DNA from: Phycisphaerales bacterium
GTDB lineage: Bacteria > Planctomycetota > Phycisphaerae > Phycisphaerales > UBA1924
Reading direction: 5' to 3'
Length of the DNA: 64,000 nucleotides
Assembly (NCBI GenBank): GCA_029260495.1
Contig: JAJDDD010000009.1
Location: forward strand, 62,001-126,000
Below the pieces are notes generated by a model. The model worked only from the letters and a program-made list of their open reading frames with translations, had not been told where the DNA came from and searched no databases. Position 1 is the first letter of the stretch. Every line of letters starts with the position of its first letter. Shown here one piece after another: positions 1-64,000 of this stretch. A program made the position numbers and the translations under genes.

Positions 1-1
1 G

Positions 2-2338
2 GAGGCGCCTGCGGGGGCTCGTCCGGAGCTTGCGGCAGCTGAAGGCCGGCCGATTGCGGAATTGCGATTTCGGAGTCTTGAGAAGACGGCAGATCAGTTT
101 GTGCGGAACCAGATTCGGACGCGCGAAGGGCGCCCATTCCAGTCGGCGACGGTCTCGGAGGACATCGCCCGGTTGTATCGCACCGGTCGGTTCCGCCACG
201 TCGACGTGCTGGCGGAGATTCTTGCGGATGGCGCCGTCGCAGTGGTTTACGTTTTTGAGGAAGCGCAGATCATTGAGGACGTGCAGGTGGTGGGCAATCG
301 CAGCCTCTCCGATGGCGAGTTGGGCGATGTGGTTGACCTGCTGCAAGGGACTCCGGTTGATGAGTTCCAGCTTGGCCGCGCAAGGCGGGCGATTGAAGAA
401 CTCTACCGCGAGAAAGGCTACTTCCAGGCGCTGGTGACGCTTGATCGAGAAACACTGGATCGCGACGGGATTGTGCTTTTTCGGATTCGCGAGGGCGAAC
501 GGCTGCGGGTGACGGGCATTCGCTTTGATGGAAATGAAGCGTTCAGCGCGAAGCAGCTTCGGACGAATGTCAAGACAGAGATTGCCGGCTGGCTCTTCAA
601 GGAGGGGGCGCTGCGCGAGGATGTACTTGAGACGGACGTGGTGGCGATCGCAGGTTTTTACAAAGATCGCGGGTATCTCGATGTCCGGGCGGATCGAGAA
701 CTCACGATGAGCCCGGATGGGCGCGAGGCGATCGTAACGTTTCTTATCGCAGAAGGACCGCGGTACACACTGCGCGACATTCGCATCAATATCCGGGATG
801 CAGAGAAGGAAGACGGGGCGGCGTCTGTTTTTTCGACGGAGCAGTTGGCCGGGCTTATGAAGCTGAAGCGCGGGGATGTCCAGAGCGCCCGGCGTGTGCG
901 TGAGTCAGTCAGCGCGATTCGTGACGCGTACCACAGGCTTGGGTACGCTGACGCCTCCGTGAGCGCGCGGGAGTTGCGCGATTCAGAGACGCCCGAAGTT
1001 GACCTTCTCATTATGATCACGGAAGGAGAGCAGTTTCGTGTTGGCGAAGTGATTATCCAGGGCAATCGGCTGACGAAGCACAATGTGATTCGCCGACACT
1101 CTCAGTTGCAGCCTGAGCGACCGCTTGATCCGGTGGCGATGGAAGAATCGCGGCGCCGGCTTGAGTCGCTGCGTCTGTTTCAGCCAGGAAGCGTGACGAT
1201 CACCTACCAAACGGAGGACCCGGCAGATCCCGGGTATCGCGACGTATTGATCGAAGTGGAGGAGACGAACACGGCGTCATTTAACTTTGGCGCCGCCGTG
1301 AGCACGGACAGCGGTGTGATCGGCACGGTTTCACTGACACAGAGTAACTTTGATATCGCCAATGTGCCGACGAGCGTTGATGATCTTTTGGCAGGGCGCG
1401 CTTTTCGCGGGGCGGGGCAGAACTTTGCGTTGGTGCTGGCGCCCGGGTTTGAGTTGCAGACGTACTCATTGAGTCTTTCGGATCCGTATTTTTTGGAATC
1501 AGATTATTCGGTGGGGGGAACGATCTTTTTCCGCGAACGCCGTTTTCAGGATTACGATGAGCAGCGCATCGGCGCGCGGGGCCAGGTCGGACGGCGTTTT
1601 GGCGACCGGTGGACTGGCGCCGTCACTGTCAGGGGCGAGCAAGTTGATCCCAGCGATATCGACAGTGATGCGCCGATCGATATCTTTGAAGTGGAGGGCG
1701 CCAACATCATTCTCGGCGTCGGAGGAACTCTGACGCGGACGACTGTGCCTCCGGATGAGCGGCTTAACCCCGGCCGGGGCGCCCGGACGACGCTGGGCGT
1801 CGAGCAGATATTCGGCGATTTCAACTTCACCAAGCTCAGCGCGAGGCATGAGCTGTGGATCACGTTGGATGAGGACTTCCTGGGGCGCAAGAAGATTCTG
1901 TCGCTGAGCACATCGGCGCGGTTTATTCCGCAGTCGGATGAGGCGCCAATTTACGAGCGTTATTTTCTTGGCGGGCAGAGCTTCCGCGGGTTTGAGCTCC
2001 GTGGGGTTTCGCCTCGCGGGATCAGAGCGGATACGGGCGTCATTGGAAATGACCCGGTCGGCGGTGAGTGGGCGTTCTTCCTCGGGGCTGAATATCTGCA
2101 CCCGATCTGGGGGAATGTGGACGGGCGGGCGATTATGTCCGGCGTCCTCTTCATCGACACGGGCACGGTGCGCGACGAGGTCGGCTTCAGCGAATATCGG
2201 GTGAGCGTGGGTTTTGGGCTTCGGTTGCTGCTGCCGATCAGTCCGGTGCCGCTGGCTTTCGATTTCGGGTTCCCGATCGCGAAAGAGGATGGTGACGAGG
2301 AGCAGTTCTTCAACTTCAGCATTGATCTGCCGTTCTGA
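2..2338 (+). CDS. bamA: Outer membrane protein assembly factor BamA, 5' end outside the window
   Basis: The frame is open to the left edge. The residues before the first possible start (TTG at 62) continue the first visible POTRA strand, so the gene begins upstream. Repeated POTRA-like modules fill roughly residues 1-420, and an Omp85 beta-barrel follows. The barrel contains the family's RGF-type motif (GGQSFRGF, about residue 660). The last residue is Phe, the usual outer-membrane C-terminal signature. BamA inserts beta-barrel proteins into the outer membrane. Here it heads a cluster with skp, lpxD, lpxC-fabZ and lpxA. The signal peptide is presumably in the missing part. Confidence 0.93.
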   Translation, partial: EAPAGARPELAAAEGRPIAELRFRSLEKTADQFVRNQIRTREGRPFQSATVSEDIARLYRTGRFRHVDVLAEILADGAVAVVYVFEEAQIIEDVQVVGNRSLSDGELGDVVDLLQGTPVDEFQLGRARRAIEELYREKGYFQALVTLDRETLDRDGIVLFRIREGERLRVTGIRFDGNEAFSAKQLRTNVKTEIAGWLFKEGALREDVLETDVVAIAGFYKDRGYLDVRADRELTMSPDGREAIVTFLIAEGPRYTLRDIRINIRDAEKEDGAASVFSTEQLAGLMKLKRGDVQSARRVRESVSAIRDAYHRLGYADASVSARELRDSETPEVDLLIMITEGEQFRVGEVIIQGNRLTKHNVIRRHSQLQPERPLDPVAMEESRRRLESLRLFQPGSVTITYQTEDPADPGYRDVLIEVEETNTASFNFGAAVSTDSGVIGTVSLTQSNFDIANVPTSVDDLLAGRAFRGAGQNFALVLAPGFELQTYSLSLSDPYFLESDYSVGGTIFFRERRFQDYDEQRIGARGQVGRRFGDRWTGAVTVRGEQVDPSDIDSDAPIDIFEVEGANIILGVGGTLTRTTVPPDERLNPGRGARTTLGVEQIFGDFNFTKLSARHELWITLDEDFLGRKKILSLSTSARFIPQSDEAPIYERYFLGGQSFRGFELRGVSPRGIRADTGVIGNDPVGGEWAFFLGAEYLHPIWGNVDGRAIMSGVLFIDTGTVRDEVGFSEYRVSVGFGLRLLLPISPVPLAFDFGFPIAKEDGDEEQFFNFSIDLPF

Positions 2339-2363
2339 GTGTCCCCGCCGTCTGGGCTGCGGC

Positions 2364-2394
2364 TTGTCGCTGGGGCGGGGTGTCCGGCTATTAT
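2364..2394 (+). promoter_or_regulatory. Candidate promoter upstream of ompH
   Basis: TTGTCG and TATTAT hexamers are separated by 19 nt, about 110 nt before the ompH start. A C-rich/G-rich pair (CCCCGCC and GGCGGGG) lies just upstream and overlaps the -35 side. It could form a hairpin that separates bamA from ompH transcription. The spacing is longer than ideal. Confidence 0.35.
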
Positions 2395-2504
2395 GGTGAG
2401 CGGAAGATAGTCGCTCTGGATCTGAGCCGATGGGCGGGTTGTGGCTCGGGCCCGGCTCGGTGGTCGATAGGAACAGGGCGACCAACCAACCGGAGATTTG
2501 AGTT

Positions 2505-3125
2505 ATGAAGTCGGACAAGCTTTTTCGTTTCACTACGCTTGCGCTGCTCGCGATGCTCGCCCTCGGGGCGTGGTGCGTCGGCGCCAATCAAATGGGACAC
2601 TCCCAGATGGCTCCGCCGGTTGTCGCGGTTGTTAATCTGGAGCGCATCGTCAACAACCTAGACGAGTTGACCGCTCGTCAGGCGGAGCTCAACAACTGGA
2701 TCGTCGAGCGCCAGACCGCGTTTGATCGCGTGAAGCAGCAGTTTGAAGCGGCGAGACAGAAGCTGGAGATTCTTCCAACGCAGGGCGCGGAGGTCGAGCA
2801 GGCACGGGAAGAGCTACTGCGGCTCCAGATCGAACTCAAGCTTCAGCAGGAGTTGTCTCAGGAAGGTGTCGACCAGCGCAAGGCGCTCGTGCATCGGGAT
2901 CTCTTTGACAAAGTTTCGGATGCAGTTGAGAGGCTTGCGCAAAAAAATAGTTATCACCTGGTGCTCAGCAACGACAGCGAGCCGCCATTGATCTTGGGAA
3001 CTGAAGCTCAGGTGCAACGGCAGATCGCAGGCCGGCGCGTGCTCTACGCCGATGGCGTACTCGACATCACGGACGAGCTGCTTCAGATGATGAACAATGA
3101 GTGGCAGGCAGGCGCCGGAAACTGA
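2505..3125 (+). CDS. OmpH/Skp family periplasmic chaperone
   Basis: 206 residues. The N-terminus has a basic stretch and a hydrophobic core (about residues 8-26), consistent with a signal peptide. The rest is rich in Glu, Gln, Arg and Leu heptads (about residues 45-125), the coiled-coil tentacles of Skp. Skp/OmpH proteins escort unfolded outer-membrane proteins to the Bam complex, which fits the position directly after bamA. The ATG at 2505 follows GGAGAT at a suitable distance. The next gene starts 11 nt after the stop. Confidence 0.85.
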
Positions 3126-3136
3126 ACTTCACAGCT

Positions 3137-4207
3137 ATGACAGCCGAGGCGACTATTCAGGATTTGCGCTGCACGACGGGCGCCCTCGCTGAGCGTCTGG
3201 GCGGAGAGCTGGTCGGGCGTTCTGATTTGCAGTTGGCGCGGCTGGACACACTGGCCGGCGCGGATGAAACGACGCTGACATTCATTCGCGATGCGCCGCA
3301 TGCAGCGAAGTGGGGCGAGAGTCGGGCGTGCGCTGCGATTGTTTCGCGCGGGATCGACGTGGCGGGGCATGATCCTTCCGAGCGAGCGATCATTGTTGTT
3401 GATGACGCCGATCATGCGTTGATTACGGTGCTGGAGGAGTTGGCGCCGCGCCATACGGAGCCTGAGGTTGGCGTGCATCCGAGCGCGGTGATTGATCGGA
3501 CTGCGGAGTTGGGGGCGGATGTCAGAATCGGCCCGGGTGTGAATGTTGGGCCGGCAGCGAAGGTTGGCGCCGGGTGCCGCTTGCACGCCAATGTCGTGGT
3601 CGGCGCGGGGGCGCAGATTGGCGCTGGGTGTGACATTCGTTCGGGAGTTGTCATTGAGGATCGGTGCGTTGTTGGCGATCGTGTCATCATCCACCCCAAT
3701 GCGGTGATCGGGGCTGATGGGTTTGGCTACCGGCCCGGCGGGGCGGGGCTTGTGAAGATTCCTCACGCCGGGGCCGTTCGGATTGGAGACGATGTTGAGA
3801 TCGGGGCGGGCACGACGATTGATCGTGGGAAACTCGGGGATACGACGATCGGCGATGGCGCCAAGATCGACAATCTCGTTCAGATTGGACATAACTGCCG
3901 GATTGGTCGCTTCTGCATCATTTGCGGCGCAACTGGCTTGGCTGGCTCGGTGAAGCTGGGTGATGGAGTGACGCTCGGCGGCGGGGTGGGCGTCAAGGAC
4001 AATATCACGATCGGGGATGGCGCGAAGGTGGGGGCACGGAGCGGCGTGATGCACGATATTCCCGCTGGCGAAGCCTGGCTTGGCGCGCCGGCACAACCAT
4101 ATCGCAAACAAATGCGCATTTTCGCTGCTATGCTCAAACTTCCGGATATTCTTTCTGAGTTGAAGCGCGAACGCACGGCTGTTGATTGCGAGGAGGCCAA
4201 TCGGTGA
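3137..4207 (+). CDS. lpxD: UDP-3-O-acylglucosamine N-acyltransferase LpxD
   Basis: 356 residues from the ATG at 3137. An in-frame GTG at 3101 would overlap ompH and is less likely. The N-terminal uridine-binding-type domain (about 1-95) is followed by a long run of left-handed beta-helix hexapeptides ([16 protein letters not shown] and similar, about 100-320) and a C-terminal helix. His252 in QIGHNC matches the catalytic base of LpxD. The enzyme adds the N-linked hydroxyacyl chain to UDP-3-O-acylglucosamine in lipid A synthesis. It is translationally coupled to lpxC-fabZ. Confidence 0.93.
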
Positions 4208-5535
4208 CTCCGGCTCTAGCTGAACCAAATCAGCGCACGCTCGGCGGTGTGGCCTCTGTCAGCGGCTCCGGGCTCTTCTCCGGCGAGCCCGTCACTGTCA
4301 CGATTAAGCCCGCGGACGCTGAAGAGGGCTTTGTTTTTGTTCGGACTGATCTCGCAGGGGCGCCGACAGTTCCGGCCAGGGTCGAGCATGTTGTCCCGAG
4401 CCCGCGACGAACAACGCTTAAGCGCGGCGAAGCGATTGCTGAAACTGTCGAGCATTGTCTCAGCGCACTGGCGGGGCTTGGAATAGACAATGCAATCATT
4501 GAATTGAGCGCCCGCGAAGCTCCAGCGGGCGATGGATCTGCTTCGCCTTTCGTCGAAGCGATCCAGCGAGTCGGGCTCGTTGAGCAGGATTCGCCGCGCC
4601 GTCCGGTGATTGTCACCGAGCCGATCACGGTGCGTGAGGGGGATGCGATGGTCGCCGCTCTGCCGAATGGCGGGCCGGGCATGGACCTCATGTACGACCT
4701 GAACTACGGCGAGGATGCCCCCATCGGCCGCCAAACCCACGCCTTCACGCTCGACCCGGCGTCATATGTCGATCGGATCGCTCCGGCGCGGACATACGCG
4801 ATGTTTGAGGAGGCTCAGCTCATGCGGGCGAATGGGATGTTCGCCCACCTCTCGCCCAGCGATATGCTCGTCATCGGGCAGGCGGGGCCGATCGACAACA
4901 GCTTCCGATTTGATGACGAGCCGGCCCGGCACAAGCTTCTGGACCTCCTGGGCGATCTCACGCTGGTCGGGCGCCCGGTGAACGCCCGGGTGATTGCCTC
5001 GAAGTCTGGTCATGCGCTGAATCACGAGCTGGCTCGCCGGATTCTTGCTCTCGCCCAGATACATGATGCGACAGAGATGGTGACCCGGGCTGAGCCAGCG
5101 ATGGATACGAAGCAGGTTTTGCGTTTGCTGCCTCATCGGTATCCTATGGTTCTCGTCGATCGAGTCCTGGAGATCGAGGGTGATCGCCGGGCGATTGGCG
5201 TCAAGAACGTCTCTGTGAATGAACCATTTTTCCAGGGGCATTACCCCGGGTTGCCGATCATGCCAGGCGTGCTCATCGTTGAGGCGATGAGCCAACTCGC
5301 TGGGTTGATGCTCAGTCAGAAGCTCGAGCGCACTGGAAAGGTGGCTGTTCTCTTGAGTCTGGATAAGGTCAAGTTGCGGAAATCAGTGACACCCGGAGAC
5401 CAGCTCGTGTTGCAGGCAGAAGCCGTCAGGGCGACCAATAGATTCGGCGATGTTTGCTGCCGGGCCTTTGTTTCAGGCCAGCTTGTCGCTGAAGCTCAGA
5501 TCAAGTTCATGATGGTCGACGCGGAGCAAGATTGA
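4204..5535 (+). CDS. lpxC-fabZ: Bifunctional LpxC deacetylase / FabZ dehydratase fusion
   Basis: 443 residues. The GTG at 4204 overlaps the lpxD stop as GTGA and has AGGAGG at 4191-4196, a 7-nt spacer. This beats the TTG at 4186. Residues about 1-295 are LpxC, with zinc ligands His84 (VEHCLSAL), His243 and Asp247 ([11 protein letters not shown]) and the conserved His in SGHALNHEL. Residues about 300-443 are FabZ, with catalytic His346 (FFQGHYPG) and Glu360 (VLIVEAMSQ). LpxC makes the committed lipid A step, and FabZ dehydrates 3-hydroxyacyl-ACP. Fusing them ties a shared hydroxyacyl-ACP pool to lipid A. Such fusions are known in Bacteroidetes and other groups. Confidence 0.95.
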
Positions 5536-6371
5536 TGAACACGAATGCGGCCCCGATCGTTCACCCCACCGCCATCGTCGATTCTTCGACGAAGATCGCA
5601 CCGGGAGTTCGCATTGGTCCCTACTGCGTCATCGGACCCGAAGTGACAATCGGCGCTGGAAGTGTCCTGCATAACCACGTGACTATTCACGGGCCCTGCC
5701 GGATCGGCATTGACAACGTTTTCTATCCCTACGCCGTCATCGGCGCCGAGCCCCAGGACCTCAAGTATCACGGAGAGCGCACTGAAGTTCTCATCGGCGA
5801 TCGCAATCGGATTCGCGAGCACGCCACCATTCATCGCGGCACCGAGCAGGGCGGCGGCAAGACGGTGATCGGCAACGATTGCCTGCTTATGGTCAACGCC
5901 CACATCGCCCACGACTGCATCATCGAAGATGAAGTCGTCATTGCGAACAACGTCATGCTCGGCGGGCATTGTCTGGTTGAGTTCGGCGCGACTGTCGCTG
6001 GCGCTGCGGGAGTGCATCATTTCAGCACAATCGGGAAACTCAGCTTCGTCGGCGGGATGGCGCGCATCAGCAAGGATGTGCCGCCTTTTATTGTCGTCGA
6101 GGGCAACCCTGCGGAGCCTCGCAAGCTGAATACCACCGCTCTCATCCGGCGCAGCTGGCCCGTTGAAGAGGTCGAAGCGCTTCGAGCGGCGTATAAGGCG
6201 CTCTACCGCAATCCGGATGAGCCCATGCAGTCAGCGATCGCGCGTTTGCGGCAAGCGCCGGGGCAAGTCGATCCTGTGCTCAAGCTTTGTGATTCGCTGG
6301 AACGTATTCACATGGGCGTTCATGGGCGTGGTCGGGAAGTTTCCCGCCATGCTGCTTCACCCAGACGGTAA
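5535..6371 (+). CDS. lpxA: UDP-N-acetylglucosamine O-acyltransferase LpxA
   Basis: 278 residues. The ATG at 5535 overlaps the previous stop as TGATG. Hexapeptide repeats fill about residues 8-185, followed by a helical C-terminal domain. His126 in NAHIAHDC matches the catalytic His125 of the E. coli enzyme. LpxA acylates UDP-GlcNAc in the first lipid A step. Together with lpxD and lpxC-fabZ it gives the first three lipid A enzymes in one operon. lpxB and later genes are not in the window. The stop lies 16 nt from the convergent sodA stop, and I see no clear terminator. Confidence 0.94.
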   Translation: MNTNAAPIVHPTAIVDSSTKIAPGVRIGPYCVIGPEVTIGAGSVLHNHVTIHGPCRIGIDNVFYPYAVIGAEPQDLKYHGERTEVLIGDRNRIREHATIHRGTEQGGGKTVIGNDCLLMVNAHIAHDCIIEDEVVIANNVMLGGHCLVEFGATVAGAAGVHHFSTIGKLSFVGGMARISKDVPPFIVVEGNPAEPRKLNTTALIRRSWPVEEVEALRAAYKALYRNPDEPMQSAIARLRQAPGQVDPVLKLCDSLERIHMGVHGRGREVSRHAASPRR

Positions 6372-6387
6372 GTCACAACAGCTCGGC

Positions 6388-7029
6388 TTACTTCGCTTGA
6401 GCGAACAGCTCGCGGACCTTGCTCCAGTTCACAACGCTCCAAAAAGCATTGATGTAATCAGGCCGGCGGTTCTGATAGTTCAGGTAGTAAGCGTGCTCCC
6501 AGACATCGAGGCCCAGAATCGGCGCGCCGCCACAGCCGGCGGCATCCCCGATGGCGCTCGCCATGAGCGGGTTGTCCTGATTTGCGGTTGAGCAGACCAC
6601 CAGCGATCCGTTCTTGACGCAGAGCCATGCCCAGCCAGAGCCGAAGCGTGTGGCGGCAGCGTCGGCGAACTTGTCCTTGAAGCCTTCCAACGATCCGAAC
6701 GCGCTCGCGATTGCGATCGCGAGTTCACCAGTTGGCTCGCCTCCGCCGCCGGAAGTTGGCGACGCCAACACCTGCCAGAACAGAGAGTGGTTGGCATGAC
6801 CGCCTGCGTTGTTGCGCACAGCGGTACGCTTTGCAGCAGGAACGTCGCTGAGATTTTGGCAGACATCATCGACAGACATCTCCGTGAATTTCGTGCCCTC
6901 AAGGGCTGCGTTGGCTTTCGCGACATATGCAGCGTGGTGCTTGCCGTGATGAATTTCCATGGTCCGAGAATCGATGTGGGGCTCAAGAGCATCAAAGGCA
7001 TAAGGAAGGTCGGGAAGTGTGAAAGCCAT
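6388..7029 (-). CDS. sodA: Superoxide dismutase, Mn-type
   Basis: 213 residues from the ATG at 7029, preceded by AGGAG. A longer frame to 7083 lacks homology at its N-terminus. Metal ligands are His27 (EIHHGKHH), His81 (HANHSLFW), Asp175 and His179 (LDVWEHAYY). Gly77 and Gln151 (NQDNPL) are the arrangement seen in Mn enzymes rather than Fe enzymes, though cambialistic activity cannot be ruled out. There is no signal peptide, so it is cytoplasmic. It converts superoxide to hydrogen peroxide and oxygen. Confidence 0.95.
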
Positions 7030-7186
7030 GGTGTCGGGCTCCTGAGCGTGGGTTCGTTGGCTTGAGCGGGGCAAACGCCCCAAATGGATGGTAAAGTCAA
7101 CCTGTTTCGCTGTGACACTAGGAGATCAAGGTAGGGGGGTCAATTGACGGCAAATCTTACCGGAGCCATTCAGACCCGAGAAAATC

Positions 7187-7215
7187 TTTCCAAAACGATC
7201 GTTTTTCTTTAGAAT
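7187..7215 (+). promoter_or_regulatory. Sigma-gene promoter with palindromic operator candidate
   Basis: TTTCCA (7187-7192) and TAGAAT (7210-7215) are spaced by exactly 17 nt. The spacer is mostly occupied by a perfect 14-nt palindrome, AAAACGATCGTTTT (7192-7205). A dimeric repressor bound there would block RNA polymerase. Transcription would start near 7222, giving an untranslated leader of about 285 nt to the sigma gene at 7508. Confidence 0.5.
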
Positions 7216-7221
7216 GGTTCC

Positions 7222-7507
7222 AAAGAGGTGAATCTAATGGAACACTTCTTCGTATAGACCAGTAAGAGATGTAGAGAAGTCGTCTGAGGTGGGCTCGTTC
7301 GAGGTTTTCGGTCGGGCTGAACATGAGAGAAGGGATAGGCGATCGGGCGGACGCGAAATGGAGCGTTCGCCAGGACGGTCGCTTGAAATACGGATCCTTG
7401 TGCTTCACCAAGCGGATTCTGTCCCGGGCAGACGGACCTCGCCGAGAGACAAGCATTCACGGACGAACCTGCGGAAGGCAATCGCCTAAGCAGGGAGACA
7501 TGCAGCT
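7222..7507 (+). promoter_or_regulatory. Long 5' leader of the sigma factor gene
   Basis: No convincing protein gene lies between sodA and the sigma gene (7030-7507). The leader contains a strong hairpin with arms GGCGGACGC (7346-7354) and GCGTTCGCC (7363-7371) and an 8-nt loop. A three-codon AUG frame (7500-7511, Met-Gln-Leu) overlaps the sigma start codon. The ribosome site GGGAGA (7493-7498) could serve either start. A post-transcriptional control element is possible but not identifiable as a known riboswitch. Confidence 0.35.
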
Positions 7508-8563
7508 ATGACACCAATGCCTATCACATCCCGAACACCATTTGGCCAGCTTCGACGCCGGCGTGGCGACGCTGTCTCGCGCTTGCGTTCATTCAGCGAT
7601 GAAGACCGCGCGATCCTACTCGAGTTGCTGATCAAGGAACAGGATCTCATCGAGAGTCCGGAGTTTGAAAAGCCGGACGCGGAGCGCCGTCTCTATGACG
7701 AAGCTGAGATCATCGAAGAGCCTGACACGTCCTGGTACCACCCGGTGATGGACGATTTGAATCTTACGCGCGATCGCGAGAAGTCCAGCAAGCAGGTGTT
7801 GCTTACGGCTGCTCAGGAGCGTGTGCTTTTTCTTAAGTACAACTACTCGCGGTTCGTTGTGCGTTCGTTGCAGCGCGAAGTTTGGGCTTCTGCTGACAAG
7901 ACGCCGACCGATGAGCAGGCGCGAGAGTTGGTGCGCTGGAAGCGACGTGCAAACGTCATTCGAGAGCAAATCGCCAACATCAACCTGGCGCTCGTTCTCG
8001 CGATGGCCAAGCGCACGCGCATGAGCGAAGTGGACTTTGCTGATCTTGTGAGCGAAGGGAACATGGCGCTCTTGCGCGCCGTCGACAAGTTCGATTGCGA
8101 GCGTGGATTCAAGTTCTCGACGTATGGCTGCCGCGCGATTCTGAAGGCGTTCAGCCGGCAAGGGATGAAGCTGTCGAAGTATCGCCAGCGATTCCCCACA
8201 GACTTTGATCCGAAGCTGGAGCGCTCGGACTACCTCGAAACCAAGCGGGCGGAGTCCGTCCGTGACACCGCGAGTGAAGTCCGGCGGATTGTCGATGAAA
8301 ACCGCGCTGATCTTTCCGAGATCGAGCGGACGATCATTGAGCACCGGTTTGGGTTTGACGATCGACTTCGGAATGAAAAGCCCATGACGCTGGAGCAGAT
8401 CGGGCAGATCATCGGTGTCACGAAGGAGCGCGTGCGTCAGATTCAGAACAAGGCGCTGGATAAAATCCGTGATGAGCTCGAAGAGTCGTACATCAACGGC
8501 AAGCATGCTCAGGAGCACGAAGTGAAGCTGCTGCCGGAGATAATCGGCTATGGGCTGAACTGA
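7508..8563 (+). CDS. Sigma-70 family RNA polymerase sigma factor, atypical
   Basis: 351 residues. Region 2 is recognisable at about residues 155-220 (DLVSEGNMALLRAVDKFD, then GFKFSTYGCRAILKAFSR). The tryptophan-rich segment of housekeeping sigma factors is replaced by YGCRAILKAF. Region 4 with its helix-turn-helix is clear near residues 265-330 (MTLEQIGQIIGVTKERVRQI). The stretch between is only about 50 residues and shows no normal region 3. It is too long for an ECF factor and too divergent for RpoD or RpoS, so a lineage-specific alternative sigma factor is likely. Its own promoter and long leader suggest regulated synthesis. Confidence 0.85.
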   Translation: MTPMPITSRTPFGQLRRRRGDAVSRLRSFSDEDRAILLELLIKEQDLIESPEFEKPDAERRLYDEAEIIEEPDTSWYHPVMDDLNLTRDREKSSKQVLLTAAQERVLFLKYNYSRFVVRSLQREVWASADKTPTDEQARELVRWKRRANVIREQIANINLALVLAMAKRTRMSEVDFADLVSEGNMALLRAVDKFDCERGFKFSTYGCRAILKAFSRQGMKLSKYRQRFPTDFDPKLERSDYLETKRAESVRDTASEVRRIVDENRADLSEIERTIIEHRFGFDDRLRNEKPMTLEQIGQIIGVTKERVRQIQNKALDKIRDELEESYINGKHAQEHEVKLLPEIIGYGLN

Positions 8564-8617
8564 AAGAGCCCCGATGGCGCTCATTCATGCGGCGTCCATT
8601 CATAACACACTCAATAG

Positions 8618-8645
8618 CCTCGGCGGATTTCCGTCGAGGTTTTTT
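8618..8645 (+). terminator. Rho-independent terminator of the sigma gene
   Basis: A 9-10 bp stem (arms CCTCGGCGG and CCGTCGAGG, positions 8618-8639, one G-T wobble) is followed by TTTTTT from 8640. The U-tract overlaps the stop codon region of the convergent tilS. Confidence 0.85.
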
Positions 8646-9690
8646 ATTGCTCTTGTTGCGAAATCGTCATTCGAACGTCATCGCGATTGATCGCAACCTG
8701 CACACCAGCCGGCCAGGAGAGTTGCTTTGTTTCGGCTTGGCGTGATTGAATCAGATCGACAGCATGATCGACGATGCGTTTGGTCAGGGCGTCGGCCCCG
8801 ACTCCTTGGGCAAGCTCGATGGCTGTGCGCCGAAGGCCGGCGCCAACAATCAACGCGGGTTCGTCGCGAAGCGCATGGCGCGACCATTGGGCGCCCGAAC
8901 CGAAGATTTCATCAACACGCCTCTCCACAAGCGTTCCTGCCTCGCGGAGCAGGCTGGCTGACTCACACGCCCGGATCGCGCCGGTGGGGAAGAGATCGCG
9001 CAGCGCCGGCAACACGCGATGGCGCAGCGCCGCCCGCGTTTTTGATTCATCGCGGTTGGTTTCATCCTCACGCCACGAAGCGCCAGCCAGAGAGCACAAC
9101 TCTTCCGCCTCTGTTCGCAGCAGAGAGAGCATCGGGCGGATCAATGTCACTTCGGGTGCAAGAGGCCGGCTTGGAGCGATCCCCGCAAGACCCTGCAGGC
9201 CGGCGCCGCGCAGCATGGCCATCAGCATGGTTTCGAGTTGATCGTCCGCATGGTGGGCTGTCGCGATGAAGGCGATTCCCTCAGCGCGGGCCAATCGGAC
9301 GAGTTCGTCATAGCGGAGCTGCCGGGCGGAGGCTTCTGCGTTGGCCGATCGATTTATCTGAATCCCAGCTTCGAGAAAAGGGGCGCCGATGGCGTTTGCC
9401 AGACGCCAGGCTGCGTCACGATCCATGATCGCGATCTCGCGCGGGCGCATGTCATGGACGATATGAGCGATCGCGATGGGCGCCCGGACAGCATGGAGGG
9501 CGAGCGCGAGGGCGGTTGAGTCCGCCCCGCCGGAGCTGGCGATGAGGGTCGGAGCGCCATCGTCAGCCAGCCGGCGCCAAGCGGTGGCGACGCGCTGGAC
9601 GCGCCGATCCGCGCGGGGCAGATTCTGAAGATCGCGATCAGCCTTCATTTGGGTGACTGCGACCTGTAATGGGCATTTCTCATCGGGCAT
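8644..9690 (-). CDS. tilS: tRNA(Ile)-lysidine synthetase
   Basis: 348 residues from the ATG at 9690. A TTG six bases earlier and a Met at codon 15 are alternatives. The PP-loop ATPase motif SSGGADS (52-58) and the HHADDQLET motif are typical of TilS. The enzyme attaches lysine to cytidine 34 of the CAU-anticodon tRNA-Ile so that it reads AUA. The protein is shorter than the E. coli enzyme (about 430), so the C-terminal domains are reduced. There is no Shine-Dalgarno. A -10-like hexamer lies 5 nt before the start. Confidence 0.9.
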   Translation of the reverse strand: MPDEKCPLQVAVTQMKADRDLQNLPRADRRVQRVATAWRRLADDGAPTLIASSGGADSTALALALHAVRAPIAIAHIVHDMRPREIAIMDRDAAWRLANAIGAPFLEAGIQINRSANAEASARQLRYDELVRLARAEGIAFIATAHHADDQLETMLMAMLRGAGLQGLAGIAPSRPLAPEVTLIRPMLSLLRTEAEELCSLAGASWREDETNRDESKTRAALRHRVLPALRDLFPTGAIRACESASLLREAGTLVERRVDEIFGSGAQWSRHALRDEPALIVGAGLRRTAIELAQGVGADALTKRIVDHAVDLIQSRQAETKQLSWPAGVQVAINRDDVRMTISQQEQ

Positions 9691-9695
9691 GTCCA

Positions 9696-9701
9696 ATGAT
9701 A
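9696..9701 (-). promoter_or_regulatory. -10-like element, possible leaderless start of tilS
   Basis: TATCAT on the minus strand ends 5 nt before the tilS ATG and overlaps an alternative TTG. No ribosome site is visible. This is one of nine similar cases in the window. Confidence 0.4.
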
Positions 9702-9770
9702 CCGATCAACCCGGAACAGATTGCTCGCGCGGTTGCTGCGCATTTTCTATGAGGAGCCCTCGTCCCCGCC

Positions 9771-10298
9771 ATGTTCACGCTTGGATTTCAGTTTGGAAGC
9801 ACACCTGACCTCGTTTTCTTGGCGGGTGTGGCGTTGCTCACCATGTGGGCGGTCACCCGATTGCGGCGGACGCTCCACGCTCACAAGCAGGATCGCGCGG
9901 TGACAGCCCGCGAGCGGATTGAAGAGGTGCGCAGCACGATGGAAGGGCGCGAGCGCGTCGAACGCACGATGGTCGATCTTCAGGATCTCACCCGCCGGCT
10001 CGCTGCCCATCTGGACAACAAGGCCGCCCGGCTTGAGAAGCTGCTCGGTGAGGCGGATCAACGCATTGCACAGCTTGAGCGCCATGGCGTCCAGGCGCCG
10101 CCGCGACAGGGCGACGGGTCGAATGCCGTGGTCGAGGTTCGGCCTTTTGAGTCGTCGGCATCTCGAACCGGAAGCGACCCCCTAAGCCGGGAGGTGTGCG
10201 ATCTGGCGGACACCGGCCTTTCACCCGTTCAGATCGCGCAGCAGCTCGACGAACAGATTGGGAAGGTGGAGCTGATTCTCGCGCTTCGCAGCCGTTGA
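9771..10298 (+). CDS. Membrane-anchored coiled-coil protein of unknown function
   Basis: 175 residues. One membrane segment (about residues 13-31) is followed by a basic junction (RLRRTLHAHK) and a charged coiled coil (about 45-105). A Pro/Gly-rich linker leads to a C-terminal helix-turn-helix-like segment (TGLSPVQIAQQLDEQIGKVE). The layout resembles small membrane-tethered proteins with a DUF2802-like tail, but I cannot assign a family. GAGGAG lies 14 nt before the ATG, which is rather far. The gene is divergent from tilS. Confidence 0.7.
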   Translation: MFTLGFQFGSTPDLVFLAGVALLTMWAVTRLRRTLHAHKQDRAVTARERIEEVRSTMEGRERVERTMVDLQDLTRRLAAHLDNKAARLEKLLGEADQRIAQLERHGVQAPPRQGDGSNAVVEVRPFESSASRTGSDPLSREVCDLADTGLSPVQIAQQLDEQIGKVELILALRSR

Positions 10299-10303
10299 GC
10301 GAC

Positions 10304-10333
10304 GGCGCCCCTGCCAATCTGCAGGGTGGCGCC
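10304..10333. other. GC-rich hairpin between convergent genes
   Basis: GGCGCC at both ends plus inner arms CCTGC and GCAGG with a 6-nt loop form a stable imperfect hairpin. It lies between the coiled-coil gene and the TSNG lipoprotein gene. It lacks a U-tract, so a terminator role is uncertain. Confidence 0.35.
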
Positions 10334-10352
10334 GGCGCGCGAACGCAGAAAC

Positions 10353-11246
10353 TCAGTCTTCATACATTGATGCAGGCGGCGCCATGGAGATGGTGACGCT
10401 GCCGTTGCTGGTGGAGATGTCAGAGTCGCGGTCGCCGGGGCCGAAGTCGAAGCGGACAGCATGCTTGCTGGTCTCGCGGACGTATTCGTGAGCGCCGTCG
10501 CCGACTCTGATTGAGCCGTTGCTGGTGCGCACGCGAAGCTCGCCTGCGAAGTTCTCCCCGACGGTCAGTGTGATCGCGCCATTGGAGGTGTCAGCTCGCA
10601 CGGGGCCGGCGTTGAGATCGCTGAGAGTCAGGCGAACGGCGCCGTTGGATGTGTCGGCGTCAATCTCGCCGGTGATGTCGCTGGCGACGATCGCGCCGTT
10701 GCTCGTATCGAGGTTGGCAGAGCCTGTGATGTGCTCAAGTTCGATGCGTCCGTTGCTTGTGCTGGCGTGGACATCGCCGTCATGATCGCGGACGGTGATT
10801 CTTCCGTTGGAAGTATCGAGAAGGGCGTAGCCAGCGAGGCCTGTGATGGTGACGGCGCCGTTGCTGGTTTTGAGTTCAACGCCGTCTGCGTCAGGGATAA
10901 GAATCTCAAAGCTGCACCCTTCGCTATTGAGCCTGCGATCGGGCCACTCTGCGAAGACCGACAAGGCGCCGCTGGCGTCGCGGTTCGCGATGATCTCGAC
11001 AGCGTCAAGGCGCTCCTGCGTGCGGGCTTTGATGTGAGCGGTGATGATGACTTCATCAGTGACGAGCGTCTGCTCGACTTGGATCGCGCCGTTTGATGTG
11101 CGCACCGCGATGGGCATGCTCGGGACGTGGGCCTGTGAGAGTGTGCGCGTCTCGCGGAAGCGGGCGTCGCCCCACGATCCGCAGCCAATCAGCAGGAGCG
11201 AGCCGACCATGATCGTGAGGGCGGCGGCGAAGCGAATCATTTTCAT
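10353..11246 (-). CDS. Lipoprotein with nine TSNG repeats (DUF4097-like)
   Basis: 297 residues. A signal sequence ends in a lipobox (LLIGC, Cys22), so the protein is predicted to be membrane-anchored. The tetrapeptide TSNG occurs nine times (as RTSNGAI, KTSNGAV, DTSNGRI, STSNGRI and so on), usually every 18-25 residues and always followed by Gly/Ala/Arg/Ser and a beta-branched residue. This spacing implies one rung of a parallel beta-helix per repeat, as in DUF4097-type adhesin-like domains. Function is unknown. The ATG at 11246 follows GGAGA. It lies 81 nt downstream of the agmatinase-like gene on the same strand. Confidence 0.8.
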   Translation of the reverse strand: MKMIRFAAALTIMVGSLLLIGCGSWGDARFRETRTLSQAHVPSMPIAVRTSNGAIQVEQTLVTDEVIITAHIKARTQERLDAVEIIANRDASGALSVFAEWPDRRLNSEGCSFEILIPDADGVELKTSNGAVTITGLAGYALLDTSNGRITVRDHDGDVHASTSNGRIELEHITGSANLDTSNGAIVASDITGEIDADTSNGAVRLTLSDLNAGPVRADTSNGAITLTVGENFAGELRVRTSNGSIRVGDGAHEYVRETSKHAVRFDFGPGDRDSDISTSNGSVTISMAPPASMYED

Positions 11247-11327
11247 CTCAGTTCTCCATCTCTTTCGGGTGCGGGCGGACCTTCCACTGCGTCTTATAGG
11301 GAAGGCCTGTTTTCGTGTTTCAGATGT

Positions 11328-12293
11328 TCATTTTCGCCTGGCAGCATCCAGGCACATGATCTCGAAGGCGACATGGGCAGCGAGGAGGGCGGTGATCCCC
11401 GCAGGGTCGCGGTCGGGGAGCACCTCGACGACATCGGCGCCGACGATATTGACGCCGGCGAGTGATCGAAGGGCGCCGAAGATTCCCGCCGACGTGAACC
11501 CGCCTACGGAATAAGTGCCTGTGCCCGGCGCGAATGCGGGATCGACGACATCAATATCGAAGGAGAGGTACGTCTCCTGATCTCCAAGCGATCTGGCGAA
11601 CTCCTGCAGACGGGTCGCCCCGCCGGCCTGCCACTGGTCATAGGTGATGATCGTGACGCCGTGTTTTTGGGCGTAAACCAGGTCATCGCGATGATTCAGA
11701 GGGCCCTTGATTCCGACGGAAATCATGCGCTTGGGATTAATGATTCCTTCTTCAATCGCGCGTATGAAAGGGGAGGCGTGCCCGTAGCGCTCGCCCCAGA
11801 CGGAATCGACGGTGTCGAGATGGCTGTCAAAGTGCAGGAGCGCCAGGCCGTTTTTCGGCGCCCCGCGGCGTTGATAGGTCGCGCGCATGTTCGCGAGAGC
11901 TGTGGAGTGGTCGCCGCCCAGGGCCAGGAGTTTTGTGGTGGCAGGTTCGCCGAGAGAGAGCGCCCAATCTGAAGCGAGTTTATGCGTTTCACTGCAAGAA
12001 TAGGGTGAAACGGGGGCGTCGCCCACGTCAGCCAGGCTGAAGACATCGGTGAGTGTGATGTCGTGCTCGATGTGGTGTGTTTTGAGGTACTGGGAAGCGT
12101 CGCGGATGGCGCGGGGGCCGAAGCGGGCGCCGGGGCGATAGGTGACTCCGCCGTCGAAGGGGATGCCATAGATCGCCCAATCGACCGGGGTGTTCGCTTC
12201 GTCAACGTGGGAAATGAGCGGGTATCGCCCAAAGGTGGCGATGCCGGCGAATCGTGGAGACTGGCGCGGATCGGGGAGGGTGGTGCGTGGCAT
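11328..12293 (-). CDS. Agmatinase/arginase family ureohydrolase
   Basis: 321 residues. The binuclear Mn site is complete: GGDHS, HFDSHLD and SFDIDVVDP. The family converts agmatine to putrescine and urea, or acts on related guanidino compounds. In agmatinases the segment after the last metal motif usually reads GTGTPEPGG. Here it is GTGTYSVGG, so the substrate may differ, and I give no symbol. It is cytoplasmic. The start is ATG at 12293 with no Shine-Dalgarno. Confidence 0.88.
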   Translation of the reverse strand: MPRTTLPDPRQSPRFAGIATFGRYPLISHVDEANTPVDWAIYGIPFDGGVTYRPGARFGPRAIRDASQYLKTHHIEHDITLTDVFSLADVGDAPVSPYSCSETHKLASDWALSLGEPATTKLLALGGDHSTALANMRATYQRRGAPKNGLALLHFDSHLDTVDSVWGERYGHASPFIRAIEEGIINPKRMISVGIKGPLNHRDDLVYAQKHGVTIITYDQWQAGGATRLQEFARSLGDQETYLSFDIDVVDPAFAPGTGTYSVGGFTSAGIFGALRSLAGVNIVGADVVEVLPDRDPAGITALLAAHVAFEIMCLDAARRK

Positions 12294-12299
12294 GAGAGC

Positions 12300-12305
12300 A
12301 ATCTA
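12300..12305 (-). promoter_or_regulatory. -10-like element, possible leaderless start
   Basis: TAGATT on the minus strand ends 6 nt before the ATG of the ureohydrolase gene. No ribosome site lies between. Confidence 0.45.
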
Positions 12306-12417
12306 CCTGATTCGTTGGGGTTGCCTTACAAAGTGGACAATTGACTCTCGAAAGGAGCCCGGGTCTTGTGTAGGCTCAGGGATAAGGTCAGTTTCTTGAA
12401 ATGAGGAGTTCAGCGGT

Positions 12418-14121
12418 ATGGCTCAGTCACGGCGTGCGTTTCTTGGACAGGGAATGGGGGCGGTGGCGCTGGGCCTGCTTGGTCCGTCGGCATTCGCGGG
12501 GTTGGACGATCGCTGCCGACTCGCTGGGGCTGTACCCACTTCGCGGTCTGGTCCGTTTCACACGCTGGGCGGCGGGGACTATAAGACCAGTTGGGTGCGC
12601 GGCCTCCCGTTTCACGACAAGTTCACCGGCGATTGGCCCGATCGGCAGATGCACCCGCCGCTGCCATCGGTGAAGATGCCGCCCAAGCCGACTGAGAATG
12701 TCGATGTCGTCATCGTTGGCGGGGGGATCTCGGGGCTGTCCTCAGCCTTTTTACTCAGAGAGCACAAGCCGGTCGTGCTGGAGTTTGACAATCGGTTCGG
12801 CGGCTCGGCGCGGGGCGAGGTGTGGGATGACACGATGTACTCACTGGGCAGCGCCTACGTCATTACGCCGGACAAAGGCACGTTTCTCGAAGATTTCTAT
12901 CGCGAGCTCAAGCTGGATCAGGTGGTGCGCGTTAATGGCGGGGCTTCACAGTTTGAGATTGAACTCAAGGCGCGTTTGCCGCAGGGCTTCTGGGATGGCT
13001 CGATGGTTCCACCCAATCAACGGCCTGCGTATCAGCAGTATGCGGATGTCGTCGCGTTCTACGCGGAGAACTACCCGGAGATTCCGCTTTCTGGTAAACC
13101 CAAATATGCAGCGGAAGTGATCGATCTCGACTTGCGCACGCTCAAGGCCGACATCGAAGCCAACATGAAGGATCCTGTGCCGCCGTTGGTGGAGGCTGCG
13201 ATTCAGGCGTATTGCTATTCATCATTTGCAGCGGGGTGGGAGGAAATCTCAGCGGCAGGGGGGTGGAACTTCCTCGCAGCTGAGGAGTTTGATCGCTGGG
13301 TCTTCCCCGGTGGGAACACCTATCTGGCGCACGCGTTGTGGGATCGCCTGCGGAAGGTTGAAGAGCAGAAGAGCACGCCGCACTGCATGCTTCGGGCCGG
13401 CTGTCGGGCGCTGGATATCCAGGTGAACAAGGGCGGCGCGCTCGTGGTCTATCAGGATTCGCGCCAGCAGATTTGCTCTATTCAGGCGAAGAAAGTTATC
13501 GTCGCGTGCCCGAAGTTCATTGCGAAGAACATCATCCCTGACCTCGATCAGATGGATCAGGCGAAGCTCAACTCGATGCACCATCTGCAGTACCGCTCCT
13601 ATGTTGTGGCGAATGTCCTGCTTAAAAAGCCAATCGAGCGAGATTTTTACGACATCTTTCTCCTTGGCAGTGGCAAGTTTCCAAAGAATGACGCTGAAGC
13701 GCAGCAGAGTTCGCGCGTCGTTGACGTTCTCAGCGGGCATTACGCCCGGCCGCCCGGACACAGCCGGAGCGTACTGACGCTGTACTGGCCATTGCCGTGG
13801 GGCACGGGGCGATTTTCTCTTGTGCCCAACGACAACCCCTGGGCGCTGTACGCGACGAGCATCGCGAAGCAGTTGGTTGAAATGCTCGATTTACTCGATG
13901 TGCCGAAAAGCGCGGTTCAGCAGGTGCGCATGACGAGATGGGGCCATCCAATGCCTTTCAACACGCCCGCCTTCATCGCCGACGGGCATGCGGACAATGT
14001 CCGCCGGCCTCTCGATGACACCGTCTACTTTGTTCAGCAGGATAACTGGGCGCTTCCTGCGGTTGAAAACTGTCTGCTGGACGCTGCGACGTTTACCGAT
14101 CAAATCAAAGCGGGGCTGTGA
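12418..14121 (+). CDS. Tat-exported FAD-dependent oxidoreductase, amine-oxidase-like
   Basis: 567 residues. The N-terminus has a twin-arginine signal (SRRAFLG, then a hydrophobic stretch ending near SAFAG). A dinucleotide-binding fold follows at about residues 97-130 (VDVVIVGGGISGLSSAF, then an acidic residue and FGGSARGE). The overall pattern fits the flavin monoamine oxidase and protoporphyrinogen oxidase superfamily. The substrate cannot be read from sequence. Tat export implies cofactor loading in the cytoplasm. GAGGAG lies 9 nt before the ATG. The stop overlaps the start of the kinase-like gene, so the two are probably co-translated. Confidence 0.85.
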   Translation: MAQSRRAFLGQGMGAVALGLLGPSAFAGLDDRCRLAGAVPTSRSGPFHTLGGGDYKTSWVRGLPFHDKFTGDWPDRQMHPPLPSVKMPPKPTENVDVVIVGGGISGLSSAFLLREHKPVVLEFDNRFGGSARGEVWDDTMYSLGSAYVITPDKGTFLEDFYRELKLDQVVRVNGGASQFEIELKARLPQGFWDGSMVPPNQRPAYQQYADVVAFYAENYPEIPLSGKPKYAAEVIDLDLRTLKADIEANMKDPVPPLVEAAIQAYCYSSFAAGWEEISAAGGWNFLAAEEFDRWVFPGGNTYLAHALWDRLRKVEEQKSTPHCMLRAGCRALDIQVNKGGALVVYQDSRQQICSIQAKKVIVACPKFIAKNIIPDLDQMDQAKLNSMHHLQYRSYVVANVLLKKPIERDFYDIFLLGSGKFPKNDAEAQQSSRVVDVLSGHYARPPGHSRSVLTLYWPLPWGTGRFSLVPNDNPWALYATSIAKQLVEMLDLLDVPKSAVQQVRMTRWGHPMPFNTPAFIADGHADNVRRPLDDTVYFVQQDNWALPAVENCLLDAATFTDQIKAGL

Positions 14122-14993
14122 CAGCGGACGGTGGCGATATGCGTGAGCGTCTGCAGGGCATTCTCGGAGAGGAAGTTATTCACCTTTCGAGGTTGTCCGG
14201 CGGGTGTGTTGGTGAGGTTTACAAGGCTGTAACGGTGGGGGGCGCCGTCGTTGTCAAGGTGGATGAATCCCCGACGCCAAAGCTCGACGTCGAGGCGATG
14301 ATGCTTCAGCGATTGGCGGAGCGATCAGCGCTGCCTGTTCCTGCGGTTTTGCATGTGGAGCCTGGCTTACTCGTCATGGAAATGCTTCCCGGGCGGAGCG
14401 TGTTTTCCGAGGCTGCCCAACGCCACGCAGCGGAGTTGCTGGCTGAGCTTCATTCCCATGGCGCCCCGGCGTTCGGCTTCGATCAGGACACGCTGATCGG
14501 CGGTCTTCATCAAGCCAATCCCTGGACCGATTCATGGATTGAGTTCTTCGCGGAGCATCGGCTTCGGGCGATGGGTCGGGCGTGTCTGGAAGCCGGCCGG
14601 ATCGACGTTGCACTATTCGAACGCCTCTCTCGTCTGGCGAGCGAGTTGGAGAAAGTGCTGGAGGAGCCGGCTCAGCCTGCTCTCATCCATGGAGATGTCT
14701 GGTCAGGGAACGTGCTGAGCGATGGCGCCCAAATCACCGGGTTTCTCGATCCTGCCATCTACTATGCCCATCCCGAGGTTGAACTGGCCTTTATCACCCT
14801 CTTCTCGACCTTCGGAGAGGCATTTTTTCAGCGGTACGACGAGCTGTGCGGCATTGAGCCCGGGTTTGAACGTCGGCGTGAGGTCTACAACCTTTTCCCA
14901 CTTCTTGTGCATGCGAGGCTCTTTGGTGGCGGGTACGTGCAAAGCCTGACGGGCTCGATCTTGACAATTGAGAGCCACCTGGCGCGTCAATAG
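14118..14993 (+). CDS. Fructosamine kinase family protein
   Basis: 291 residues from the GTG at 14118, which overlaps the upstream stop as GTGA. The ATG at 14139 is an alternative. The aminoglycoside-phosphotransferase fold is shown by a glycine-rich loop (SGGCVGEVYKA), the ATP lysine (VVVKVDES), the catalytic HGDVWSGNVL and the metal aspartate (FLDPAIYYAHPEVELAF). Relatives phosphorylate ketosamines on glycated proteins or amino acids so the adduct can come off. Coupling to an exported flavoenzyme is unusual and leaves the true substrate open. Confidence 0.85.
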   Translation: MTADGGDMRERLQGILGEEVIHLSRLSGGCVGEVYKAVTVGGAVVVKVDESPTPKLDVEAMMLQRLAERSALPVPAVLHVEPGLLVMEMLPGRSVFSEAAQRHAAELLAELHSHGAPAFGFDQDTLIGGLHQANPWTDSWIEFFAEHRLRAMGRACLEAGRIDVALFERLSRLASELEKVLEEPAQPALIHGDVWSGNVLSDGAQITGFLDPAIYYAHPEVELAFITLFSTFGEAFFQRYDELCGIEPGFERRREVYNLFPLLVHARLFGGGYVQSLTGSILTIESHLARQ

Positions 14994-15296
14994 TCCAGAT
15001 GTCCAATCGCTGTTGAGGGACATGGGGCATATTTCGGTGGGAACCACGGCGTCAATTACTGCGAATCTCGGGTAAGATGAACCGTGCAGGTACTTGCGCC
15101 CGGACGGTCGCCTGATGACAGGGGGCGGCGAAACGCTGACTTCTGCCCAGGATCGCTCAACTGGCGCGAGAATCTGCAAAGGCGAGGGCCACGATGGCGC
15201 CTCGACGTGGCGCCTGTGGTGCGCGCTGCGGTTTGATATTCCGGGAGCATTCAATGCCTCGTTGGTGGCGCGGCCTGGTGCAAGGAGTTTTTAAAA
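14994..15296 (+). promoter_or_regulatory. Upstream region of the giant protease gene
   Basis: 303 nt with no firmly supported gene. A TAAGAT hexamer (15073-15078) is the best -10 candidate. It sits 5 nt before a GTG (15084) that opens a 50-codon Arg-rich frame ending at 15236. That layout matches the leaderless pattern elsewhere in the window, so a leader peptide is possible, but its composition is not convincing. AGGAG at 15282-15286 serves the protease gene. Confidence 0.35.
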
Positions 15297-18200
15297 GTGA
15301 CACAGACCGTCATGAAGTCAAGGCGCCCACGTGCAACTGCTCTTGCGATTGCTGCTGGCGCCGCTGCGGCGCTGATGAGCGCGCAGCCTGCATCCGCCAT
15401 TAACTCAGCTCGCAATTTTTTGGGCATCTTCGAGCTTGAGTTGCTCAATATCAGAGGCGGAGGCGTACGGGTTGCCAACGTCGAAGGTGGTCATCCGTTG
15501 CCGACGCATAAGGCGCTTCAGGGGCAAATCGAGTTGCAGATCGGCTGGCCGTTCGCAAGGGCTGCTCGGGATGTGACACAAATCGTTCGCGATGAGTTCA
15601 CAGACGAGTTTATCGGGAGGCAGTGGTTCAGCACACACGCCACCGCGATGGCGTCGGCGATCGTTGGAAATTCTCAGCAAGATCAGGTGATAGGCATGGC
15701 GCCGAACGCCAAGCTGCTTTCGGGCGCGATCGCCTCGGGACTGTCAACCGCCGGCCTATCTGGCGAAGGAGGCCAACTCGAGGAACTTTCGGCGACATCG
15801 CTTGCGTTCGCGTTGTACGCGCTGACAGATCAGCAGGTCGCAGACGCGATCGCTGCGGAGCTTGGCATTCCTCCTTACGAAGTCGCGACGGTGGTTAACC
15901 TGCCCTTCGGGATTGGGGGAACAACCACGTCTCCAGCTCGAAGAGGTGATGATAGTTTCTCGCAAGTCGTTAACTCAGTTGTGACGCAGACCGGCGCGAC
16001 GATCATTGCGGCAGCTGGCAATGATGGCGACGATATTTCACTGGATCAGGCAGACCCGCCAGTCGGCTCGATGCGATCCCCGGGAGCGGCGCATAACACC
16101 ATTGGTGTCGGTTCAACCAATGACACCCAGGGAGGCGAGTTTGACAGTATTCGCCCCAACTCAAGCCGCGGTCCAATCCCAGCGATCGATTGGCGCGTGG
16201 CGGCAAGTCTTGTTCCTGATGATGCAATGGACGACCCCGGAACCGGCGAGATGCCGCCCACCGAGGATGAGGTTCCCGAGGCGAGGCCTGGCCCGGATCT
16301 CGTAAGTCCGGGTTTTCAGATTCGATTAGCTGGCTCTGAGGTGGATCCAGCAGAAAATCCGTCGCCTCAGGCCTTCTCGGATTTCTGGTCTGGAACGAGT
16401 GTCGCAAGCTCCATCACGACCGGCGCGGTCGCGTTGATCCATCAACTGGGAACTCGTGAACAACTTTGGTTTGATTTTGATGATGTGGATCCCGCTTACA
16501 ACGGTCGGCCATCGCATTTGCTGACCCGCGTGATCCTGCTGAACTCATGCCAGCGTCTTGGCGGGTATGACAGCAATGGCCGCATCATCGATATCAACAC
16601 CGGAGAAGGCTGGAACATGGGCCTGGGTTTGGACTTTGAGCAGGGCGCAGGGCGGATCGATTTTGAACGACTTCGCAGGCAATTCATCGAAGCGAGCGTT
16701 CAGGATGTGACCAATCTTTCCGAGGGATACACGACTCGTCTGTCGCGAGAATGCCCGCCTGACCCAGATGGCACTGATCCATCCGTACAGTTTTTGACTG
16801 AAGAACAAATGGCGGTGCTTCGTCAGGTGCGAGAAAATAACTACGACGTCAAAGTTGGCGAACTTCTTGTTCCGGGTCAGTTCGTTCCACCAGCCCAGGC
16901 GTACTTTGGTCTAAGCGTTGCTGACGTTGATAACGACAGTCGAAACGACATCGTTGCTATCACAGACAATCGCCGGCTCCTCTATTTTCAAAGTGATGGC
17001 GCCGCCGTTCCTGGTTTCAAAATCACTCTTATCTCAGATTCAGTTGGCGACGGAACGCTCAACAGCGCAATCTCAGTAGTGGACTTTGACGGAGATGGCG
17101 ACTTCGATATCCTCGCGAACTTCAATGACACCGCGCTCGAAGGCGGCACAACGGCCGAAACAGTCCTGCTCTCGAATAACGGCGATCGTCCGCCGGCGTT
17201 TGATCGCACGCAGATTGCATTGTTTGCTGGAAAGTCTGTTCAAGCGGCCGATTTCAACGGCGACACCAACATGGATGTCGTTCTCGCAGCTGGCACGTCT
17301 ATCTTGTGGTATGAAAATGACGGTGACACAGCGCCAGCTTTCACTCCCCGCGTTGTTGCGACTGGGGTTGTTGCAGACGCCATTCGCGCGGTGAATATCG
17401 ATGGCGATGACGATGTTGACATTGTCGCGCTCACGAATGCCGGCCTGTTCTGGTACGAGAACATCGGGGGCGAGATGATCACATTCTCGCCTGTCCCGAT
17501 AGACGCTGCGGCGTCATTGGGTCGCAACCTCATCGTGCGGGATATGAATGGCGATGGCTCGCCGGACATTGTGACAGTGAATGGATCAAACTTGGTGGTG
17601 CGACTTTCTAATGGAATGTCGCCTCCTTCATTCGCGAGTTCGACCGTTCTAACTTCGCTCGTTGAGGGCATAGATTCTGTTATCGCGGTGGATGTGGATG
17701 GGGATGGCGCCCGCGATTTGGTCGCTGCATCCAATACGTCGGCTGAGATTATCTGGCTTCGAAATGATGGCGCCGCGAGTTCAACATTTTCAGAAAACTT
17801 CCTCACAGCTGACCCCTCATCTGAAATTACGTTCGCCGGCCTGCTCGCAGCCGGGGCCGTGAATTCGGATGGCCGGCTCGATGTCACATCAGCCTCTCTC
17901 TCGAACGGACGTATCGCGTGGTATCAGGCAGACAATGGCGTCCCCCCGGTGTTTACCAGGCGATTGGTCACGGATGGCACGGCCACTGAGGGATCATTTA
18001 TCGTGCCTTTGGGCACTGATCCGCGTGTGCCGTTTTCGACGATCAAGGCTGACAATGAGTTCTTTCCCGGCGGCGCGTGCGCCCCTGAAGATCCTGATGG
18101 CTCAGGCCCGCCGATTGCTCGCAGCGTCGTGAACTTCCATCGGCCGCAACCGCCGGCGCACGATCTTCAAATTGGTGGATTCAATGATGACCCGGATCTG

Positions 18201-20555
18201 GATGGTGGCGGTCGCACGCCGGACCTCGATGAGGGTGGCAACATCCCAGGCACCCCGCCAAGCCCCCAGCCAGTTCCCAATCCGCGTTTTCCTCCTCCAA
18301 GACCATCTCCAAATCCCGACGGCGATAATAATCTTGAAGAGTTTCGCACTGGCTGGGACATCGGCCTCGCCGGGCGAGGCTTCATAGAGATTCCAATCGG
18401 CTTTATTCCCGCGGGGAGCAATGTCGCAGCGACGCTCGCATTCGAGCGGCATGAACAATGGGATGTGCCTGACTTCGCCACTGCCCTTGGCGCCATGGTC
18501 GCCAGCGCTGATAACGGATTTATTCCCGGTCTCGATGCAGAATCCGCTCGAAACCTTGTCGTCAACGATCTTCGCCCTGCTGGGCGCGGCGCCCAGGCGG
18601 CAATGCGAGTTCGCACGCCTGAACAGCAGGCTCGCTTTGATCGGCTCGTCGCCGACGCGAAGCACAAGCATGTTCAACCTGTTGAGCTTGGACGATTCAG
18701 TCACACCGTCACAGCAGACGGCGAATGTCACTGCGGCTCTAGGTACCCGGTCGTTCCGATGCCGGATGGCTCGATTCTTCCCGGCCCGGTTGCTGAAAAG
18801 CTCATTGGGGAAGCGCTTGATGCTGTCAATCGCGCTCCCAAGACTGATCTTGCGACAAGATTCGCTCGTGGCACGGTCACGCCAACGCGTAAGTTTGCAA
18901 TTTCGATCGCCAACGATGAAGAGGCGACCGACGAGTTCATCGCCGGCATTCAGCAGGCAGCCACACTCTGGGAGAGTGTGATCGGTGATGACGTCATCAT
19001 TCGCATCAACGTTGGATTTGCAGCCGGGTTGGGCTCAGTGATCGCCGCCGCCAACTCCACCACGATGGGCCTTCCGTATTCTGATTTTCGTCAGGCTCTT
19101 GTCCTTGACGCCAACGACGGCCTCGACGCGATGGGCAATGCGGATGGCACACCGAATGAGAAAACTTTGATGGAAAGCCTGCCAGCGAATGCTTCCAGCA
19201 TGCGTCTGCGCTTCTTTGGGCGTCCCGTTGACCAGCCGAACATCGTTGCCCTGAGTGGCCCCTTTGAAAGCGCTATCGCATTCACGAGCGCCAATGGGAA
19301 AGCTCTCGGACTTGTCGATGAGAGCGGCGAGCCGGTCCTGGATGCGACAATCACTTTCAATACAGATTTTACCCCTGTGCTGAACCCAAATGGTCCGCTT
19401 GACATGAATGAGTACGACATTGTCGCTGTCATGGCGCATGAAATGGGGCACATGCTGGGTTTCGTCAGTGGAGTCGACCAGTTTGGTGGGCTGAACAATC
19501 TTCCCAATGCGCTGGACATCTTCCGCTTTGCGGACGGCGCGAGCAACTCACCACAGCAACTTGCCGATCCTCTTCAGGCGGATCCACTGAATGTTGATGA
19601 CTTCACCAACTTCCGTCGAGAGTTCAGCTACGGCATTGAAGCCAACCTGGATACGGTTGGCGCACTTCCAGGGGTGTCACCGAGCAACTCTGAGATTCGT
19701 TTCTCAACAGGCTCGCCTTCGGCACAGATGGTCGCGGACCGTGATCCCGACCTGGAGGTGTACATGCCGGATGGCAGGCAGGCGAGCCACTGGAAAGATG
19801 ATTCCTTGCTCGGACTTGGCCAGAACATCGGCATCATGGATCCCACCTTTGAAGACGGTCAGGTTGTTGAGGGGTTCCTGACTCAGGCTGACCTCATCGC
19901 ATTCAGTCTGATTGGTTGGGACATCGATTACATCAACTTCACGCCCATCGTTCCGCCTGAGGGTGGTGTGCCGAATGTTCGTCCGGTTCCACTTTCTGAT
20001 GAATCCCTCATTGACCTGCTTGAACCTTTGTTCGAGTTTGAGTTTGAAAACCTTGATCTTGAGCTCATCCGACTTTCTGTGGGTGATGGTGAACCCAACG
20101 AAGTTATTGCTGTATCGCAATCCCAATGGAACAACATCGAGTTTATCGCGGTTGGTCCGGGCTCAGGCGCTGCGGCTGCCAACGCGGGCGCCGGCCTGCC
20201 TGGCGGACAATACCTATTGCGTATTCGATTCGCAGGCACAACCTTTGACTTGGGGGGCTCCGAAATCGTTTCAACTGATAGCAACGGCGTCCCCGGCTTC
20301 ACCGATCTGACTGACGCTCAAGTTCCCTACGCTTTGGCGTGGTATATCGATCTGGCGGATATTGAGGGCGACGCAGGAACTTCGCCAGCATCCCTGCGAG
20401 CAGACCTTTCCAGCGATGGCGTTATCGACGCGACTGACCTGGCAATGTTGCTCGGTGTGTGGGGGACGGATCACCCCTCCGCGGATCTGAACGGCGACGG
20501 GAAGGTCAATGCTGCGGATATGGCGGCGCTGCTCGGCGCCTTCAGCGCTCCATAA
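15297..20555 (+). CDS. Giant secreted protein: subtilisin-like domain, VCBS repeats, zinc protease, dockerin-like tail
   Basis: 1752 residues. The GTG at 15297 follows AGGAG by 10 nt; the ATG at 15312 is the alternative. A signal peptide ends near Ala-Ser-Ala (about residue 34). The subtilase-like domain (about 50-490) keeps His114 (STHATAMAS), oxyanion Asn242 (AAGND) and Ser368 (SGTSVASS). The usual Asp position reads VANVEGGHP, with Glu63. Seven FG-GAP/VCBS units (DxDGDGxxD type, about 530-890) follow, then a Pro-rich linker (about 975-1020). A zincin domain has HEMGH at 1381-1385. The last 55 residues form two EF-hand-like dockerin repeats (DLSSDGVIDATDLAMLL and DLNGDGKVNAADMAALL). It is probably an extracellular or surface degradative enzyme. 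Confidence 0.9.
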   Translation: MTQTVMKSRRPRATALAIAAGAAAALMSAQPASAINSARNFLGIFELELLNIRGGGVRVANVEGGHPLPTHKALQGQIELQIGWPFARAARDVTQIVRDEFTDEFIGRQWFSTHATAMASAIVGNSQQDQVIGMAPNAKLLSGAIASGLSTAGLSGEGGQLEELSATSLAFALYALTDQQVADAIAAELGIPPYEVATVVNLPFGIGGTTTSPARRGDDSFSQVVNSVVTQTGATIIAAAGNDGDDISLDQADPPVGSMRSPGAAHNTIGVGSTNDTQGGEFDSIRPNSSRGPIPAIDWRVAASLVPDDAMDDPGTGEMPPTEDEVPEARPGPDLVSPGFQIRLAGSEVDPAENPSPQAFSDFWSGTSVASSITTGAVALIHQLGTREQLWFDFDDVDPAYNGRPSHLLTRVILLNSCQRLGGYDSNGRIIDINTGEGWNMGLGLDFEQGAGRIDFERLRRQFIEASVQDVTNLSEGYTTRLSRECPPDPDGTDPSVQFLTEEQMAVLRQVRENNYDVKVGELLVPGQFVPPAQAYFGLSVADVDNDSRNDIVAITDNRRLLYFQSDGAAVPGFKITLISDSVGDGTLNSAISVVDFDGDGDFDILANFNDTALEGGTTAETVLLSNNGDRPPAFDRTQIALFAGKSVQAADFNGDTNMDVVLAAGTSILWYENDGDTAPAFTPRVVATGVVADAIRAVNIDGDDDVDIVALTNAGLFWYENIGGEMITFSPVPIDAAASLGRNLIVRDMNGDGSPDIVTVNGSNLVVRLSNGMSPPSFASSTVLTSLVEGIDSVIAVDVDGDGARDLVAASNTSAEIIWLRNDGAASSTFSENFLTADPSSEITFAGLLAAGAVNSDGRLDVTSASLSNGRIAWYQADNGVPPVFTRRLVTDGTATEGSFIVPLGTDPRVPFSTIKADNEFFPGGACAPEDPDGSGPPIARSVVNFHRPQPPAHDLQIGGFNDDPDLDGGGRTPDLDEGGNIPGTPPSPQPVPNPRFPPPRPSPNPDGDNNLEEFRTGWDIGLAGRGFIEIPIGFIPAGSNVAATLAFERHEQWDVPDFATALGAMVASADNGFIPGLDAESARNLVVNDLRPAGRGAQAAMRVRTPEQQARFDRLVADAKHKHVQPVELGRFSHTVTADGECHCGSRYPVVPMPDGSILPGPVAEKLIGEALDAVNRAPKTDLATRFARGTVTPTRKFAISIANDEEATDEFIAGIQQAATLWESVIGDDVIIRINVGFAAGLGSVIAAANSTTMGLPYSDFRQALVLDANDGLDAMGNADGTPNEKTLMESLPANASSMRLRFFGRPVDQPNIVALSGPFESAIAFTSANGKALGLVDESGEPVLDATITFNTDFTPVLNPNGPLDMNEYDIVAVMAHEMGHMLGFVSGVDQFGGLNNLPNALDIFRFADGASNSPQQLADPLQADPLNVDDFTNFRREFSYGIEANLDTVGALPGVSPSNSEIRFSTGSPSAQMVADRDPDLEVYMPDGRQASHWKDDSLLGLGQNIGIMDPTFEDGQVVEGFLTQADLIAFSLIGWDIDYINFTPIVPPEGGVPNVRPVPLSDESLIDLLEPLFEFEFENLDLELIRLSVGDGEPNEVIAVSQSQWNNIEFIAVGPGSGAAAANAGAGLPGGQYLLRIRFAGTTFDLGGSEIVSTDSNGVPGFTDLTDAQVPYALAWYIDLADIEGDAGTSPASLRADLSSDGVIDATDLAMLLGVWGTDHPSADLNGDGKVNAADMAALLGAFSAP

Positions 20556-20592
20556 ACCTCTGTTTCCTCGGTAACATGAAGAAACCACTTCC

Positions 20593-20620
20593 GCCCCGGG
20601 CTTCGGCTCGGGGCTTTTTT
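20593..20620 (+). terminator. Rho-independent terminator with TTCG tetraloop
   Basis: A 9-bp GC stem (GCCCCGGGC and GCTCGGGGC, one wobble) is capped by TTCG and followed by TTTTTT (20615-20620), 38 nt after the protease stop. Confidence 0.92.
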
Positions 20621-20711
20621 CATTCCGCGCCCGCGAGCGCTGCTGATCCTGATCAAACGCATGGCGTCCGCTCCCGCGAACAGGCTCCATGCTAGCGCCG
20701 ACCGAGGCGGG

Positions 20712-20717
20712 TATATT
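20712..20717 (+). promoter_or_regulatory. -10 element upstream of frr
   Basis: TATATT is followed about 70 nt later by the frr start. No good -35 is visible at 16-18 nt. The preceding terminator supports a new transcription unit here. Confidence 0.4.
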
Positions 20718-20787
20718 GGCTCTCCCATGAATGCAACGCCGCCTCCGGCGTTATGCCCACGTTTTACGCCCGACGGAGCCCCGACCG

Positions 20788-21354
20788 ATGACCCCTGACT
20801 CAATCCTCAGCGACGCCGAAGAACGCATGAGCAAGGCCGTCGACCATCTCAAGAGTGAGTTGCGAGGTCTGCGCACCGGGCGGGCGTCCACCGCGCTCGT
20901 CGATTTCCTCAAAGTCGACTACTACGGCTCGCCCACCGATCTCAAGCAGCTCGCCTCGATCAGCATCGCCGAGGCGACACAGATACTTATCAAGCCCTTT
21001 GATGTCGGCTCGATCAACGAAATTCGCAAAGCGATCGAAACCTCGGATCTCGGCCTCAATCCTCAGGTGGACGGCAAGCAAATCCGCATCAACATCCCTT
21101 CGCTTTCAACCGAGCGCCGTCAGCAACTTGTCGGGCATGCCAAGAAGGTCGCGGAGGAATCCAGAGTTGCAGCCCGCAACGTCCGCCGGGATGCCAACAA
21201 ACATGCGGACCAACTCAAGAAAGATACAGACGCCCACTATTCCGAGGATGAACTGGAAATCTTGAAGAAGGAAATTCAGGAAGCGCTGAAAAAGGTTGAA
21301 ACCGAAATCGACAAACTCATGGATGACAAGTCCAAGGAGATCATGGAAGTCTAA
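20788..21354 (+). CDS. frr: Ribosome recycling factor
   Basis: 188 residues, close to the usual 185. The ATG at 20788 follows GGAG by 9 nt, and the longer frame upstream is not conserved. Conserved landmarks include LKSELRGLRTGRAS near residue 25 and IRINIPSLSTERRQQLV near residue 105. The C-terminus is charged and helical. RRF with EF-G splits the post-termination ribosome. The usual partners tsf and pyrH are not adjacent. Its last four bases overlap the stop of the convergent uracil-DNA glycosylase gene. Confidence 0.96.
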   Translation: MTPDSILSDAEERMSKAVDHLKSELRGLRTGRASTALVDFLKVDYYGSPTDLKQLASISIAEATQILIKPFDVGSINEIRKAIETSDLGLNPQVDGKQIRINIPSLSTERRQQLVGHAKKVAEESRVAARNVRRDANKHADQLKKDTDAHYSEDELEILKKEIQEALKKVETEIDKLMDDKSKEIMEV

Positions 21355-22049
21355 GCAGGCCTGAGTCTCTTCATCGCCTGCTGGAGGTCGGACCAGACCA
21401 GTCGCCTGTTCTCCGGTGTGTATGCGCGCAGCAAGTAAGCAGGATGAAAGGTCGGCATCACCGGCACGCCCTCGTATTCATGCCAGACGCCGCGCAGTTT
21501 CCCCATCGCTTCGCGCGACCCCAGAATCCATTGCGCCGCCGGCTTGCCCAGCGTCACGATCACCGCCGGCTCGATGATGGCGACCTGCCGCGAAAGAAAC
21601 GGTGCGCATTTGGCCATCTCATCGCTCGTTGGCGTCGCATTGTTGGGCGGCCTGCTCTTCAGCACATTCGCAATGTATACCTCCTCGCGCGAAAGCCCCA
21701 TCGCCTTGAGCATCTGTTCCAGGAGCTGGCCGGACCTCCCAACAAAGGGCTTGCCTGTTCGATCTTCCTCAGCCCCCGGCGCTTCGCCGATGAACATCAG
21801 CGCCGCATCCGGCGCTCCCTCGCCAAACACCGTCTGCGTGTGCCCCGTCACCACGGTGCAGTGCGGGCACGTTGCATCGTGTTCAGTGCGAAGCTCAGCA
21901 AGCGCTTTGGCTTTCTCCTGCTTGGCCCGCCCTGGCGAACCTCCCGATGCTCCCAATGCCGCCTCCGAGATCGGCGTAAAATCAACGCCCATCAGCTTCG
22001 CCGTCTCAAGCTGCTGCTTGGCAGCACGAAGAACCCGCGCCTCATCCAT
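21351..22049 (-). CDS. Family-4-type uracil-DNA glycosylase
   Basis: 232 residues. The catalytic GEAPG motif (88-92), the KPFVGRSGQLL segment and HPAYLLR identify an iron-sulfur family uracil-DNA glycosylase. It removes uracil from DNA in base excision repair. Of the four cluster cysteines expected, Cys61 and Cys64 (CPHC) and Cys148 are present. The usual KCRPP reads KSRPP (Ser132), so one ligand seems replaced. About 50 extra N-terminal residues precede the first cysteine pair. GGGAGG lies 8 nt before the ATG. Confidence 0.9.
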   Translation of the reverse strand: MDEARVLRAAKQQLETAKLMGVDFTPISEAALGASGGSPGRAKQEKAKALAELRTEHDATCPHCTVVTGHTQTVFGEGAPDAALMFIGEAPGAEEDRTGKPFVGRSGQLLEQMLKAMGLSREEVYIANVLKSRPPNNATPTSDEMAKCAPFLSRQVAIIEPAVIVTLGKPAAQWILGSREAMGKLRGVWHEYEGVPVMPTFHPAYLLRAYTPENRRLVWSDLQQAMKRLRPA

Positions 22050-22123
22050 GACATCGCCTCCCTTCGGCCTGCTTGTTTGCGCCGAACAGAGTCTACCGTC
22101 ACCACAGTTTCTCGCGTTCAGTC

Positions 22124-22969
22124 TCAGGTTGCCTCAATGAGCGACGCGGCGCCTCCGAGCCCGACCGCCTCAGTGCGCACTTCGCAAGTCGCCTGCTCAC
22201 CCAGATGCCCCAGCGCCCGAGCGATTAACTCCCCCCGGCTCGACGCATTCAGCTTCCGATGCAGCGACTTCACGTGATCGTGAACCGTATGCGGGCTTCG
22301 CATCATGTCCGCTGCAATCTGCTTCACGCTCTTGCCCAGAGTGAGTTGGCTCAGCACCTCTTCCTCGCGCATGGTGAGCGCTGCGGAAGTTCGCTTGTTT
22401 CCAGCCCCAAACGCCAACGCCCCCCGACGCGCAAGGACACCAATCAGCGCCCGCATCGCGTCTGCGTCGGCCTCCTCGAAACTGCGATCACCCACGCGTC
22501 TTCCGCATTCAACAACAATTAACCGGCTCGGAGACGCTGTGTGCATCACAGCTGCCCCCAATAGCAAATCCGACACGCCAAGCTCGCGCCAGCCCCGCGA
22601 CGCCTGGCCCACTCGAGATTCCAACGATTGTTCCACGCCCCACCCGCGCGCCAGTTTGCCTTCAGAACCCAGGTCGCCGTTGAGTGGCCATTTCGCTGCA
22701 GTATCGCCAGAGAATCGCCGGTTCAGGTTTTCAAGCTCCACCCGGCCGGCGCCTGCAGATCCAAACGATTCAACGTCAAACCGTTTGGCTTCGTGGTTCA
22801 CACGTCCAATCGTCACAGCGGCCACCGCGCGCGGACGGAACCCAACGAGTGTCTCCGCAGCGGTCTTACACCATCCTTGTGTCGCCACCGCGGGCAACAT
22901 GCAGATCGCCTGCGTCGCGTTCGCGACCAACTCTATCGCTTCCAAGTCTGGGCTCTTGTCCATGAGCAT
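22124..22969 (-). CDS. LuxR-type transcriptional regulator
   Basis: 281 residues from the ATG at 22969, with AAAGGAG 7 nt upstream. The longer frame to 23077 is not supported. The last third carries a LuxR/FixJ helix-turn-helix (LTMREEEVLSQLTLGKSVKQ, then SPHTVHDHVKSLHRKLN). The first 190 residues match no domain I can name, although the spacing would suit a GAF-like sensor. It lacks a receiver domain aspartate, so it is not an ordinary response regulator. Its own upstream region carries palindromes. Confidence 0.85.
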   Translation of the reverse strand: MLMDKSPDLEAIELVANATQAICMLPAVATQGWCKTAAETLVGFRPRAVAAVTIGRVNHEAKRFDVESFGSAGAGRVELENLNRRFSGDTAAKWPLNGDLGSEGKLARGWGVEQSLESRVGQASRGWRELGVSDLLLGAAVMHTASPSRLIVVECGRRVGDRSFEEADADAMRALIGVLARRGALAFGAGNKRTSAALTMREEEVLSQLTLGKSVKQIAADMMRSPHTVHDHVKSLHRKLNASSRGELIARALGHLGEQATCEVRTEAVGLGGAASLIEAT

Positions 22970-23022
22970 TGATCGACTCCTTTCAGTCGTGGAAAGGTGA
23001 CCGTGCCAACCGTGCGGCCTTG

Positions 23023-23045
23023 CCCCGGCCGGGGGTACGACCCCC
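23023..23045. promoter_or_regulatory. Nested palindromes upstream of the LuxR gene
   Basis: A 12-nt palindrome CCCCGGCCGGGG (23023-23034) overlaps an inverted repeat GGGGGT-ACG-ACCCCC (23031-23045). They lie 55-75 nt before the LuxR start. They may be an operator, possibly for autoregulation. Confidence 0.35.
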
Positions 23046-23193
23046 GTTGACAACAACGTATCGGCCTCCCCCCTCAATCGGCTGGAGCCATTTTCAGCAT
23101 GGCAAGCTTATATCAGTGCGTGCGCTCCCCCGACTGAGCCACGCGATCACCTTGCTATGGTTGCGAAAGTGCTCGTTGGGGCAGGCGGTGAAT

Positions 23194-23760
23194 TTAAGTT
23201 CCACGAAGTCGCTGGCGCATTTTGCGCGCCAGACGCGCCGCTAGCTCTTCGTCAACAGCGACCGGCGCCAGCGCGACCGGTTCATCTGACCCCGGTTCGA
23301 TCTCCAACCCCGACGCCTGAATCGAAGCTGCCGCGGGTCGAACCCCCGCTCGATACACCCGCAGCACCTCAACCTCTACCCGCCCGACCATCTCAATCGA
23401 GTCCTCCAGCCGCAGGTCGTCGGCCACCCCGTCTGTACGATCCGCCGGCGAAAACACCACCCGCGCCCGCCGAACCTGATGATTCAGGATTCCTTCTACA
23501 CTCTGCCCGATGGTCGAGTCATGCTGAATCCAGAGCGTCGCCAGTCCGCTTGAAGCCGCCACCCGCGAGGTCACCACGCCCGCTCGCGCATCCACACGGT
23601 CGAGCTCAAACCCCGCACTGTGCAGTTCACGCTTCGCCGCCTCGAACGCCGCTGCGTACTCACCCGGCCCAACCGTGAACGTCTGCCCGCCACCAGCCGA
23701 GCAGCCGACCAGCCCGCACCCGATCACCGCGACCACGACTATTCCAAGCCACCTCATCAT
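23194..23760 (-). CDS. Putative lipoprotein of unknown function
   Basis: 188 residues from the ATG at 23760. A hydrophobic signal ends in a lipobox (GLVGC, about Cys20), so the mature protein is probably lipid-anchored. The body (about 30-188) is a mixed alpha/beta domain without motifs I recognise. It includes a VGRVEVEVLRVYRAG strand and an acidic C-terminal third. The pattern of a small periplasmic domain recalls other planctomycete lipoproteins of unknown role. The start is uncertain, because GGAG lies 13 nt upstream. It is divergent from the phosphofructokinase gene. Confidence 0.65.
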   Translation of the reverse strand: MMRWLGIVVVAVIGCGLVGCSAGGGQTFTVGPGEYAAAFEAAKRELHSAGFELDRVDARAGVVTSRVAASSGLATLWIQHDSTIGQSVEGILNHQVRRARVVFSPADRTDGVADDLRLEDSIEMVGRVEVEVLRVYRAGVRPAAASIQASGLEIEPGSDEPVALAPVAVDEELAARLARKMRQRLRGT

Positions 23761-23854
23761 GTCGCCCAGTCTACTCCAAAGCCTCCCCATGCCGCTGCCG
23801 CCACTTCGTAGGATGTCTCTCAGTCGCACGCATCGCGCCAAGTAAGGAGCTCCA

Positions 23855-25063
23855 ATGGCGGACCATCTCATCACAGGCAACGCTGTCGTCGGCCAGTCCG
23901 GCGGCCCCACAGCAGTCATCAACCAATCCCTCGTCGGCGTCGTCGAGGGACTCCGCGGCTGCCCCGAAATCAAGACCATCTACGGCGCCCATCACGGCGT
24001 CCGCGGGCTTGTGAGTGGCGATCTTCTCGACCTCACCATTCTCCCCGCCGACCGACTCGACGCCGTCGCCGCCACGCCCTCCGCCGCACTCGGCTCCACT
24101 CGCGACAAGCCCGACGCTGAGTACTGCCAGCGCATCTTCGAGAGCTGCCGCACATACGACATCCGCTACTTCTTCTACATCGGCGGCAATGATTCCTCAG
24201 ACACCTGCCGGATCGTCAACGAGCTCTCCAATCAAGCGGGCTATGAGCTGCGCTGCTTCCACGTTCCCAAAACCATCGACAACGATCTCGTGGAAAATGA
24301 CCACACCCCCGGCTATCCCTCCGCCGCCCGCTTCGTCGCGATGGCCTTCCTCGGCGACGGGCTCGACAACACCTCCCTCCCCGGCATCAAGGTCAACATC
24401 GTCATGGGGCGCCACGCCGGCTTTCTCACCGCCGCCAGCGCTTTGTCGCGACAATCTGAAACTGATGGGCCCCATCTCATTTATGTCCCCGAACGCGCTT
24501 TCACTGTCGACGACTTCATCGCCGATGTCGATCGCGTTTACACCAAGCTCGGCCGATGCCAGATCGCTGTCAGCGAAGGCATCCAGGACGCTGAAGGGAA
24601 CGCGATCAGCGCCATGATGTCCGGCCTCAATGAGCGCGATGCGCATGGCAACGTTCAGCTTTCCGGCACCGGCGCGCTCGGCGACTGGCTCGCGCATCAA
24701 ATCCGCAACCGCCTCACACCCGAAGGCGGAAAGCCCCCACGAGTTCGTGCTGACACCTTCGGCTACCTCCAGCGCTGCTGGCCCGACGCGAGTCCCATTG
24801 ACCAGGTCGAAGCGCGCCTAGCCGGGCAAAAAGCCGCTCAGATCGCGCGATCTGGAGACTTTGACGGCTCCATCGTGATCAAGCGTGTGAAAAATGAACC
24901 CTACCAAGTAGGATTCGAGGTCGTCCCCCTCGACGCCGTCGCCGGCAAGACTCGTCACATGCCCACAGAGTTTCTCCACCAAAACAACAACGTCACCGAT
25001 GCGTTTCTCGAATACGCTCGCCCTCTTGTCGGCGACATTCCCACGATTGGCCGTCTTGGCTGA
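23855..25063 (+). CDS. pfp: Pyrophosphate-dependent 6-phosphofructokinase
   Basis: 402 residues. AAGGAG lies before the ATG at 23855. The phosphofructokinase fold is shown by GQSGGPTAVINQ, GGNDSSDT, PKTIDNDL and MGRHAGF. The Asp in GGND and the Lys in PKTIDND are the residues that mark pyrophosphate use in place of the Gly residues of ATP enzymes. The enzyme makes fructose 1,6-bisphosphate reversibly, so it can serve glycolysis or gluconeogenesis. PPi-type enzymes are common in planctomycetes. The gene is monocistronic as far as spacing shows. Confidence 0.93.
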   Translation: MADHLITGNAVVGQSGGPTAVINQSLVGVVEGLRGCPEIKTIYGAHHGVRGLVSGDLLDLTILPADRLDAVAATPSAALGSTRDKPDAEYCQRIFESCRTYDIRYFFYIGGNDSSDTCRIVNELSNQAGYELRCFHVPKTIDNDLVENDHTPGYPSAARFVAMAFLGDGLDNTSLPGIKVNIVMGRHAGFLTAASALSRQSETDGPHLIYVPERAFTVDDFIADVDRVYTKLGRCQIAVSEGIQDAEGNAISAMMSGLNERDAHGNVQLSGTGALGDWLAHQIRNRLTPEGGKPPRVRADTFGYLQRCWPDASPIDQVEARLAGQKAAQIARSGDFDGSIVIKRVKNEPYQVGFEVVPLDAVAGKTRHMPTEFLHQNNNVTDAFLEYARPLVGDIPTIGRLG

Positions 25064-25152
25064 ATCAGATTCTTCGAAGTCGTATTCCAACGCGGCCCCA
25101 GAGAGATTCTTGTCCTGACTTTTACCACGATTTTGTTGCACTGGAGCTCAAC

Positions 25153-26253
25153 ATGAACACTCTCACCAGACGCGGTTTTCTCAGCGCTTCCGCAGCTGTC
25201 GCGGTGAGTAGCGCACTTCCTGTCAGCGCACAAGGCCCCTCCCAACGCCAGCGGCCCAAACCCGACGCCAAGCAAAGCCGGAACGTCCCGATCGTCATCT
25301 CATCCGGAAACGGCCTGCGCTCCACGACCAAAGCAATCGGCATGATCCGCACCGGCGCCGACCCGCTTGACGCCATTGTCGAAGGCGTGCGCATTGTCGA
25401 GGATGATCCAAATGACATGACCGTCGGGCTCGGCGGGCTTCCAAATGAAGAGGGTGTCGTCGAACTTGACTCCTCCGTTATGCACGGCCCGACCCATCGC
25501 GCCGGCGCCGTCGCGGCCCTGCGCAACATCAAGAACCCCGCTGCCGTCGCTCGTGATGTCGCGCGCCGCACCGATCATGTTCTTCTGGTCGGCGACGGCG
25601 CGCTCAAGTTTGCGCGCAGAATCGGGTACACCGAAGAGAATTTGCTCACCGAGGAGGCGCGCCTCGCCTGGCTGCGCTGGCGCGCACGCCTGAACCGCGA
25701 CGACGATTGGCTTCAGGAAGATGAGTTCGATCTGCCGGCTCGCTCGAATACGGGCCGCCAATCCCGCGCCGATCAGAAACCCATCCCCTTCACCTATGGC
25801 ACAATCCATTGCTCCGCCGTCACGCCCGCTGGCGACCTCGCCGGAGTTACCACCACCAGCGGCCTCTCCTGGAAACTTCCAGGCCGCGTCGGGGATTCGC
25901 CCATCATCGGCGCGGGTCTCTACACGGACAACGAGGTCGGGTCCGCAGGCGCCACAGGGCGCGGTGAGGCGGTGATTCAGGTGTGCGGCGCTCGCACCGC
26001 GGTCATGCGCATGGAGATGGGCGACACCCCGACCGAAGCCTGCCTGTATGTTCTCAAACTCATCGCAAGCAAGACCAAACTCAAGAGGCTGCTCAATGCC
26101 GCCGGAGAGCCCAATTTCAATGTTGTCATGTACGCAGTGCGCAAAGATGGGGTATATGGATCAGCATGTATGCGGGGGGAGCGTCAGTTCGCCGTCAGCG
26201 ACGAACGAGGCGACCGCCTGGAAGAGTGCGCATTCTTGTTTCCAGAAAGATAA
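25153..26253 (+). CDS. Exported N4-(beta-N-acetylglucosaminyl)-L-asparaginase family protein
   Basis: 366 residues. A Tat signal (LTRRGFLSASAA, cleavage near VSAQG) precedes an N-terminal-nucleophile hydrolase. The family's self-cleavage site is at the Thr of YGTIHCSA; most relatives have HDTIGM, so the residue before the Thr is Gly instead of Asp. The downstream substrate loop TTTSGLSWKLPGRVGDSP is well conserved. Such enzymes cut the glycan-asparagine bond of glycopeptides or act as isoaspartyl peptidases. The replacement of Asp before the nucleophile could affect autoproteolysis. TGGAG is a plausible ribosome site. Confidence 0.85.
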   Translation: MNTLTRRGFLSASAAVAVSSALPVSAQGPSQRQRPKPDAKQSRNVPIVISSGNGLRSTTKAIGMIRTGADPLDAIVEGVRIVEDDPNDMTVGLGGLPNEEGVVELDSSVMHGPTHRAGAVAALRNIKNPAAVARDVARRTDHVLLVGDGALKFARRIGYTEENLLTEEARLAWLRWRARLNRDDDWLQEDEFDLPARSNTGRQSRADQKPIPFTYGTIHCSAVTPAGDLAGVTTTSGLSWKLPGRVGDSPIIGAGLYTDNEVGSAGATGRGEAVIQVCGARTAVMRMEMGDTPTEACLYVLKLIASKTKLKRLLNAAGEPNFNVVMYAVRKDGVYGSACMRGERQFAVSDERGDRLEECAFLFPER

Positions 26254-26326
26254 TCTCTAGCTGTTCAGTAGCTGCCGTTTCCGTTCGGGTCACACTCGCA
26301 AAGCTTCTCCATTCAAGGAGCCGCCC

Positions 26327-28006
26327 ATGATTCTTCGACGATTCGTTGTTCTCACCAGCGCTCTCGCTCTGACATTGACGGTCGGTTGCCGAACGGTCAC
26401 CGAAACCCCTGTCATCGCGGGCTCAACTGGCGCAAGTCTGTATACCGGTGTCGATCGCTTTAGCAGACCCATCCAGACGAACTCGCGTGAAGCCCAGCGC
26501 TGGTTCGATCAGGGCATGCAGTTCCTGTACGGCTTCAATCACGATGAAGCGATCCGTTCCTTCAAGGAAGCCGCCGCCCGTGATCCTGACAGCCCCATGC
26601 CCTGGTGGGGCGTCGCGTATGCGCACGGTATGAACATCAACGATCGGATGATGAATGAAGATCGCTGGCGAGCTGCGTGGGACGCCACTGTGCGCGCACA
26701 ACGCCGCATCGAAAACGGCAGCGAAGTCGAACAGGCGTTGGTGCGCGCTATTTCCAAGCGATACTCAAAGCGCGTGCCGCGCCTCCCTGATGGTCAGCGG
26801 CGGTACGACGAAACCTACGCCGCCGCGATGGAGCAGGTCTTTCACGATTTTCCACACGATGCCGATATCGCCGCCCTTTACGCAGAGTCTCTGATGGACC
26901 TCCAGCCGTGGGACTACTGGACGAACGAGGGCGAGCCGAAGGGGCGCATTCTGGACGCCATCGCCGCGATCGAATCGGCGCTGGAAACCGAGCCCGATCA
27001 TCCCGGAGCGATGCATTTTTATATCCACGCAATGGAGGTCACCTATCCGGAGGCAGCCGTCCCAGCCGCCGAGCGCCTCGCCAATCGTGTGCCTGGCGCC
27101 GGTCATCTTGTCCACATGCCATCGCACATCTACATCCGTGTCGGACGGTACGCCGACGCTGCGGACATCAATGTGCGCGCCGTCGCTGCCGATCGTGCGT
27201 ACCTGAAAGTGGCGCCGGAGCCCAGTGTGTATTGGATCTACTATGCGCACAATCTGCACTTCATTGCCTACGCCTCGATGATGGAGGGTCGGTACGAGCC
27301 TGCGATTCAGGCGGCGCGTGACCTTGACGCGGAAATACCCGAACCAGTTCTGCGGCAGCTCGCTTTCCTCATCGAAGGGATCATGCCGACCACATTTCAT
27401 GTCATGGTGCGTTTCGGGAAGTGGGAGGAGATTCTCGCTGAGCCCGAGCCGGCGGATTTTCGTCTTGTCTCGCGCGCCGTGCGACACTATGCGCGCGGCA
27501 TCGCATACTCCGCGCTTGGGCGCACATCAGAGGCCCGCGCCGAAATCGAAGCGTTCGAAGAAGCCGTCGCGCGTGTGCCGGATGAATGGATGATCTTTAA
27601 CAACAGCATTCACAAGGTGCTCCCCATTGCGCGCGCCATGCTCGAAGGAGAACTTCTGTTCCGGGATGGCCAGCGCGAAGAAGCATTCTCAGTCCTGCGC
27701 CAAGGCATCGCGGCTGAAGATGCGCTTATTTATGACGAGCCACCGGGCTGGATGCTCCCCGTGCGCCACGCGCTGGGGGCATTGCTGATGTCGGCTGGAA
27801 AATACGCCCAGGCCGAACAGGTTTACCGCGAAGATCAGGAGATCCACACCGGCAACGGATGGTCGCTCTTGGGTCTGCAGCAAGCGCTCGCTGCTCAGGG
27901 CCGTACAGGCGAAGCGAATGCCATTTCCCCGAAACTTGCTTCCGCATGGGCCCGTGTCGAGAAAAAACCAACGTCTTCGTGCATGTGTGAGCCCGGGCCC
28001 GGTTGA
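26327..28006 (+). CDS. TPR-repeat lipoprotein
   Basis: 559 residues. AAGGAG precedes the ATG. The signal ends in a lipobox (LTVGC, about Cys24). The mature part begins with TNSREAQRWFDQGMQFLYGF, a signature of a conserved bacterial TPR family whose members have a first repeat with a WW pair (PMPWWGVAYAHG). Further helical repeats run to the C-terminus (KYAQAEQVYREDQ near residue 490). A periplasmic scaffold role is likely, but partners are unknown. The next gene starts 44 nt later, apparently from its own promoter. Confidence 0.82.
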   Translation: MILRRFVVLTSALALTLTVGCRTVTETPVIAGSTGASLYTGVDRFSRPIQTNSREAQRWFDQGMQFLYGFNHDEAIRSFKEAAARDPDSPMPWWGVAYAHGMNINDRMMNEDRWRAAWDATVRAQRRIENGSEVEQALVRAISKRYSKRVPRLPDGQRRYDETYAAAMEQVFHDFPHDADIAALYAESLMDLQPWDYWTNEGEPKGRILDAIAAIESALETEPDHPGAMHFYIHAMEVTYPEAAVPAAERLANRVPGAGHLVHMPSHIYIRVGRYADAADINVRAVAADRAYLKVAPEPSVYWIYYAHNLHFIAYASMMEGRYEPAIQAARDLDAEIPEPVLRQLAFLIEGIMPTTFHVMVRFGKWEEILAEPEPADFRLVSRAVRHYARGIAYSALGRTSEARAEIEAFEEAVARVPDEWMIFNNSIHKVLPIARAMLEGELLFRDGQREEAFSVLRQGIAAEDALIYDEPPGWMLPVRHALGALLMSAGKYAQAEQVYREDQEIHTGNGWSLLGLQQALAAQGRTGEANAISPKLASAWARVEKKPTSSCMCEPGPG

Positions 28007-28037
28007 GTTCGTTGCTGTTTATGCCGGGTCACCGGCG

Positions 28038-28043
28038 TACAAT
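28038..28043 (+). promoter_or_regulatory. -10-like element, possible leaderless start
   Basis: TACAAT ends 6 nt before the GTG at 28050 of the ThiF/MoeB-like gene. No ribosome site is present between. Confidence 0.45.
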
Positions 28044-28049
28044 CCCATT

Positions 28050-29141
28050 GTGAGCCAGACAGATTTTTTACGCTATCACCGTCAAACGTTGCTGCCTTTC
28101 GTAGGAGAAGATGGGCAGGCGCGGTTGGCGCGCGCGCGGGCAGTCATCGTCGGGTGCGGAGCCCTGGGAGGGGTTGTGGCTGACCTTCTGGCGCGCGCAG
28201 GTGTGGGGCATCTCACACTCATCGACCGCGACATTGTTGAGTTGACCAATCTTCAACGACAGGGGCTTTTCGATGAGCGTGATGTCGCCGGGTGCGCTCC
28301 CAAGGCCGAGGCCGCGCGGGCCCGACTGGCGCAGATCAACTCGTCCATTGATGTGCGCGCAATCGCGGACGATCTGAACTGGCAAAACGCAGAGCGTTTG
28401 ATGGGGTTCACAACTGACACGCAAGGATCCGCCGAGGCGCCGGATGTCATCATCGACGGCACAGACAATTTTGAGACCCGGTATCTCCTCAATGATCTCG
28501 CGGTTAAGCACAGCGCGCCCTATGTTTATGCGGGCGTAGTTTCGACGCATGGGATGGTCGCCGCTTTCATGCCTGGCGCTACGCCCTGTCTGCGCTGTGT
28601 CTTTCCGGAAGCGCCGGCGCCCGGCGTCAGCGAGACGTGCGACACCGCGGGCGTCCTTGGTCCTGCTGTCTCAGTGATCGCAGGTTTAGAAGCGACCGCG
28701 GCGCTCAAAGTTCTGCTCGGCCAGTTTGACCCTGCGAACGCAACACTGACTCGCATTGATGTTTGGATGCAGGACGTGCAGCATCTATCACTTGCCGACG
28801 CCAAACGCGGTGATTGTCCATGTTGTGGCGGTCGCGTTTTTGAGCATCTTGAGGGCGGCGCCGGCTCACAGGCAGCCGTCCTATGCGGGCGCGGGAGCGT
28901 GCAAGTCGCGCCGCCTGGGGTGAATGCGGAGGTTGATCTTGAATCGCTCGCCCGCCGGCTCGCTCCGCACGGGCGATTCGACAGGACGCCCTTCATGCTT
29001 CGGGGGGTTCTCCGGGGAGAGCGCGGGGACGCCAATGAGCTGATCGAACTCGTGGTTTTCCCCAACGGCAGGGCGATTGTGAGCGGCACACAGCAGATCG
29101 AAACCGCCCGCTCCATTTATGCGCGATATGTTGGCTCATGA
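28050..29141 (+). CDS. ThiF/MoeB family adenylyltransferase with C-terminal extension
   Basis: 363 residues from the GTG at 28050. Homology begins at once (FLRYHRQTLLPFVGEDGQ). The frame can be read back to 27918 inside the previous gene, which is unlikely. The nucleotide site GCGALGG, the DRDIVELTNLQRQ loop, and two zinc CxxC pairs (CLRC, CPCC) are present. The catalytic Cys is in SETCDTAGVLGP. These E1-like enzymes adenylate the C-terminus of a sulfur-carrier protein for thiamine or molybdopterin synthesis. About 100 extra residues (from about 265) form a separate small domain. No carrier protein gene is nearby. Confidence 0.88.
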   Translation: MSQTDFLRYHRQTLLPFVGEDGQARLARARAVIVGCGALGGVVADLLARAGVGHLTLIDRDIVELTNLQRQGLFDERDVAGCAPKAEAARARLAQINSSIDVRAIADDLNWQNAERLMGFTTDTQGSAEAPDVIIDGTDNFETRYLLNDLAVKHSAPYVYAGVVSTHGMVAAFMPGATPCLRCVFPEAPAPGVSETCDTAGVLGPAVSVIAGLEATAALKVLLGQFDPANATLTRIDVWMQDVQHLSLADAKRGDCPCCGGRVFEHLEGGAGSQAAVLCGRGSVQVAPPGVNAEVDLESLARRLAPHGRFDRTPFMLRGVLRGERGDANELIELVVFPNGRAIVSGTQQIETARSIYARYVGS

Positions 29142-29165
29142 ATCGCGGTGGCGTTGCTGTTGGCA

Positions 29166-29171
29166 TACGAT
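29166..29171 (+). promoter_or_regulatory. -10-like element, possible leaderless start of groES
   Basis: TACGAT ends 6 nt before the ATG at 29178. No Shine-Dalgarno is seen. Confidence 0.4.
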
Positions 29172-29177
29172 ACCCCT

Positions 29178-29516
29178 ATGCCAGACAAGCCCAAGACACG
29201 TTCGAAACTGGAAGTGATCGAGCCCATCGGTCTGCGCGTTCTGCTCCGAAAGGATGAGGACAAAAAGCAGACCAAGTCCGGCATTCACCTTCCGGACAAA
29301 ATCGAGATTCCCACACTGACCGGCCGCGTCGTCAGCATTTCAGCAGAAATCGAGATGGAGGAGAAGTACCCGATCAAACAGTACGATCGTGTGCTCTTCA
29401 ATCCCAAGCAGGGGATTCCCGTCGATTTTGAGGGAGACAATCGGCTCTTTGTTATTCCGGTGGAAGACATCGTCGCGGTTTTTCGGGCTGCGGGCGATGA
29501 ATCCGAGCGAGGGTGA
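29178..29516 (+). CDS. groES: GroES-type co-chaperonin
   Basis: 112 residues. The GroES beta-barrel pattern is clear: an N-terminal IEPIGLRVLLRK strand, a mobile loop region (KKQTKSGIHLPD), and the closing VEDIVAVF. GroES caps the GroEL chamber. No groEL is adjacent in this window, and aroA starts directly after the stop. The protein is slightly longer than E. coli GroES (97) and has an extended acidic C-terminus. It may be one of several GroES paralogues. Confidence 0.85.
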   Translation: MPDKPKTRSKLEVIEPIGLRVLLRKDEDKKQTKSGIHLPDKIEIPTLTGRVVSISAEIEMEEKYPIKQYDRVLFNPKQGIPVDFEGDNRLFVIPVEDIVAVFRAAGDESERG

Positions 29517-30983
29517 GTGGTGTCCGGTCCGGGGGATGACGCTGCGCTGGTGAATCTGATTCAAACGCTCAGGCTGCCGCTTGAGGAGCTGCCCGGTCAG
29601 CTTGAGCTCGCTCCTCTGCCGGGGCCGTTTGATGTTTCAATCACCCCGCCGGGGTCAAAGAGTCTGACAAACCGCGCGCTCCTGCTCGCGGGGCTGGCGG
29701 AGGGCGAATCGCTGCTCAAGCGTCCTTTGGTGGAGGCTGACGACGCCCAGCGGATGATCGAAGCGCTCCAGCGCATGGGGGCGCGCATCGAAGTGATCGA
29801 GCCTGGAGCCAAAGAGCATCCCGAAGGAGCACTGCACATTCGCGGCGTGGGCGGGCGCCCGCGCGGGGACATTGAGTTATTCCTGGGAAACGCAGGAACG
29901 GCGCTCCGCTTTCTCTGTGCCGCGGCCCTGCTGGCGGACGGCCCGGTGACACTGGATGGAAGCGCCCGGATGCGGGAGCGGCCGATCGGTGAGTTGGGTT
30001 TGGCGCTGCGCGGGCTGGGCGCGAGTGTTGAATATCTTGGCGCCCAGGGGTATCCGCCGTTGCGTGTCACACCACCGGAGCACGTTCGGCGGGCGCGGAT
30101 CATGATGCCGACGACAGCGTCGAGCCAGTTCATTTCGGCGCTGCTGCTCGTCGCGCCGTGGCTTGATCATGGACTCACGCTTGAGCTCTCGGGAGAAGTG
30201 ACCAGCGGCCCGTATGTGGTGATGACGCTGGAACTGCTCAGCCAGCTCGGGGCGGTGGGCGTGCATGCGAAACGCGATCTTTCATTTGCGCAGGTCGAGC
30301 ATGGCGAGCTGTCAGCCTTTGAGTATCAGGTTGAGCCCGACGCAAGCGGCGCGACGTATTTCTGGACAGCCGCTGCGCTGACCGCCGGCTCGCGCTGCGT
30401 TGTGCCCGGGCTCGGGTCGGCGACTCTCCAGGGCGATGCGCATTTCACCAAAGCGCTCATTGCGATGGGCGCCGCCGGCGACGCGAGTGAGAAAATGATC
30501 GAGGTGCGCGCGCCGCGGGGCAGCGACGGAGCCAGCCGAGAGCTGCGCGGGATCACCGTGGCGCTCTCCGGCATGCCGGACACCGCGATGACCCTCGCAG
30601 CAGCTTGCTGCTTCGCCTCAGGGCCCTCTGAGATTCGCGGGCTGCGGACATTGCGTGTGAAGGAGACAGATCGGCTGGAGGCGCTGCGGATAGAGCTTTC
30701 CAAGATTGGGGTTAGCGCGGAGATTTTCGCCGGCGCCGACCAGGATGAGGGACTTCGCCTCACGCCGCCGGCAGGCGGGCTCGACTGCTCGCTGGACGCC
30801 ACCCCGGTGTGCTTTGAGACGTATGAGGACCATCGAATGGCGATGGCTCTGGCGTTAATCGGCCTTCGCCGGCCCAATGTGGAAATCCGCGACCCGCAGT
30901 GCGTTGCGAAGACCTATCCAACATTCTGGAGCGATCTGGCGACGGTCTACGAATCGTCGATGCGACGCCAGGCTGGTAGCTAG
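29517..30983 (+). CDS. aroA: 5-enolpyruvylshikimate-3-phosphate synthase
   Basis: 488 residues from the GTG at 29517, immediately after the groES stop. A second GTG follows one codon later. Conserved motifs include PGSKSLTNRALLLAGLAEG, LFLGNAGTALRFL, KETDRLEALRIEL and the final YEDHRMAMALALIGL. The enzyme joins shikimate 3-phosphate and phosphoenolpyruvate in the aromatic pathway. The first 40 residues are an extra N-terminal stretch compared with the usual 430-residue enzyme. The other shikimate gene in the window, aroK at 57884, is not linked. Confidence 0.95.
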   Translation: MVSGPGDDAALVNLIQTLRLPLEELPGQLELAPLPGPFDVSITPPGSKSLTNRALLLAGLAEGESLLKRPLVEADDAQRMIEALQRMGARIEVIEPGAKEHPEGALHIRGVGGRPRGDIELFLGNAGTALRFLCAAALLADGPVTLDGSARMRERPIGELGLALRGLGASVEYLGAQGYPPLRVTPPEHVRRARIMMPTTASSQFISALLLVAPWLDHGLTLELSGEVTSGPYVVMTLELLSQLGAVGVHAKRDLSFAQVEHGELSAFEYQVEPDASGATYFWTAAALTAGSRCVVPGLGSATLQGDAHFTKALIAMGAAGDASEKMIEVRAPRGSDGASRELRGITVALSGMPDTAMTLAAACCFASGPSEIRGLRTLRVKETDRLEALRIELSKIGVSAEIFAGADQDEGLRLTPPAGGLDCSLDATPVCFETYEDHRMAMALALIGLRRPNVEIRDPQCVAKTYPTFWSDLATVYESSMRRQAGS

Positions 30984-31021
30984 TTGTGCCCGGCAGCGAC
31001 GGCGTCAATACTGGTCACCCT

Positions 31022-32878
31022 ATGCCCACTTTCTGGCGATTTGCAGCAAGAATGGCGAGTCGGAAGTTCACGCTGATCGCGGCGCTGGTGATGGCGTTCG
31101 TGTCCGCAGTGAGCATGGGGGGCGGGCTGCTCGGGATGGTGTGGGTGCTCAAGTCGATTCTCGGCGAAGAAGGCGCGTCGCTCCCGGAGCTCGCACGAGA
31201 ACATGCCTCGTGGCTCTCTGATAGCGTGATCGCAGCGCTCCCGACAGGGCGCTTCGATGCGGTTCTGTGGCTCATTCTCGCGCTGGGCGTGCTGACGGTC
31301 TTCGGGGCGACGGCCAACTTTCTTCATGCCTACTTCTCGCTGACCGTCGCGACAGAGGCCGTGGCGCGGATCCGGCGAGAGGTTTTTCGACACGTTGTGC
31401 ATCTGCCATTGAAAACGCTGGCGGGAAACGCAAGCGACTCCGTCAGCCGGATCATCAACGACACCAATGTGCTCCTGATTGGCTTTACATCGATCACAAG
31501 CAAGGCCGTCGCGCAGCTGACGCGATCGGTCGTTGCGCTGGCGGTTGCGATCGGCATGGAATGGCGCCTGACGCTGGTCGCACTTCTTGTGGCGCCGTTG
31601 CTCTACACGATCGTTCGGAAGCTCGGGAAGCGCGTCCGGCGGGCGTCGCGCGGCGCCTTGCAGGCCCAGGCCAAGTTGCTCGCCGCCTCCACCGAGTCGT
31701 TGCAGGGATTGCGCGTCGTGAAGGTGTATACAGCCGAGCGCCGCGAGCTGGGAAGATTTTCTCAGCACAATCGCGATGTTGTGCGCGAGCAGCTTCGCGC
31801 CCGGACCGCGCGGGCCCTCGCATCGCCACTCATGGAAACCGTGATGATCGTTGTGCTCGGCGGGCTCTCTCTTGTCGCAGCCAAGGCGATCATCGATGGA
31901 AGCGTGCAGGCGTCGGAGTTCATCGGCGCTCTTGCCCTGCTCGCCGTAGCAGGGGGAGCGCTCAAGCCCTTGTCGCGTGTGATTCAGGATGTTCAGGCGG
32001 CAGACGCAGCGGCTGAGCGATTGCAGCACACTCTTGATCTGGAGCGCGAGCCATACCATATTTACGATCGCAATCATGAACGCCGGCCGAAGCTGTCCCG
32101 CCATCGGAAATCCATTTGTTTCAAGGGTGTTTCGTTTCGATATGAAGATGCGGATCAGCTCGCGCTGGATGGCGTCAATGTCAAAGTCGCCCACGGGGAG
32201 ACGGTCGCCTTCGTCGGTCCCAACGGATCGGGAAAGACAACGCTGCTCTCGCTTGTGCCGCGATTATTCGAGCCGGACACCGGCCATGTGCTGATTGATG
32301 ACATTGATATCGCCGGTGTCGGGTTGCGGAGTCTGCGTGAACAGATCGGCGTGGTCACGCAGGAGGTCGTGCTCTTTCACGCGACCATCGCCCAGAATAT
32401 CGCCTACGGCCAGCGCAGCGCTTCGTGCGAAGCGATTATTGACGCCGCCGTCCGCGCCGGCGCCGACGAGTTTATCCGCGCCAAGCCTGACGGCTACGAC
32501 TCCATCGTCGGCGAGCAGGGGCTTACGCTCTCCGGCGGGCAGCGGCAGCGCATCGCGATCGCTCGCGCGATTCTCCGTGATCCGGCGATTCTGATCCTCG
32601 ATGAAGCGACCAGCATGATCGACGCCGAAAGCGAGCGCCGCATCGGTGAAGCGATCGGACGTTTCAGCGCTGGACGCACCTGCCTGGTCGTCGCTCACCG
32701 GCTCAGCACCGTGCGCAGCGCCGACCGAATCGTTGTGATGGATCAGGGGCGGGTCGTCGACGCTGGAACCCACGATGAACTGCTCGAGACGTGCCCGACG
32801 TATCAGCTCATCGCCCGCACCCAGCTCAGCGGCGCTAGTGGGACTCAACCCGATCCAGCCGGCGCCGCGGCGGGATAG
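31022..32878 (+). CDS. ABC exporter, MsbA/lipid-flippase type
   Basis: 618 residues from the ATG at 31022. A GTG at 30986 is an alternative start. About six membrane segments occupy residues 10-320. The nucleotide-binding domain has Walker A (GPNGSGKTT), the signature LSGGQRQR, Walker B (ILILDEAT) and a switch His (VAHRLSTVRSADR). Fusion of one membrane and one ATPase domain, acting as a homodimer, is typical of MsbA and multidrug exporters. With a lipid A pathway in the window, MsbA is plausible, but the substrate cannot be read. Confidence 0.88.
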   Translation: MPTFWRFAARMASRKFTLIAALVMAFVSAVSMGGGLLGMVWVLKSILGEEGASLPELAREHASWLSDSVIAALPTGRFDAVLWLILALGVLTVFGATANFLHAYFSLTVATEAVARIRREVFRHVVHLPLKTLAGNASDSVSRIINDTNVLLIGFTSITSKAVAQLTRSVVALAVAIGMEWRLTLVALLVAPLLYTIVRKLGKRVRRASRGALQAQAKLLAASTESLQGLRVVKVYTAERRELGRFSQHNRDVVREQLRARTARALASPLMETVMIVVLGGLSLVAAKAIIDGSVQASEFIGALALLAVAGGALKPLSRVIQDVQAADAAAERLQHTLDLEREPYHIYDRNHERRPKLSRHRKSICFKGVSFRYEDADQLALDGVNVKVAHGETVAFVGPNGSGKTTLLSLVPRLFEPDTGHVLIDDIDIAGVGLRSLREQIGVVTQEVVLFHATIAQNIAYGQRSASCEAIIDAAVRAGADEFIRAKPDGYDSIVGEQGLTLSGGQRQRIAIARAILRDPAILILDEATSMIDAESERRIGEAIGRFSAGRTCLVVAHRLSTVRSADRIVVMDQGRVVDAGTHDELLETCPTYQLIARTQLSGASGTQPDPAGAAAG

Positions 32879-32966
32879 GCAAGGTGCGGCGGGCTCTCAA
32901 ACCCCCGTTAGGCCGAACTTCGAAAACTCTTCCTGGAATCGACCGATCGCTCGCCATCAGGTCGCC

Positions 32967-32972
32967 TAAGAT
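32967..32972 (+). promoter_or_regulatory. -10-like element, possible leaderless start of der
   Basis: TAAGAT ends 7 nt before the ATG at 32980 and overlaps an earlier in-frame ATG (32971). If it is the -10, only the second ATG can be used. Confidence 0.45.
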
Positions 32973-32979
32973 GACCGCT

Positions 32980-34566
32980 ATGCCGATTCCTCAGATTGCA
33001 ATCGTGGGCAGGCCCAATGTGGGCAAGTCGTCGCTCCTGAACATGCTCGCCAAGGCGAAGGTGTCGATTGTCGATCCCACGCCCGGCGTCACGCGCGATC
33101 GCGTCGCCGCCCTGATCGACCTTCCCGGCCCCAATGAAGTTGACCCGCCCAAGCTTGTCGAAGTCATCGACACCGGCGGCTTCGGCGTCTACACCGCCGA
33201 GGGCGCTCGTTTTAATGAGGTCGGTGAAGACCTCACCGAGCTTGGCGGGGAAATCGAGCTGCAGATCGCCGAAGCCGCCCGGACCGCAGACCTCATCCTT
33301 TTCATCATCGACGCTCAGTCCGGAATCACAGCCCTTGACCAAACCATCGCCCAGCTCATTCGCGAGCGCGTCTTCACAAAAGGCGAGCGCGATCTTCCCG
33401 TACTCGTGATCGCCAACAAGACCGACGCTGAAAGCTGGGAGCCGCACGCTTTTGAAGCTTCATCACTGGGGTTCGGTGAGCCGATCCCCGTCTCCGCGAT
33501 GAACAACTTCCGCAAACGCTCATTCCTCGAAGCGGTCTACTCCCGCGCGCCCGACACAGGCGGCGACGCAGTCGATGACAGCCGCGGCGACACTCGCATC
33601 GCAATTGTCGGCAAACGCAACGCTGGCAAGAGCACATTTGTCAATGCCCTGGCTGGCGAGGAGCGCGTCATCGTCAGTGAGATCGCCGGCACAACGCGCG
33701 ACGCCGTCGATGTGCGCTTCGAGATTGACGGCGAGTCCTTCATCGCGATCGACACCGCCGGTTTTCGCAAGAAAAAAAGTCTCGCAGATCAGATCGAATG
33801 GTACGCAGCCCATCGCGCCTTGCGCAGCATCCGCCGAGCTGATGTCGCAATCCTTCTGCTCGACGCTGCCGCGGACATCTCGCAAGTTGACAAGCATCTC
33901 TCCAAAGAGATTCGTGAAAGCTTCAAACCCTGCATCATCGTGGTGAATAAATGGGATCTTGTCGACGGCCGGAAAGGAAAGAACGGCAAACTCATCACAA
34001 CTGAGGTCTACCAGAAGTACATCGAAAGAGAAATGCCCGGCCTCTCCCGCTGTCCCATCGCTTTTACGTCTGCTGTTGATGGCAGCAATGTGCGCGAAGT
34101 CATCGCGATCGCTGCCGATCTCCATGTGCAGGCCCAGCAGCGCGTCTCAACCGGTCAGCTCAACACCATCATGCGCGACATTCTCTCGCGGCGCGGCCCC
34201 AGCTCCAAGCTCGGCACGCGCGCCAAAGTGCTCTATACAACGCAGGTGGGCGTCGCTCCGCCGACGATCGTGTTGGTGGTGAACCACGAAAACCTGTTCA
34301 CATCGGGCTATCGCCGGTACATGCTCAATCGCCTCGCCGAGCGCACGCCCTTTGAGGAGGTTCCGATTCGTCTGATTATTCGCGATCGCAAGCGAGCTCG
34401 TCTTGAAGACCTGCTGTCAGGGGATCACCGCGCCCAGCGTGAGGAATATCATAATGCAATGAAGGCCGGCCCCCCGAAGACGCCGCGCGTTGTGCATGGT
34501 CTGCTTGATGACGACGACAACATCGCCCCTGCCGATGTGGGCGTTGATGACTCGATCCTCGAGTAA
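32980..34566 (+). CDS. der: Ribosome-assembly GTPase Der/EngA
   Basis: 528 residues from the ATG at 32980. There are two tandem GTPase domains. The first has GRPNVGKSS, DTGGF and NKTD, and the second has GKRNAGKST, DTAGF and NKWD. A KH-like C-terminal domain follows. Der joins 50S subunit assembly. The protein is longer than most (about 440-490) because of loops in the first domain and an acidic tail. Confidence 0.95.
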   Translation: MPIPQIAIVGRPNVGKSSLLNMLAKAKVSIVDPTPGVTRDRVAALIDLPGPNEVDPPKLVEVIDTGGFGVYTAEGARFNEVGEDLTELGGEIELQIAEAARTADLILFIIDAQSGITALDQTIAQLIRERVFTKGERDLPVLVIANKTDAESWEPHAFEASSLGFGEPIPVSAMNNFRKRSFLEAVYSRAPDTGGDAVDDSRGDTRIAIVGKRNAGKSTFVNALAGEERVIVSEIAGTTRDAVDVRFEIDGESFIAIDTAGFRKKKSLADQIEWYAAHRALRSIRRADVAILLLDAAADISQVDKHLSKEIRESFKPCIIVVNKWDLVDGRKGKNGKLITTEVYQKYIEREMPGLSRCPIAFTSAVDGSNVREVIAIAADLHVQAQQRVSTGQLNTIMRDILSRRGPSSKLGTRAKVLYTTQVGVAPPTIVLVVNHENLFTSGYRRYMLNRLAERTPFEEVPIRLIIRDRKRARLEDLLSGDHRAQREEYHNAMKAGPPKTPRVVHGLLDDDDNIAPADVGVDDSILE

Positions 34567-34614
34567 GCCCGCTCTCTTGCGTATCTCCGCCGGCGTCTGA
34601 TCGCTCAATAGCGC

Positions 34615-35463
34615 CTATTCTCCGGTGAAAAACTGCTTCACTGCTTTCACTGTCGTCGCGCGCCCCATCGCAGCGATCCCCTCAGTCAGCGGAATCTCTT
34701 TCGGGCACACCTTCACGCAGTTCTGCGCGTTGCCACAATCAGAAACCCCGCCCGGCCCCATGAGCACTTCAAGCCGCTCGCCCGCCTCTTCTTTGGCCGT
34801 CGGATGCAGATTGAAAAGTCGCACCTGGCCAATCGTGTTCGCTCCCACAAACGACTCATCCCACTTCGCGGGCTCATCCACGAGGAGAAACTGCGGGCAT
34901 GCCTCCAGACAACACCCGCACGTCATGCAGGTGCTGAAGATGTATCGCGTTTCCTGATTTTTCGCAGTTTCCTGCGGCCCGGCGCCGCGATCGTGCAGCC
35001 CGTCAATCGGCGTCCATGCGTGCGCTCGCTTGAGATTGTGAAACATCCGCTGACGATCCACCCAAAGATCGCGCACCACCGGAAACTTGCTCATCGGTTG
35101 GAGTGAGATGACATCCCCGTCATTTGGCGCTTCATTATCGATCAAGCAAGAGCACGATTGCCGCACCTGCCCGTTGACGATCATTGTGCAAGCCCCGCAC
35201 ACCTCTTCCAGACACCCGGAGTCCCAGACCACCGGATCAGTCTCTTTCCCGTCAGCAGTGATCGGCCGCCGCGCGATGTACTGCAGGCACGAAATCACAT
35301 TCGCGCCCTCGCCGGCGAGAATCGGCACATCAAACGCTTCCCAGTGCGCCGGCTTGTTCGGTCCCAAACAACGCTGAATCCGAAAGCGCACGGTGCGTTT
35401 TTCAGCTGCTTCGCTGGAAGCAGCGCCAGAGTTGGTTGAACTTTGATCTTGAGTCGTGGTCAT
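34615..35463 (-). CDS. sdhB: Succinate dehydrogenase/fumarate reductase iron-sulfur subunit
   Basis: 282 residues from the ATG at 35463. A 2Fe-2S domain (SGCLEEVCGACT, then SCSCLID) is followed by a ferredoxin domain with CMTCGCCLEACP and CGNAQNCVKVCP. These carry the 4Fe-4S and 3Fe-4S clusters that pass electrons from FAD to the quinone site. The gene is last in the order sdhC-sdhA-sdhB, typical of type-B complexes. A 20-residue Ser/Thr-rich N-terminus precedes the domain. The stop is close to der's stop, and no clear terminator is visible. Confidence 0.94.
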   Translation of the reverse strand: MTTTQDQSSTNSGAASSEAAEKRTVRFRIQRCLGPNKPAHWEAFDVPILAGEGANVISCLQYIARRPITADGKETDPVVWDSGCLEEVCGACTMIVNGQVRQSCSCLIDNEAPNDGDVISLQPMSKFPVVRDLWVDRQRMFHNLKRAHAWTPIDGLHDRGAGPQETAKNQETRYIFSTCMTCGCCLEACPQFLLVDEPAKWDESFVGANTIGQVRLFNLHPTAKEEAGERLEVLMGPGGVSDCGNAQNCVKVCPKEIPLTEGIAAMGRATTVKAVKQFFTGE

Positions 35464-35530
35464 GTCGGGCTCATATTCCCTGCGTGAACGGTGATAGCGT
35501 CTGTCTAATCGGCTGATTTTGCGCCTGGGT

Positions 35531-37498
35531 TCAAGTGGCGCCTGCTGTCTGCTTTTCCTTCTCAGGTGCGGGTTTCGCGTCACCTGACTTACCGTACGAT
35601 CGTTCGCGCGGCTTCACCATCGGCGCGTCAACTTCGCGATAGAAGATGTTCGCGGAGCACGTTTCCGGCTCATATTCGGCGACCGTGGTCTTGAGGAAAC
35701 GGGCGTCATCGCGCTTGAGAAAATCGGTGCGGTAATGTGATCCGCGACTCTCTTCGCGCTTAACGCCGCCGAGCACAATCACCTCCGCCAGCGCCAGCAT
35801 GTCGCCCAGCGCCCGGGTGTAGCTCAGGTTCTGATTCGTCCACATGCCCGAGTCGGTCAGTTGAACTCGACTCCATCGCTCGCGCAGCTCGCGAATCTTT
35901 TCCAACGCGGGATTCAATCCGCCCGCGAACTTAACGACCGTCGCCGCCCCTTCCATCTCCCGACCCATCTCCCGGCCGATCTGATAAGGATTGGTTTCCG
36001 GATTACCGGCGCCTTTCTGCGCTGTTTTGATAAGCCGCTGCATCTTCTGTTCTTCGCGTTTGATCAGATCGTCAAAGACGGTGTTATTGACGCTATGCGC
36101 CGGTCGGTCTGTATTCTCAGCCACATAGTTCTTGATGCCGATGCCCGCGAAGAGCCCGTCGAAAATGCACGAAAGCAAAGCGTTCGCGCCAAGGCGCGTC
36201 GCACCGTGGTACGCGAAGCTCACTTCACCCAGCGCAAAGAGCCCCGCGATGTTCGTCATCATCGTGTTGGGCGCGCCAAGCTTCATCCCGACCACTTCAT
36301 CCACGCCGCAGTCCCGATCCATGATCGGGTCCGGCTCGCGCACTTCGCGCGTGTACGTCGTCCACAGCCCGCCCATGGAATAGTGAACCGCTGGGAAAAT
36401 CTTCATGGGAACTTCGCGCGGATCCTGACCAGCGAACTTCTCGTAGATCTCCAGAATCCCCTTGAGCTTCCGATCCAGCTCCTCACGCGATTTATGCGTC
36501 AGATCGAGATAGACCATCCGTTCCCCGCCGATCCCCATGTTTTGATTCACGCAAATATCGAAAATTTCCCGGCTCGCGATATCGCGCGGCACAAGATTTC
36601 CATACTTCGGATACTTCTCTTCAAGGAAGTACAGCCGCTCGCCTTCCGGAATCTGCCGTGGATCGCGCGTATCTCCCGGTTGTCTCGGCACCCACAATCG
36701 CCCGCCTTCCCCGCGGGCCGATTCAGACATGAGCCGACACTTGTCCGCCCCGGGGATAGCCGTCGGATGAACCTGAATAAACTCACCGTTGGCGTACCAC
36801 GCACCAGCCTTGTAGCACCGCGCCGCCGCCGCCCCATTGCACATCACCGAGTTGGTCGAGCGCCCGAAGATCAGCCCGCACCCACCGGTCGCGATGACAA
36901 CAGCCTCGGCGGGAAAGGCGCGAATCTGCATCGTCCGCATGTCCTGCGCCACAATGCCGACACACCGCCGCCCATCACCCTCACCTTCCAAGGCGGGCCA
37001 CAGCATCTCCCAGAACTCATACTTCGTCACATTCCCATCCACCTCCGCCCGACGGACCTGCTCATCAAGCGCATACAACAGCTGCTGCCCAGTCGTCGCG
37101 CCGGAAAAGTGCGTCCGCCGAAAGAGCGACCCCCCGAAAAGCCGCAAATCTCGATACCCCTCACTCGTTCGATTGAAAGGCACGCCCATGCGATCGAGCA
37201 GATCAATAATCTTGGGCGCCCAGTGCGTCATCTCATAGACCGGCGGCTGATCTGCGAGGAAATCCCCGCCATACAGCGTCTCGTCCATGTGCATCCATTC
37301 GCTGAATCCCTGCTGACGCGCTATCTCATTGCACGCGTTAATCCCGCCTTGCGCGCACACGGAGTGCGACCTCTTCACCGGCACAAGCGAGAAAAGATCA
37401 ACCTTCAGCCCCTGCTCGACGAGCCTCGCCGTCGCTGAGAGCCCTGCCAGCCCTCCGCCAATCACAATCACACGCTGTTCACCACTCCGATTCGCCAT
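35531..37498 (-). CDS. sdhA: Succinate dehydrogenase/fumarate reductase flavoprotein subunit
   Basis: 655 residues. The FAD-binding motif VIVIGGGLAGLSATARL, the covalent-FAD His region (RSHSVCAQGG), the HPTAIPG loop and HYSMGGLWT identify SdhA/FrdA. It oxidises succinate to fumarate or runs in reverse. It ends in a charged Pro/Lys tail. The start lies 7 nt after the sdhC stop, so the two are co-transcribed. Direction of use cannot be decided from sequence alone. Confidence 0.95.
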   Translation of the reverse strand: MANRSGEQRVIVIGGGLAGLSATARLVEQGLKVDLFSLVPVKRSHSVCAQGGINACNEIARQQGFSEWMHMDETLYGGDFLADQPPVYEMTHWAPKIIDLLDRMGVPFNRTSEGYRDLRLFGGSLFRRTHFSGATTGQQLLYALDEQVRRAEVDGNVTKYEFWEMLWPALEGEGDGRRCVGIVAQDMRTMQIRAFPAEAVVIATGGCGLIFGRSTNSVMCNGAAAARCYKAGAWYANGEFIQVHPTAIPGADKCRLMSESARGEGGRLWVPRQPGDTRDPRQIPEGERLYFLEEKYPKYGNLVPRDIASREIFDICVNQNMGIGGERMVYLDLTHKSREELDRKLKGILEIYEKFAGQDPREVPMKIFPAVHYSMGGLWTTYTREVREPDPIMDRDCGVDEVVGMKLGAPNTMMTNIAGLFALGEVSFAYHGATRLGANALLSCIFDGLFAGIGIKNYVAENTDRPAHSVNNTVFDDLIKREEQKMQRLIKTAQKGAGNPETNPYQIGREMGREMEGAATVVKFAGGLNPALEKIRELRERWSRVQLTDSGMWTNQNLSYTRALGDMLALAEVIVLGGVKREESRGSHYRTDFLKRDDARFLKTTVAEYEPETCSANIFYREVDAPMVKPRERSYGKSGDAKPAPEKEKQTAGAT

Positions 37499-37504
37499 CG
37501 CCTT

Positions 37505-38329
37505 TTACTCTCTTTCCAATCGCCCAGCGTCCGCGCTCAAGTCGCTGTTTGCGCTCCGTGCGCCCTCAGCAGGTCCATGAAGCGCCGCCTCAACCGCGCG
37601 CGCCTCGTCAATATCCAGCGTGACAAACCCCACATACGCCGACCACCCAGCCAGCATCAACGCAGCGCCAAGTCCCGCGCAAACATACCCCCAGCGCTTC
37701 TGCGCCGCGGCGCTCGTCGTGAGCCCCCATGTGATCGCCGCCGTCCAAAGCCCGTTGGCAAAGTGATACACCAGCGCTGTAATCCCGATCAGATACACCC
37801 CGCCGACCACAACTCCGCCAATCAAGCCGCCCTCAAGCCCTCCGCGCAGCGCCAGCGCCGTCGTCGAAGCCGCTTCCTCTGCGATGAACACATTCGTAAA
37901 CGGCAGAAAATCCCATCCCCAGCGCAATGTCGCGACGTGATAGAAGATAAAGATCAGGCCGAAATACCCCGTCAACCGCTGCAGCGAATAACGCCAGTTC
38001 GCCTGAAATCGATATGAACCAACATTTCCCCGACCCGTTGTCGCGTAATACACCCCCAGCACAGAGTGAAACGCGATCGGCAGCCATAACCCGAATACCT
38101 CAATCAAGAGCAAGAACGGCATCGAGTGGATGAAGTTCACCTCATGCTGAAACGTCGCCATCCCTCCATCGCCGCCATGCTGCGCCCCGCCCAACTTGCC
38201 CCAGACGATTGATGAGTTGGTGATCAAGTGTGTGATCAGAAAAGCCCCAATCGGCACAATTCCTGATAACGAGTGCAGCCGGCGAAGAAGAAAGTGATGC
38301 TTGCTCAATGGCGTTTGGTGTTCGGTCAC
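37505..38329 (-). CDS. sdhC: Succinate dehydrogenase cytochrome b subunit, type B
   Basis: 274 residues from the GTG at 38329, with AGGA 9 nt upstream. About five membrane helices are predicted. Histidines in the first helix region (LHSLSG, FLITHLITNSS) and later helices (FYHVATLRWG, ALVYHFANGLW) suit two heme b groups. One fused anchor in place of two is the type-B arrangement of Bacillus and Epsilonproteobacteria. It starts the sdhCAB operon. The C-terminal 40 residues are soluble and acidic. Confidence 0.9.
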   Translation of the reverse strand: MTEHQTPLSKHHFLLRRLHSLSGIVPIGAFLITHLITNSSIVWGKLGGAQHGGDGGMATFQHEVNFIHSMPFLLLIEVFGLWLPIAFHSVLGVYYATTGRGNVGSYRFQANWRYSLQRLTGYFGLIFIFYHVATLRWGWDFLPFTNVFIAEEAASTTALALRGGLEGGLIGGVVVGGVYLIGITALVYHFANGLWTAAITWGLTTSAAAQKRWGYVCAGLGAALMLAGWSAYVGFVTLDIDEARAVEAALHGPAEGARSANSDLSADAGRLERE

Positions 38330-38453
38330 GCGTCGGCGTCCTGCGTTCGGGTGGCGATTGGTTGCTCTTTAATCCAGTTCATTCGTTCTATCGGCTGAAG
38401 GCCATTGGCACGGGGAGACTCCGCTTTGTATTCGTCAAAGAGGCGCTGCTGCC

Positions 38454-38987
38454 TCACCCGCCAGCAAACGGATTCGGCCCGTTGATGACGCTGGATTCAG
38501 GCATCGGCCCACCTGCCTGAGGGGCGCCCGCTGTCCCGCCAGCCTGCTGCTGCGCCATGTGCTGCCGAACCGCCTGCGCCACGCGCACAAACTGCGACCG
38601 CAAATCCGCCAGCACGCCCGTCATCTCCTCTTCCTCTTCCTTCGTCAGGTTGCCCTTCGTCTTTTCTTCAAGGACGCCAATCAGATCGATGTAATGCTTC
38701 GCATATTCCGGCGCCACGACCGCCTGCCCCGTCTCCGGATCGGGAAATGCACCGAGGTACATCAGCGCCTGCATCGCCATGGATCGCAAAAGCGCCTGGA
38801 AGCTCGCCTCCGGAGGCTGCTCGCCGCCGGCCCCCGAGGCCTGTTTCGTCTCCTCTTCCTGAGCCAGCTTCTCCTTCTCCGCCTGCGCCTGCGCCTTCCA
38901 GTCTGAATCGACAATGATCTTTGGCTCCCCAGACTCCGCATCAGAAGAAGGGGTGGCGCCTTGGGAGAGGTCATAGGGGTCGGACAT
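38454..38987 (-). CDS. DUF1844 family protein
   Basis: 177 residues from the ATG at 38987 with AAGGAG upstream. The conserved part is about residues 75-150 (ALLRSMAMQALMYLGAFPDP, then the IDLIGVLEEKTKGNLT segment), which is the hallmark of DUF1844. The first 70 residues are charged and low in complexity, and the tail is Gly/Pro-rich. Function is unknown in all bacteria. It lies 124 nt upstream of sdhC on the same strand, so shared transcription is possible. Confidence 0.8.
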   Translation of the reverse strand: MSDPYDLSQGATPSSDAESGEPKIIVDSDWKAQAQAEKEKLAQEEETKQASGAGGEQPPEASFQALLRSMAMQALMYLGAFPDPETGQAVVAPEYAKHYIDLIGVLEEKTKGNLTKEEEEEMTGVLADLRSQFVRVAQAVRQHMAQQQAGGTAGAPQAGGPMPESSVINGPNPFAGG

Positions 38988-39015
38988 GTCAGCTCCTTCA
39001 GGTCGGATTGAGCGC

Positions 39016-39034
39016 GTCTGACACCTCATCAGAC
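39016..39034. other. Inverted repeat in divergent promoter region
   Basis: GTCTGA and TCAGAC are separated by 7 nt, 29 nt upstream of the DUF1844 start, in the shared intergenic region with the PpiC gene. It could be an operator or a leader hairpin. Confidence 0.3.
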
Positions 39035-39166
39035 CAACTCACAATCTATCAGAATCACCAGTCTAGCTCCGCCACTGTGGACGATCGCCCACCCGAGTCG
39101 ATAATCTATTCATCATCTGCGTTTTTCCTCGGTTTTTACACTCGTCCCCATCGAGAGCATCTTCCC

Positions 39167-40516
39167 ATGACGCCATCACCCCGTCGATGTCAGCCTCTCG
39201 CTTTGGCGCCTGTTGGCGTGCTCCTCGCCGGAAGCCTGCTCGCATGCTCGCTTGGCGCCTGCTCCTGGAAATCAACCTCGGCTCCCGGCGGCCTCATTTC
39301 CAATGACCTGGGCCACTCCGCTCCGATCGTCGCCGGCACAGGCCAATCAACAGTCCCCGATGAAATCCTCGTCACTCAAGAATCAACGCGCACGATGACC
39401 CCCGAGCAGGCAACCGAAGGACTCGATGATGTCATCGCGATCCAGGGCAACCCCGCCTCAAGCATGCTCCCCTCTCGTGAAAACGCACTCGGGGCGTCAG
39501 ATGTCGATGGATACGCGGGGAAGCCTCAGCTCGTCGGCTCCCTGCTTGTCGATGCGATGGTCGGGCAGGTCAACGGCCGACCCATCTACGCGGGAGAGTT
39601 CTTCGCCCCCATGGACACCAAACTCCGCCGCGACGCTGAGCAGCTTGAGCCGCGAAAGTGGCTTGAGGAAACTCGTGCGCAAATCAAGCTTCGTCTCCGC
39701 TCACGCGTTATTGACGAGTTGCTCCTTGCGGAGTTTGAAGCTGCGATCCCCGACGAGCAACGCCCCGGCCTTCTCGCTTGGGTCTCTTCACTCCGTGATC
39801 AAATCATCAGCGAAAATCGCGGCAGTGAAACAATCGCACGCCAGAAAGTTTCTGCTGAGGAAGGCCTCACCATCGAAGAGCAGGTCGAAAAGCTCCGCGA
39901 CCGCGAACTCATCCAGCAGCAACTCCGCGCTCAGGTCACCAACCGGATATTCATCTCCCGCAGAGAGGTCGAGCAAGAGTATGAGAGGCGCAGCGAGCGC
40001 TTCAATCCGCTACCCGACGCAGTCTTTCGGCTCATGCTTGTCCCGACCAGCGAGGCTGATCGCGTGCAGCGCGTGCAGACGGCATTGGATTCAGGTGAGT
40101 CATTTGAAGCTGTCGCCCGCAGAGAAAGCACCTATTCGCCAGAGGAAGGCGGGCTGCACAAGGTCAAACTCGACGCGCCGACGGTCGCCCAGTCCACCAT
40201 TTTCGGCGTCCCTGAACTCAACGATCCCGCCCAGCAGCTTGCCGAAGGCCAAACGGTCGGCCCATTCCCGTTCCGGTCAAACACCGCGTGGATCACGCTC
40301 GAATCGTTGGAGAGTAAGAGCGTGGCTCTCTACGACGCACAGCTCGAGCTCTATAACATCCTCTGGAATGCGCGCTTCGCTGAAGAGACGGACAAGTACC
40401 TCCGAGGCCTCTATGAGCGAGGCAGTCTCGATGATGTCGAACAGATGGAGCGCAGACTCCTTGAAATCGCCGCCGATCGCTATCTCGTTTCCGGTGTGCA
40501 GGACGCCCAACACTGA
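39167..40516 (+). CDS. PpiC/SurA-type peptidyl-prolyl isomerase lipoprotein
   Basis: 449 residues from the ATG at 39167; the frame extends further upstream without homology. The signal has two possible lipobox cysteines (LLAC27 and LGAC32). Residues about 130-300 form a SurA_N-like helical domain, beginning with GQVNGRPIYAGEFF. A parvulin-type domain follows (about 300-400, FRLMLVPTSEADRV, then STYSPEEGG). Such proteins fold outer-membrane proteins in the periplasm, in line with the bam and lpx genes. The stop overlaps the proposed CTG start of the next gene. Confidence 0.82.
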   Translation: MTPSPRRCQPLALAPVGVLLAGSLLACSLGACSWKSTSAPGGLISNDLGHSAPIVAGTGQSTVPDEILVTQESTRTMTPEQATEGLDDVIAIQGNPASSMLPSRENALGASDVDGYAGKPQLVGSLLVDAMVGQVNGRPIYAGEFFAPMDTKLRRDAEQLEPRKWLEETRAQIKLRLRSRVIDELLLAEFEAAIPDEQRPGLLAWVSSLRDQIISENRGSETIARQKVSAEEGLTIEEQVEKLRDRELIQQQLRAQVTNRIFISRREVEQEYERRSERFNPLPDAVFRLMLVPTSEADRVQRVQTALDSGESFEAVARRESTYSPEEGGLHKVKLDAPTVAQSTIFGVPELNDPAQQLAEGQTVGPFPFRSNTAWITLESLESKSVALYDAQLELYNILWNARFAEETDKYLRGLYERGSLDDVEQMERRLLEIAADRYLVSGVQDAQH

Positions 40517-40941
40517 GCTGCCCCTTTTCTTTCTTCGAGCGTGTTTTTCGCACAAGCACGCGCACAGGCAAGCGCGATCCGCTCGGCCCGCGCGGCGAGC
40601 GCGTCGCCGCACGCATGCTTAAACGCAAACGCTACCGCATTCTCAATCGCAATCTCACCACGCCTGTCGGCGAGGCGGACCTTGTCTGTCTCGCGCCCGA
40701 TGGAAAAACCATTGTCATCGTTGAGGTCAAGGCGCGGCGAATGACGGGGAGCGATCCAGCCTTCGCGCCGGAAGTCGCTGTCGGCGGACGAAAACAGCGC
40801 AAATTACAAGTCGTCACGCAAGTGATCGCCAAACGCAAGGGATGGGCAGACCGTCCGCTGCGCATTGATGTCGTCGCGATCGAGTTTCCCCCAAAAGGCA
40901 GGCCGACCATCAGGCATCACGAAAACGCAGTCACACGCTGA
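40513..40941 (+). CDS. YraN (UPF0102) nuclease-like protein, apparently CTG-started
   Basis: 142 residues if translated from CTG at 40513. The first in-frame ATG (40615) would remove GPRGERVAARMLKRKRYRIL, which is the conserved YraN start. No ATG, GTG or TTG exists between that ATG and the stop at 40462. The CTG overlaps the upstream stop as CTGA, like the GTGA and TTGA starts elsewhere here, and AGGA (40500-40503) lies 9 nt before it. The PD-(D/E)XK core is PVGEADLV and VIVEVKARR. Function is unknown; the family resembles Holliday-junction resolvases. The alternative is a truncated protein from 40615. Confidence 0.75.
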   Translation: MSCPFSFFERVFRTSTRTGKRDPLGPRGERVAARMLKRKRYRILNRNLTTPVGEADLVCLAPDGKTIVIVEVKARRMTGSDPAFAPEVAVGGRKQRKLQVVTQVIAKRKGWADRPLRIDVVAIEFPPKGRPTIRHHENAVTR

Positions 40942-40947
40942 GCTGAT

Positions 40948-41331
40948 TCAATCCGGCTCGATGAAATACACCGCCTCACACCCCGGCGCCTCAGTCACGC
41001 TCACCCGGGCAAGCGCCGCGCTCGCCGGGAGCTTCCCCGCCAGCGCACGCCCCATCCGCTCAGCGATCGCCTGCGCCACGCGCTCCGCCGTCGGCGAATC
41101 CTCACGAAACTCGGGAAGGTCATTCAGGTTTCCGTTGTGCATCGGCGCGATCGCCTCCTCCAGCGCCCGCTCCAGCAGGTGGAAGTCGCACACCAGCCCC
41201 TCCGCATCCAGCGTCGCCGACGAAACCGCCGCCACCACACGCCAGTTGTGCCCATGAATGGGCTCAAGCGTTCCGCCAATTCGGATCGCGTGGGCCGCCG
41301 CAAACTTCCGTGTCACTCGCACTTCAAACAT
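40948..41331 (-). CDS. 6-pyruvoyltetrahydropterin synthase family protein, PTPS-III-like
   Basis: 127 residues from the ATG at 41331. Zinc ligands His14, His26 and His28 (AAAHAI and IHGHNW) are present, as is the later His of MHNGNLND. The catalytic Cys of QueD or PTPS, four residues before HGH, is Leu22, and Glu23 is three before. ExxHGH is the motif described for PTPS-III, which supplies 6-hydroxymethyl-dihydropterin in organisms lacking FolB. A folate role is therefore more likely than queuosine. The gene is short, as is usual. Confidence 0.85.
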   Translation of the reverse strand: MFEVRVTRKFAAAHAIRIGGTLEPIHGHNWRVVAAVSSATLDAEGLVCDFHLLERALEEAIAPMHNGNLNDLPEFREDSPTAERVAQAIAERMGRALAGKLPASAALARVSVTEAPGCEAVYFIEPD

Positions 41332-41339
41332 CAGTCCCG

Positions 41340-41345
41340 AGTATA
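41340..41345 (-). promoter_or_regulatory. -10-like element, possible leaderless start
   Basis: TATACT on the minus strand ends 8 nt before the ATG of the PTPS gene, with no ribosome site between. Confidence 0.45.
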
Positions 41346-41490
41346 GGTCCGCGACGGATACACAGAGCTTGGATCCAGAAGTCACTCTGCGAGAAACTCA
41401 CCTCAAGGGCCGCAGGTTATAGGCCGATCTTCTGCTTGGCCTCCCGCACGTCTGACGCGACAGGCCGCGAGCTTCCATGAGGAGACAGAC

Positions 41491-42861
41491 ATGATTCCCG
41501 TCGATCCCCGCGATCTCAAACCAGGCCAGCGATTGGGACAGAATCTCTACTCACGCGCAGGCTCCAAGCTCCTCTCCCGCGGCTCCATTCTCACGCCGGA
41601 CCTCTGCGATTCACTCCGGCAGTTGCGCGGCCAGCGCCTCTATTTCGCCGCCACCTCCGCTCTCGCCAAACGCGCCGCACAAAGCCGGCAATCCGGCACA
41701 CTCGTCGCAGCCAGCGTCGGACCGGTCTGGCCGGCAACAGAGATTGAAAGCAAACTCACGTCCGGGCTCGAGCAAACCTCCTCAGCGGTCAATGATCTGC
41801 ATGCGCGCGCCGTCGCATCATGGTCGCGGAGTGTGCGCACCGGGCGCGACGTTGTCGAGGCCCGAATGCCGTACTGGTCGCGTCTTTCGCTTCGGATCAA
41901 GACCGGTGTTCATCCCTGGTTAGAGAACTGGGGCGCACAAGATGAGACGATCGACCATGACCGTCTCCTGCGCGCACGCGATGTGCTCGTGAACAAGCAC
42001 GCCGCCTGGCTCAACCGCCTGGCCGATGGCGATGAACTCGTCGGCGCCGAGACCGCCTCAATCGTGAGCGAACTGATGGCCCTCTGCCGGCGCTCCCCAG
42101 GCGCGTTTGGGGTCATCGCCAAACCCAAACGTGCGCATGATGAGGGGCTCGCCGCCCACGGAATAGCCGTCGCGGCGCTCTCAGTCGGAATCGCAGCCCA
42201 GCTTGGGTTTTCATCACGCGATGTGCGCACCGCCGGGTTCGCAGGACTGCTCTGTGATGTCGGCATGACGCTTGTTCCCACTAGTGTGCGCAACGCGATA
42301 GCCCCTCTCACAGACGTTGAACTCTGCAGAATGCGTCGCCATCCGCTCACCAGCGTCGTCATGCTCGATGAGATTAAACTCATCCCTCCCGCTTCGCTGC
42401 TGGCGATCTATCAGCATCATGAGCGTGAAAATGGCGCCGGCTACCCGATCGGCCTTCGCGGCGGGGATATTTGCGATATCGCGCGGGTGGTGGCCGCGGC
42501 GGACACCTTCACAGCCCTCGCCAGCGAGCGCGAGTTTCGACCTCGGCTGAGCGCACACGAAGCGATGCGACAAACCATCACGCTGGCCGGTCGCGGGTCG
42601 CTGCATCGAAAATTTGTTCGCAGCCTTCTTCACGTGGTGGGGCTCTTTCCCGTGGGCAGCGCCGTTCTGATCTCCGATGGAAGCGAAGCGGTTGTGCAGC
42701 GGGCGAATGGGGACGATCCGGCGCGGCCAGTCGTGCGTCGGCGCCGGCGCACAGCGATGGGGGGTGTGACGTTTGGGGAAGAGCTTGATCTCGCCCGAGA
42801 GCGCAGTGTGCGCATCACGGGCGTGCTTGAGATCGAGGGTGTTGAGTTTGCCGGGGTTTGA
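41491..42861 (+). CDS. HD-GYP-like protein with degenerate HD motif
   Basis: 456 residues. GAGGAG precedes the ATG. The N-terminal third (about 1-190) has no recognised domain. The C-terminal part (about 215-400) is HD-GYP. HHERENGAGYP (309-319) and the DTFTAL motif are kept, but the HD pair reads CD (Cys255-Asp256) and the following GK is GM. HD-GYP enzymes hydrolyse cyclic di-GMP. Loss of a metal-binding His may abolish catalysis and leave a sensing or protein-binding role. Confidence 0.85.
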   Translation: MIPVDPRDLKPGQRLGQNLYSRAGSKLLSRGSILTPDLCDSLRQLRGQRLYFAATSALAKRAAQSRQSGTLVAASVGPVWPATEIESKLTSGLEQTSSAVNDLHARAVASWSRSVRTGRDVVEARMPYWSRLSLRIKTGVHPWLENWGAQDETIDHDRLLRARDVLVNKHAAWLNRLADGDELVGAETASIVSELMALCRRSPGAFGVIAKPKRAHDEGLAAHGIAVAALSVGIAAQLGFSSRDVRTAGFAGLLCDVGMTLVPTSVRNAIAPLTDVELCRMRRHPLTSVVMLDEIKLIPPASLLAIYQHHERENGAGYPIGLRGGDICDIARVVAAADTFTALASEREFRPRLSAHEAMRQTITLAGRGSLHRKFVRSLLHVVGLFPVGSAVLISDGSEAVVQRANGDDPARPVVRRRRRTAMGGVTFGEELDLARERSVRITGVLEIEGVEFAGV

Positions 42862-42892
42862 GACAGATTCGCCGGAAGAGCAGGCGGGGTGG

Positions 42893-42898
42893 TATTCT
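42893..42898 (+). promoter_or_regulatory. -10-like element, possible leaderless start
   Basis: TATTCT ends 8 nt before the ATG at 42907 of the phosphohexomutase gene, with no Shine-Dalgarno. Confidence 0.4.
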
Positions 42899-42906
42899 GT
42901 CGCACG

Positions 42907-44340
42907 ATGAGTAATGACGCTGTTCATGAGTCGCCGTTGATGCTTTCGGTGAGCGGATGCCGGGGGGTTGTTGGCGAATCGCTGACGCCGGAGCGGATTG
43001 TGCGCTTTGCCGGTGCGTTTGCCGCCTGGCTCCATGAGACAAGGCAGGACGCTGGCGCAGACCCGGTGACGATCATCATCGGTCGTGATGGACGGCGCGG
43101 GGGTGAGATAGTGCAGCGGTTGGTGATGAGCGCACTAGCGATGGCTGGATGCCGAGTTGTTGACCTTGGCGTTGCGATGACGCCGAGCGTTGGAATCATG
43201 GTGGAAGAGCACGAGGCAGATGGCGGACTTGTCATCACCGCGAGCCACAACGGGCAGGAGTGGAACGGAATCAAGTGTCTGACGGCGCAGGGCGAGGCGC
43301 CAAGTCAGGAGAAGGCGGATCGGATCATCGAACTATTTCGAGACGGGAAAGCGCCTGCGGCGGATTATGCTCACCTTGGGGCAAGTCGCGCTGATGACAC
43401 CGCGGCGCATGCGCATGTGGCGCGCGTGCTGAGAGCGATTGAGGGAGTGACGCCGGTCGAGAAGATCAAAGCCCGGCAATTTCGTGTGGCAGTTGATTCA
43501 GTCAACTCATCCGGGACAGCCGGAGCGCGGCTCCTCCTCTCAGCGCTCGGGTGCGAAGTTGTGCATCTGAACTGTGAGGAAACGGGCGTTTTTTCGCATC
43601 GTCCGGAGCCGGTGCGGGAGCATCTCACTGAGGTTGCGAACGCCACGCGGACGCAGAAATGCGATGCGGGGTTTGCGCAGGATCCTGATGCGGATCGGCT
43701 GGCAATTATCGATGAGCGCGGCGAGTACATCGGCGAGGAGTACACGCTGACGCTGGCGGCGATGGCGCTGTTTTCTACTGACAGCGGCGCACAAGGCGCG
43801 ACTCTCGCGACGAATCTGTCGACAAGCCGGATGGTTGATGATGTTGCGGCCCGCACTGGAGCCCGCGTGCTGCGCACAGCGGTGGGGGAGGCGAATGTTG
43901 TCCAGCGGATGCGGACTGACGGTTGCGCATTGGGCGGCGAGGGAAATGGGGGCGTGATCTGGCCGGCGGTTGGGTGGATTCGGGATAGTCTGAGCGCGAT
44001 GGCGTTTGTGCTTGCGCTCCTGACGCGGGATGGCAAGAGCGTGAGCGAGTTGGTGAGTCAAATGCCGCGCTACACAATTGTCAAGCGCAAGGCGCCGATT
44101 CAGGCTGGACTGGCTGCGAAGCTGGTTAGTGAAATGCGCGTGCGGTTCGCAGATGAGCGCGTTGATGAGCAGGATGGCGTGCGCGTTGATTTTGCCGATG
44201 GCGCGTGGGTTCATGTGCGAGCCAGCAACACGGAGCCGATCCTGCGGCTCATCGCAGAGGCGCGGGATGAGGATCGGGCGAACAGGATTCTGGATGAGAT
44301 GGAGTCGCTGATGGGCGCTGTATCGGGGAAGAGCGGTTGA
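42907..44340 (+). CDS. Phosphoglucosamine/phosphomannomutase family enzyme
   Basis: 477 residues. The phosphoserine loop VITASHNGQEWNG, the metal loop DPDADRLAI and the phosphate-binding RASNTEPILRL identify an alpha-D-phosphohexomutase. GlmM is a likely role because peptidoglycan and lipid A both need glucosamine 1-phosphate, but phosphomannomutase cannot be excluded. The SNTEP form of the last loop is more common in archaeal-type mutases. The stop overlaps the next start as TTGA. Confidence 0.88.
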   Translation: MSNDAVHESPLMLSVSGCRGVVGESLTPERIVRFAGAFAAWLHETRQDAGADPVTIIIGRDGRRGGEIVQRLVMSALAMAGCRVVDLGVAMTPSVGIMVEEHEADGGLVITASHNGQEWNGIKCLTAQGEAPSQEKADRIIELFRDGKAPAADYAHLGASRADDTAAHAHVARVLRAIEGVTPVEKIKARQFRVAVDSVNSSGTAGARLLLSALGCEVVHLNCEETGVFSHRPEPVREHLTEVANATRTQKCDAGFAQDPDADRLAIIDERGEYIGEEYTLTLAAMALFSTDSGAQGATLATNLSTSRMVDDVAARTGARVLRTAVGEANVVQRMRTDGCALGGEGNGGVIWPAVGWIRDSLSAMAFVLALLTRDGKSVSELVSQMPRYTIVKRKAPIQAGLAAKLVSEMRVRFADERVDEQDGVRVDFADGAWVHVRASNTEPILRLIAEARDEDRANRILDEMESLMGAVSGKSG

Positions 44341-44648
44341 GCTCGGAGAAGGCGCCGGCATGGGCCGCGGCTGCCGATGGCGACGCGGTGTTGCTGCGCA
44401 TCAAGGCGGTTCCGGGAGCCAAACGCGATGAAATAGCGGGGGAGCTTGGGGATCGGCTAAAAGTGCGCGTGAGCGCGGCGCCAGAAGATGGGAAGGCGAA
44501 TAAGGCAATCTGTGCGCTCATCGCGAAGAGGCTGGGTGTGCGGAAGAAGGATGTGCGCATCCACAGCGGGATGACGAATCCTGAAAAGATCGTGCGCGTG
44601 GAAGGGATTGGAGTTGAAGCGGCTTGGAAGTTGGGAAAGGGGCAGTAG
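44337..44648 (+). CDS. DUF167 (YggU) family protein
   Basis: 103 residues from TTG at 44337, which overlaps the upstream stop (TTGA). The family pattern VPGAKRDEI, then APEDGKANKAICALIAKRLG and SGMTNPEKIVRV is intact. YggU-type proteins have a known fold but no established role. Coupling to the mutase gene indicates a shared operon. Confidence 0.85.
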   Translation: MSSEKAPAWAAAADGDAVLLRIKAVPGAKRDEIAGELGDRLKVRVSAAPEDGKANKAICALIAKRLGVRKKDVRIHSGMTNPEKIVRVEGIGVEAAWKLGKGQ

Positions 44649-44735
44649 GCGCGCCGGCGATGAAGACTCGATGTGAATAGATGGAATCGAATCTCTGCGG
44701 CACAGTTTCATTGGGCACGGCAGGCGATGCGCCTC

Positions 44736-44741
44736 TAAGAT
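44736..44741 (+). promoter_or_regulatory. -10-like element, possible leaderless start
   Basis: TAAGAT ends 6 nt before the ATG at 44748. A TTGGGC hexamer lies 19 nt further upstream. Confidence 0.45.
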
Positions 44742-44747
44742 GAGTTG

Positions 44748-46175
44748 ATGTCTCGCCGCGCGCTTGTCATTTCACTCATCCTGGCGTTTGGGCTTTCCGT
44801 CCTGGCGCTCTTCGCGATGCGCGGCCGGTCTATTCAGCCTGCCGCCGGCGCGACTGGCTCGCAACTGCTGAGCTTTCCGCCGGCTGAGGTCACCGAGATA
44901 CGTGTCCATCGCCCGGGCGCGGATCGCGTTGAAGTTGTTCGGCGTGAAACGGAAGGCCGTTGGTCATTTGTGTATGAATCCGCTGAAGGGGCAACCTCTC
45001 CCTGGCCTGTTGTCGCCGCCCGGCCTCGGGCTCTGCTCGGTGTACTCGCTCGTATACGCACTGAGACGGATGACGCACGTCGAGCAGTTATTTCTAATCA
45101 CGCTCTTCGGGTTGAGCTTCTTTCTTCCGGAGGTGCTCGCGCAGAGCTCCTCATCGACCCCGCACCAATCGCTGGAAAAACCCTTCTTCAGATTGATGGC
45201 GACACGCGCACGTTTGTGGATGAGCCGCTCTACGAAGCGCTGACAGCGCCGGGGCCTCCCGGTTGGCGCAGCCTTTCGGCCCTTCCTGCCGCGGGGCCGA
45301 CCGTTTCGCGATTTTCCATAGCGCAGCGCGACCGAAGCCTCGCGTTTTCCCGGCGCGGCGAGCAATGGACTCTGACCATGCCAGTCCGCGCCCGCGCCGA
45401 AGCAGCCGCCGTTCGCGCGTTGCTCGACGCCGCTTCAGAGCTTTCGGTTCAGCGTTTTCTCGATGAAAAAACCGCTGCAGAAATTTTCGACGACGATTCG
45501 ATCACCACGATCATTATGGAAGCGGATGAACGGATTGTCGTAGATAGCGAAGGGTCACCCGGCGACGCCGATTCAAGGAGTGAAACGCGCATCCAAGTGA
45601 GGCGATCTGGGTTGCAAATTGGCGCGCTGGCTTCGCTTGACACGCTCGCGCGCTACGCGGCGCCCATCGACACAGATCAAGTGTTTATTGTCTCGCAAAC
45701 GCCGCTCGCGCAGGCCAATCTTGATGCGACGCTCTTTGTGGCGCGATCGACGGCGAACTCCGTTCCGGCGGATGTGGGGATGATCGCCATACTCCCGGAT
45801 GAGTTGGTTGGGGGGGAGGAACGCCGTTTTCGCCGGGAGGCAGAAGGGTGGCGCGCGTTGGATCCAGCGAGCGTAGGCAAGGATGGATCAGCGGATGCCG
45901 GCGCGGAAGGCACTATTGCTGCGGTTGGAGAGTTGCTTTCGTTCCTCACCGCGCCCGCGGCGAGCGCTATCGCATTCACCGCGCCCGATGGATTCACGCC
46001 GATCGCGTCGATTACGTTGTTCGACTTTCAGGGAGGCCCGCTGGAGGAAATCACAATCGGTCAACGGGCGGATGGCTCGGTTGCCACCGTCGTCCGCGAT
46101 ATTCCGGGCGCGGACCAGTTGGTGTATCGCAGCTACAGCGACGCCGACCTTTCAACTCTGCTTGTATCACACTAA
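44748..46175 (+). CDS. DUF4340 domain protein, membrane-anchored
   Basis: 475 residues from the ATG at 44748. One N-terminal membrane helix (about 5-25) is followed by repeated beta-rich domains with the DUF4340 pattern (LLSFPPAEVTEIRVHRPGA, and the EVTEI segment type). DUF4340 genes usually sit beside ABC-2 permeases and GldG-like proteins. That context is missing here. It may be an orphan copy. It is predicted to be periplasmic. Confidence 0.75.
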   Translation: MSRRALVISLILAFGLSVLALFAMRGRSIQPAAGATGSQLLSFPPAEVTEIRVHRPGADRVEVVRRETEGRWSFVYESAEGATSPWPVVAARPRALLGVLARIRTETDDARRAVISNHALRVELLSSGGARAELLIDPAPIAGKTLLQIDGDTRTFVDEPLYEALTAPGPPGWRSLSALPAAGPTVSRFSIAQRDRSLAFSRRGEQWTLTMPVRARAEAAAVRALLDAASELSVQRFLDEKTAAEIFDDDSITTIIMEADERIVVDSEGSPGDADSRSETRIQVRRSGLQIGALASLDTLARYAAPIDTDQVFIVSQTPLAQANLDATLFVARSTANSVPADVGMIAILPDELVGGEERRFRREAEGWRALDPASVGKDGSADAGAEGTIAAVGELLSFLTAPAASAIAFTAPDGFTPIASITLFDFQGGPLEEITIGQRADGSVATVVRDIPGADQLVYRSYSDADLSTLLVSH

Positions 46176-46263
46176 CGATGGTTCTCACCTCCAGAGGCAC
46201 GGTGAGCGAGCTACAGATAGTGCGTGCTGATGATCCTGGTTCTCGCGAGCCGATACCTGTTCT

Positions 46264-48168
46264 ATGTGCGGCATATTCGGCGACATCACCTCCATCGGGC
46301 GTCAGCCGGCCCTTTCCGATCAGCAGGCGGTTCGGCTGCGCGATCTTTTGACCCATCGCGGGCCTGATGGCGCGGGCTTGTGGCGTGGTGATGGCGCCAT
46401 TCTCGCGCACCGCCGCCTCGCGGTGATCGACCCTTCACCCGCGGGCGCTCAGCCGATGGTCACCCCGGACGGCCGCTTCGCGCTCGTCTACAACGGGGAG
46501 CTTTACAACGACCCTGAAGTTCGAACCAAGATTCAATCTGCGTGGCGCGATGGCGCCCGCACCGGCTTCGAAGGCGCTGGGGTGGACGCGCCTCGCTTTC
46601 AGTCACAGTGTGATTCCGAAACAGTGCTGCACGCGCTTGCGCTGTGGGGCGCGGAGGCGCTGGCGTTCCTTCGCGGCATGTATGCGCTCGCTTTGTACGA
46701 CACACATCAGCGGTCGCTTCTTCTGGCGCGCGATCCTTTGGGCGTTAAGCCGCTCTATTACTGGTGTGATGGCGCCGAACTGATCTTCGCGAGTGAGCCG
46801 ACGCCGATCCTTGCGCACCCCGGCGTGACGGCGGCGCCGGACATGGCGATGGTGAGCGCCTATCTGACGACGATTCGCACGGCGCTGGGCGAGCGAACGC
46901 TCTTTGCTGGTGTTCAGAGTGTGGCGCCGAGGTCGGCTCTTGTATGTGATTGTTCGGGTGAACGGATTGAAATCAAGCGGATTGAGCATTGGCGGGGCTC
47001 GGAGGCGCTGCGTTCGTGCGCGGATGGCGCCGCTGCGGTGCGCACACGCGAAGCAGTTGCGGAGTCTGTGTGCGCACATATGCGGTCGGATGTTCCCGTG
47101 TGTGCGCTCCTTTCGGGAGGGCTGGACAGCACGATCACAACGGCGCTCGCGATGAAATCTGCAGCCGACCTGCGCACTTACGCTGCGGGCTCGGACGATT
47201 CGTGGAGTGATGAAAGCTCTGATCTGGCCTGCGCTCGTCGAGTGGCGCAGGAGTTTGGCAGGAAGCATTCGGAGGCGATTCTTTCGCGTGAGCTGTTTGT
47301 CGAGCGGTGGGAATGGATGGTGGAAGCGCTGGGAACGCCCCTAAGCACGCCAAACGAGGTCGCGATCAACGCGGTCGCCAGGCGGCTGCGGGAAGATGGT
47401 TGCGTGGTGACGATCTCCGGCGAAGGCGCCGACGAGCTATTTGGAGGATATGACGCCCCACTCGAAAGCGCCTGGGCGTATCACAAAGGCGGTGGAGAGC
47501 TGGAAACTGGCGGAATGTTTGAATTGCAAGCGAATGCGTGGGTTCCGCTCACAGCCAAGGCATCGCTTCTTAATGAAGATGCGATGCGCGCCGCTGAGCA
47601 GGATTCGTGGTTGGTTGAGCATTACGCTGAGGTGTTCAGAAGTTGCGTTCGCGATGGCGGGACTTTCGCTCATCCCGTTGATGCCCACCTGCGATTTCAT
47701 CGTCGAATTAACCTGACCGGTCTGCTGCAGCGACTGGATACAGCGACGATGCTCGCGTCGGTTGAAGGGCGGACGCCGTTTGCGGATCGAATTGTGGCGG
47801 CGCTGGCGGAGTCGCTCCCTCTTGGTGAAAAGTTTGAAGCGGGCGCGGCTGGAGGCGGGGAAGTCGTATCAGGGAGCGAGGCGGCAGCCGTCGCGACGCA
47901 TGTTCGCACGCGCACGAAGATCGCGCTGCGGGAGGGGTTTGCGGGCGCCATTCCGGAGTTTGTCGTTGAACGGGCGAAGATGAGTTTTCCGCTGCCTTTT
48001 CAGTCATGGTGCGCCGGGCTTGCATCTCGGATTCCCGAGAGCGCGTTTGCGCGCGAGTTGTTTACGGCCGAAGCGGTCGAAGCCGTTGCGAAATCACCCG
48101 AGGCGCACTGGCGGCTGGCGTGGCCGATGATCAATTTGGCGATTTGGGGCGAGCGATGGTGGGGGTAG
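46264..48168 (+). CDS. asnB: Asparagine synthase (glutamine-hydrolysing)
   Basis: 634 residues. The start MCGIFGDITS exposes the catalytic Cys2 of the class II glutaminase domain (about 1-210). The synthetase domain carries SGGLDSTITTAL and the EGADELFGGYD loop. Together they make asparagine or, in some relatives, amidate a cell-wall or secondary-metabolite precursor. About 30 extra residues occur near position 535. No ribosome site is clear. The 3' end overlaps the convergent OppF gene by 38 nt. Confidence 0.9.
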   Translation: MCGIFGDITSIGRQPALSDQQAVRLRDLLTHRGPDGAGLWRGDGAILAHRRLAVIDPSPAGAQPMVTPDGRFALVYNGELYNDPEVRTKIQSAWRDGARTGFEGAGVDAPRFQSQCDSETVLHALALWGAEALAFLRGMYALALYDTHQRSLLLARDPLGVKPLYYWCDGAELIFASEPTPILAHPGVTAAPDMAMVSAYLTTIRTALGERTLFAGVQSVAPRSALVCDCSGERIEIKRIEHWRGSEALRSCADGAAAVRTREAVAESVCAHMRSDVPVCALLSGGLDSTITTALAMKSAADLRTYAAGSDDSWSDESSDLACARRVAQEFGRKHSEAILSRELFVERWEWMVEALGTPLSTPNEVAINAVARRLREDGCVVTISGEGADELFGGYDAPLESAWAYHKGGGELETGGMFELQANAWVPLTAKASLLNEDAMRAAEQDSWLVEHYAEVFRSCVRDGGTFAHPVDAHLRFHRRINLTGLLQRLDTATMLASVEGRTPFADRIVAALAESLPLGEKFEAGAAGGGEVVSGSEAAAVATHVRTRTKIALREGFAGAIPEFVVERAKMSFPLPFQSWCAGLASRIPESAFARELFTAEAVEAVAKSPEAHWRLAWPMINLAIWGERWWG

Positions 48169-49099
48169 AGCCTCGACCAGCTATCCGTCGGCGGGCGCGC
48201 TTTGGGTCCGCGTGGGGGACGGCGGCGAGAAGCTCTTTGGTGTAAGCGTGCTCCGGCGCTCCGATGACTTGTTCGCGCGAGCCGGCTTCGACAATGCGGC
48301 CTGCGCGCATAACGGCGATCGAGTCGCACATGTGTTTGACGACAGCCATGTCATGGCTGATAAAGAGGTAGGAGAGACCGAGGTCATTCTGTAGATCGCG
48401 GAGCAGATTGAGAATCTGCGCCTGGACGGAGACATCGAGCGCGGATGTTGGCTCATCACAAACGATGAGCTTCGGGTTGAGTGCGAGCGTTCGAGCGATG
48501 ACGATGCGCTGGCGCTGGCCTCCGGAAAACTCGTGGGGATATCGAGAGGCAGCATCCGGTGTCAGTCCGCAGCGAACAAGTAGATCAGCAACGCGATCCT
48601 GAATCTCAGCGCGCGACTCGCCAACGCCATGCACGACGAAAGGCTCTGCGATGACGCTTCCGACTCGCATTCGCGGATTGATGGCGCCGGCCGGATCCTG
48701 GAAGACAATTTGCATCTCGCGGCGAAGCGGCTTGAGTTGTCCTGGTGTGAAGTGGGTGATGTCTTGTTGATCAAAGATGATGGCGCCGCTCGTTGCAGGA
48801 ATGAGGCGCAGCACAGCGCGGGCGGCTGTCGTCTTGCCGCATCCCGATTCGCCGACAAGCCCCAGCGTGCGGCCGGGCGCGAGTGAGAAGCTCACACCGT
48901 CGACAGCGCGGGCAATGTCCGCGGTCTTGCTGAACAAGCTGCGCCGGCTATTGAAGTGAACGTGGAGATCGCGCACGTCGAGCAACGCGGCGGCAGCAGC
49001 GTCATCGCGCGCACCTGGATCGCCAGAGCGGATTTGGGAGATATCGGACCCTGGAACAGGTTGCGTCGGCGGGCGGGATGCGTTGTTTGATTCAAACAT
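48131..49099 (-). CDS. Oligopeptide/dipeptide ABC transporter ATPase, OppF type
   Basis: 322 residues from the ATG at 49099; an extended frame to 49162 is less likely. Walker A (GESGCGKTT), signature FSGGQRQR and Walker B (LIVCDEPTSALD) are intact. The C-terminal PEHAYTKELLAAVPHADP signature is the peptide-transporter oligopeptide_C domain. The permease, binding protein and OppD partners are absent from this window, so this is an isolated ATPase or the end of an operon outside. The final 38 nt overlap asnB. Confidence 0.9.
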   Translation of the reverse strand: MFESNNASRPPTQPVPGSDISQIRSGDPGARDDAAAAALLDVRDLHVHFNSRRSLFSKTADIARAVDGVSFSLAPGRTLGLVGESGCGKTTAARAVLRLIPATSGAIIFDQQDITHFTPGQLKPLRREMQIVFQDPAGAINPRMRVGSVIAEPFVVHGVGESRAEIQDRVADLLVRCGLTPDAASRYPHEFSGGQRQRIVIARTLALNPKLIVCDEPTSALDVSVQAQILNLLRDLQNDLGLSYLFISHDMAVVKHMCDSIAVMRAGRIVEAGSREQVIGAPEHAYTKELLAAVPHADPKRARRRIAGRGSTPTIARPKSPN

Positions 49100-49204
49100 T
49101 GGAGTGAAGGGCCGGTAAGTGTAGCTCGTACGGGCTGTGGAGTGGGTGTGCGCAAAAAGCACGTCCGCGATAACGAAGAAGTGACGCAGATGTGGCGCCG
49201 GTTG

Positions 49205-49234
49205 TTGCTGAAATTGGGGGCATTGAGGTATGCT
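49205..49234 (+). promoter_or_regulatory. Candidate promoter of the sigma-like gene
   Basis: TTGCTG (49205-49210) and TATGCT (49229-49234) are spaced by 18 nt. It lies about 70 nt before the chosen GTG start, which argues against an earlier start at 49192. Confidence 0.5.
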
Positions 49235-49302
49235 GCTCGCTGTCGCGCGAGAGGCCGGCGTGTTGTTTGGGTCGAGGTGTCCCGGGGGAGTTGGAGATAG
49301 CC

Positions 49303-49998
49303 GTGGCGCCGGAGGTCGAGGTGCAAACGCATGTTGTCGAGGATGATCGCTCCCGGCGATGTCTGTGCGCGCGGCGATTGGCTGATCTTCGCCGCGCCTA
49401 TTTTGCGCAGATGGGCGCGACCCACGCCGAACTCTATAGCTACGGCGTCAACGTCGAGCGGCTTGCGGAGCATTTGTGCGAAGCGCTGACGCCCCGCGCG
49501 TTGCGTCGGCTGCGCGTTGAGCATCTTCATATTGAAGACTTGTCACTCGCAGCGGCATGCATTGATGGTGATGAGGACGCCTGGCGGCGACTTGAGTTCG
49601 AGTATGAAGCCCGGTTGGTGCGCGTGGTTGCGGCGCAGCACGATGAAACGATTCAACCAGTGGTTGCGGTGCGGCGGATGTTTATTGACCTGCGCGCCGC
49701 TGCTGAACAAGCCGAAGTGCGAACCGCGCTGGATTTGCGGCGGTACACGGGGTTGCTCTCACTGGACCGCTGGTTGTATGAGCGGCTGACTGGTCGGTTG
49801 ACGGTTCTGGCTGCGATCCGACGCGCGCGGCATGGGCAGGGGCAAGGGTCGGGTCGGGCCCACCGATTGCGACATGCGCTGGAGCTTCTTCGCACTGAAC
49901 GGTTGGCGGCGAGCCGGCTTCTGGAAGCGATGCAAGAGGCGCGCTGCGGCGAAGCGACCGAGATGGCGCTGGCCAATCCAACCGGCTCAGACTCATAA
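49303..49998 (+). CDS. ECF-sigma-like regulatory protein without region 4
   Basis: 231 residues from GTG at 49303, with GGAG 6 nt upstream. The segment IEDLSLAAACIDGDEDAWRR, then RRYTGLLSLDRWLYERL, recalls the region 2 of a divergent sigma-factor family in Acidobacteria and Planctomycetes (LAAACxxGDxxAW ... YxGxxSLxxWL). No helix-turn-helix region 4 follows; the C-terminal part is helical and Arg-rich. The N-terminal 90 residues are unassigned. It may be a degraded or anti-sigma-like regulator. I am moderately sure of the family resemblance. Confidence 0.6.
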   Translation: MAPEVEVQTHVVEDDRSRRCLCARRLADLRRAYFAQMGATHAELYSYGVNVERLAEHLCEALTPRALRRLRVEHLHIEDLSLAAACIDGDEDAWRRLEFEYEARLVRVVAAQHDETIQPVVAVRRMFIDLRAAAEQAEVRTALDLRRYTGLLSLDRWLYERLTGRLTVLAAIRRARHGQGQGSGRAHRLRHALELLRTERLAASRLLEAMQEARCGEATEMALANPTGSDS

Positions 49999-50039
49999 AT
50001 CGCGATTCGGATCACTGATTCTGTTTTCGGCGTAATTAT

Positions 50040-50072
50040 AAAAAAACCCGACGCTCTATGAAGAACGCCGGG
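50040..50072 (-). terminator. Rho-independent terminator of the PEP-CTERM-like gene
   Basis: On the minus strand, CCCGGCG and CGTCGGG arms (one wobble, 12-nt loop) are followed by a run of T. It lies about 40 nt after the stop of the minus-strand gene at 50110. Confidence 0.85.
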
Positions 50073-50109
50073 TCGAAGGCTTATTTTGTCGCTTGTCGCG
50101 CTGATTGAA

Positions 50110-50823
50110 TCAGCAGGCGCGACGGCGACGGGCGCCAGCGAGACCTGCGAGGGGCGCGAGGCCGAGCGCGAAGGCGGTGGGCGTCGGGATGATCTGGCCG
50201 CGAAGGGTGACCTCAGCGACGGCGCCCGAACCGTCAAGATTGACCTGGAACTCATCGAACATGCCCGCGAAGTTGAGATCCTGAATGTTGTTGTTGCCGA
50301 CGTCGGCGATCGCAACGGTGCCCTGGGAAGCGCCGCCGAGGAAGAACTCGATGAAGCCAGTGTCTTCGCCGTCGTCAATATCGTGGATAACGATGGCGCC
50401 AAATGTCGCGACGAAGTTGAGGGCGAAGTTGAGGGAGCCGCCGCCCGCCTCGTCATCGGGAGGATTGTCGAGGACGCCATTGGTGGAGCTAGGGCTGCCC
50501 TCAGCGATGATGAGGATGTTTCCGAACGCGCGGGCGTCGTTGCTTGCAGGGGTAAGAAGGTCTTCGTCATCGGCGGTCGCAGCGTCGGTGGCATTGCTGG
50601 AGTCAAAGATAACCGCGAGGGCGGGGTCGCCGTTGCTCTTGAGGGCGGTGATCGCGGTGATGCCGGGCGTCAGGCCGTCGAACTCATCATCGATAATCTG
50701 GCCCTGAACGATGGGGTTGCTGTTGTCATCATTTTCAAAGTCAAGCACGAGGCCTGTTCCGGCGTACGCCGAGCTCGCCAGGAATGCGACACCGAAAACA
50801 CCGAGCAGATTGAAAGCCTTCAT
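50110..50823 (-). CDS. Secreted protein with PEP-CTERM-like C-terminus
   Basis: 237 residues. A signal peptide (about 1-21, SSAYAG) precedes a beta-rich, acidic domain (22-205). The C-terminus reads IPTPTAFALGLAPLAG, then an Arg cluster (RRRR), which is the planctomycete variant of the PEP-CTERM anchor: motif, short hydrophobic helix, basic end. Such proteins are usually processed by exosortase and held at or released from the surface. GGGAAAGAGAG precedes the ATG. Function is unknown. Confidence 0.78.
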   Translation of the reverse strand: MKAFNLLGVFGVAFLASSAYAGTGLVLDFENDDNSNPIVQGQIIDDEFDGLTPGITAITALKSNGDPALAVIFDSSNATDAATADDEDLLTPASNDARAFGNILIIAEGSPSSTNGVLDNPPDDEAGGGSLNFALNFVATFGAIVIHDIDDGEDTGFIEFFLGGASQGTVAIADVGNNNIQDLNFAGMFDEFQVNLDGSGAVAEVTLRGQIIPTPTAFALGLAPLAGLAGARRRRAC

Positions 50824-50932
50824 TGTATCTCTCTCTTTCCCAAGTTAACAGATGGTGCGTATCCCGCGATTTCGCCACCACGGGCACACAAGAACTACAT
50901 CGCTTCTTGCGCGATGCAATAAGTTGACCATT

Positions 50933-50960
50933 GAAATAGCAGGGAATTGCCCTGAGTCAA
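50933..50960 (-). promoter_or_regulatory. Promoter with inverted repeat upstream of the PEP-CTERM-like gene
   Basis: On the minus strand TTGACT (50955-50960) and TATTTC (50933-50938) are 16 nt apart. The spacer carries CAGGG-CAATT-CCCTG (50940-50954), an operator candidate. A second repeat, CATCGC and GCGATG (50898-50916), lies further downstream in the leader. The start codon is at 50823, so the leader would be about 100 nt. Confidence 0.45.
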
Positions 50961-51086
50961 TACCCCGTCCGATAGAAACACAAATTCAATGAAAACTATG
51001 GCGCAAGAAGTTAAGATAGACGGATTAGGGAATGCGGGAGAAGCAGTGGCCGGCTTTCCCATCTTTACTATCGGAACCGATTTCGT

Positions 51087-51509
51087 TTAAATCACGGGCG
51101 AAAAGGTTGAGCCGGGCTCAACGCCGGTGGTGACGAGCTGGCCAACCTGAAAGTCAGCGGGGGATTGACCTTTGTACGTTCTTAGAACTATCGGCGGGCC
51201 GGCGTTGATCGTGACCGTTCCGTTGCTGATATCAGTCGCGACAATGCGCCCCTGCACCCTCCGGGGGCGGCCTTCGATGGGCTCGACGAACAGTCCACCT
51301 GATTTAATCAGGTCGATCCGACGAGCCTGGCCATGGATGGCGCCGGCGATGCGATGGCTGAGCGGCGTGGTGACGGGCTCGTTGATGAGCAGTTTGATGC
51401 GGTAGTCGGAATCGGGGATGGCGAGAATGATGTAGTCATCGTGCGCCTCAGCGAGAACGCCGCGCGCGATTGATTTATCTACTGGCTTGGTTGCGGTGGG
51501 GTCAGGCAT
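51087..51509 (-). CDS. Uncharacterised conserved-looking protein, ileS operon
   Basis: 140 residues. I do not recognise a family. The sequence has regular beta-strand patterns (DDYIILAIPDSDYRIKLLI, VQGRIVATDISNGTVTINA) that suggest an OB- or SH3-like barrel. It lacks a signal peptide. AGGAG lies 12 nt before the ATG. It starts 21 nt after the ileS stop, so it is probably the distal gene of that unit. Downstream (50824-51086) is its 3' region and the promoter of the PEP-CTERM-like gene. Confidence 0.65.
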   Translation of the reverse strand: MPDPTATKPVDKSIARGVLAEAHDDYIILAIPDSDYRIKLLINEPVTTPLSHRIAGAIHGQARRIDLIKSGGLFVEPIEGRPRRVQGRIVATDISNGTVTINAGPPIVLRTYKGQSPADFQVGQLVTTGVEPGSTFSPVI

Positions 51510-51530
51510 GATTTTGCAATGCTCCTAAAG

Positions 51531-54482
51531 TCATTTGACGCCGACAGCTTGTGCATCGCGGTCTGAGAGCATGCCGCCATCGGAGCGTTCGCGCACGCTG
51601 CAATCGCGTTTCCATGATCGCTCGCAGCGGGGTTCGTCACGCAGATCATGGATCGCGATGGCGGTCGCGCTGGGGTCAATGGCGACGCGCGAAACGCCGA
51701 GAAGGTCAGCAAGATCGACGGCGTCAAAGCGCGCGAGTGCTCCGTCGGGGTCGGGAAGCGTCAGGCCGGCGTCCAGAGGGTTTTCCACGCCGTCCTCGGC
51801 GTTGCGCTCGGTCTCCAGCGCCTTGAGCGCGAGATCGCGCGTGCGCAATACCTGCGTGAAACCGGGGTCCGCCGTGATGTTGAACCGCGGGATGAAGTGC
51901 TGTTCATGGACGCAGAGATCGGTGTTCTTGGGGTCAGCGCCATGCAGAGCGCGGTGGGCTTCGTCGGCGGTGTGCGGGATGATGGGCGCAAGCAACCGTG
52001 ACAGCCCGTCAGCCAGTTCCCACAGCGCCGTTTGCGTCTGGCGCCGCCGCGGACCATTCGGCGGATCGCAATACAGACGATCTTTAACCGCAGTGAGATA
52101 AACCGCGCTGAGTGTGTCGTTGCAGAATGTAAACAGAGCGTTATTCGCGCCGCGGAAATCAAAACGCTCGTAGCAGCCGAGAACAGTCGCTGCGAGCTGG
52201 TTGTATTCAGTGAGTATCCAGGCGTCGATGCTGGTCGGCGCGATTGTCTCAAACGCGACACACATCCCTTCGCCACAGGTGGCGTCTTTCCCCGGCGGCG
52301 ACGATTCATAGTCGGAGAGATTGCTCAGAAGAAAACGCAGTGTATTGCGGACTTTTCGGTACGCATCGCCAGCCGTCTGGAAGAACTCCAGATCAACCTT
52401 CATATCATTCTCGAAGGCGAGCGAGGCGGTCCACCATCGGCAGACATCGGCGCCGAAATCCTGAAGGAGCGCCTCCACCTCTATGGTGTTGCCAATCGAC
52501 TTGGACATCTTCCGCCCATTTTTGTCGACAATGAAGCCGTGCGTAAGCAGTGTCTTATACGGGGCGACCCCGGTGGATCCCAGCCCGCACAACAGCGAAA
52601 GTTGGAACCAGCCACGGTGTTGATCTGAGCCTTCGAGGTAGAGATCAATGGGATAGTCGGCGCCATCCGAGCGCTGGCGCATCACGGCATTCCACGAGGA
52701 GCCGGACTCAAACCACACATCGAAGATATCGCGAGACTTGGTGAGTGAAGCAATGTCGAGATTCGCCGGGGCGTCGGCATCAGCTGCCGAGTCGTAGTTC
52801 TTGAGAAGGTCAGCAGGTGAATCCGTGAACCAGCAGTCGCTGCCTTTCTCGCGAACAACGTCTGCAATGGCGCGCACACTGGCGGCGGTGAGCAACACCT
52901 GTCCATCCGGCCCATGGAATGCGGGAATAGGCAGCCCCCAGGAACGCTGACGGCTGATGCACCAGTCCGGGCGCGTTTCCAGCATCGCGCGCATCCGGTT
53001 GCGACCCCACTCCGGAATAAAGGCGATGTCTTTGTCAGCCGCTTGAAACGCAGCTTCGCGCAGCGACGCGTTATTCCGGCGGGCGGGTGTATCAACGCCG
53101 ACAAACCATTGTTCAGTCGCGCGAAAGATAACGGGACTCTTGCCGCGCCAGTCATGTGGATATGAGTGCGTGAATAGGTTCTGATGGAAAAGATGTCCGG
53201 ACTCAGCAAGGCGGTCGGTGACAGTTTTGTTGGCGTCCCACACAATCACGCCGCGCAGCCATTCCGGCGCCGTCTCGTCATATGAGCCGTCGCCCTGGAC
53301 CGGGCAGTAGATAGGAATGCCTTCGCGCAGCCCGATGGCGTAGTCGTCGGCGCCATGCCCCGGAGCCGTGTGAACAAGGCCCGTGCCGTCCTCCATCGTG
53401 ACATATTCAGCAGCGACAATGCGATGGAGTGCGGGCGCGTTATCAAAATGGCCCGCGAGTTCCTCGGTGTCGAGGAAGGGATGGCGATAGCGCAGACCAA
53501 CAAGCTGCTCGCCGGTCGCAGTCGCAACGATCCGCGCGTCTTCGATTGATTCAAGCCCCGCGATGCGCTCAACAAGCTCCCTGGCAAGAACCGTGAGCGA
53601 GCCGGCAAGCTCGACGAGCGCATACTCAGCCCGAGGATGCGCCGCGACCGCGAGATTCGCCGGCAGCGTCCAAGGCGTCGTCGTCCAGATCATGAAAGTC
53701 GGCGTGCGGTTCAGCGATGCAGCTTCTAATGAAAATGCTTTCGCGACGGCGGCAGGATCAAGTGATTCAAACTCGACGTAAACAGAGATATCCTCACGGT
53801 CTTCGTACTCAAGCTCCGCTTCTGCAAGGGCTGTCTCATTGGCGACCGACCAATGCACCGGCTTGAGGTCGCGGAACGCCAGCCCCTGCTCGACAAGGTC
53901 AGCGAAAACTTCAAGCACGCTGGCTTCGTAGTCCTTCGTCATGGTGAGATAAGGATGGTCGTAATCCGCCAGCGTCAGCAGTTGCTTCATCTGCTTGGTT
54001 TGCAGCGTGTGAAACTTCTCCGCATATGTTCGGCAGGCTTTGCGGATCGCGATGCGCCGCGTGTCATCATCGAGTGTGTCGAGCTTGGCGATCTTGCCCG
54101 ACTCGACAAGGTCGGTCATGACTTTGTGCTCGATGGGAAGTCCATGACAGTCCCAGCCGGGGATGTAGGGGCAGTTGGCGCCGGCCATCAGCTTCGAGCG
54201 AACAACCATGTCCTTCAGACATTTATTAAGTAGATGGCCCAAATGAATGGAGCCGTTGGCGTAGGGCGGGCCATCGTGGAAGACGAAGCGCGGGCCATCA
54301 GCAGCGGCGTCCTGCAAACGCGCGTATAGCTTGGTTTGTTCCCAGCGCTTCATCGAGGCAGGCTCGTTCTGAACGAGGTTCGCCTTCATGGGGAAGCTGG
54401 TCTTGGGGAGGTTGAGCGTCTTCTTGTAGTTTGGCTTGGCGGCTTCGGCGCTGGGCCCGCCAGCGGATTGTGATTGGTTCAT
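51531..54482 (-). CDS. ileS: Isoleucyl-tRNA synthetase
   Basis: 983 residues from the ATG at 54482. The N-terminus YKKTLNLPKTSFPMKANL, the HIGH motif (GSIHLGHLLNK) and KMSKSIGN are complete. The editing domain and anticodon-binding domain are present. The C-terminal zinc finger, normally CxxCW ... LCxRC, reads PRCERSWKRD and MLSDRDAQAV. Only the first Cys remains, and Ser or Asp take the places of the others. In E. coli these cysteines bind zinc. The gene has no Shine-Dalgarno, and I see no T-box. Confidence 0.94.
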   Translation of the reverse strand: MNQSQSAGGPSAEAAKPNYKKTLNLPKTSFPMKANLVQNEPASMKRWEQTKLYARLQDAAADGPRFVFHDGPPYANGSIHLGHLLNKCLKDMVVRSKLMAGANCPYIPGWDCHGLPIEHKVMTDLVESGKIAKLDTLDDDTRRIAIRKACRTYAEKFHTLQTKQMKQLLTLADYDHPYLTMTKDYEASVLEVFADLVEQGLAFRDLKPVHWSVANETALAEAELEYEDREDISVYVEFESLDPAAVAKAFSLEAASLNRTPTFMIWTTTPWTLPANLAVAAHPRAEYALVELAGSLTVLARELVERIAGLESIEDARIVATATGEQLVGLRYRHPFLDTEELAGHFDNAPALHRIVAAEYVTMEDGTGLVHTAPGHGADDYAIGLREGIPIYCPVQGDGSYDETAPEWLRGVIVWDANKTVTDRLAESGHLFHQNLFTHSYPHDWRGKSPVIFRATEQWFVGVDTPARRNNASLREAAFQAADKDIAFIPEWGRNRMRAMLETRPDWCISRQRSWGLPIPAFHGPDGQVLLTAASVRAIADVVREKGSDCWFTDSPADLLKNYDSAADADAPANLDIASLTKSRDIFDVWFESGSSWNAVMRQRSDGADYPIDLYLEGSDQHRGWFQLSLLCGLGSTGVAPYKTLLTHGFIVDKNGRKMSKSIGNTIEVEALLQDFGADVCRWWTASLAFENDMKVDLEFFQTAGDAYRKVRNTLRFLLSNLSDYESSPPGKDATCGEGMCVAFETIAPTSIDAWILTEYNQLAATVLGCYERFDFRGANNALFTFCNDTLSAVYLTAVKDRLYCDPPNGPRRRQTQTALWELADGLSRLLAPIIPHTADEAHRALHGADPKNTDLCVHEQHFIPRFNITADPGFTQVLRTRDLALKALETERNAEDGVENPLDAGLTLPDPDGALARFDAVDLADLLGVSRVAIDPSATAIAIHDLRDEPRCERSWKRDCSVRERSDGGMLSDRDAQAVGVK

Positions 54483-54626
54483 GGCGAAGGTCTCGTTGCT
54501 CCAGCAAGGCCGGGGCGAGTGCTCGATGGAGCGCAGCGCCGGATGGCCGGGGCGCGGGGCAATACAAACCGGCGATGGTATCGGGATGCTCCGTGGGGTG
54601 CTGAGGGCGGTGCGAACCACAGGCGT

Positions 54627-54653
54627 AAAAAAACCCCGGCGCGGTGGCCGGGG
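54627..54653 (-). terminator. Rho-independent terminator of the 54693 gene
   Basis: On the minus strand CCCCGGC and GCCGGGG (7 bp, 6-nt loop) are followed by seven T. It lies 40 nt after the stop of the upstream minus-strand gene and before ileS, and so separates the two. Confidence 0.88.
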
Positions 54654-54692
54654 CTCATTGTTGTCTTTGATCGCCGGCTGATGGCCCGGTGT

Positions 54693-55235
54693 CTACTTAT
54701 GCTCGAAAATCGCCTGGGTTCTGAGGACGAGTCCGCCCTGGCAAATCAGGTGATAGCTTTGTGCGTGAATCTCTTGTCTGAATCTCTGGAGATCGAGGAT
54801 GGAGGCGCAGGGGCCGCCGTCCGCGTCTTGCCAGCGATACATGAGCGCCTCAGATTCGTAGCCGAACTCGACAAGCTCGTCGTAGGTTGAAGTGTAAAGA
54901 TTGGGAGGCAGGGATTCGGTCTGGACGGTCGCCATGTAGTTGACAATGTCGGAGAATGCGTGCTCGTGCTCTTTTTCTCCGGCACACGGAATCGCAGTGA
55001 TCAGACCGCGTTCGGGGAGTTCAGAATCGGAGCAGGTGACGAGTTCGACCGCCGAAACGGGGCCATGCTGGAAGCGCATAAGATGGGCGCCGGGCATGAT
55101 CCATGCTTCGATTTCATAGTCGCCGTAGGCGATCGTTCGCCGTCCTTTGATATCGAAGAGTTCGGGGTGAAGAACCCGGCGATACAGAATCAGACGATAA
55201 GCTTGCAGATTGGCAGATTTCAAGATCGTGTTCAT
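54693..55235 (-). CDS. Uncharacterised conserved protein, DUF2617-like
   Basis: 180 residues from the ATG at 55235 with AAGGA just upstream. Features include YRLILYRRVLHPELF near the start and GDYEIEAWIMPGAHLMRF. It lacks a signal peptide. It has a regular alpha/beta pattern that resembles the DUF2617 family of planctomycete and actinobacterial proteins of unknown role, but this is a weak memory-based match. It is transcribed divergently from the HEAT-repeat gene, and a terminator follows. Confidence 0.6.
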   Translation of the reverse strand: MNTILKSANLQAYRLILYRRVLHPELFDIKGRRTIAYGDYEIEAWIMPGAHLMRFQHGPVSAVELVTCSDSELPERGLITAIPCAGEKEHEHAFSDIVNYMATVQTESLPPNLYTSTYDELVEFGYESEALMYRWQDADGGPCASILDLQRFRQEIHAQSYHLICQGGLVLRTQAIFEHK

Positions 55236-55502
55236 TGCAGTCCTTGCAAGGGATGGAGGAGAGAGGTGGTGACGTGTCTTGACCGAGGTCGGGCGAGATA
55301 GTAGCCGTCGCTCGGCGAGTGACATAGTGATTTTCTCTGTTCCTTGGGGCGTTTCAACAGAAAAACCCGAAGATTTAGGGTGCAGTTTTTGCGCACATGG
55401 GTGAAGCCACCCACAACTGGTGGTGTGTACGACGAAATCGGGGCCCGAGTTCGGCAATCGGGCCACGAATTTGTGAAGGTCCAATGAACGGAAATCAGAA
55501 CC

Positions 55503-57416
55503 ATGCCTGAACTTCCAGAACGCCTTCGGCGGGTGAGGAGGCTGGCGCCCAGGCTGCGTCTGACGGCCCTGGCTGAGGCATTGGCGGGGTCGGATCAGCA
55601 CGAATCCGGGGTGATCGCCTCGGTTTTGCTGGAAGAGTCGCACCTGCTCGCGGGGGGACGATCGTGGTGGGGCGGGGGCGTCGAACGCGAGCGGGTCGTG
55701 GCGACACTCGCGGCAGTCTGGCACAGGATTCCTCCAGAACTCCGGCCAGCCGGGGAGGTGACATTCGGGGAGGAACTAATCGCTGAAGCGGAGCGGTTGG
55801 CGGGATCCGAGCGAGTTCGGGATCGCCTCGCTGGGGTGGCGCTGGCGGAGGATTTGGAGGGCGCCGGTGCGATCAGGGCGCTGGCAGGCCTCCTGCAGGA
55901 TGGCGAGCGGGATGTTGCAGAGGCGGCCGAGGGCGCCCTTGGCAGTCTGATGCGGCGGGTCGGAGAGATGGACACGGAGGCGGCCCGGGCGGTCGATGAG
56001 TCGCTGGCGGCCGCAGCGCGAGGGTTCGTTGAACATCGCCGCCGAGGCGTGATGAAGACGGTTGCGGTCGCTGCTGCCCGCGGGTGGCAGGCGGTCGGCG
56101 ACTTCGTGGGAGAGGCGGACGGGCCAGGACATATGGCGATGCGGGCAGCCGCCCGACGGTCGAATGATCGCGAGGTGCGGGAGGCGAGCGTGCGCTGGCT
56201 CGCAGTCGAATCGCTCGCTCCGGCGGCGCAGGCGCAGCTGGAGAGACTTACAGATGAACAAGAGGAGCGGGCTTTGGCGCAGGGCGTCTTGCTGAAGCGG
56301 GCCCGGAGGCGCCAGCGCCTTGAAGGGTCGGCGCCGGCGCGACGGCTTGTGGAAAAAGGCGTGCGCCGTGTGCTCAATCAGGAAGCGCGGCGTGGGTTGG
56401 TTGAGTGGGTCGCAGCGGACGAGCGCGCAGGGCGCGTCGAGAAGCTGGCTGGTTTTTTGACGGACGATTCCACCCGGGTTCGATTCGCAGCGATGCGCCG
56501 ATGCGCGGAGCTTGCGCGAGAAAATGAAGAGGCGCGCTCGCTGCTCGAAGATTTTGCGTTTGACGCGGATGCCCGCGTGGCGCGCACAGCAGTGAGCGCT
56601 CTCTTGGCGCAGGGATCTTTGCACAAGAGGATAGTGCGGGCTCTGGTGCGCTCCCCGCACGAACCTGTGCGCACCATGGTGGCTGGTGAGGCGCTGGACT
56701 GGCGCGACGCGATTCGGAATCCGGGCGCCGAACGCGGAGATGCGCTGGCGCTCAAACAAGCGCTGGACGACTCGCAAACGCGCAGCGCGGCGCTGAACGC
56801 CCTGCGAAGCGCGATTATGCGCGGGCAGCCGCCAGTGCGCGTTGGCGCGATCAGCCTCGTCCGGCGCGTGGGGGCGGCGGCGTTGTGTGAGCTTGAGTTG
56901 CTCGGTGCAGCTGCGGATGAAGACGCCCGGGTGGCGGCGACGGCGGCGCTGGCGCTGGGCGCCTTATCGTCAGCGTCTGCGCACGAAGCGCTCGCCAGGT
57001 GCGCGCAGCACAGGGATGGGCGCGTTCGCGCGAGCGCGATCGAGGCGGCGGGGCGCGGGAGGGCTATGGATTCAATCCTAATTGAAGCGATGCGCGAGCC
57101 GTGCGCACGGGCGCGGGCGAATGCAGTTCGAGTGATGCTGAAAAAGGAATGCAGCGGGGGAGAAGCGTCTGAAGCGCTGGCGGCGATGCTGACAGATGAA
57201 AGGGCGGAGCATCGCCTGTCGGGGTTATGGGCAGCACAGCGACTGGGACGGACGGAGCTGGCGCAGCGCGTGGCGGGGCTGGCGACGGAGGAGAGTGAGG
57301 AGCGCGTGCGCGAAGGAGCCCGGCGGTGTGGGCGGAGGCTCTTGGCGCAGCTCCGGTCGGAGTGGAGCGGTGAAAGTGACGCCTGCTCGACGGCGTCTGC
57401 GGAGGTTGTCTCGTGA
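55503..57416 (+). CDS. HEAT-repeat protein
   Basis: 637 residues, almost wholly alpha-helical. HEAT-like repeats (ALAGLLQDGERDVAEAAEGAL, FLTDDSTRVRFAAMRRCAEL, RDGRVRASAIEAAGRGRAMD, and so on) run over most of the length. These form curved scaffolds that bind other proteins. There is no signal peptide, so it is likely cytoplasmic or peripheral. No Shine-Dalgarno is evident at the ATG. GGAGG at 57401-57405 and GTGA overlap couple it to the next gene. Confidence 0.75.
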   Translation: MPELPERLRRVRRLAPRLRLTALAEALAGSDQHESGVIASVLLEESHLLAGGRSWWGGGVERERVVATLAAVWHRIPPELRPAGEVTFGEELIAEAERLAGSERVRDRLAGVALAEDLEGAGAIRALAGLLQDGERDVAEAAEGALGSLMRRVGEMDTEAARAVDESLAAAARGFVEHRRRGVMKTVAVAAARGWQAVGDFVGEADGPGHMAMRAAARRSNDREVREASVRWLAVESLAPAAQAQLERLTDEQEERALAQGVLLKRARRRQRLEGSAPARRLVEKGVRRVLNQEARRGLVEWVAADERAGRVEKLAGFLTDDSTRVRFAAMRRCAELARENEEARSLLEDFAFDADARVARTAVSALLAQGSLHKRIVRALVRSPHEPVRTMVAGEALDWRDAIRNPGAERGDALALKQALDDSQTRSAALNALRSAIMRGQPPVRVGAISLVRRVGAAALCELELLGAAADEDARVAATAALALGALSSASAHEALARCAQHRDGRVRASAIEAAGRGRAMDSILIEAMREPCARARANAVRVMLKKECSGGEASEALAAMLTDERAEHRLSGLWAAQRLGRTELAQRVAGLATEESEERVREGARRCGRRLLAQLRSEWSGESDACSTASAEVVS

Positions 57417-57850
57417 GCGGGTTGCTCACTGCGATGCTGAGCGCGCAGGCGAGTTCGCCGGTGTGGTTGATTCGCGAGGGCGCAGGGGCGGAGTCAGCTG
57501 CTACTGAAGCGGGCGCATCGTCCTGGCTCGTGGTGGCGGGGCTTGGCGCGCTGTTGATTGCAGTTGTGATTGCTGGGGTTGTCTTCTGGCGTCGGCGTCA
57601 GCTTGCGAATGGGGAGGATGCGGAAGAGGCCTTCCTCGCGCTATCCCGGCGGTATGGGCTGAAGGAAGGAGCGCGGGAGGTGTTGCGGCAGCTTGCTGCG
57701 GGGCTTGACGATGTCGGAGCGGTCGGGCTTCTGGTGAGCGAGAATGCCTTCCGGCGCGCGCAGTCGCGGGCGGAACAGGAGGGGACGCTTCTTGACGCAA
57801 AGTTGGTGGGAAGCGTCGAGCGAAGTGTCTTCGGGCATGATAGAACATAA
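57413..57850 (+). CDS. Single-pass membrane protein of unknown function
   Basis: 145 residues from GTG at 57413, overlapping the HEAT-gene stop, with GGAGG 7 nt upstream. A signal-like N-terminus is followed by one clear membrane helix (about 38-60, WLVVAGLGALLIAVVIAG). A cytoplasmic helical domain with AFLALSRRYGLKEGAREVLR comes next. It probably forms a pair with the HEAT-repeat protein, which may dock at the membrane through it. I cannot name a family. Confidence 0.7.
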   Translation: MSGLLTAMLSAQASSPVWLIREGAGAESAATEAGASSWLVVAGLGALLIAVVIAGVVFWRRRQLANGEDAEEAFLALSRRYGLKEGAREVLRQLAAGLDDVGAVGLLVSENAFRRAQSRAEQEGTLLDAKLVGSVERSVFGHDRT

Positions 57851-57883
57851 ACGCAGGTGGTTGGATTCAGGCGGGAGGCGTTT

Positions 57884-58429
57884 GTGAAGCTGTTATTGAT
57901 GGGATTGCGGGGAGCCGGGAAGTCGACGGCTGGGATGCTGTTGGCGCGGCGGGTTGATTGCGGGCTTGTTGATTTGGATGAACAGGTGCGCGAACGACTC
58001 GGCGTAGGGACGGTGACGGAGGCGTGGGAGCGATTTGGCGAGGAGGCGTTTCGGGCGGCGGAAACACTCACGCTGGCGGATGTTTTGAGGATTAATGGAG
58101 ATGCGGTGATTGCGCTTGGGGGCGGGACGCCGACGGCGCCGGGGGCGGAGAAACTCATGCGCGATGCTCAGGAGCAGGGGGCGGCGGTGATTGTGTATCT
58201 GCGCGCCATAGCAAGTGAGTTGCGCGATCGGCTTGAGTGCGCAGGAGGGGCGGGTGAGGATCGGCCCAGCTTGACGGGCGCCGACGCGCTGGAGGAGATG
58301 GAGTCGGTGCTCGCAGCCCGCGATGGGCTGTATTCAGAGCTTGCGGATGCGGTGGTGGATGCATCGCGCGGTGCAGCGGAAGTGGTCGAAGAGTTGGTGG
58401 TGGTGTGGACGCGGACCAGGAAAAGTTGA
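57884..58429 (+). CDS. aroK: Shikimate kinase
   Basis: 181 residues from GTG at 57884 with GGGAGG 5 nt upstream. The longer frame to 57857 lacks this. Walker A (GLRGAGKST), the shikimate Asp (VDLDEQV), the FGEEAFRAAE segment, GGGTP and DRPSL match AroK. The enzyme phosphorylates shikimate. It is 30 nt after the membrane-protein gene, so it may share its transcript. aroA is elsewhere. Confidence 0.9.
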   Translation: MKLLLMGLRGAGKSTAGMLLARRVDCGLVDLDEQVRERLGVGTVTEAWERFGEEAFRAAETLTLADVLRINGDAVIALGGGTPTAPGAEKLMRDAQEQGAAVIVYLRAIASELRDRLECAGGAGEDRPSLTGADALEEMESVLAARDGLYSELADAVVDASRGAAEVVEELVVVWTRTRKS

Positions 58430-58455
58430 AAAAGTCGGTCGCGTGAGCCGGAGAG

Positions 58456-59967
58456 CTATCGCGCAAATGTGCGGCGCATGGGCCCAAGGTGTTTGGCGTA
58501 GCGCTCGTGACGCTTCACTGAGCTGGCGTACATGGGCCGGCGGACCTGATCGTTGCTGGCGGTTTGGGTGACTCGATCGGTCTCGTAAAACCGCAGGCAG
58601 GCGTTGCTCCAGTCGAGGCCGAGGAACTCGATCAGTCGGCGGGATTGTGCGTCCTGATCCGCGACGAGCTCTTCATAAACGACATCGAGCATGGGCACAT
58701 CGAGAACACTCTTCCAGTGTTGCATCAGGCGGTCGCAATCGCGGTGGTAGTTGGCGCAGTGGCTGAGATCATGCGTGTAGGGGGGACCGTCGCGGAACTG
58801 CTGAAAGAAGCAGGAGAGGCAGGTGTCCAGTGGATCGCGCTGGCAGTGGATGATGCGCGCGCCGGGGAACAGGCGGGAAATAACGCCAAGCTGCAGAAAG
58901 TTCTGGGGGGACTTATCAGTGATGCGCGTCGCGGCTGGGTCGAGGCGCTGGAGGGCTTCGACGCCGGCAGGGGACGCTTGATCGAGCCAGCTTTGTGTAA
59001 TTTTTACTGGGGATTCAACATGGGCGAAGGCGTAGTGCGCGAGGTGTTGCGGGAGGAGAGGTTGGGTGAGATGGAGCATGAGGGGCAGCTCGCCGGCGCC
59101 GAAGGCCTGGGGATGGGAAGCGACGATTTGCTCGACAAGGCTGGTGCCTGAGCGGGGCATGCCGACGATGAAGACGGGAAGCTCTGAGTTTTGTTGTGCG
59201 CACGGGCTGGCGGCGAGAGCGTCGCGAGTCCAGTTCTTAATCAGCATATCGATGATTGTCGATTGCTGATCGGGGTTGTAGTCCGATTGTTCGAGTTGAT
59301 TGGCGTCGGTGAAGGCGCTGTAGGCGTCGTCGTAGTTTCCGGCGAGGTCATAGAGCCGGCCGAGCTGATACAGCGAGCTGATCCGTCCTTGCAGATTGAG
59401 TGACTGATTGTCGCGGTGCGGCGCGAGTGCAGCGATGCCTTCATCCGGGCGCCTGGTTCGTTCGCAGGCTTTGGCGAAGGCGAGCGCGAGGTTAATGTCT
59501 TTCTGAGCGTTGTTTTTGAAGGGAGCGAGGATGTCGTAGGCGGACTGGTTTTCACCAGTCATGCAGAGAACGTCGGCGAGGGCGTGGAGGACGACAGCGT
59601 CTTTGGGCGCCATCCCGCGGGCGCGTTCGAGAAGTTCGCGGGCGGTCTTGTAGTCGCCCTGAAGTGTGTAGGTGAGCGAGAGTTCGCAATAGGGGCGCGG
59701 GAGTGTGGGGGCGAGTTTGACCGCACGCTCAAGCGTGGCGCGGGCGGCTTGAAGATCACCTTTGTGAATTTGGCAGACGCCGAGCGTGTGCAGAAGCTGG
59801 GGGTTCTTGCGCTCGACTGCGACGAGGTCAAGGAGAAGGCGCTCGGCTTGCTGGTACTGGCGTTGGTTGAGGAGGGCCTGAGCCTGAGCGAAGAACTGCG
59901 GCCGCTGGGCCTGGGGTATGGGCCGGGGAGCGGGGGGGCGGGCAGAATGGCGGGGCTGGTTGGGCAT
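58456..59967 (-). CDS. TPR-sulfotransferase fusion protein
   Basis: 503 residues. TPR units occupy about 20-230 (AQALLNQRQYQQAERLLLDL and following). A sulfotransferase domain (about 255-500) has the PAPS-binding loop VGMPRSGTSLVEQI and the 3' phosphate segment CQRDPLDTCLSCFF. It transfers sulfate from PAPS to an unknown acceptor. TPR plus sulfotransferase is a common planctomycete and cyanobacterial architecture. It has no signal peptide. Confidence 0.88.
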   Translation of the reverse strand: MPNQPRHSARPPAPRPIPQAQRPQFFAQAQALLNQRQYQQAERLLLDLVAVERKNPQLLHTLGVCQIHKGDLQAARATLERAVKLAPTLPRPYCELSLTYTLQGDYKTARELLERARGMAPKDAVVLHALADVLCMTGENQSAYDILAPFKNNAQKDINLALAFAKACERTRRPDEGIAALAPHRDNQSLNLQGRISSLYQLGRLYDLAGNYDDAYSAFTDANQLEQSDYNPDQQSTIIDMLIKNWTRDALAASPCAQQNSELPVFIVGMPRSGTSLVEQIVASHPQAFGAGELPLMLHLTQPLLPQHLAHYAFAHVESPVKITQSWLDQASPAGVEALQRLDPAATRITDKSPQNFLQLGVISRLFPGARIIHCQRDPLDTCLSCFFQQFRDGPPYTHDLSHCANYHRDCDRLMQHWKSVLDVPMLDVVYEELVADQDAQSRRLIEFLGLDWSNACLRFYETDRVTQTASNDQVRRPMYASSVKRHERYAKHLGPMRRTFAR

Positions 59968-60081
59968 GTGGGATTCGGGAGAAAGCGGAACGGCGCGGGT
60001 GCACGGAGCTTGCGCACAGAACTGTAGCTTTCTTGACGGCGGAAGTGGGTGTTGAGGGATGGGGAGTTGTTTGAGTGTTTT

Positions 60082-60651
60082 TTAATCCCCATGCTTCTCG
60101 CGCAGGCGTGCGCTCAATCTCAGGAGCAGTTGTACGCGCTCAAACTCGTTTATCCAGTCGTTGAGTGTTGCAGCGAGTTCTTCGGTGGGCACCGGAGCGC
60201 CGGGGAGCGGGCAGCTTGGACCGAGTTGGCGTTCTGCCAAAGCGCGGTAGCGTGTGAGCGTTCGGTCGCCGAAGAGCGAGGTGAACTCGTAGTCCTCAGC
60301 CATGAAGATGGCGATGGGAACGCGGAGTCCGCCGCAGATTTTTATTTTCTCAGCCAGATCGCTGTGGGCGTCACGATCGACAAAGCGAACGTCAATTTTG
60401 GAGTTCGCTTCAGCGATGCGCTGGGCGAAGGGGCATTGCTGAACGCAGTCGCCGCACCAGACGCCTGATGAGATAAGGACTTTCATCTCGCGCGTAAATC
60501 CTGCGATGAGCTTGCGCTGGGAGTCATTCAGCTCAGCTTGTTCGTAGATCGCCTGCCAGGCATCGCGTTTTCCTTCGTCGCCGGTCGCGACGTAATCGGA
60601 GTAGGGGAGGCCGGCTTCGTGTTTTTCACGGAGGAAGTCGGTGGTGAGCAT
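60082..60651 (-). CDS. Thioredoxin-like protein with WCGDC site
   Basis: 189 residues. AAGGAA precedes the ATG. Redox cysteines are Cys66 and Cys69 (WCGDC), with a third at 73. The fold resembles thioredoxin (VRFVDRDAH, RVPIAIFMAED with the cis-Pro). No signal peptide is present, so it is a cytoplasmic thiol-disulfide protein. It has a 55-residue helical N-terminal extension. Function is not known. Confidence 0.82.
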   Translation of the reverse strand: MLTTDFLREKHEAGLPYSDYVATGDEGKRDAWQAIYEQAELNDSQRKLIAGFTREMKVLISSGVWCGDCVQQCPFAQRIAEANSKIDVRFVDRDAHSDLAEKIKICGGLRVPIAIFMAEDYEFTSLFGDRTLTRYRALAERQLGPSCPLPGAPVPTEELAATLNDWINEFERVQLLLRLSARLREKHGD

Positions 60652-60762
60652 GTGTGAATGTTCCTTCGGATTATGAAAATATTGTTGAGAGGCTAAGATT
60701 CATGAGATAGAGCAGCGCCGAAAAGGCGCCCGCGATCAGAGCTATCCTAACGCATATAGCAG

Positions 60763-63585
60763 CTACTCCGCAGGGTGTTCCGCTTCCTCGGTCAGCGCTC
60801 GGAGCAAATCAAAGGCTTCAAGAGCAGTCAGCTTCTCCAACTCCACAGCCCGGAGGCGCTCGACGACTGGATGCTCGATGTATTCCCGAAAGAGCGAGAG
60901 CTGGGCGCTGGCGGGCGGCGTTGATGGCGCGACTCCTGTTGCAGCAACGCCGACGCCGATATCACCCTCATGTGAGACAGCCAGCGAGCTGAGCACTTCG
61001 CGGGCTCGGGCGATGACGCGATCGGGAAGGCCAGCCAGGCGGGCGACGTGTACGCCGTAGCTTTGATCCGTGCGCCCGGGCGCGATGCGATGAAGAAAGA
61101 CGATCTCATCATTCCACTCGCGGACAGCGACGTGCAGATTGGCGACACTTCCGGGGAGCTGCTCTTCGAGGCTGGTCAGTTCGTGATAGTGGGTGGCGAA
61201 GAGCACGCGCGGGCATGATGGTTGGTGAGCGGCCGCGGCGCGGACTGTCGCGAGCTCTTCCGCAACCGCCCACGCCAGGCTTAGACCGTCCAGCGTGCTG
61301 GTCCCGCGGCCGACCTCATCGAGTATCACGAGTGAAGCGCCGGTCGCGTGGCGAAGAATGTTGGCTGTCTCGGTCATCTCGACCATGAACGTGGACTGGC
61401 CGGCGTGCAGCGCGTCTTCGGCGCCCACGCGCGTGAAAATTCGATCAATCATGCCCACGCGTGCGCTTTTTGCTGGAACAAAAGAGCCAGCGTGCGCGAG
61501 GAGCGCAATCAAAGCGGTCTGCCTGATGTAGGTGGATTTGCCCGCCATGTTGGGGCCGGTGATGAGAGCGAGACGGGCCGGGGATTCAGCGGTTCCAAGC
61601 TCGACATCGTTGGGCACGAAGTCCCCGCTGAGCGTATCTTCGAGAACGGGATGCCGACCTTCGCGGATTTCGAGCTCGGGGGCGCTTGTCATTTCGGGCT
61701 TGACCCAGCCTCGCGCAGAAGCAACGCGGGCAAAGCAGGCGAGCGCGTCGAGCTCGCCGGCGACCTGCGCGAAAGCGCTGATTGTGGAAATGTGATCAGC
61801 AGCTTTGGCACAGAGGTCAGCGAAGAGTCGCTGCTCGCGCTCGATCGCCCGACCCTCGGCGCTCTGCACCTTCTGCTCAAACTCCTTGAGCTCAGGCGTG
61901 ATGTAGCGCTCCGCATTCTTGAGCGTTTGTTTGCGAGTGAAGGCAGAGGGGGCGCGATCCGCCTGGGCCCGGGGAAGCTCGATGTAATAACCAAAGACTC
62001 TGTTGAAACCCACCTTCAGATTGGGCAAGTTGTGTTCAGCGGTGAGCGACGCCTGGTATTCGGCCAGCCATTTGCCGGCGTCGCTGCGGAGCGCCCTCGC
62101 TTCATCAAGCGCGCGATCAACGCCATCGCGAATAAGCCCGCCTTCGCGCAGGTGCGCCGGTGGATTCTCAACGCAAGTCTTGTTGATTATGTGCGCCAGC
62201 TCTTCAGTGACTGCATGAAGAGACTGCAGTTGGCTCTGCTGATCGCTGAACGCCAGAGCGTTGGAGATGGCCTTCGCCAGTTCTCTATTTTGAGCGAGCG
62301 AGCCTCCTAGCGCGACCAGATCGCGCGGCGCGGCCCGCCCGACGCCAATTCTCCCAGCAATCCGAGCGACATCCTGCACATGCGACAGAGCACTTTCAAG
62401 ATGGCTGAGCGTGCGCGCATCTTGTGTGAGCGTCGCGGCGCATCCGTGTCGGGCTTCGATGCGGTCGAGCTGCGCGAGCGGGCGACAGAGCCAGTCGCGC
62501 ACCAGCCGGCGACCCATCGGCGTCTTGCAGGCGCCGCGACCGGAGAACACACCAAGCAACGCGCCGTCAGCGTCGCTGGCGCGGATGGTGCGCTCGACTT
62601 CCAGAGCGCGCAGCGTGGTGGCGTCGATCATGAGATGATGGCCTACGGGTTCGCGTCTGGGCGGCTGAAGGTGCGCCAGGGTGGGCTGGCGTCGGTCAGA
62701 GTTTGCATCGCTCGCAGGCCGCTCCTGACCCGAGCCGTCGATGGTCACGCCGGGCGATTGCGTTTCAAGCAGGTATCGGAGCACCGCCCCGGCGGCGCTG
62801 AGAGCTGGGTCATCCTCCGCCAGCCCGAAGCCGGCGAGCGAGCCGACGCGAAAATGCGCGTGTAGCGCCGCCGCGCCTTCTGCCAGGCGAAACTCCCATG
62901 CGGGGCGCGGCGTGCCGGGAATTCGCGCTGCTTCAAGCAGGCGGGTCGCGCGGGCTGGCGTTTGACCGTCTGCGGATTCAGCGTGGATGATCTCCGTCAC
63001 ATTGCGCCGGATAAGTTCATCGGGCGCGGCGCGGGCTGAGGAGTCAATGATCGTGAACGCGCCGGTGGAGGCTTCGATCAACGCAATCGCGACTCTGCAT
63101 TCGGGTTCGTCGCCAGCGTCGAGGAAGCTGATCGCTGCGAGACAGTTTGAAGCGTCATCCGCCAGCAGTGATTCATCGACAAGTGTGCCAGGCGTGAGCA
63201 CGCGCGTGACCGCGCGCTCGACGACGCCCTTGGCATCCTTCGGATCTTGTATCTGATCGCAGACCGCCACACGAAAACCCTGGGCGATCAGTCGCCTGAT
63301 GTATCCCTCGGCGGCATGATGGGGAACGCCCGCCATGGGGACGCCTTCGGTGCGCTGCGTCAGCGTGACGCCGAGCGCTTTGTGCATCGCGATCGCGTCT
63401 TCGAAGAACATTTCGTAGAAGTCGCCCATGCGGAAAAAGAGCATGCAGTCCGGGTGTTGACGTTTGAAGCCGAAGTACTGGCGCATCGCCGGCGTGTCGC
63501 GAGGATCGCGTTTGGGTCGCCCAGCGGTGTCCGGGTCGCCAGAGGGCGACGCGGGCTTCGGGTTGGTCGTCTCTTTGACAGTCAC
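60763..63585 (-). CDS. mutS: DNA mismatch repair protein MutS
   Basis: 940 residues from the GTG at 63585. The mismatch-recognition motif FFRMGDFYEMF (about residue 50), Walker A (GPNMAGKST), Walker B and the DEVGRGTST motif identify MutS. It finds mispaired bases and starts repair with MutL. MutL is not in the window. It is longer than the E. coli protein (853) because of insertions in the middle domains. The start is not preceded by a ribosome site. Confidence 0.95.
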   Translation of the reverse strand: MTVKETTNPKPASPSGDPDTAGRPKRDPRDTPAMRQYFGFKRQHPDCMLFFRMGDFYEMFFEDAIAMHKALGVTLTQRTEGVPMAGVPHHAAEGYIRRLIAQGFRVAVCDQIQDPKDAKGVVERAVTRVLTPGTLVDESLLADDASNCLAAISFLDAGDEPECRVAIALIEASTGAFTIIDSSARAAPDELIRRNVTEIIHAESADGQTPARATRLLEAARIPGTPRPAWEFRLAEGAAALHAHFRVGSLAGFGLAEDDPALSAAGAVLRYLLETQSPGVTIDGSGQERPASDANSDRRQPTLAHLQPPRREPVGHHLMIDATTLRALEVERTIRASDADGALLGVFSGRGACKTPMGRRLVRDWLCRPLAQLDRIEARHGCAATLTQDARTLSHLESALSHVQDVARIAGRIGVGRAAPRDLVALGGSLAQNRELAKAISNALAFSDQQSQLQSLHAVTEELAHIINKTCVENPPAHLREGGLIRDGVDRALDEARALRSDAGKWLAEYQASLTAEHNLPNLKVGFNRVFGYYIELPRAQADRAPSAFTRKQTLKNAERYITPELKEFEQKVQSAEGRAIEREQRLFADLCAKAADHISTISAFAQVAGELDALACFARVASARGWVKPEMTSAPELEIREGRHPVLEDTLSGDFVPNDVELGTAESPARLALITGPNMAGKSTYIRQTALIALLAHAGSFVPAKSARVGMIDRIFTRVGAEDALHAGQSTFMVEMTETANILRHATGASLVILDEVGRGTSTLDGLSLAWAVAEELATVRAAAAHQPSCPRVLFATHYHELTSLEEQLPGSVANLHVAVREWNDEIVFLHRIAPGRTDQSYGVHVARLAGLPDRVIARAREVLSSLAVSHEGDIGVGVAATGVAPSTPPASAQLSLFREYIEHPVVERLRAVELEKLTALEAFDLLRALTEEAEHPAE

Positions 63586-63592
63586 AGCGTGG

Positions 63593-63598
63593 AGGATA
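63593..63598 (-). promoter_or_regulatory. -10-like element, possible leaderless start of mutS
   Basis: TATCCT on the minus strand ends 7 nt before the GTG start of mutS. Confidence 0.4.
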
Positions 63599-63664
63599 AA
63601 GGCAGCCGGGACGCACGGCGGCGTTCTGACAGGTTATTGGCGCAGAATGCTGGTTCGGCGCATG

Positions 63665-63691
63665 CAAAAGCCCGGCTGCGCGAGCCGGGCT
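63665..63691 (-). terminator. Terminator of the tRNA-Ala transcript
   Basis: A perfect 9-bp stem (AGCCCGGCT and AGCCGGGCT, 5-nt loop) is followed by four T on the minus strand, 15 nt after the tRNA 3' end. It also separates the tRNA from mutS. Confidence 0.85.
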
Positions 63692-63706
63692 CAATGCGGG
63701 GCAAAG

Positions 63707-63779
63707 TGGAGCGGACCAGGATCGAACTGGCAACCTCCTCGATGCGACCGAGGCGCTCTCCCAGTTGAGCTACCGCCCC
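63707..63779 (-). tRNA. tRNA-Ala (anticodon CGC)
   Basis: 73 nt that fold into a full cloverleaf. The acceptor GGGGCGG pairs with CCGCTCC and includes the G3:U70 pair that marks alanine. The discriminator is A73. The anticodon stem CCTCG/CGAGG holds the loop GTCGCAT, giving anticodon CGC, which reads GCG. The T stem has one G-U pair. CCA is not encoded. Confidence 0.97.
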
Positions 63780-63798
63780 TGTTTTGTTCAAGCCGAAG

Positions 63799-63804
63799 AG
63801 TATA
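63799..63804 (-). promoter_or_regulatory. -10 element of the tRNA gene
   Basis: TATACT on the minus strand lies 19 nt upstream of the mature 5' end of tRNA-Ala. A -35 is not clear. Confidence 0.5.
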
Positions 63805-63909
63805 CGCATCGGCTCCGAAGGCGCCGAACGCCCTGCAATCGGGCATTGGACAGCGCTTGGGGGAGTCTATCAATGTTTTTGCTGTTTGGTTGCAAATACG
63901 GACCCAGCG

Positions 63910-64000
63910 ATGAAGAATCGAAGCATGACGGCGCGACGCAGGATCAAGGTGAGGTGGGGTGCGATGGCGGCGCTCGCGCTAGCAGCATGGGTGCTGAGCC
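63910..64000 (+). CDS. Start of a secreted protein, cut by the right edge
   Basis: 30 codons are visible and open to the end of the window. An Arg/Lys-rich start (MKNRSMTARRRIKVRWG) is followed by a hydrophobic Ala/Leu segment (AALALAAWVLS), which is typical of a signal peptide. I cannot say more without the next window. A start at the second Met is also possible. Confidence 0.5.
   Translation, partial: MKNRSMTARRRIKVRWGAMAALALAAWVLS

Follow-up and report, generated by a model that had tools for sequence, protein, structure and literature searches.

Subtilisin, with its Asp-His-Ser triad, is a textbook example of invariant catalytic chemistry. In the S53 sedolisins, which share the subtilisin-like fold, Glu replaces the catalytic His and Asp replaces the oxyanion Asn. 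Alkaline protease KP-43 (solved as 1wmd) is an S8A subtilase with a C-terminal beta-domain and a triad Asp, and subtilases of this type are not known to carry a zincin, a propeller, or a dockerin. In searches of open PubMed Central papers, none of the titles or abstract starts listed describes a Glu-type subtilase or a nested or fused subtilase-metalloprotease. Cohesin-dockerin peptidase complexes (the "planctosome") have been proposed in freshwater Planctomycetes; these consist of separate peptidase proteins and need cohesins (PMC6461901).

Here, we describe a gene from the 3.2-Mb assembly of a Phycisphaerales bacterium (GCA_029260495.1), situated within a 64,000-nt stretch of contig JAJDDD010000009.1 (positions 62,001 to 126,000 of the forward strand; hereafter, the window). 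As in 1wmd-type S8A subtilases, the gene product has an S8 domain followed by a beta-domain, but the residue in the position of the triad acid is Glu. Like the S53 sedolisins, it has a Glu in its catalytic set; however, the S53 Glu occupies the His position, whereas the Glu of the window protein occupies the Asp position and the His is kept. Like the components of the planctosome (PMC6461901), it is a predicted secreted planctomycete peptidase with a dockerin, but it is one chain, and its genome contains a single, sub-threshold cohesin match.

We consider it probable, on the basis of sequence comparisons, that the gene encodes a secreted two-protease protein: a Ser-His-Glu subtilase, a metzincin-like protease that splits the C-terminal sandwich of this subtilase, a propeller, and a dockerin tag. 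The protein would be secreted to the planctomycete cell surface or surroundings, and in its first active site Glu63 is predicted to orient and charge His114, His114 to activate Ser368, and Asn242 to lie in the oxyanion hole. The metzincin-like protease is predicted to use His1381, His1385, and His1498 as ligands and Glu1382 as base; by splitting the sandwich, it would place a second active site on the tail of the subtilase, and the two sites might cooperate. If this is true, a Glu-for-Asp lineage with Asp in close relatives offers a ready experiment on the importance of acid length, and a protease nested in the accessory domain of another protease would be an unusual two-class combination in one secreted chain. 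The Glu lineage and the nested zincin are the main additions to the first-pass annotation of this DNA. Family annotation displays neither of them, because the Pfam S8 match starts after Glu63 and the sandwich of the window protein is matched by nothing in Pfam or NCBIfam. The features of the gene are as follows (window coordinates):

15282..15287, + strand: Shine-Dalgarno-like AAGGAG, 9 nt 5′ of the GTG, read from the sequence
15297..20555, + strand: whole gene, 1,752 aa; continuous open frame from GTG (15297) to the stop (20555), 1,752 codons
15297..15398, + strand: predicted signal peptide, residues 1 to 34; basic start, hydrophobic stretch, and ASA before INSARNF, read from the sequence
15399..16721, + strand: S8-like catalytic domain, residues 35 to 475; Pfam Peptidase_S8 (PF00082) at residues 100 to 383 (61.6 bits; cut-off, 21.8), alignments A1 and A7, and profile matches to solved subtilases
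15483..15485, + strand: Glu63, catalytic-Asp position; family alignments and structure-sequence profile
15636..15638, + strand: His114, catalytic His position; no exception among the 9 rows of A1 or the 19 rows of A7, the latter picked for Glu
16020..16022, + strand: Asn242, oxyanion-hole position; the column is Asn in 27 and Asp in 2 of 29 Glu rows
16398..16400, + strand: Ser368, nucleophile position; invariant in A1 and A7
16884..17981, + strand: seven FG-GAP/VCBS repeats, residues about 530 to 895, between the S8 domain and the sandwich; PF13517, PF01839, and Ca loops
18345..18509, + strand: first part of the C-terminal beta-sandwich, residues 1017 to 1071; sandwich profile positions 1 to 59
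18510..20027, + strand: insert in the sandwich, residues 1072 to 1577; lies between profile halves that meet at position 59 and is absent in L054
18933..19922, + strand: NF038122 metalloprotease (zincin), residues 1213 to 1542; 184.6 bits in the NCBIfam scan (cut-off, 80)
19437..19451, + strand: HEMGH zinc-binding motif, residues 1381 to 1385; HExxH in 10/10 members read, 9 of which were picked by the motif
19788..19790, + strand: His1498 (SHW), probable third zinc ligand; kept in 10/10 and not a picking criterion
19836..19838, + strand: Met1514, Met-turn (MDP); kept in 10/10 and not a picking criterion
20028..20354, + strand: second part of the C-terminal beta-sandwich, residues 1578 to 1686; sandwich profile positions 59 to 139
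20400..20531, + strand: type I dockerin-like domain, residues 1702 to 1745; Dockerin_1 (PF00404), 25.8 bits in the Pfam scan (cut-off, 22.9), and GC-type dockerin NF041540, 31.6 bits in the NCBIfam scan of the window protein (cut-off, 29)
20593..20620, + strand: terminator-like hairpin with a T run; such sites do not exceed chance in this region, with 5 found versus 5.5 expected

An S8-like domain, FG-GAP repeats, a zincin, and a dockerin had been noted before in one secreted 1,752-residue chain, and the open frame, together with the Pfam and NCBIfam matches, bears this out: along the chain, the order is S8, FG-GAP repeats, NF038122 metalloprotease, dockerin. The residue numbers assigned at that time to Glu63, His114, Asn242, Ser368, and HEMGH are also correct in the translation. 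The predicted signal peptide, read by eye, ends in ...QPASA at residue 34; according to the sequence, no inhibitor-type propeptide lies ahead of the S8 domain, so that normal subtilisin maturation would not apply, which counts against the two-protease reading. The nearest kin of the protein (1,302 aa) was found in G009 when the source genome and 60 relatives (61 genomes in all) were searched, and among 400 sampled genomes of the order, the S8 domain finds a match at an E value of 0.001 or better in 11, including its own. S8, zincin, and dockerin also occur in this order and in one frame in the relatives from G009 and G083, the latter protein being 1,303 aa long. As both relatives share the order, it is not an accident of assembly, and with the continuous frame, it rules out a frameshift or assembly error as the origin of the chain. 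Relatives in G270, G080, and G031 consist of S8, sandwich, and dockerin-like end without the zincin, although the dockerin match in G031 scores under the Pfam cut-off; in this zincin-free G031 protein (L004), the weak dockerin is followed by a long, Lys-rich C-terminal tail.

The FG-GAP block has a narrower distribution. None of the 11 S8-family relatives scanned with Pfam has an FG-GAP match, and the G009 protein, which lacks the block, matches window protein residues 12 to 473 and 958 to 1750. The earlier count of seven repeats is fair, in that there are six full Ca-loop motifs (residues 543, 596, 652, 700, 749, and 799) and one degenerate loop, AVNSDGRLD, recognized by eye near residue 850. 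The seven-repeat propeller probably binds substrate or a surface.

Because the Pfam S8 match begins after the Asp motif, Pfam alone does not place Glu63; its position comes from family alignments and from profile comparison with solved structures. In alignment A1 (9 rows), the Glu63 column contains Glu in six rows, Asp in two (L046 and L047), and Ser in one (L004). When 51 family rows are aligned jointly with 13 ordinary S8 rows, all 13 of the ordinary rows have Asp in the acid column, and the family rows have Glu in 29 (two of them unsure: L096, which reads Gly in its profile match, and L083, placed by the joint alignment only), Asp in 8, Cys in 9, Ser in 3, Asn in 1, and Ala in 1, with the caveat that in about 14 of the 51 rows, including all Cys rows but one, the profile match falls short of the acid column, and the joint alignment alone places it. 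Duplicate loci were removed both before and in the 51-row count (13 and 13), from which the untrimmable L120 is absent. Alignment A7 (19 rows) was picked for Glu, and its invariant Glu is, as such, no evidence. The A1 profile matches 89 sequences of solved structures at an E value of 0.001 or better (best, 1wmd at 6e-20 and 5fax at 6.7e-19), and against the three best-matching solved subtilases, the family-consensus Glu pairs with Asp. In a control set of ordinary S8 proteins (30 loci from 15 genomes, both strands), 28 reach the acid column, 27 with Asp and 1 with Glu. The single Glu row, L131 from G005, reads IGITELGFF there and keeps the His and the Ser.

The first-pass annotation had taken Glu63 as the equivalent of the triad Asp, while allowing that another acidic residue, such as one near residues 46 to 60, might hold the triad position. 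The alignment contains no conserved acid at 46 to 60, and residues 46 and 48 do not appear among the columns with an acid in 60% or more of the 29 Glu rows. No second column in that list is acidic in every Glu row: besides the Glu63 column, the best reach 93% (Asn226 in the window protein) and 83% (Asp334), and the rest are at or below 72%. Every Glu and Asp row has an acid in the Glu63 column by definition; the informative part is that this holds for no other column, which speaks against a different acidic residue as the triad member. With Glu or Asp in relatives and with a profile that pairs it with the subtilase Asp, the assignment of Glu63 to the triad-acid position is largely settled by alignment; an AlphaFold model of this catalytic domain, 441 aa long and built from 4 rows, has a mean pLDDT of 27.8, too low to read geometry. 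In terms of classification, the catalytic domain is homologous to S8 (PF00082), and His114, Ser368, and Asn242 stand in the aligned columns, but the column of the catalytic Asp is occupied by Glu63; we therefore file the protein as a Glu variant related to S8 and not as a canonical S8 peptidase. Membership in S53 is ruled out, since His114 and Asn242 are kept.

The Glu variant follows descent. On a tree of 61 rows (without L075, L096, and L081), the Glu label requires 6 changes, versus a mean of 20.3 when labels are shuffled; Asp rows are embedded among the Glu rows, with L045 (Glu) and L046 (Asp), for example, being sisters at 100/100, and the branch that parts ordinary S8 proteins from the rest is weak (32/85). 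The alignment rows are themselves related by descent and are not independent. A search of a 392-genome sample of the phylum returned five matches above 300 bits (the window protein and four others, all with Glu, one of which, from G049, was in the search profile), with the rest below 140 bits, a gap that is partly present by construction because the rows of the profile were picked for Glu. The 25 loci read from this lower group show Asp in 19 cases, Glu in 2, Ser in 1, a gap in 2, and in 1 a Leu that has Asp beside it and is probably misaligned. To judge from the aligned sequences, Glu is the mark of a lineage that extends beyond this class. The nine Cys rows and the Ala row (L102), from other families of the class (L092, L094, L095, L097, and L099 to L104), form a well-supported branch of ten with a motif like VICRSMTY at the acid column; they keep the His, Asn, and Ser, and mostly have W-S-S or a variant of it in place of G-T-S. 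We see about an even chance that these proteins represent a planctomycete subtilase lineage with an evolvable triad acid (Glu being commonest, Asp apparently regained more than once depending on the root, and Cys in one branch, each of the three retaining His and Ser), one Glu twig of which would have a complete zinc protease inserted in its tail domain and, thus, two mutually placed active sites, one of them Ser-His-Glu.

The zincin of the window protein scores above the NF038122 cut-off and possesses the HExxH, the third His, and the Met-turn of that family, and zinc binding is predicted. The set of zincins read here was picked by HExxH; L016, which was left out of that set, reads HEMAH, SHW, and MDP. 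Among solved sequences, karilysin and other metzincins come nearest, matching around HExxH only. The source genome also encodes a stand-alone NF038122 zincin with a dockerin-like end (L165:1060-2505, contig C9), 46% identical to the nested one; NF038122 members stand alone in other proteins, L165 being one of them, whereas the member in the window protein is inserted in the subtilase sandwich. A profile of this sandwich draws on 11 relatives whose corresponding stretch is 124 to 211 residues long, too short for a zincin (one of the 11 rows, L162, was trimmed too early). It matches the window protein twice, in the consecutive halves 1 to 59 and 59 to 139, with 506 residues between them, and also matches in two pieces in the other zincin-bearing proteins (1 to 71 and 61 to 139 in L053; 2 to 51 and 57 to 139 in L052), such that in all three the second piece begins at profile position 57 to 61. 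The same profile gives no reportable match in the stand-alone L165. As the halves are consecutive around the insert, the zincin sits in a loop of the sandwich; at the level of sequence, then, it is nested inside the C-terminal sandwich of the subtilase, an arrangement missed in the earlier reading. The zincin-free L004 is sister to the zincin-bearing L044 in the tree (99/91), which implies either loss of the insert in L004 or more than one gain of it. Two cysteines, Cys1144 and Cys1146 (DGECHCG, window 18726-18734), precede the zincin motif, and a Cys occurs 204 to 237 residues before HExxH in the window protein, L052, L053, L165, and L005; a cysteine switch is conceivable but too weak to claim, as there are Cys residues at other places too.

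Whether the S8-like domain is active or a binding module had been called unclear, and conservation in relatives now narrows this question in favor of a predicted active enzyme. Among the 29 Glu rows, the His is kept in all and the Ser in 27 (the exceptions are L063, with Glu in the Ser column, and L075, whose contig ends before the Ser), and the oxyanion column is Asn or Asp in all 29, whereas four rows of a sister group (L071, L072, L073, and L076) have lost both the His and the Ser. Decay therefore occurs in this lineage, and because His and Ser go where catalysis is plainly lost, we prefer a functional Ser-His-Glu subtilase to a binding module as the interpretation. A pseudoprotease that acts as scaffold or binding module and leaves the cutting to the zincin alone seems doubtful to us: the triad Asp is indeed absent from the domain, the same group does hold those plainly dead S8 domains, the acid column reads Ser in the close relative L004, and the window protein has a specific Pro in VVNLPFG (Ser, Ala, or Met nearby in other A1 rows) that presumably lies near the substrate cleft, judging from the subtilisin structure, but the retention of His and Ser in the Glu rows speaks against this explanation, as does the Asp that L046, L047, L062, and L066, all members of the clade, have at the very same column. 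The Cys-type branch, by keeping His and Ser without the acid, makes a weaker case for the kept residues as proof of a normal triad; together with L004, where both residues are likewise kept, it suggests that the triad acid may be partly dispensable, or supplied from elsewhere, in this lineage. The nested position of the zincin faces an alternative of its own, an ordinary tandem fusion in which a separate zincin domain is followed by an unrelated sandwich. The first sandwich half reaches no more than 25.1 bits in the window protein, and the nested arrangement is predicted from sequence; nevertheless, the consecutive profile halves, the shared starting point of the second half in three proteins, and the contiguity of the same two stretches in L054, which lacks the insert, make a tandem fusion very improbable, and in an AlphaFold model of sandwich plus zincin (676 aa, 4 rows; mean pLDDT, 31.4), the 43 residues with a pLDDT of at least 50 fall in the two sandwich halves.

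A further alternative to the two-protease protein with a dockerin tag concerns its C terminus, which would dock the protein to a cohesin-bearing scaffold in a protease complex like the planctosome (PMC6461901). The dockerin-like tail itself holds up well, with both of its scores above cut-off and with the two Ca-binding repeats of a type I dockerin (DLSSDGVID at residue 1703 and DLNGDGKVN at 1730), and a cohesin-like stretch does exist in the source genome, in a matrixin-like protein whose gene adjoins one for an S8 protease with a dockerin; a complex of this kind has, moreover, been proposed for freshwater Planctomycetes. However, this stretch is the only cohesin-like match in the genome and remains below the cut-off of 24.1 bits (22.7 and 19.6 bits in two scans), versus at least 66 dockerin matches (the window protein included) among the 150 of 263 candidates that were scored. 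Across 41 genomes, the source genome included, dockerin matches occur in 39 and cohesin matches of any score in 4 (over the cut-off in 3). In addition, with the window protein left out, no more than about 60 residues separate the dockerin from the stop in 18 of 20 loci read from the best 24, as expected of a tag (of the other two, one has an internal dockerin and one escaped the search pattern). The cohesin-bound state that the first-pass annotation had suggested is thus not supported, and we regard docking to a scaffold as quite unlikely. The simplest reading of these sequences is that the dockerin is a C-terminal tag: it would be a calcium-binding tag of the kind found on many exported proteins of the group and not proof of a cellulosome-like partner.

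The two adjoining genes lie on contig C6 and encode an S8 protease of the ordinary type whose dockerin is borderline (L164:1276-3654) and the matrixin-like protease with the sub-threshold cohesin-like domain (L164:3865-5568); these neighbors are a possible dockerin-cohesin pair.

A different pairing of metalloprotease and subtilase appears in a sister group from five genomes (G022, G362, G001, G286, and G011), where a matrixin-like domain lies N-terminal to the S8 domain. In G001, this domain comes near the Pfam cut-off (22.3 of 24 bits), and the likeness in the other four was recognized by eye, as was the loss of HExxH from the domain in all five genomes (L163, L155, L156, L157, and L048; e.g., AREIGTAVGLGPAC). 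The domain is, by its sequence motifs, an apparent pseudo-metalloprotease, and a zincin and this subtilase may have been joined in two different arrangements, once with the zinc ligands intact and once with the ligands lost. Elsewhere in the window, on the minus strand at 10353-11246, is a gene for a predicted protein of 297 aa that begins like a lipoprotein, repeats the TSNG motif many times, and probably adopts a beta-repeat fold.
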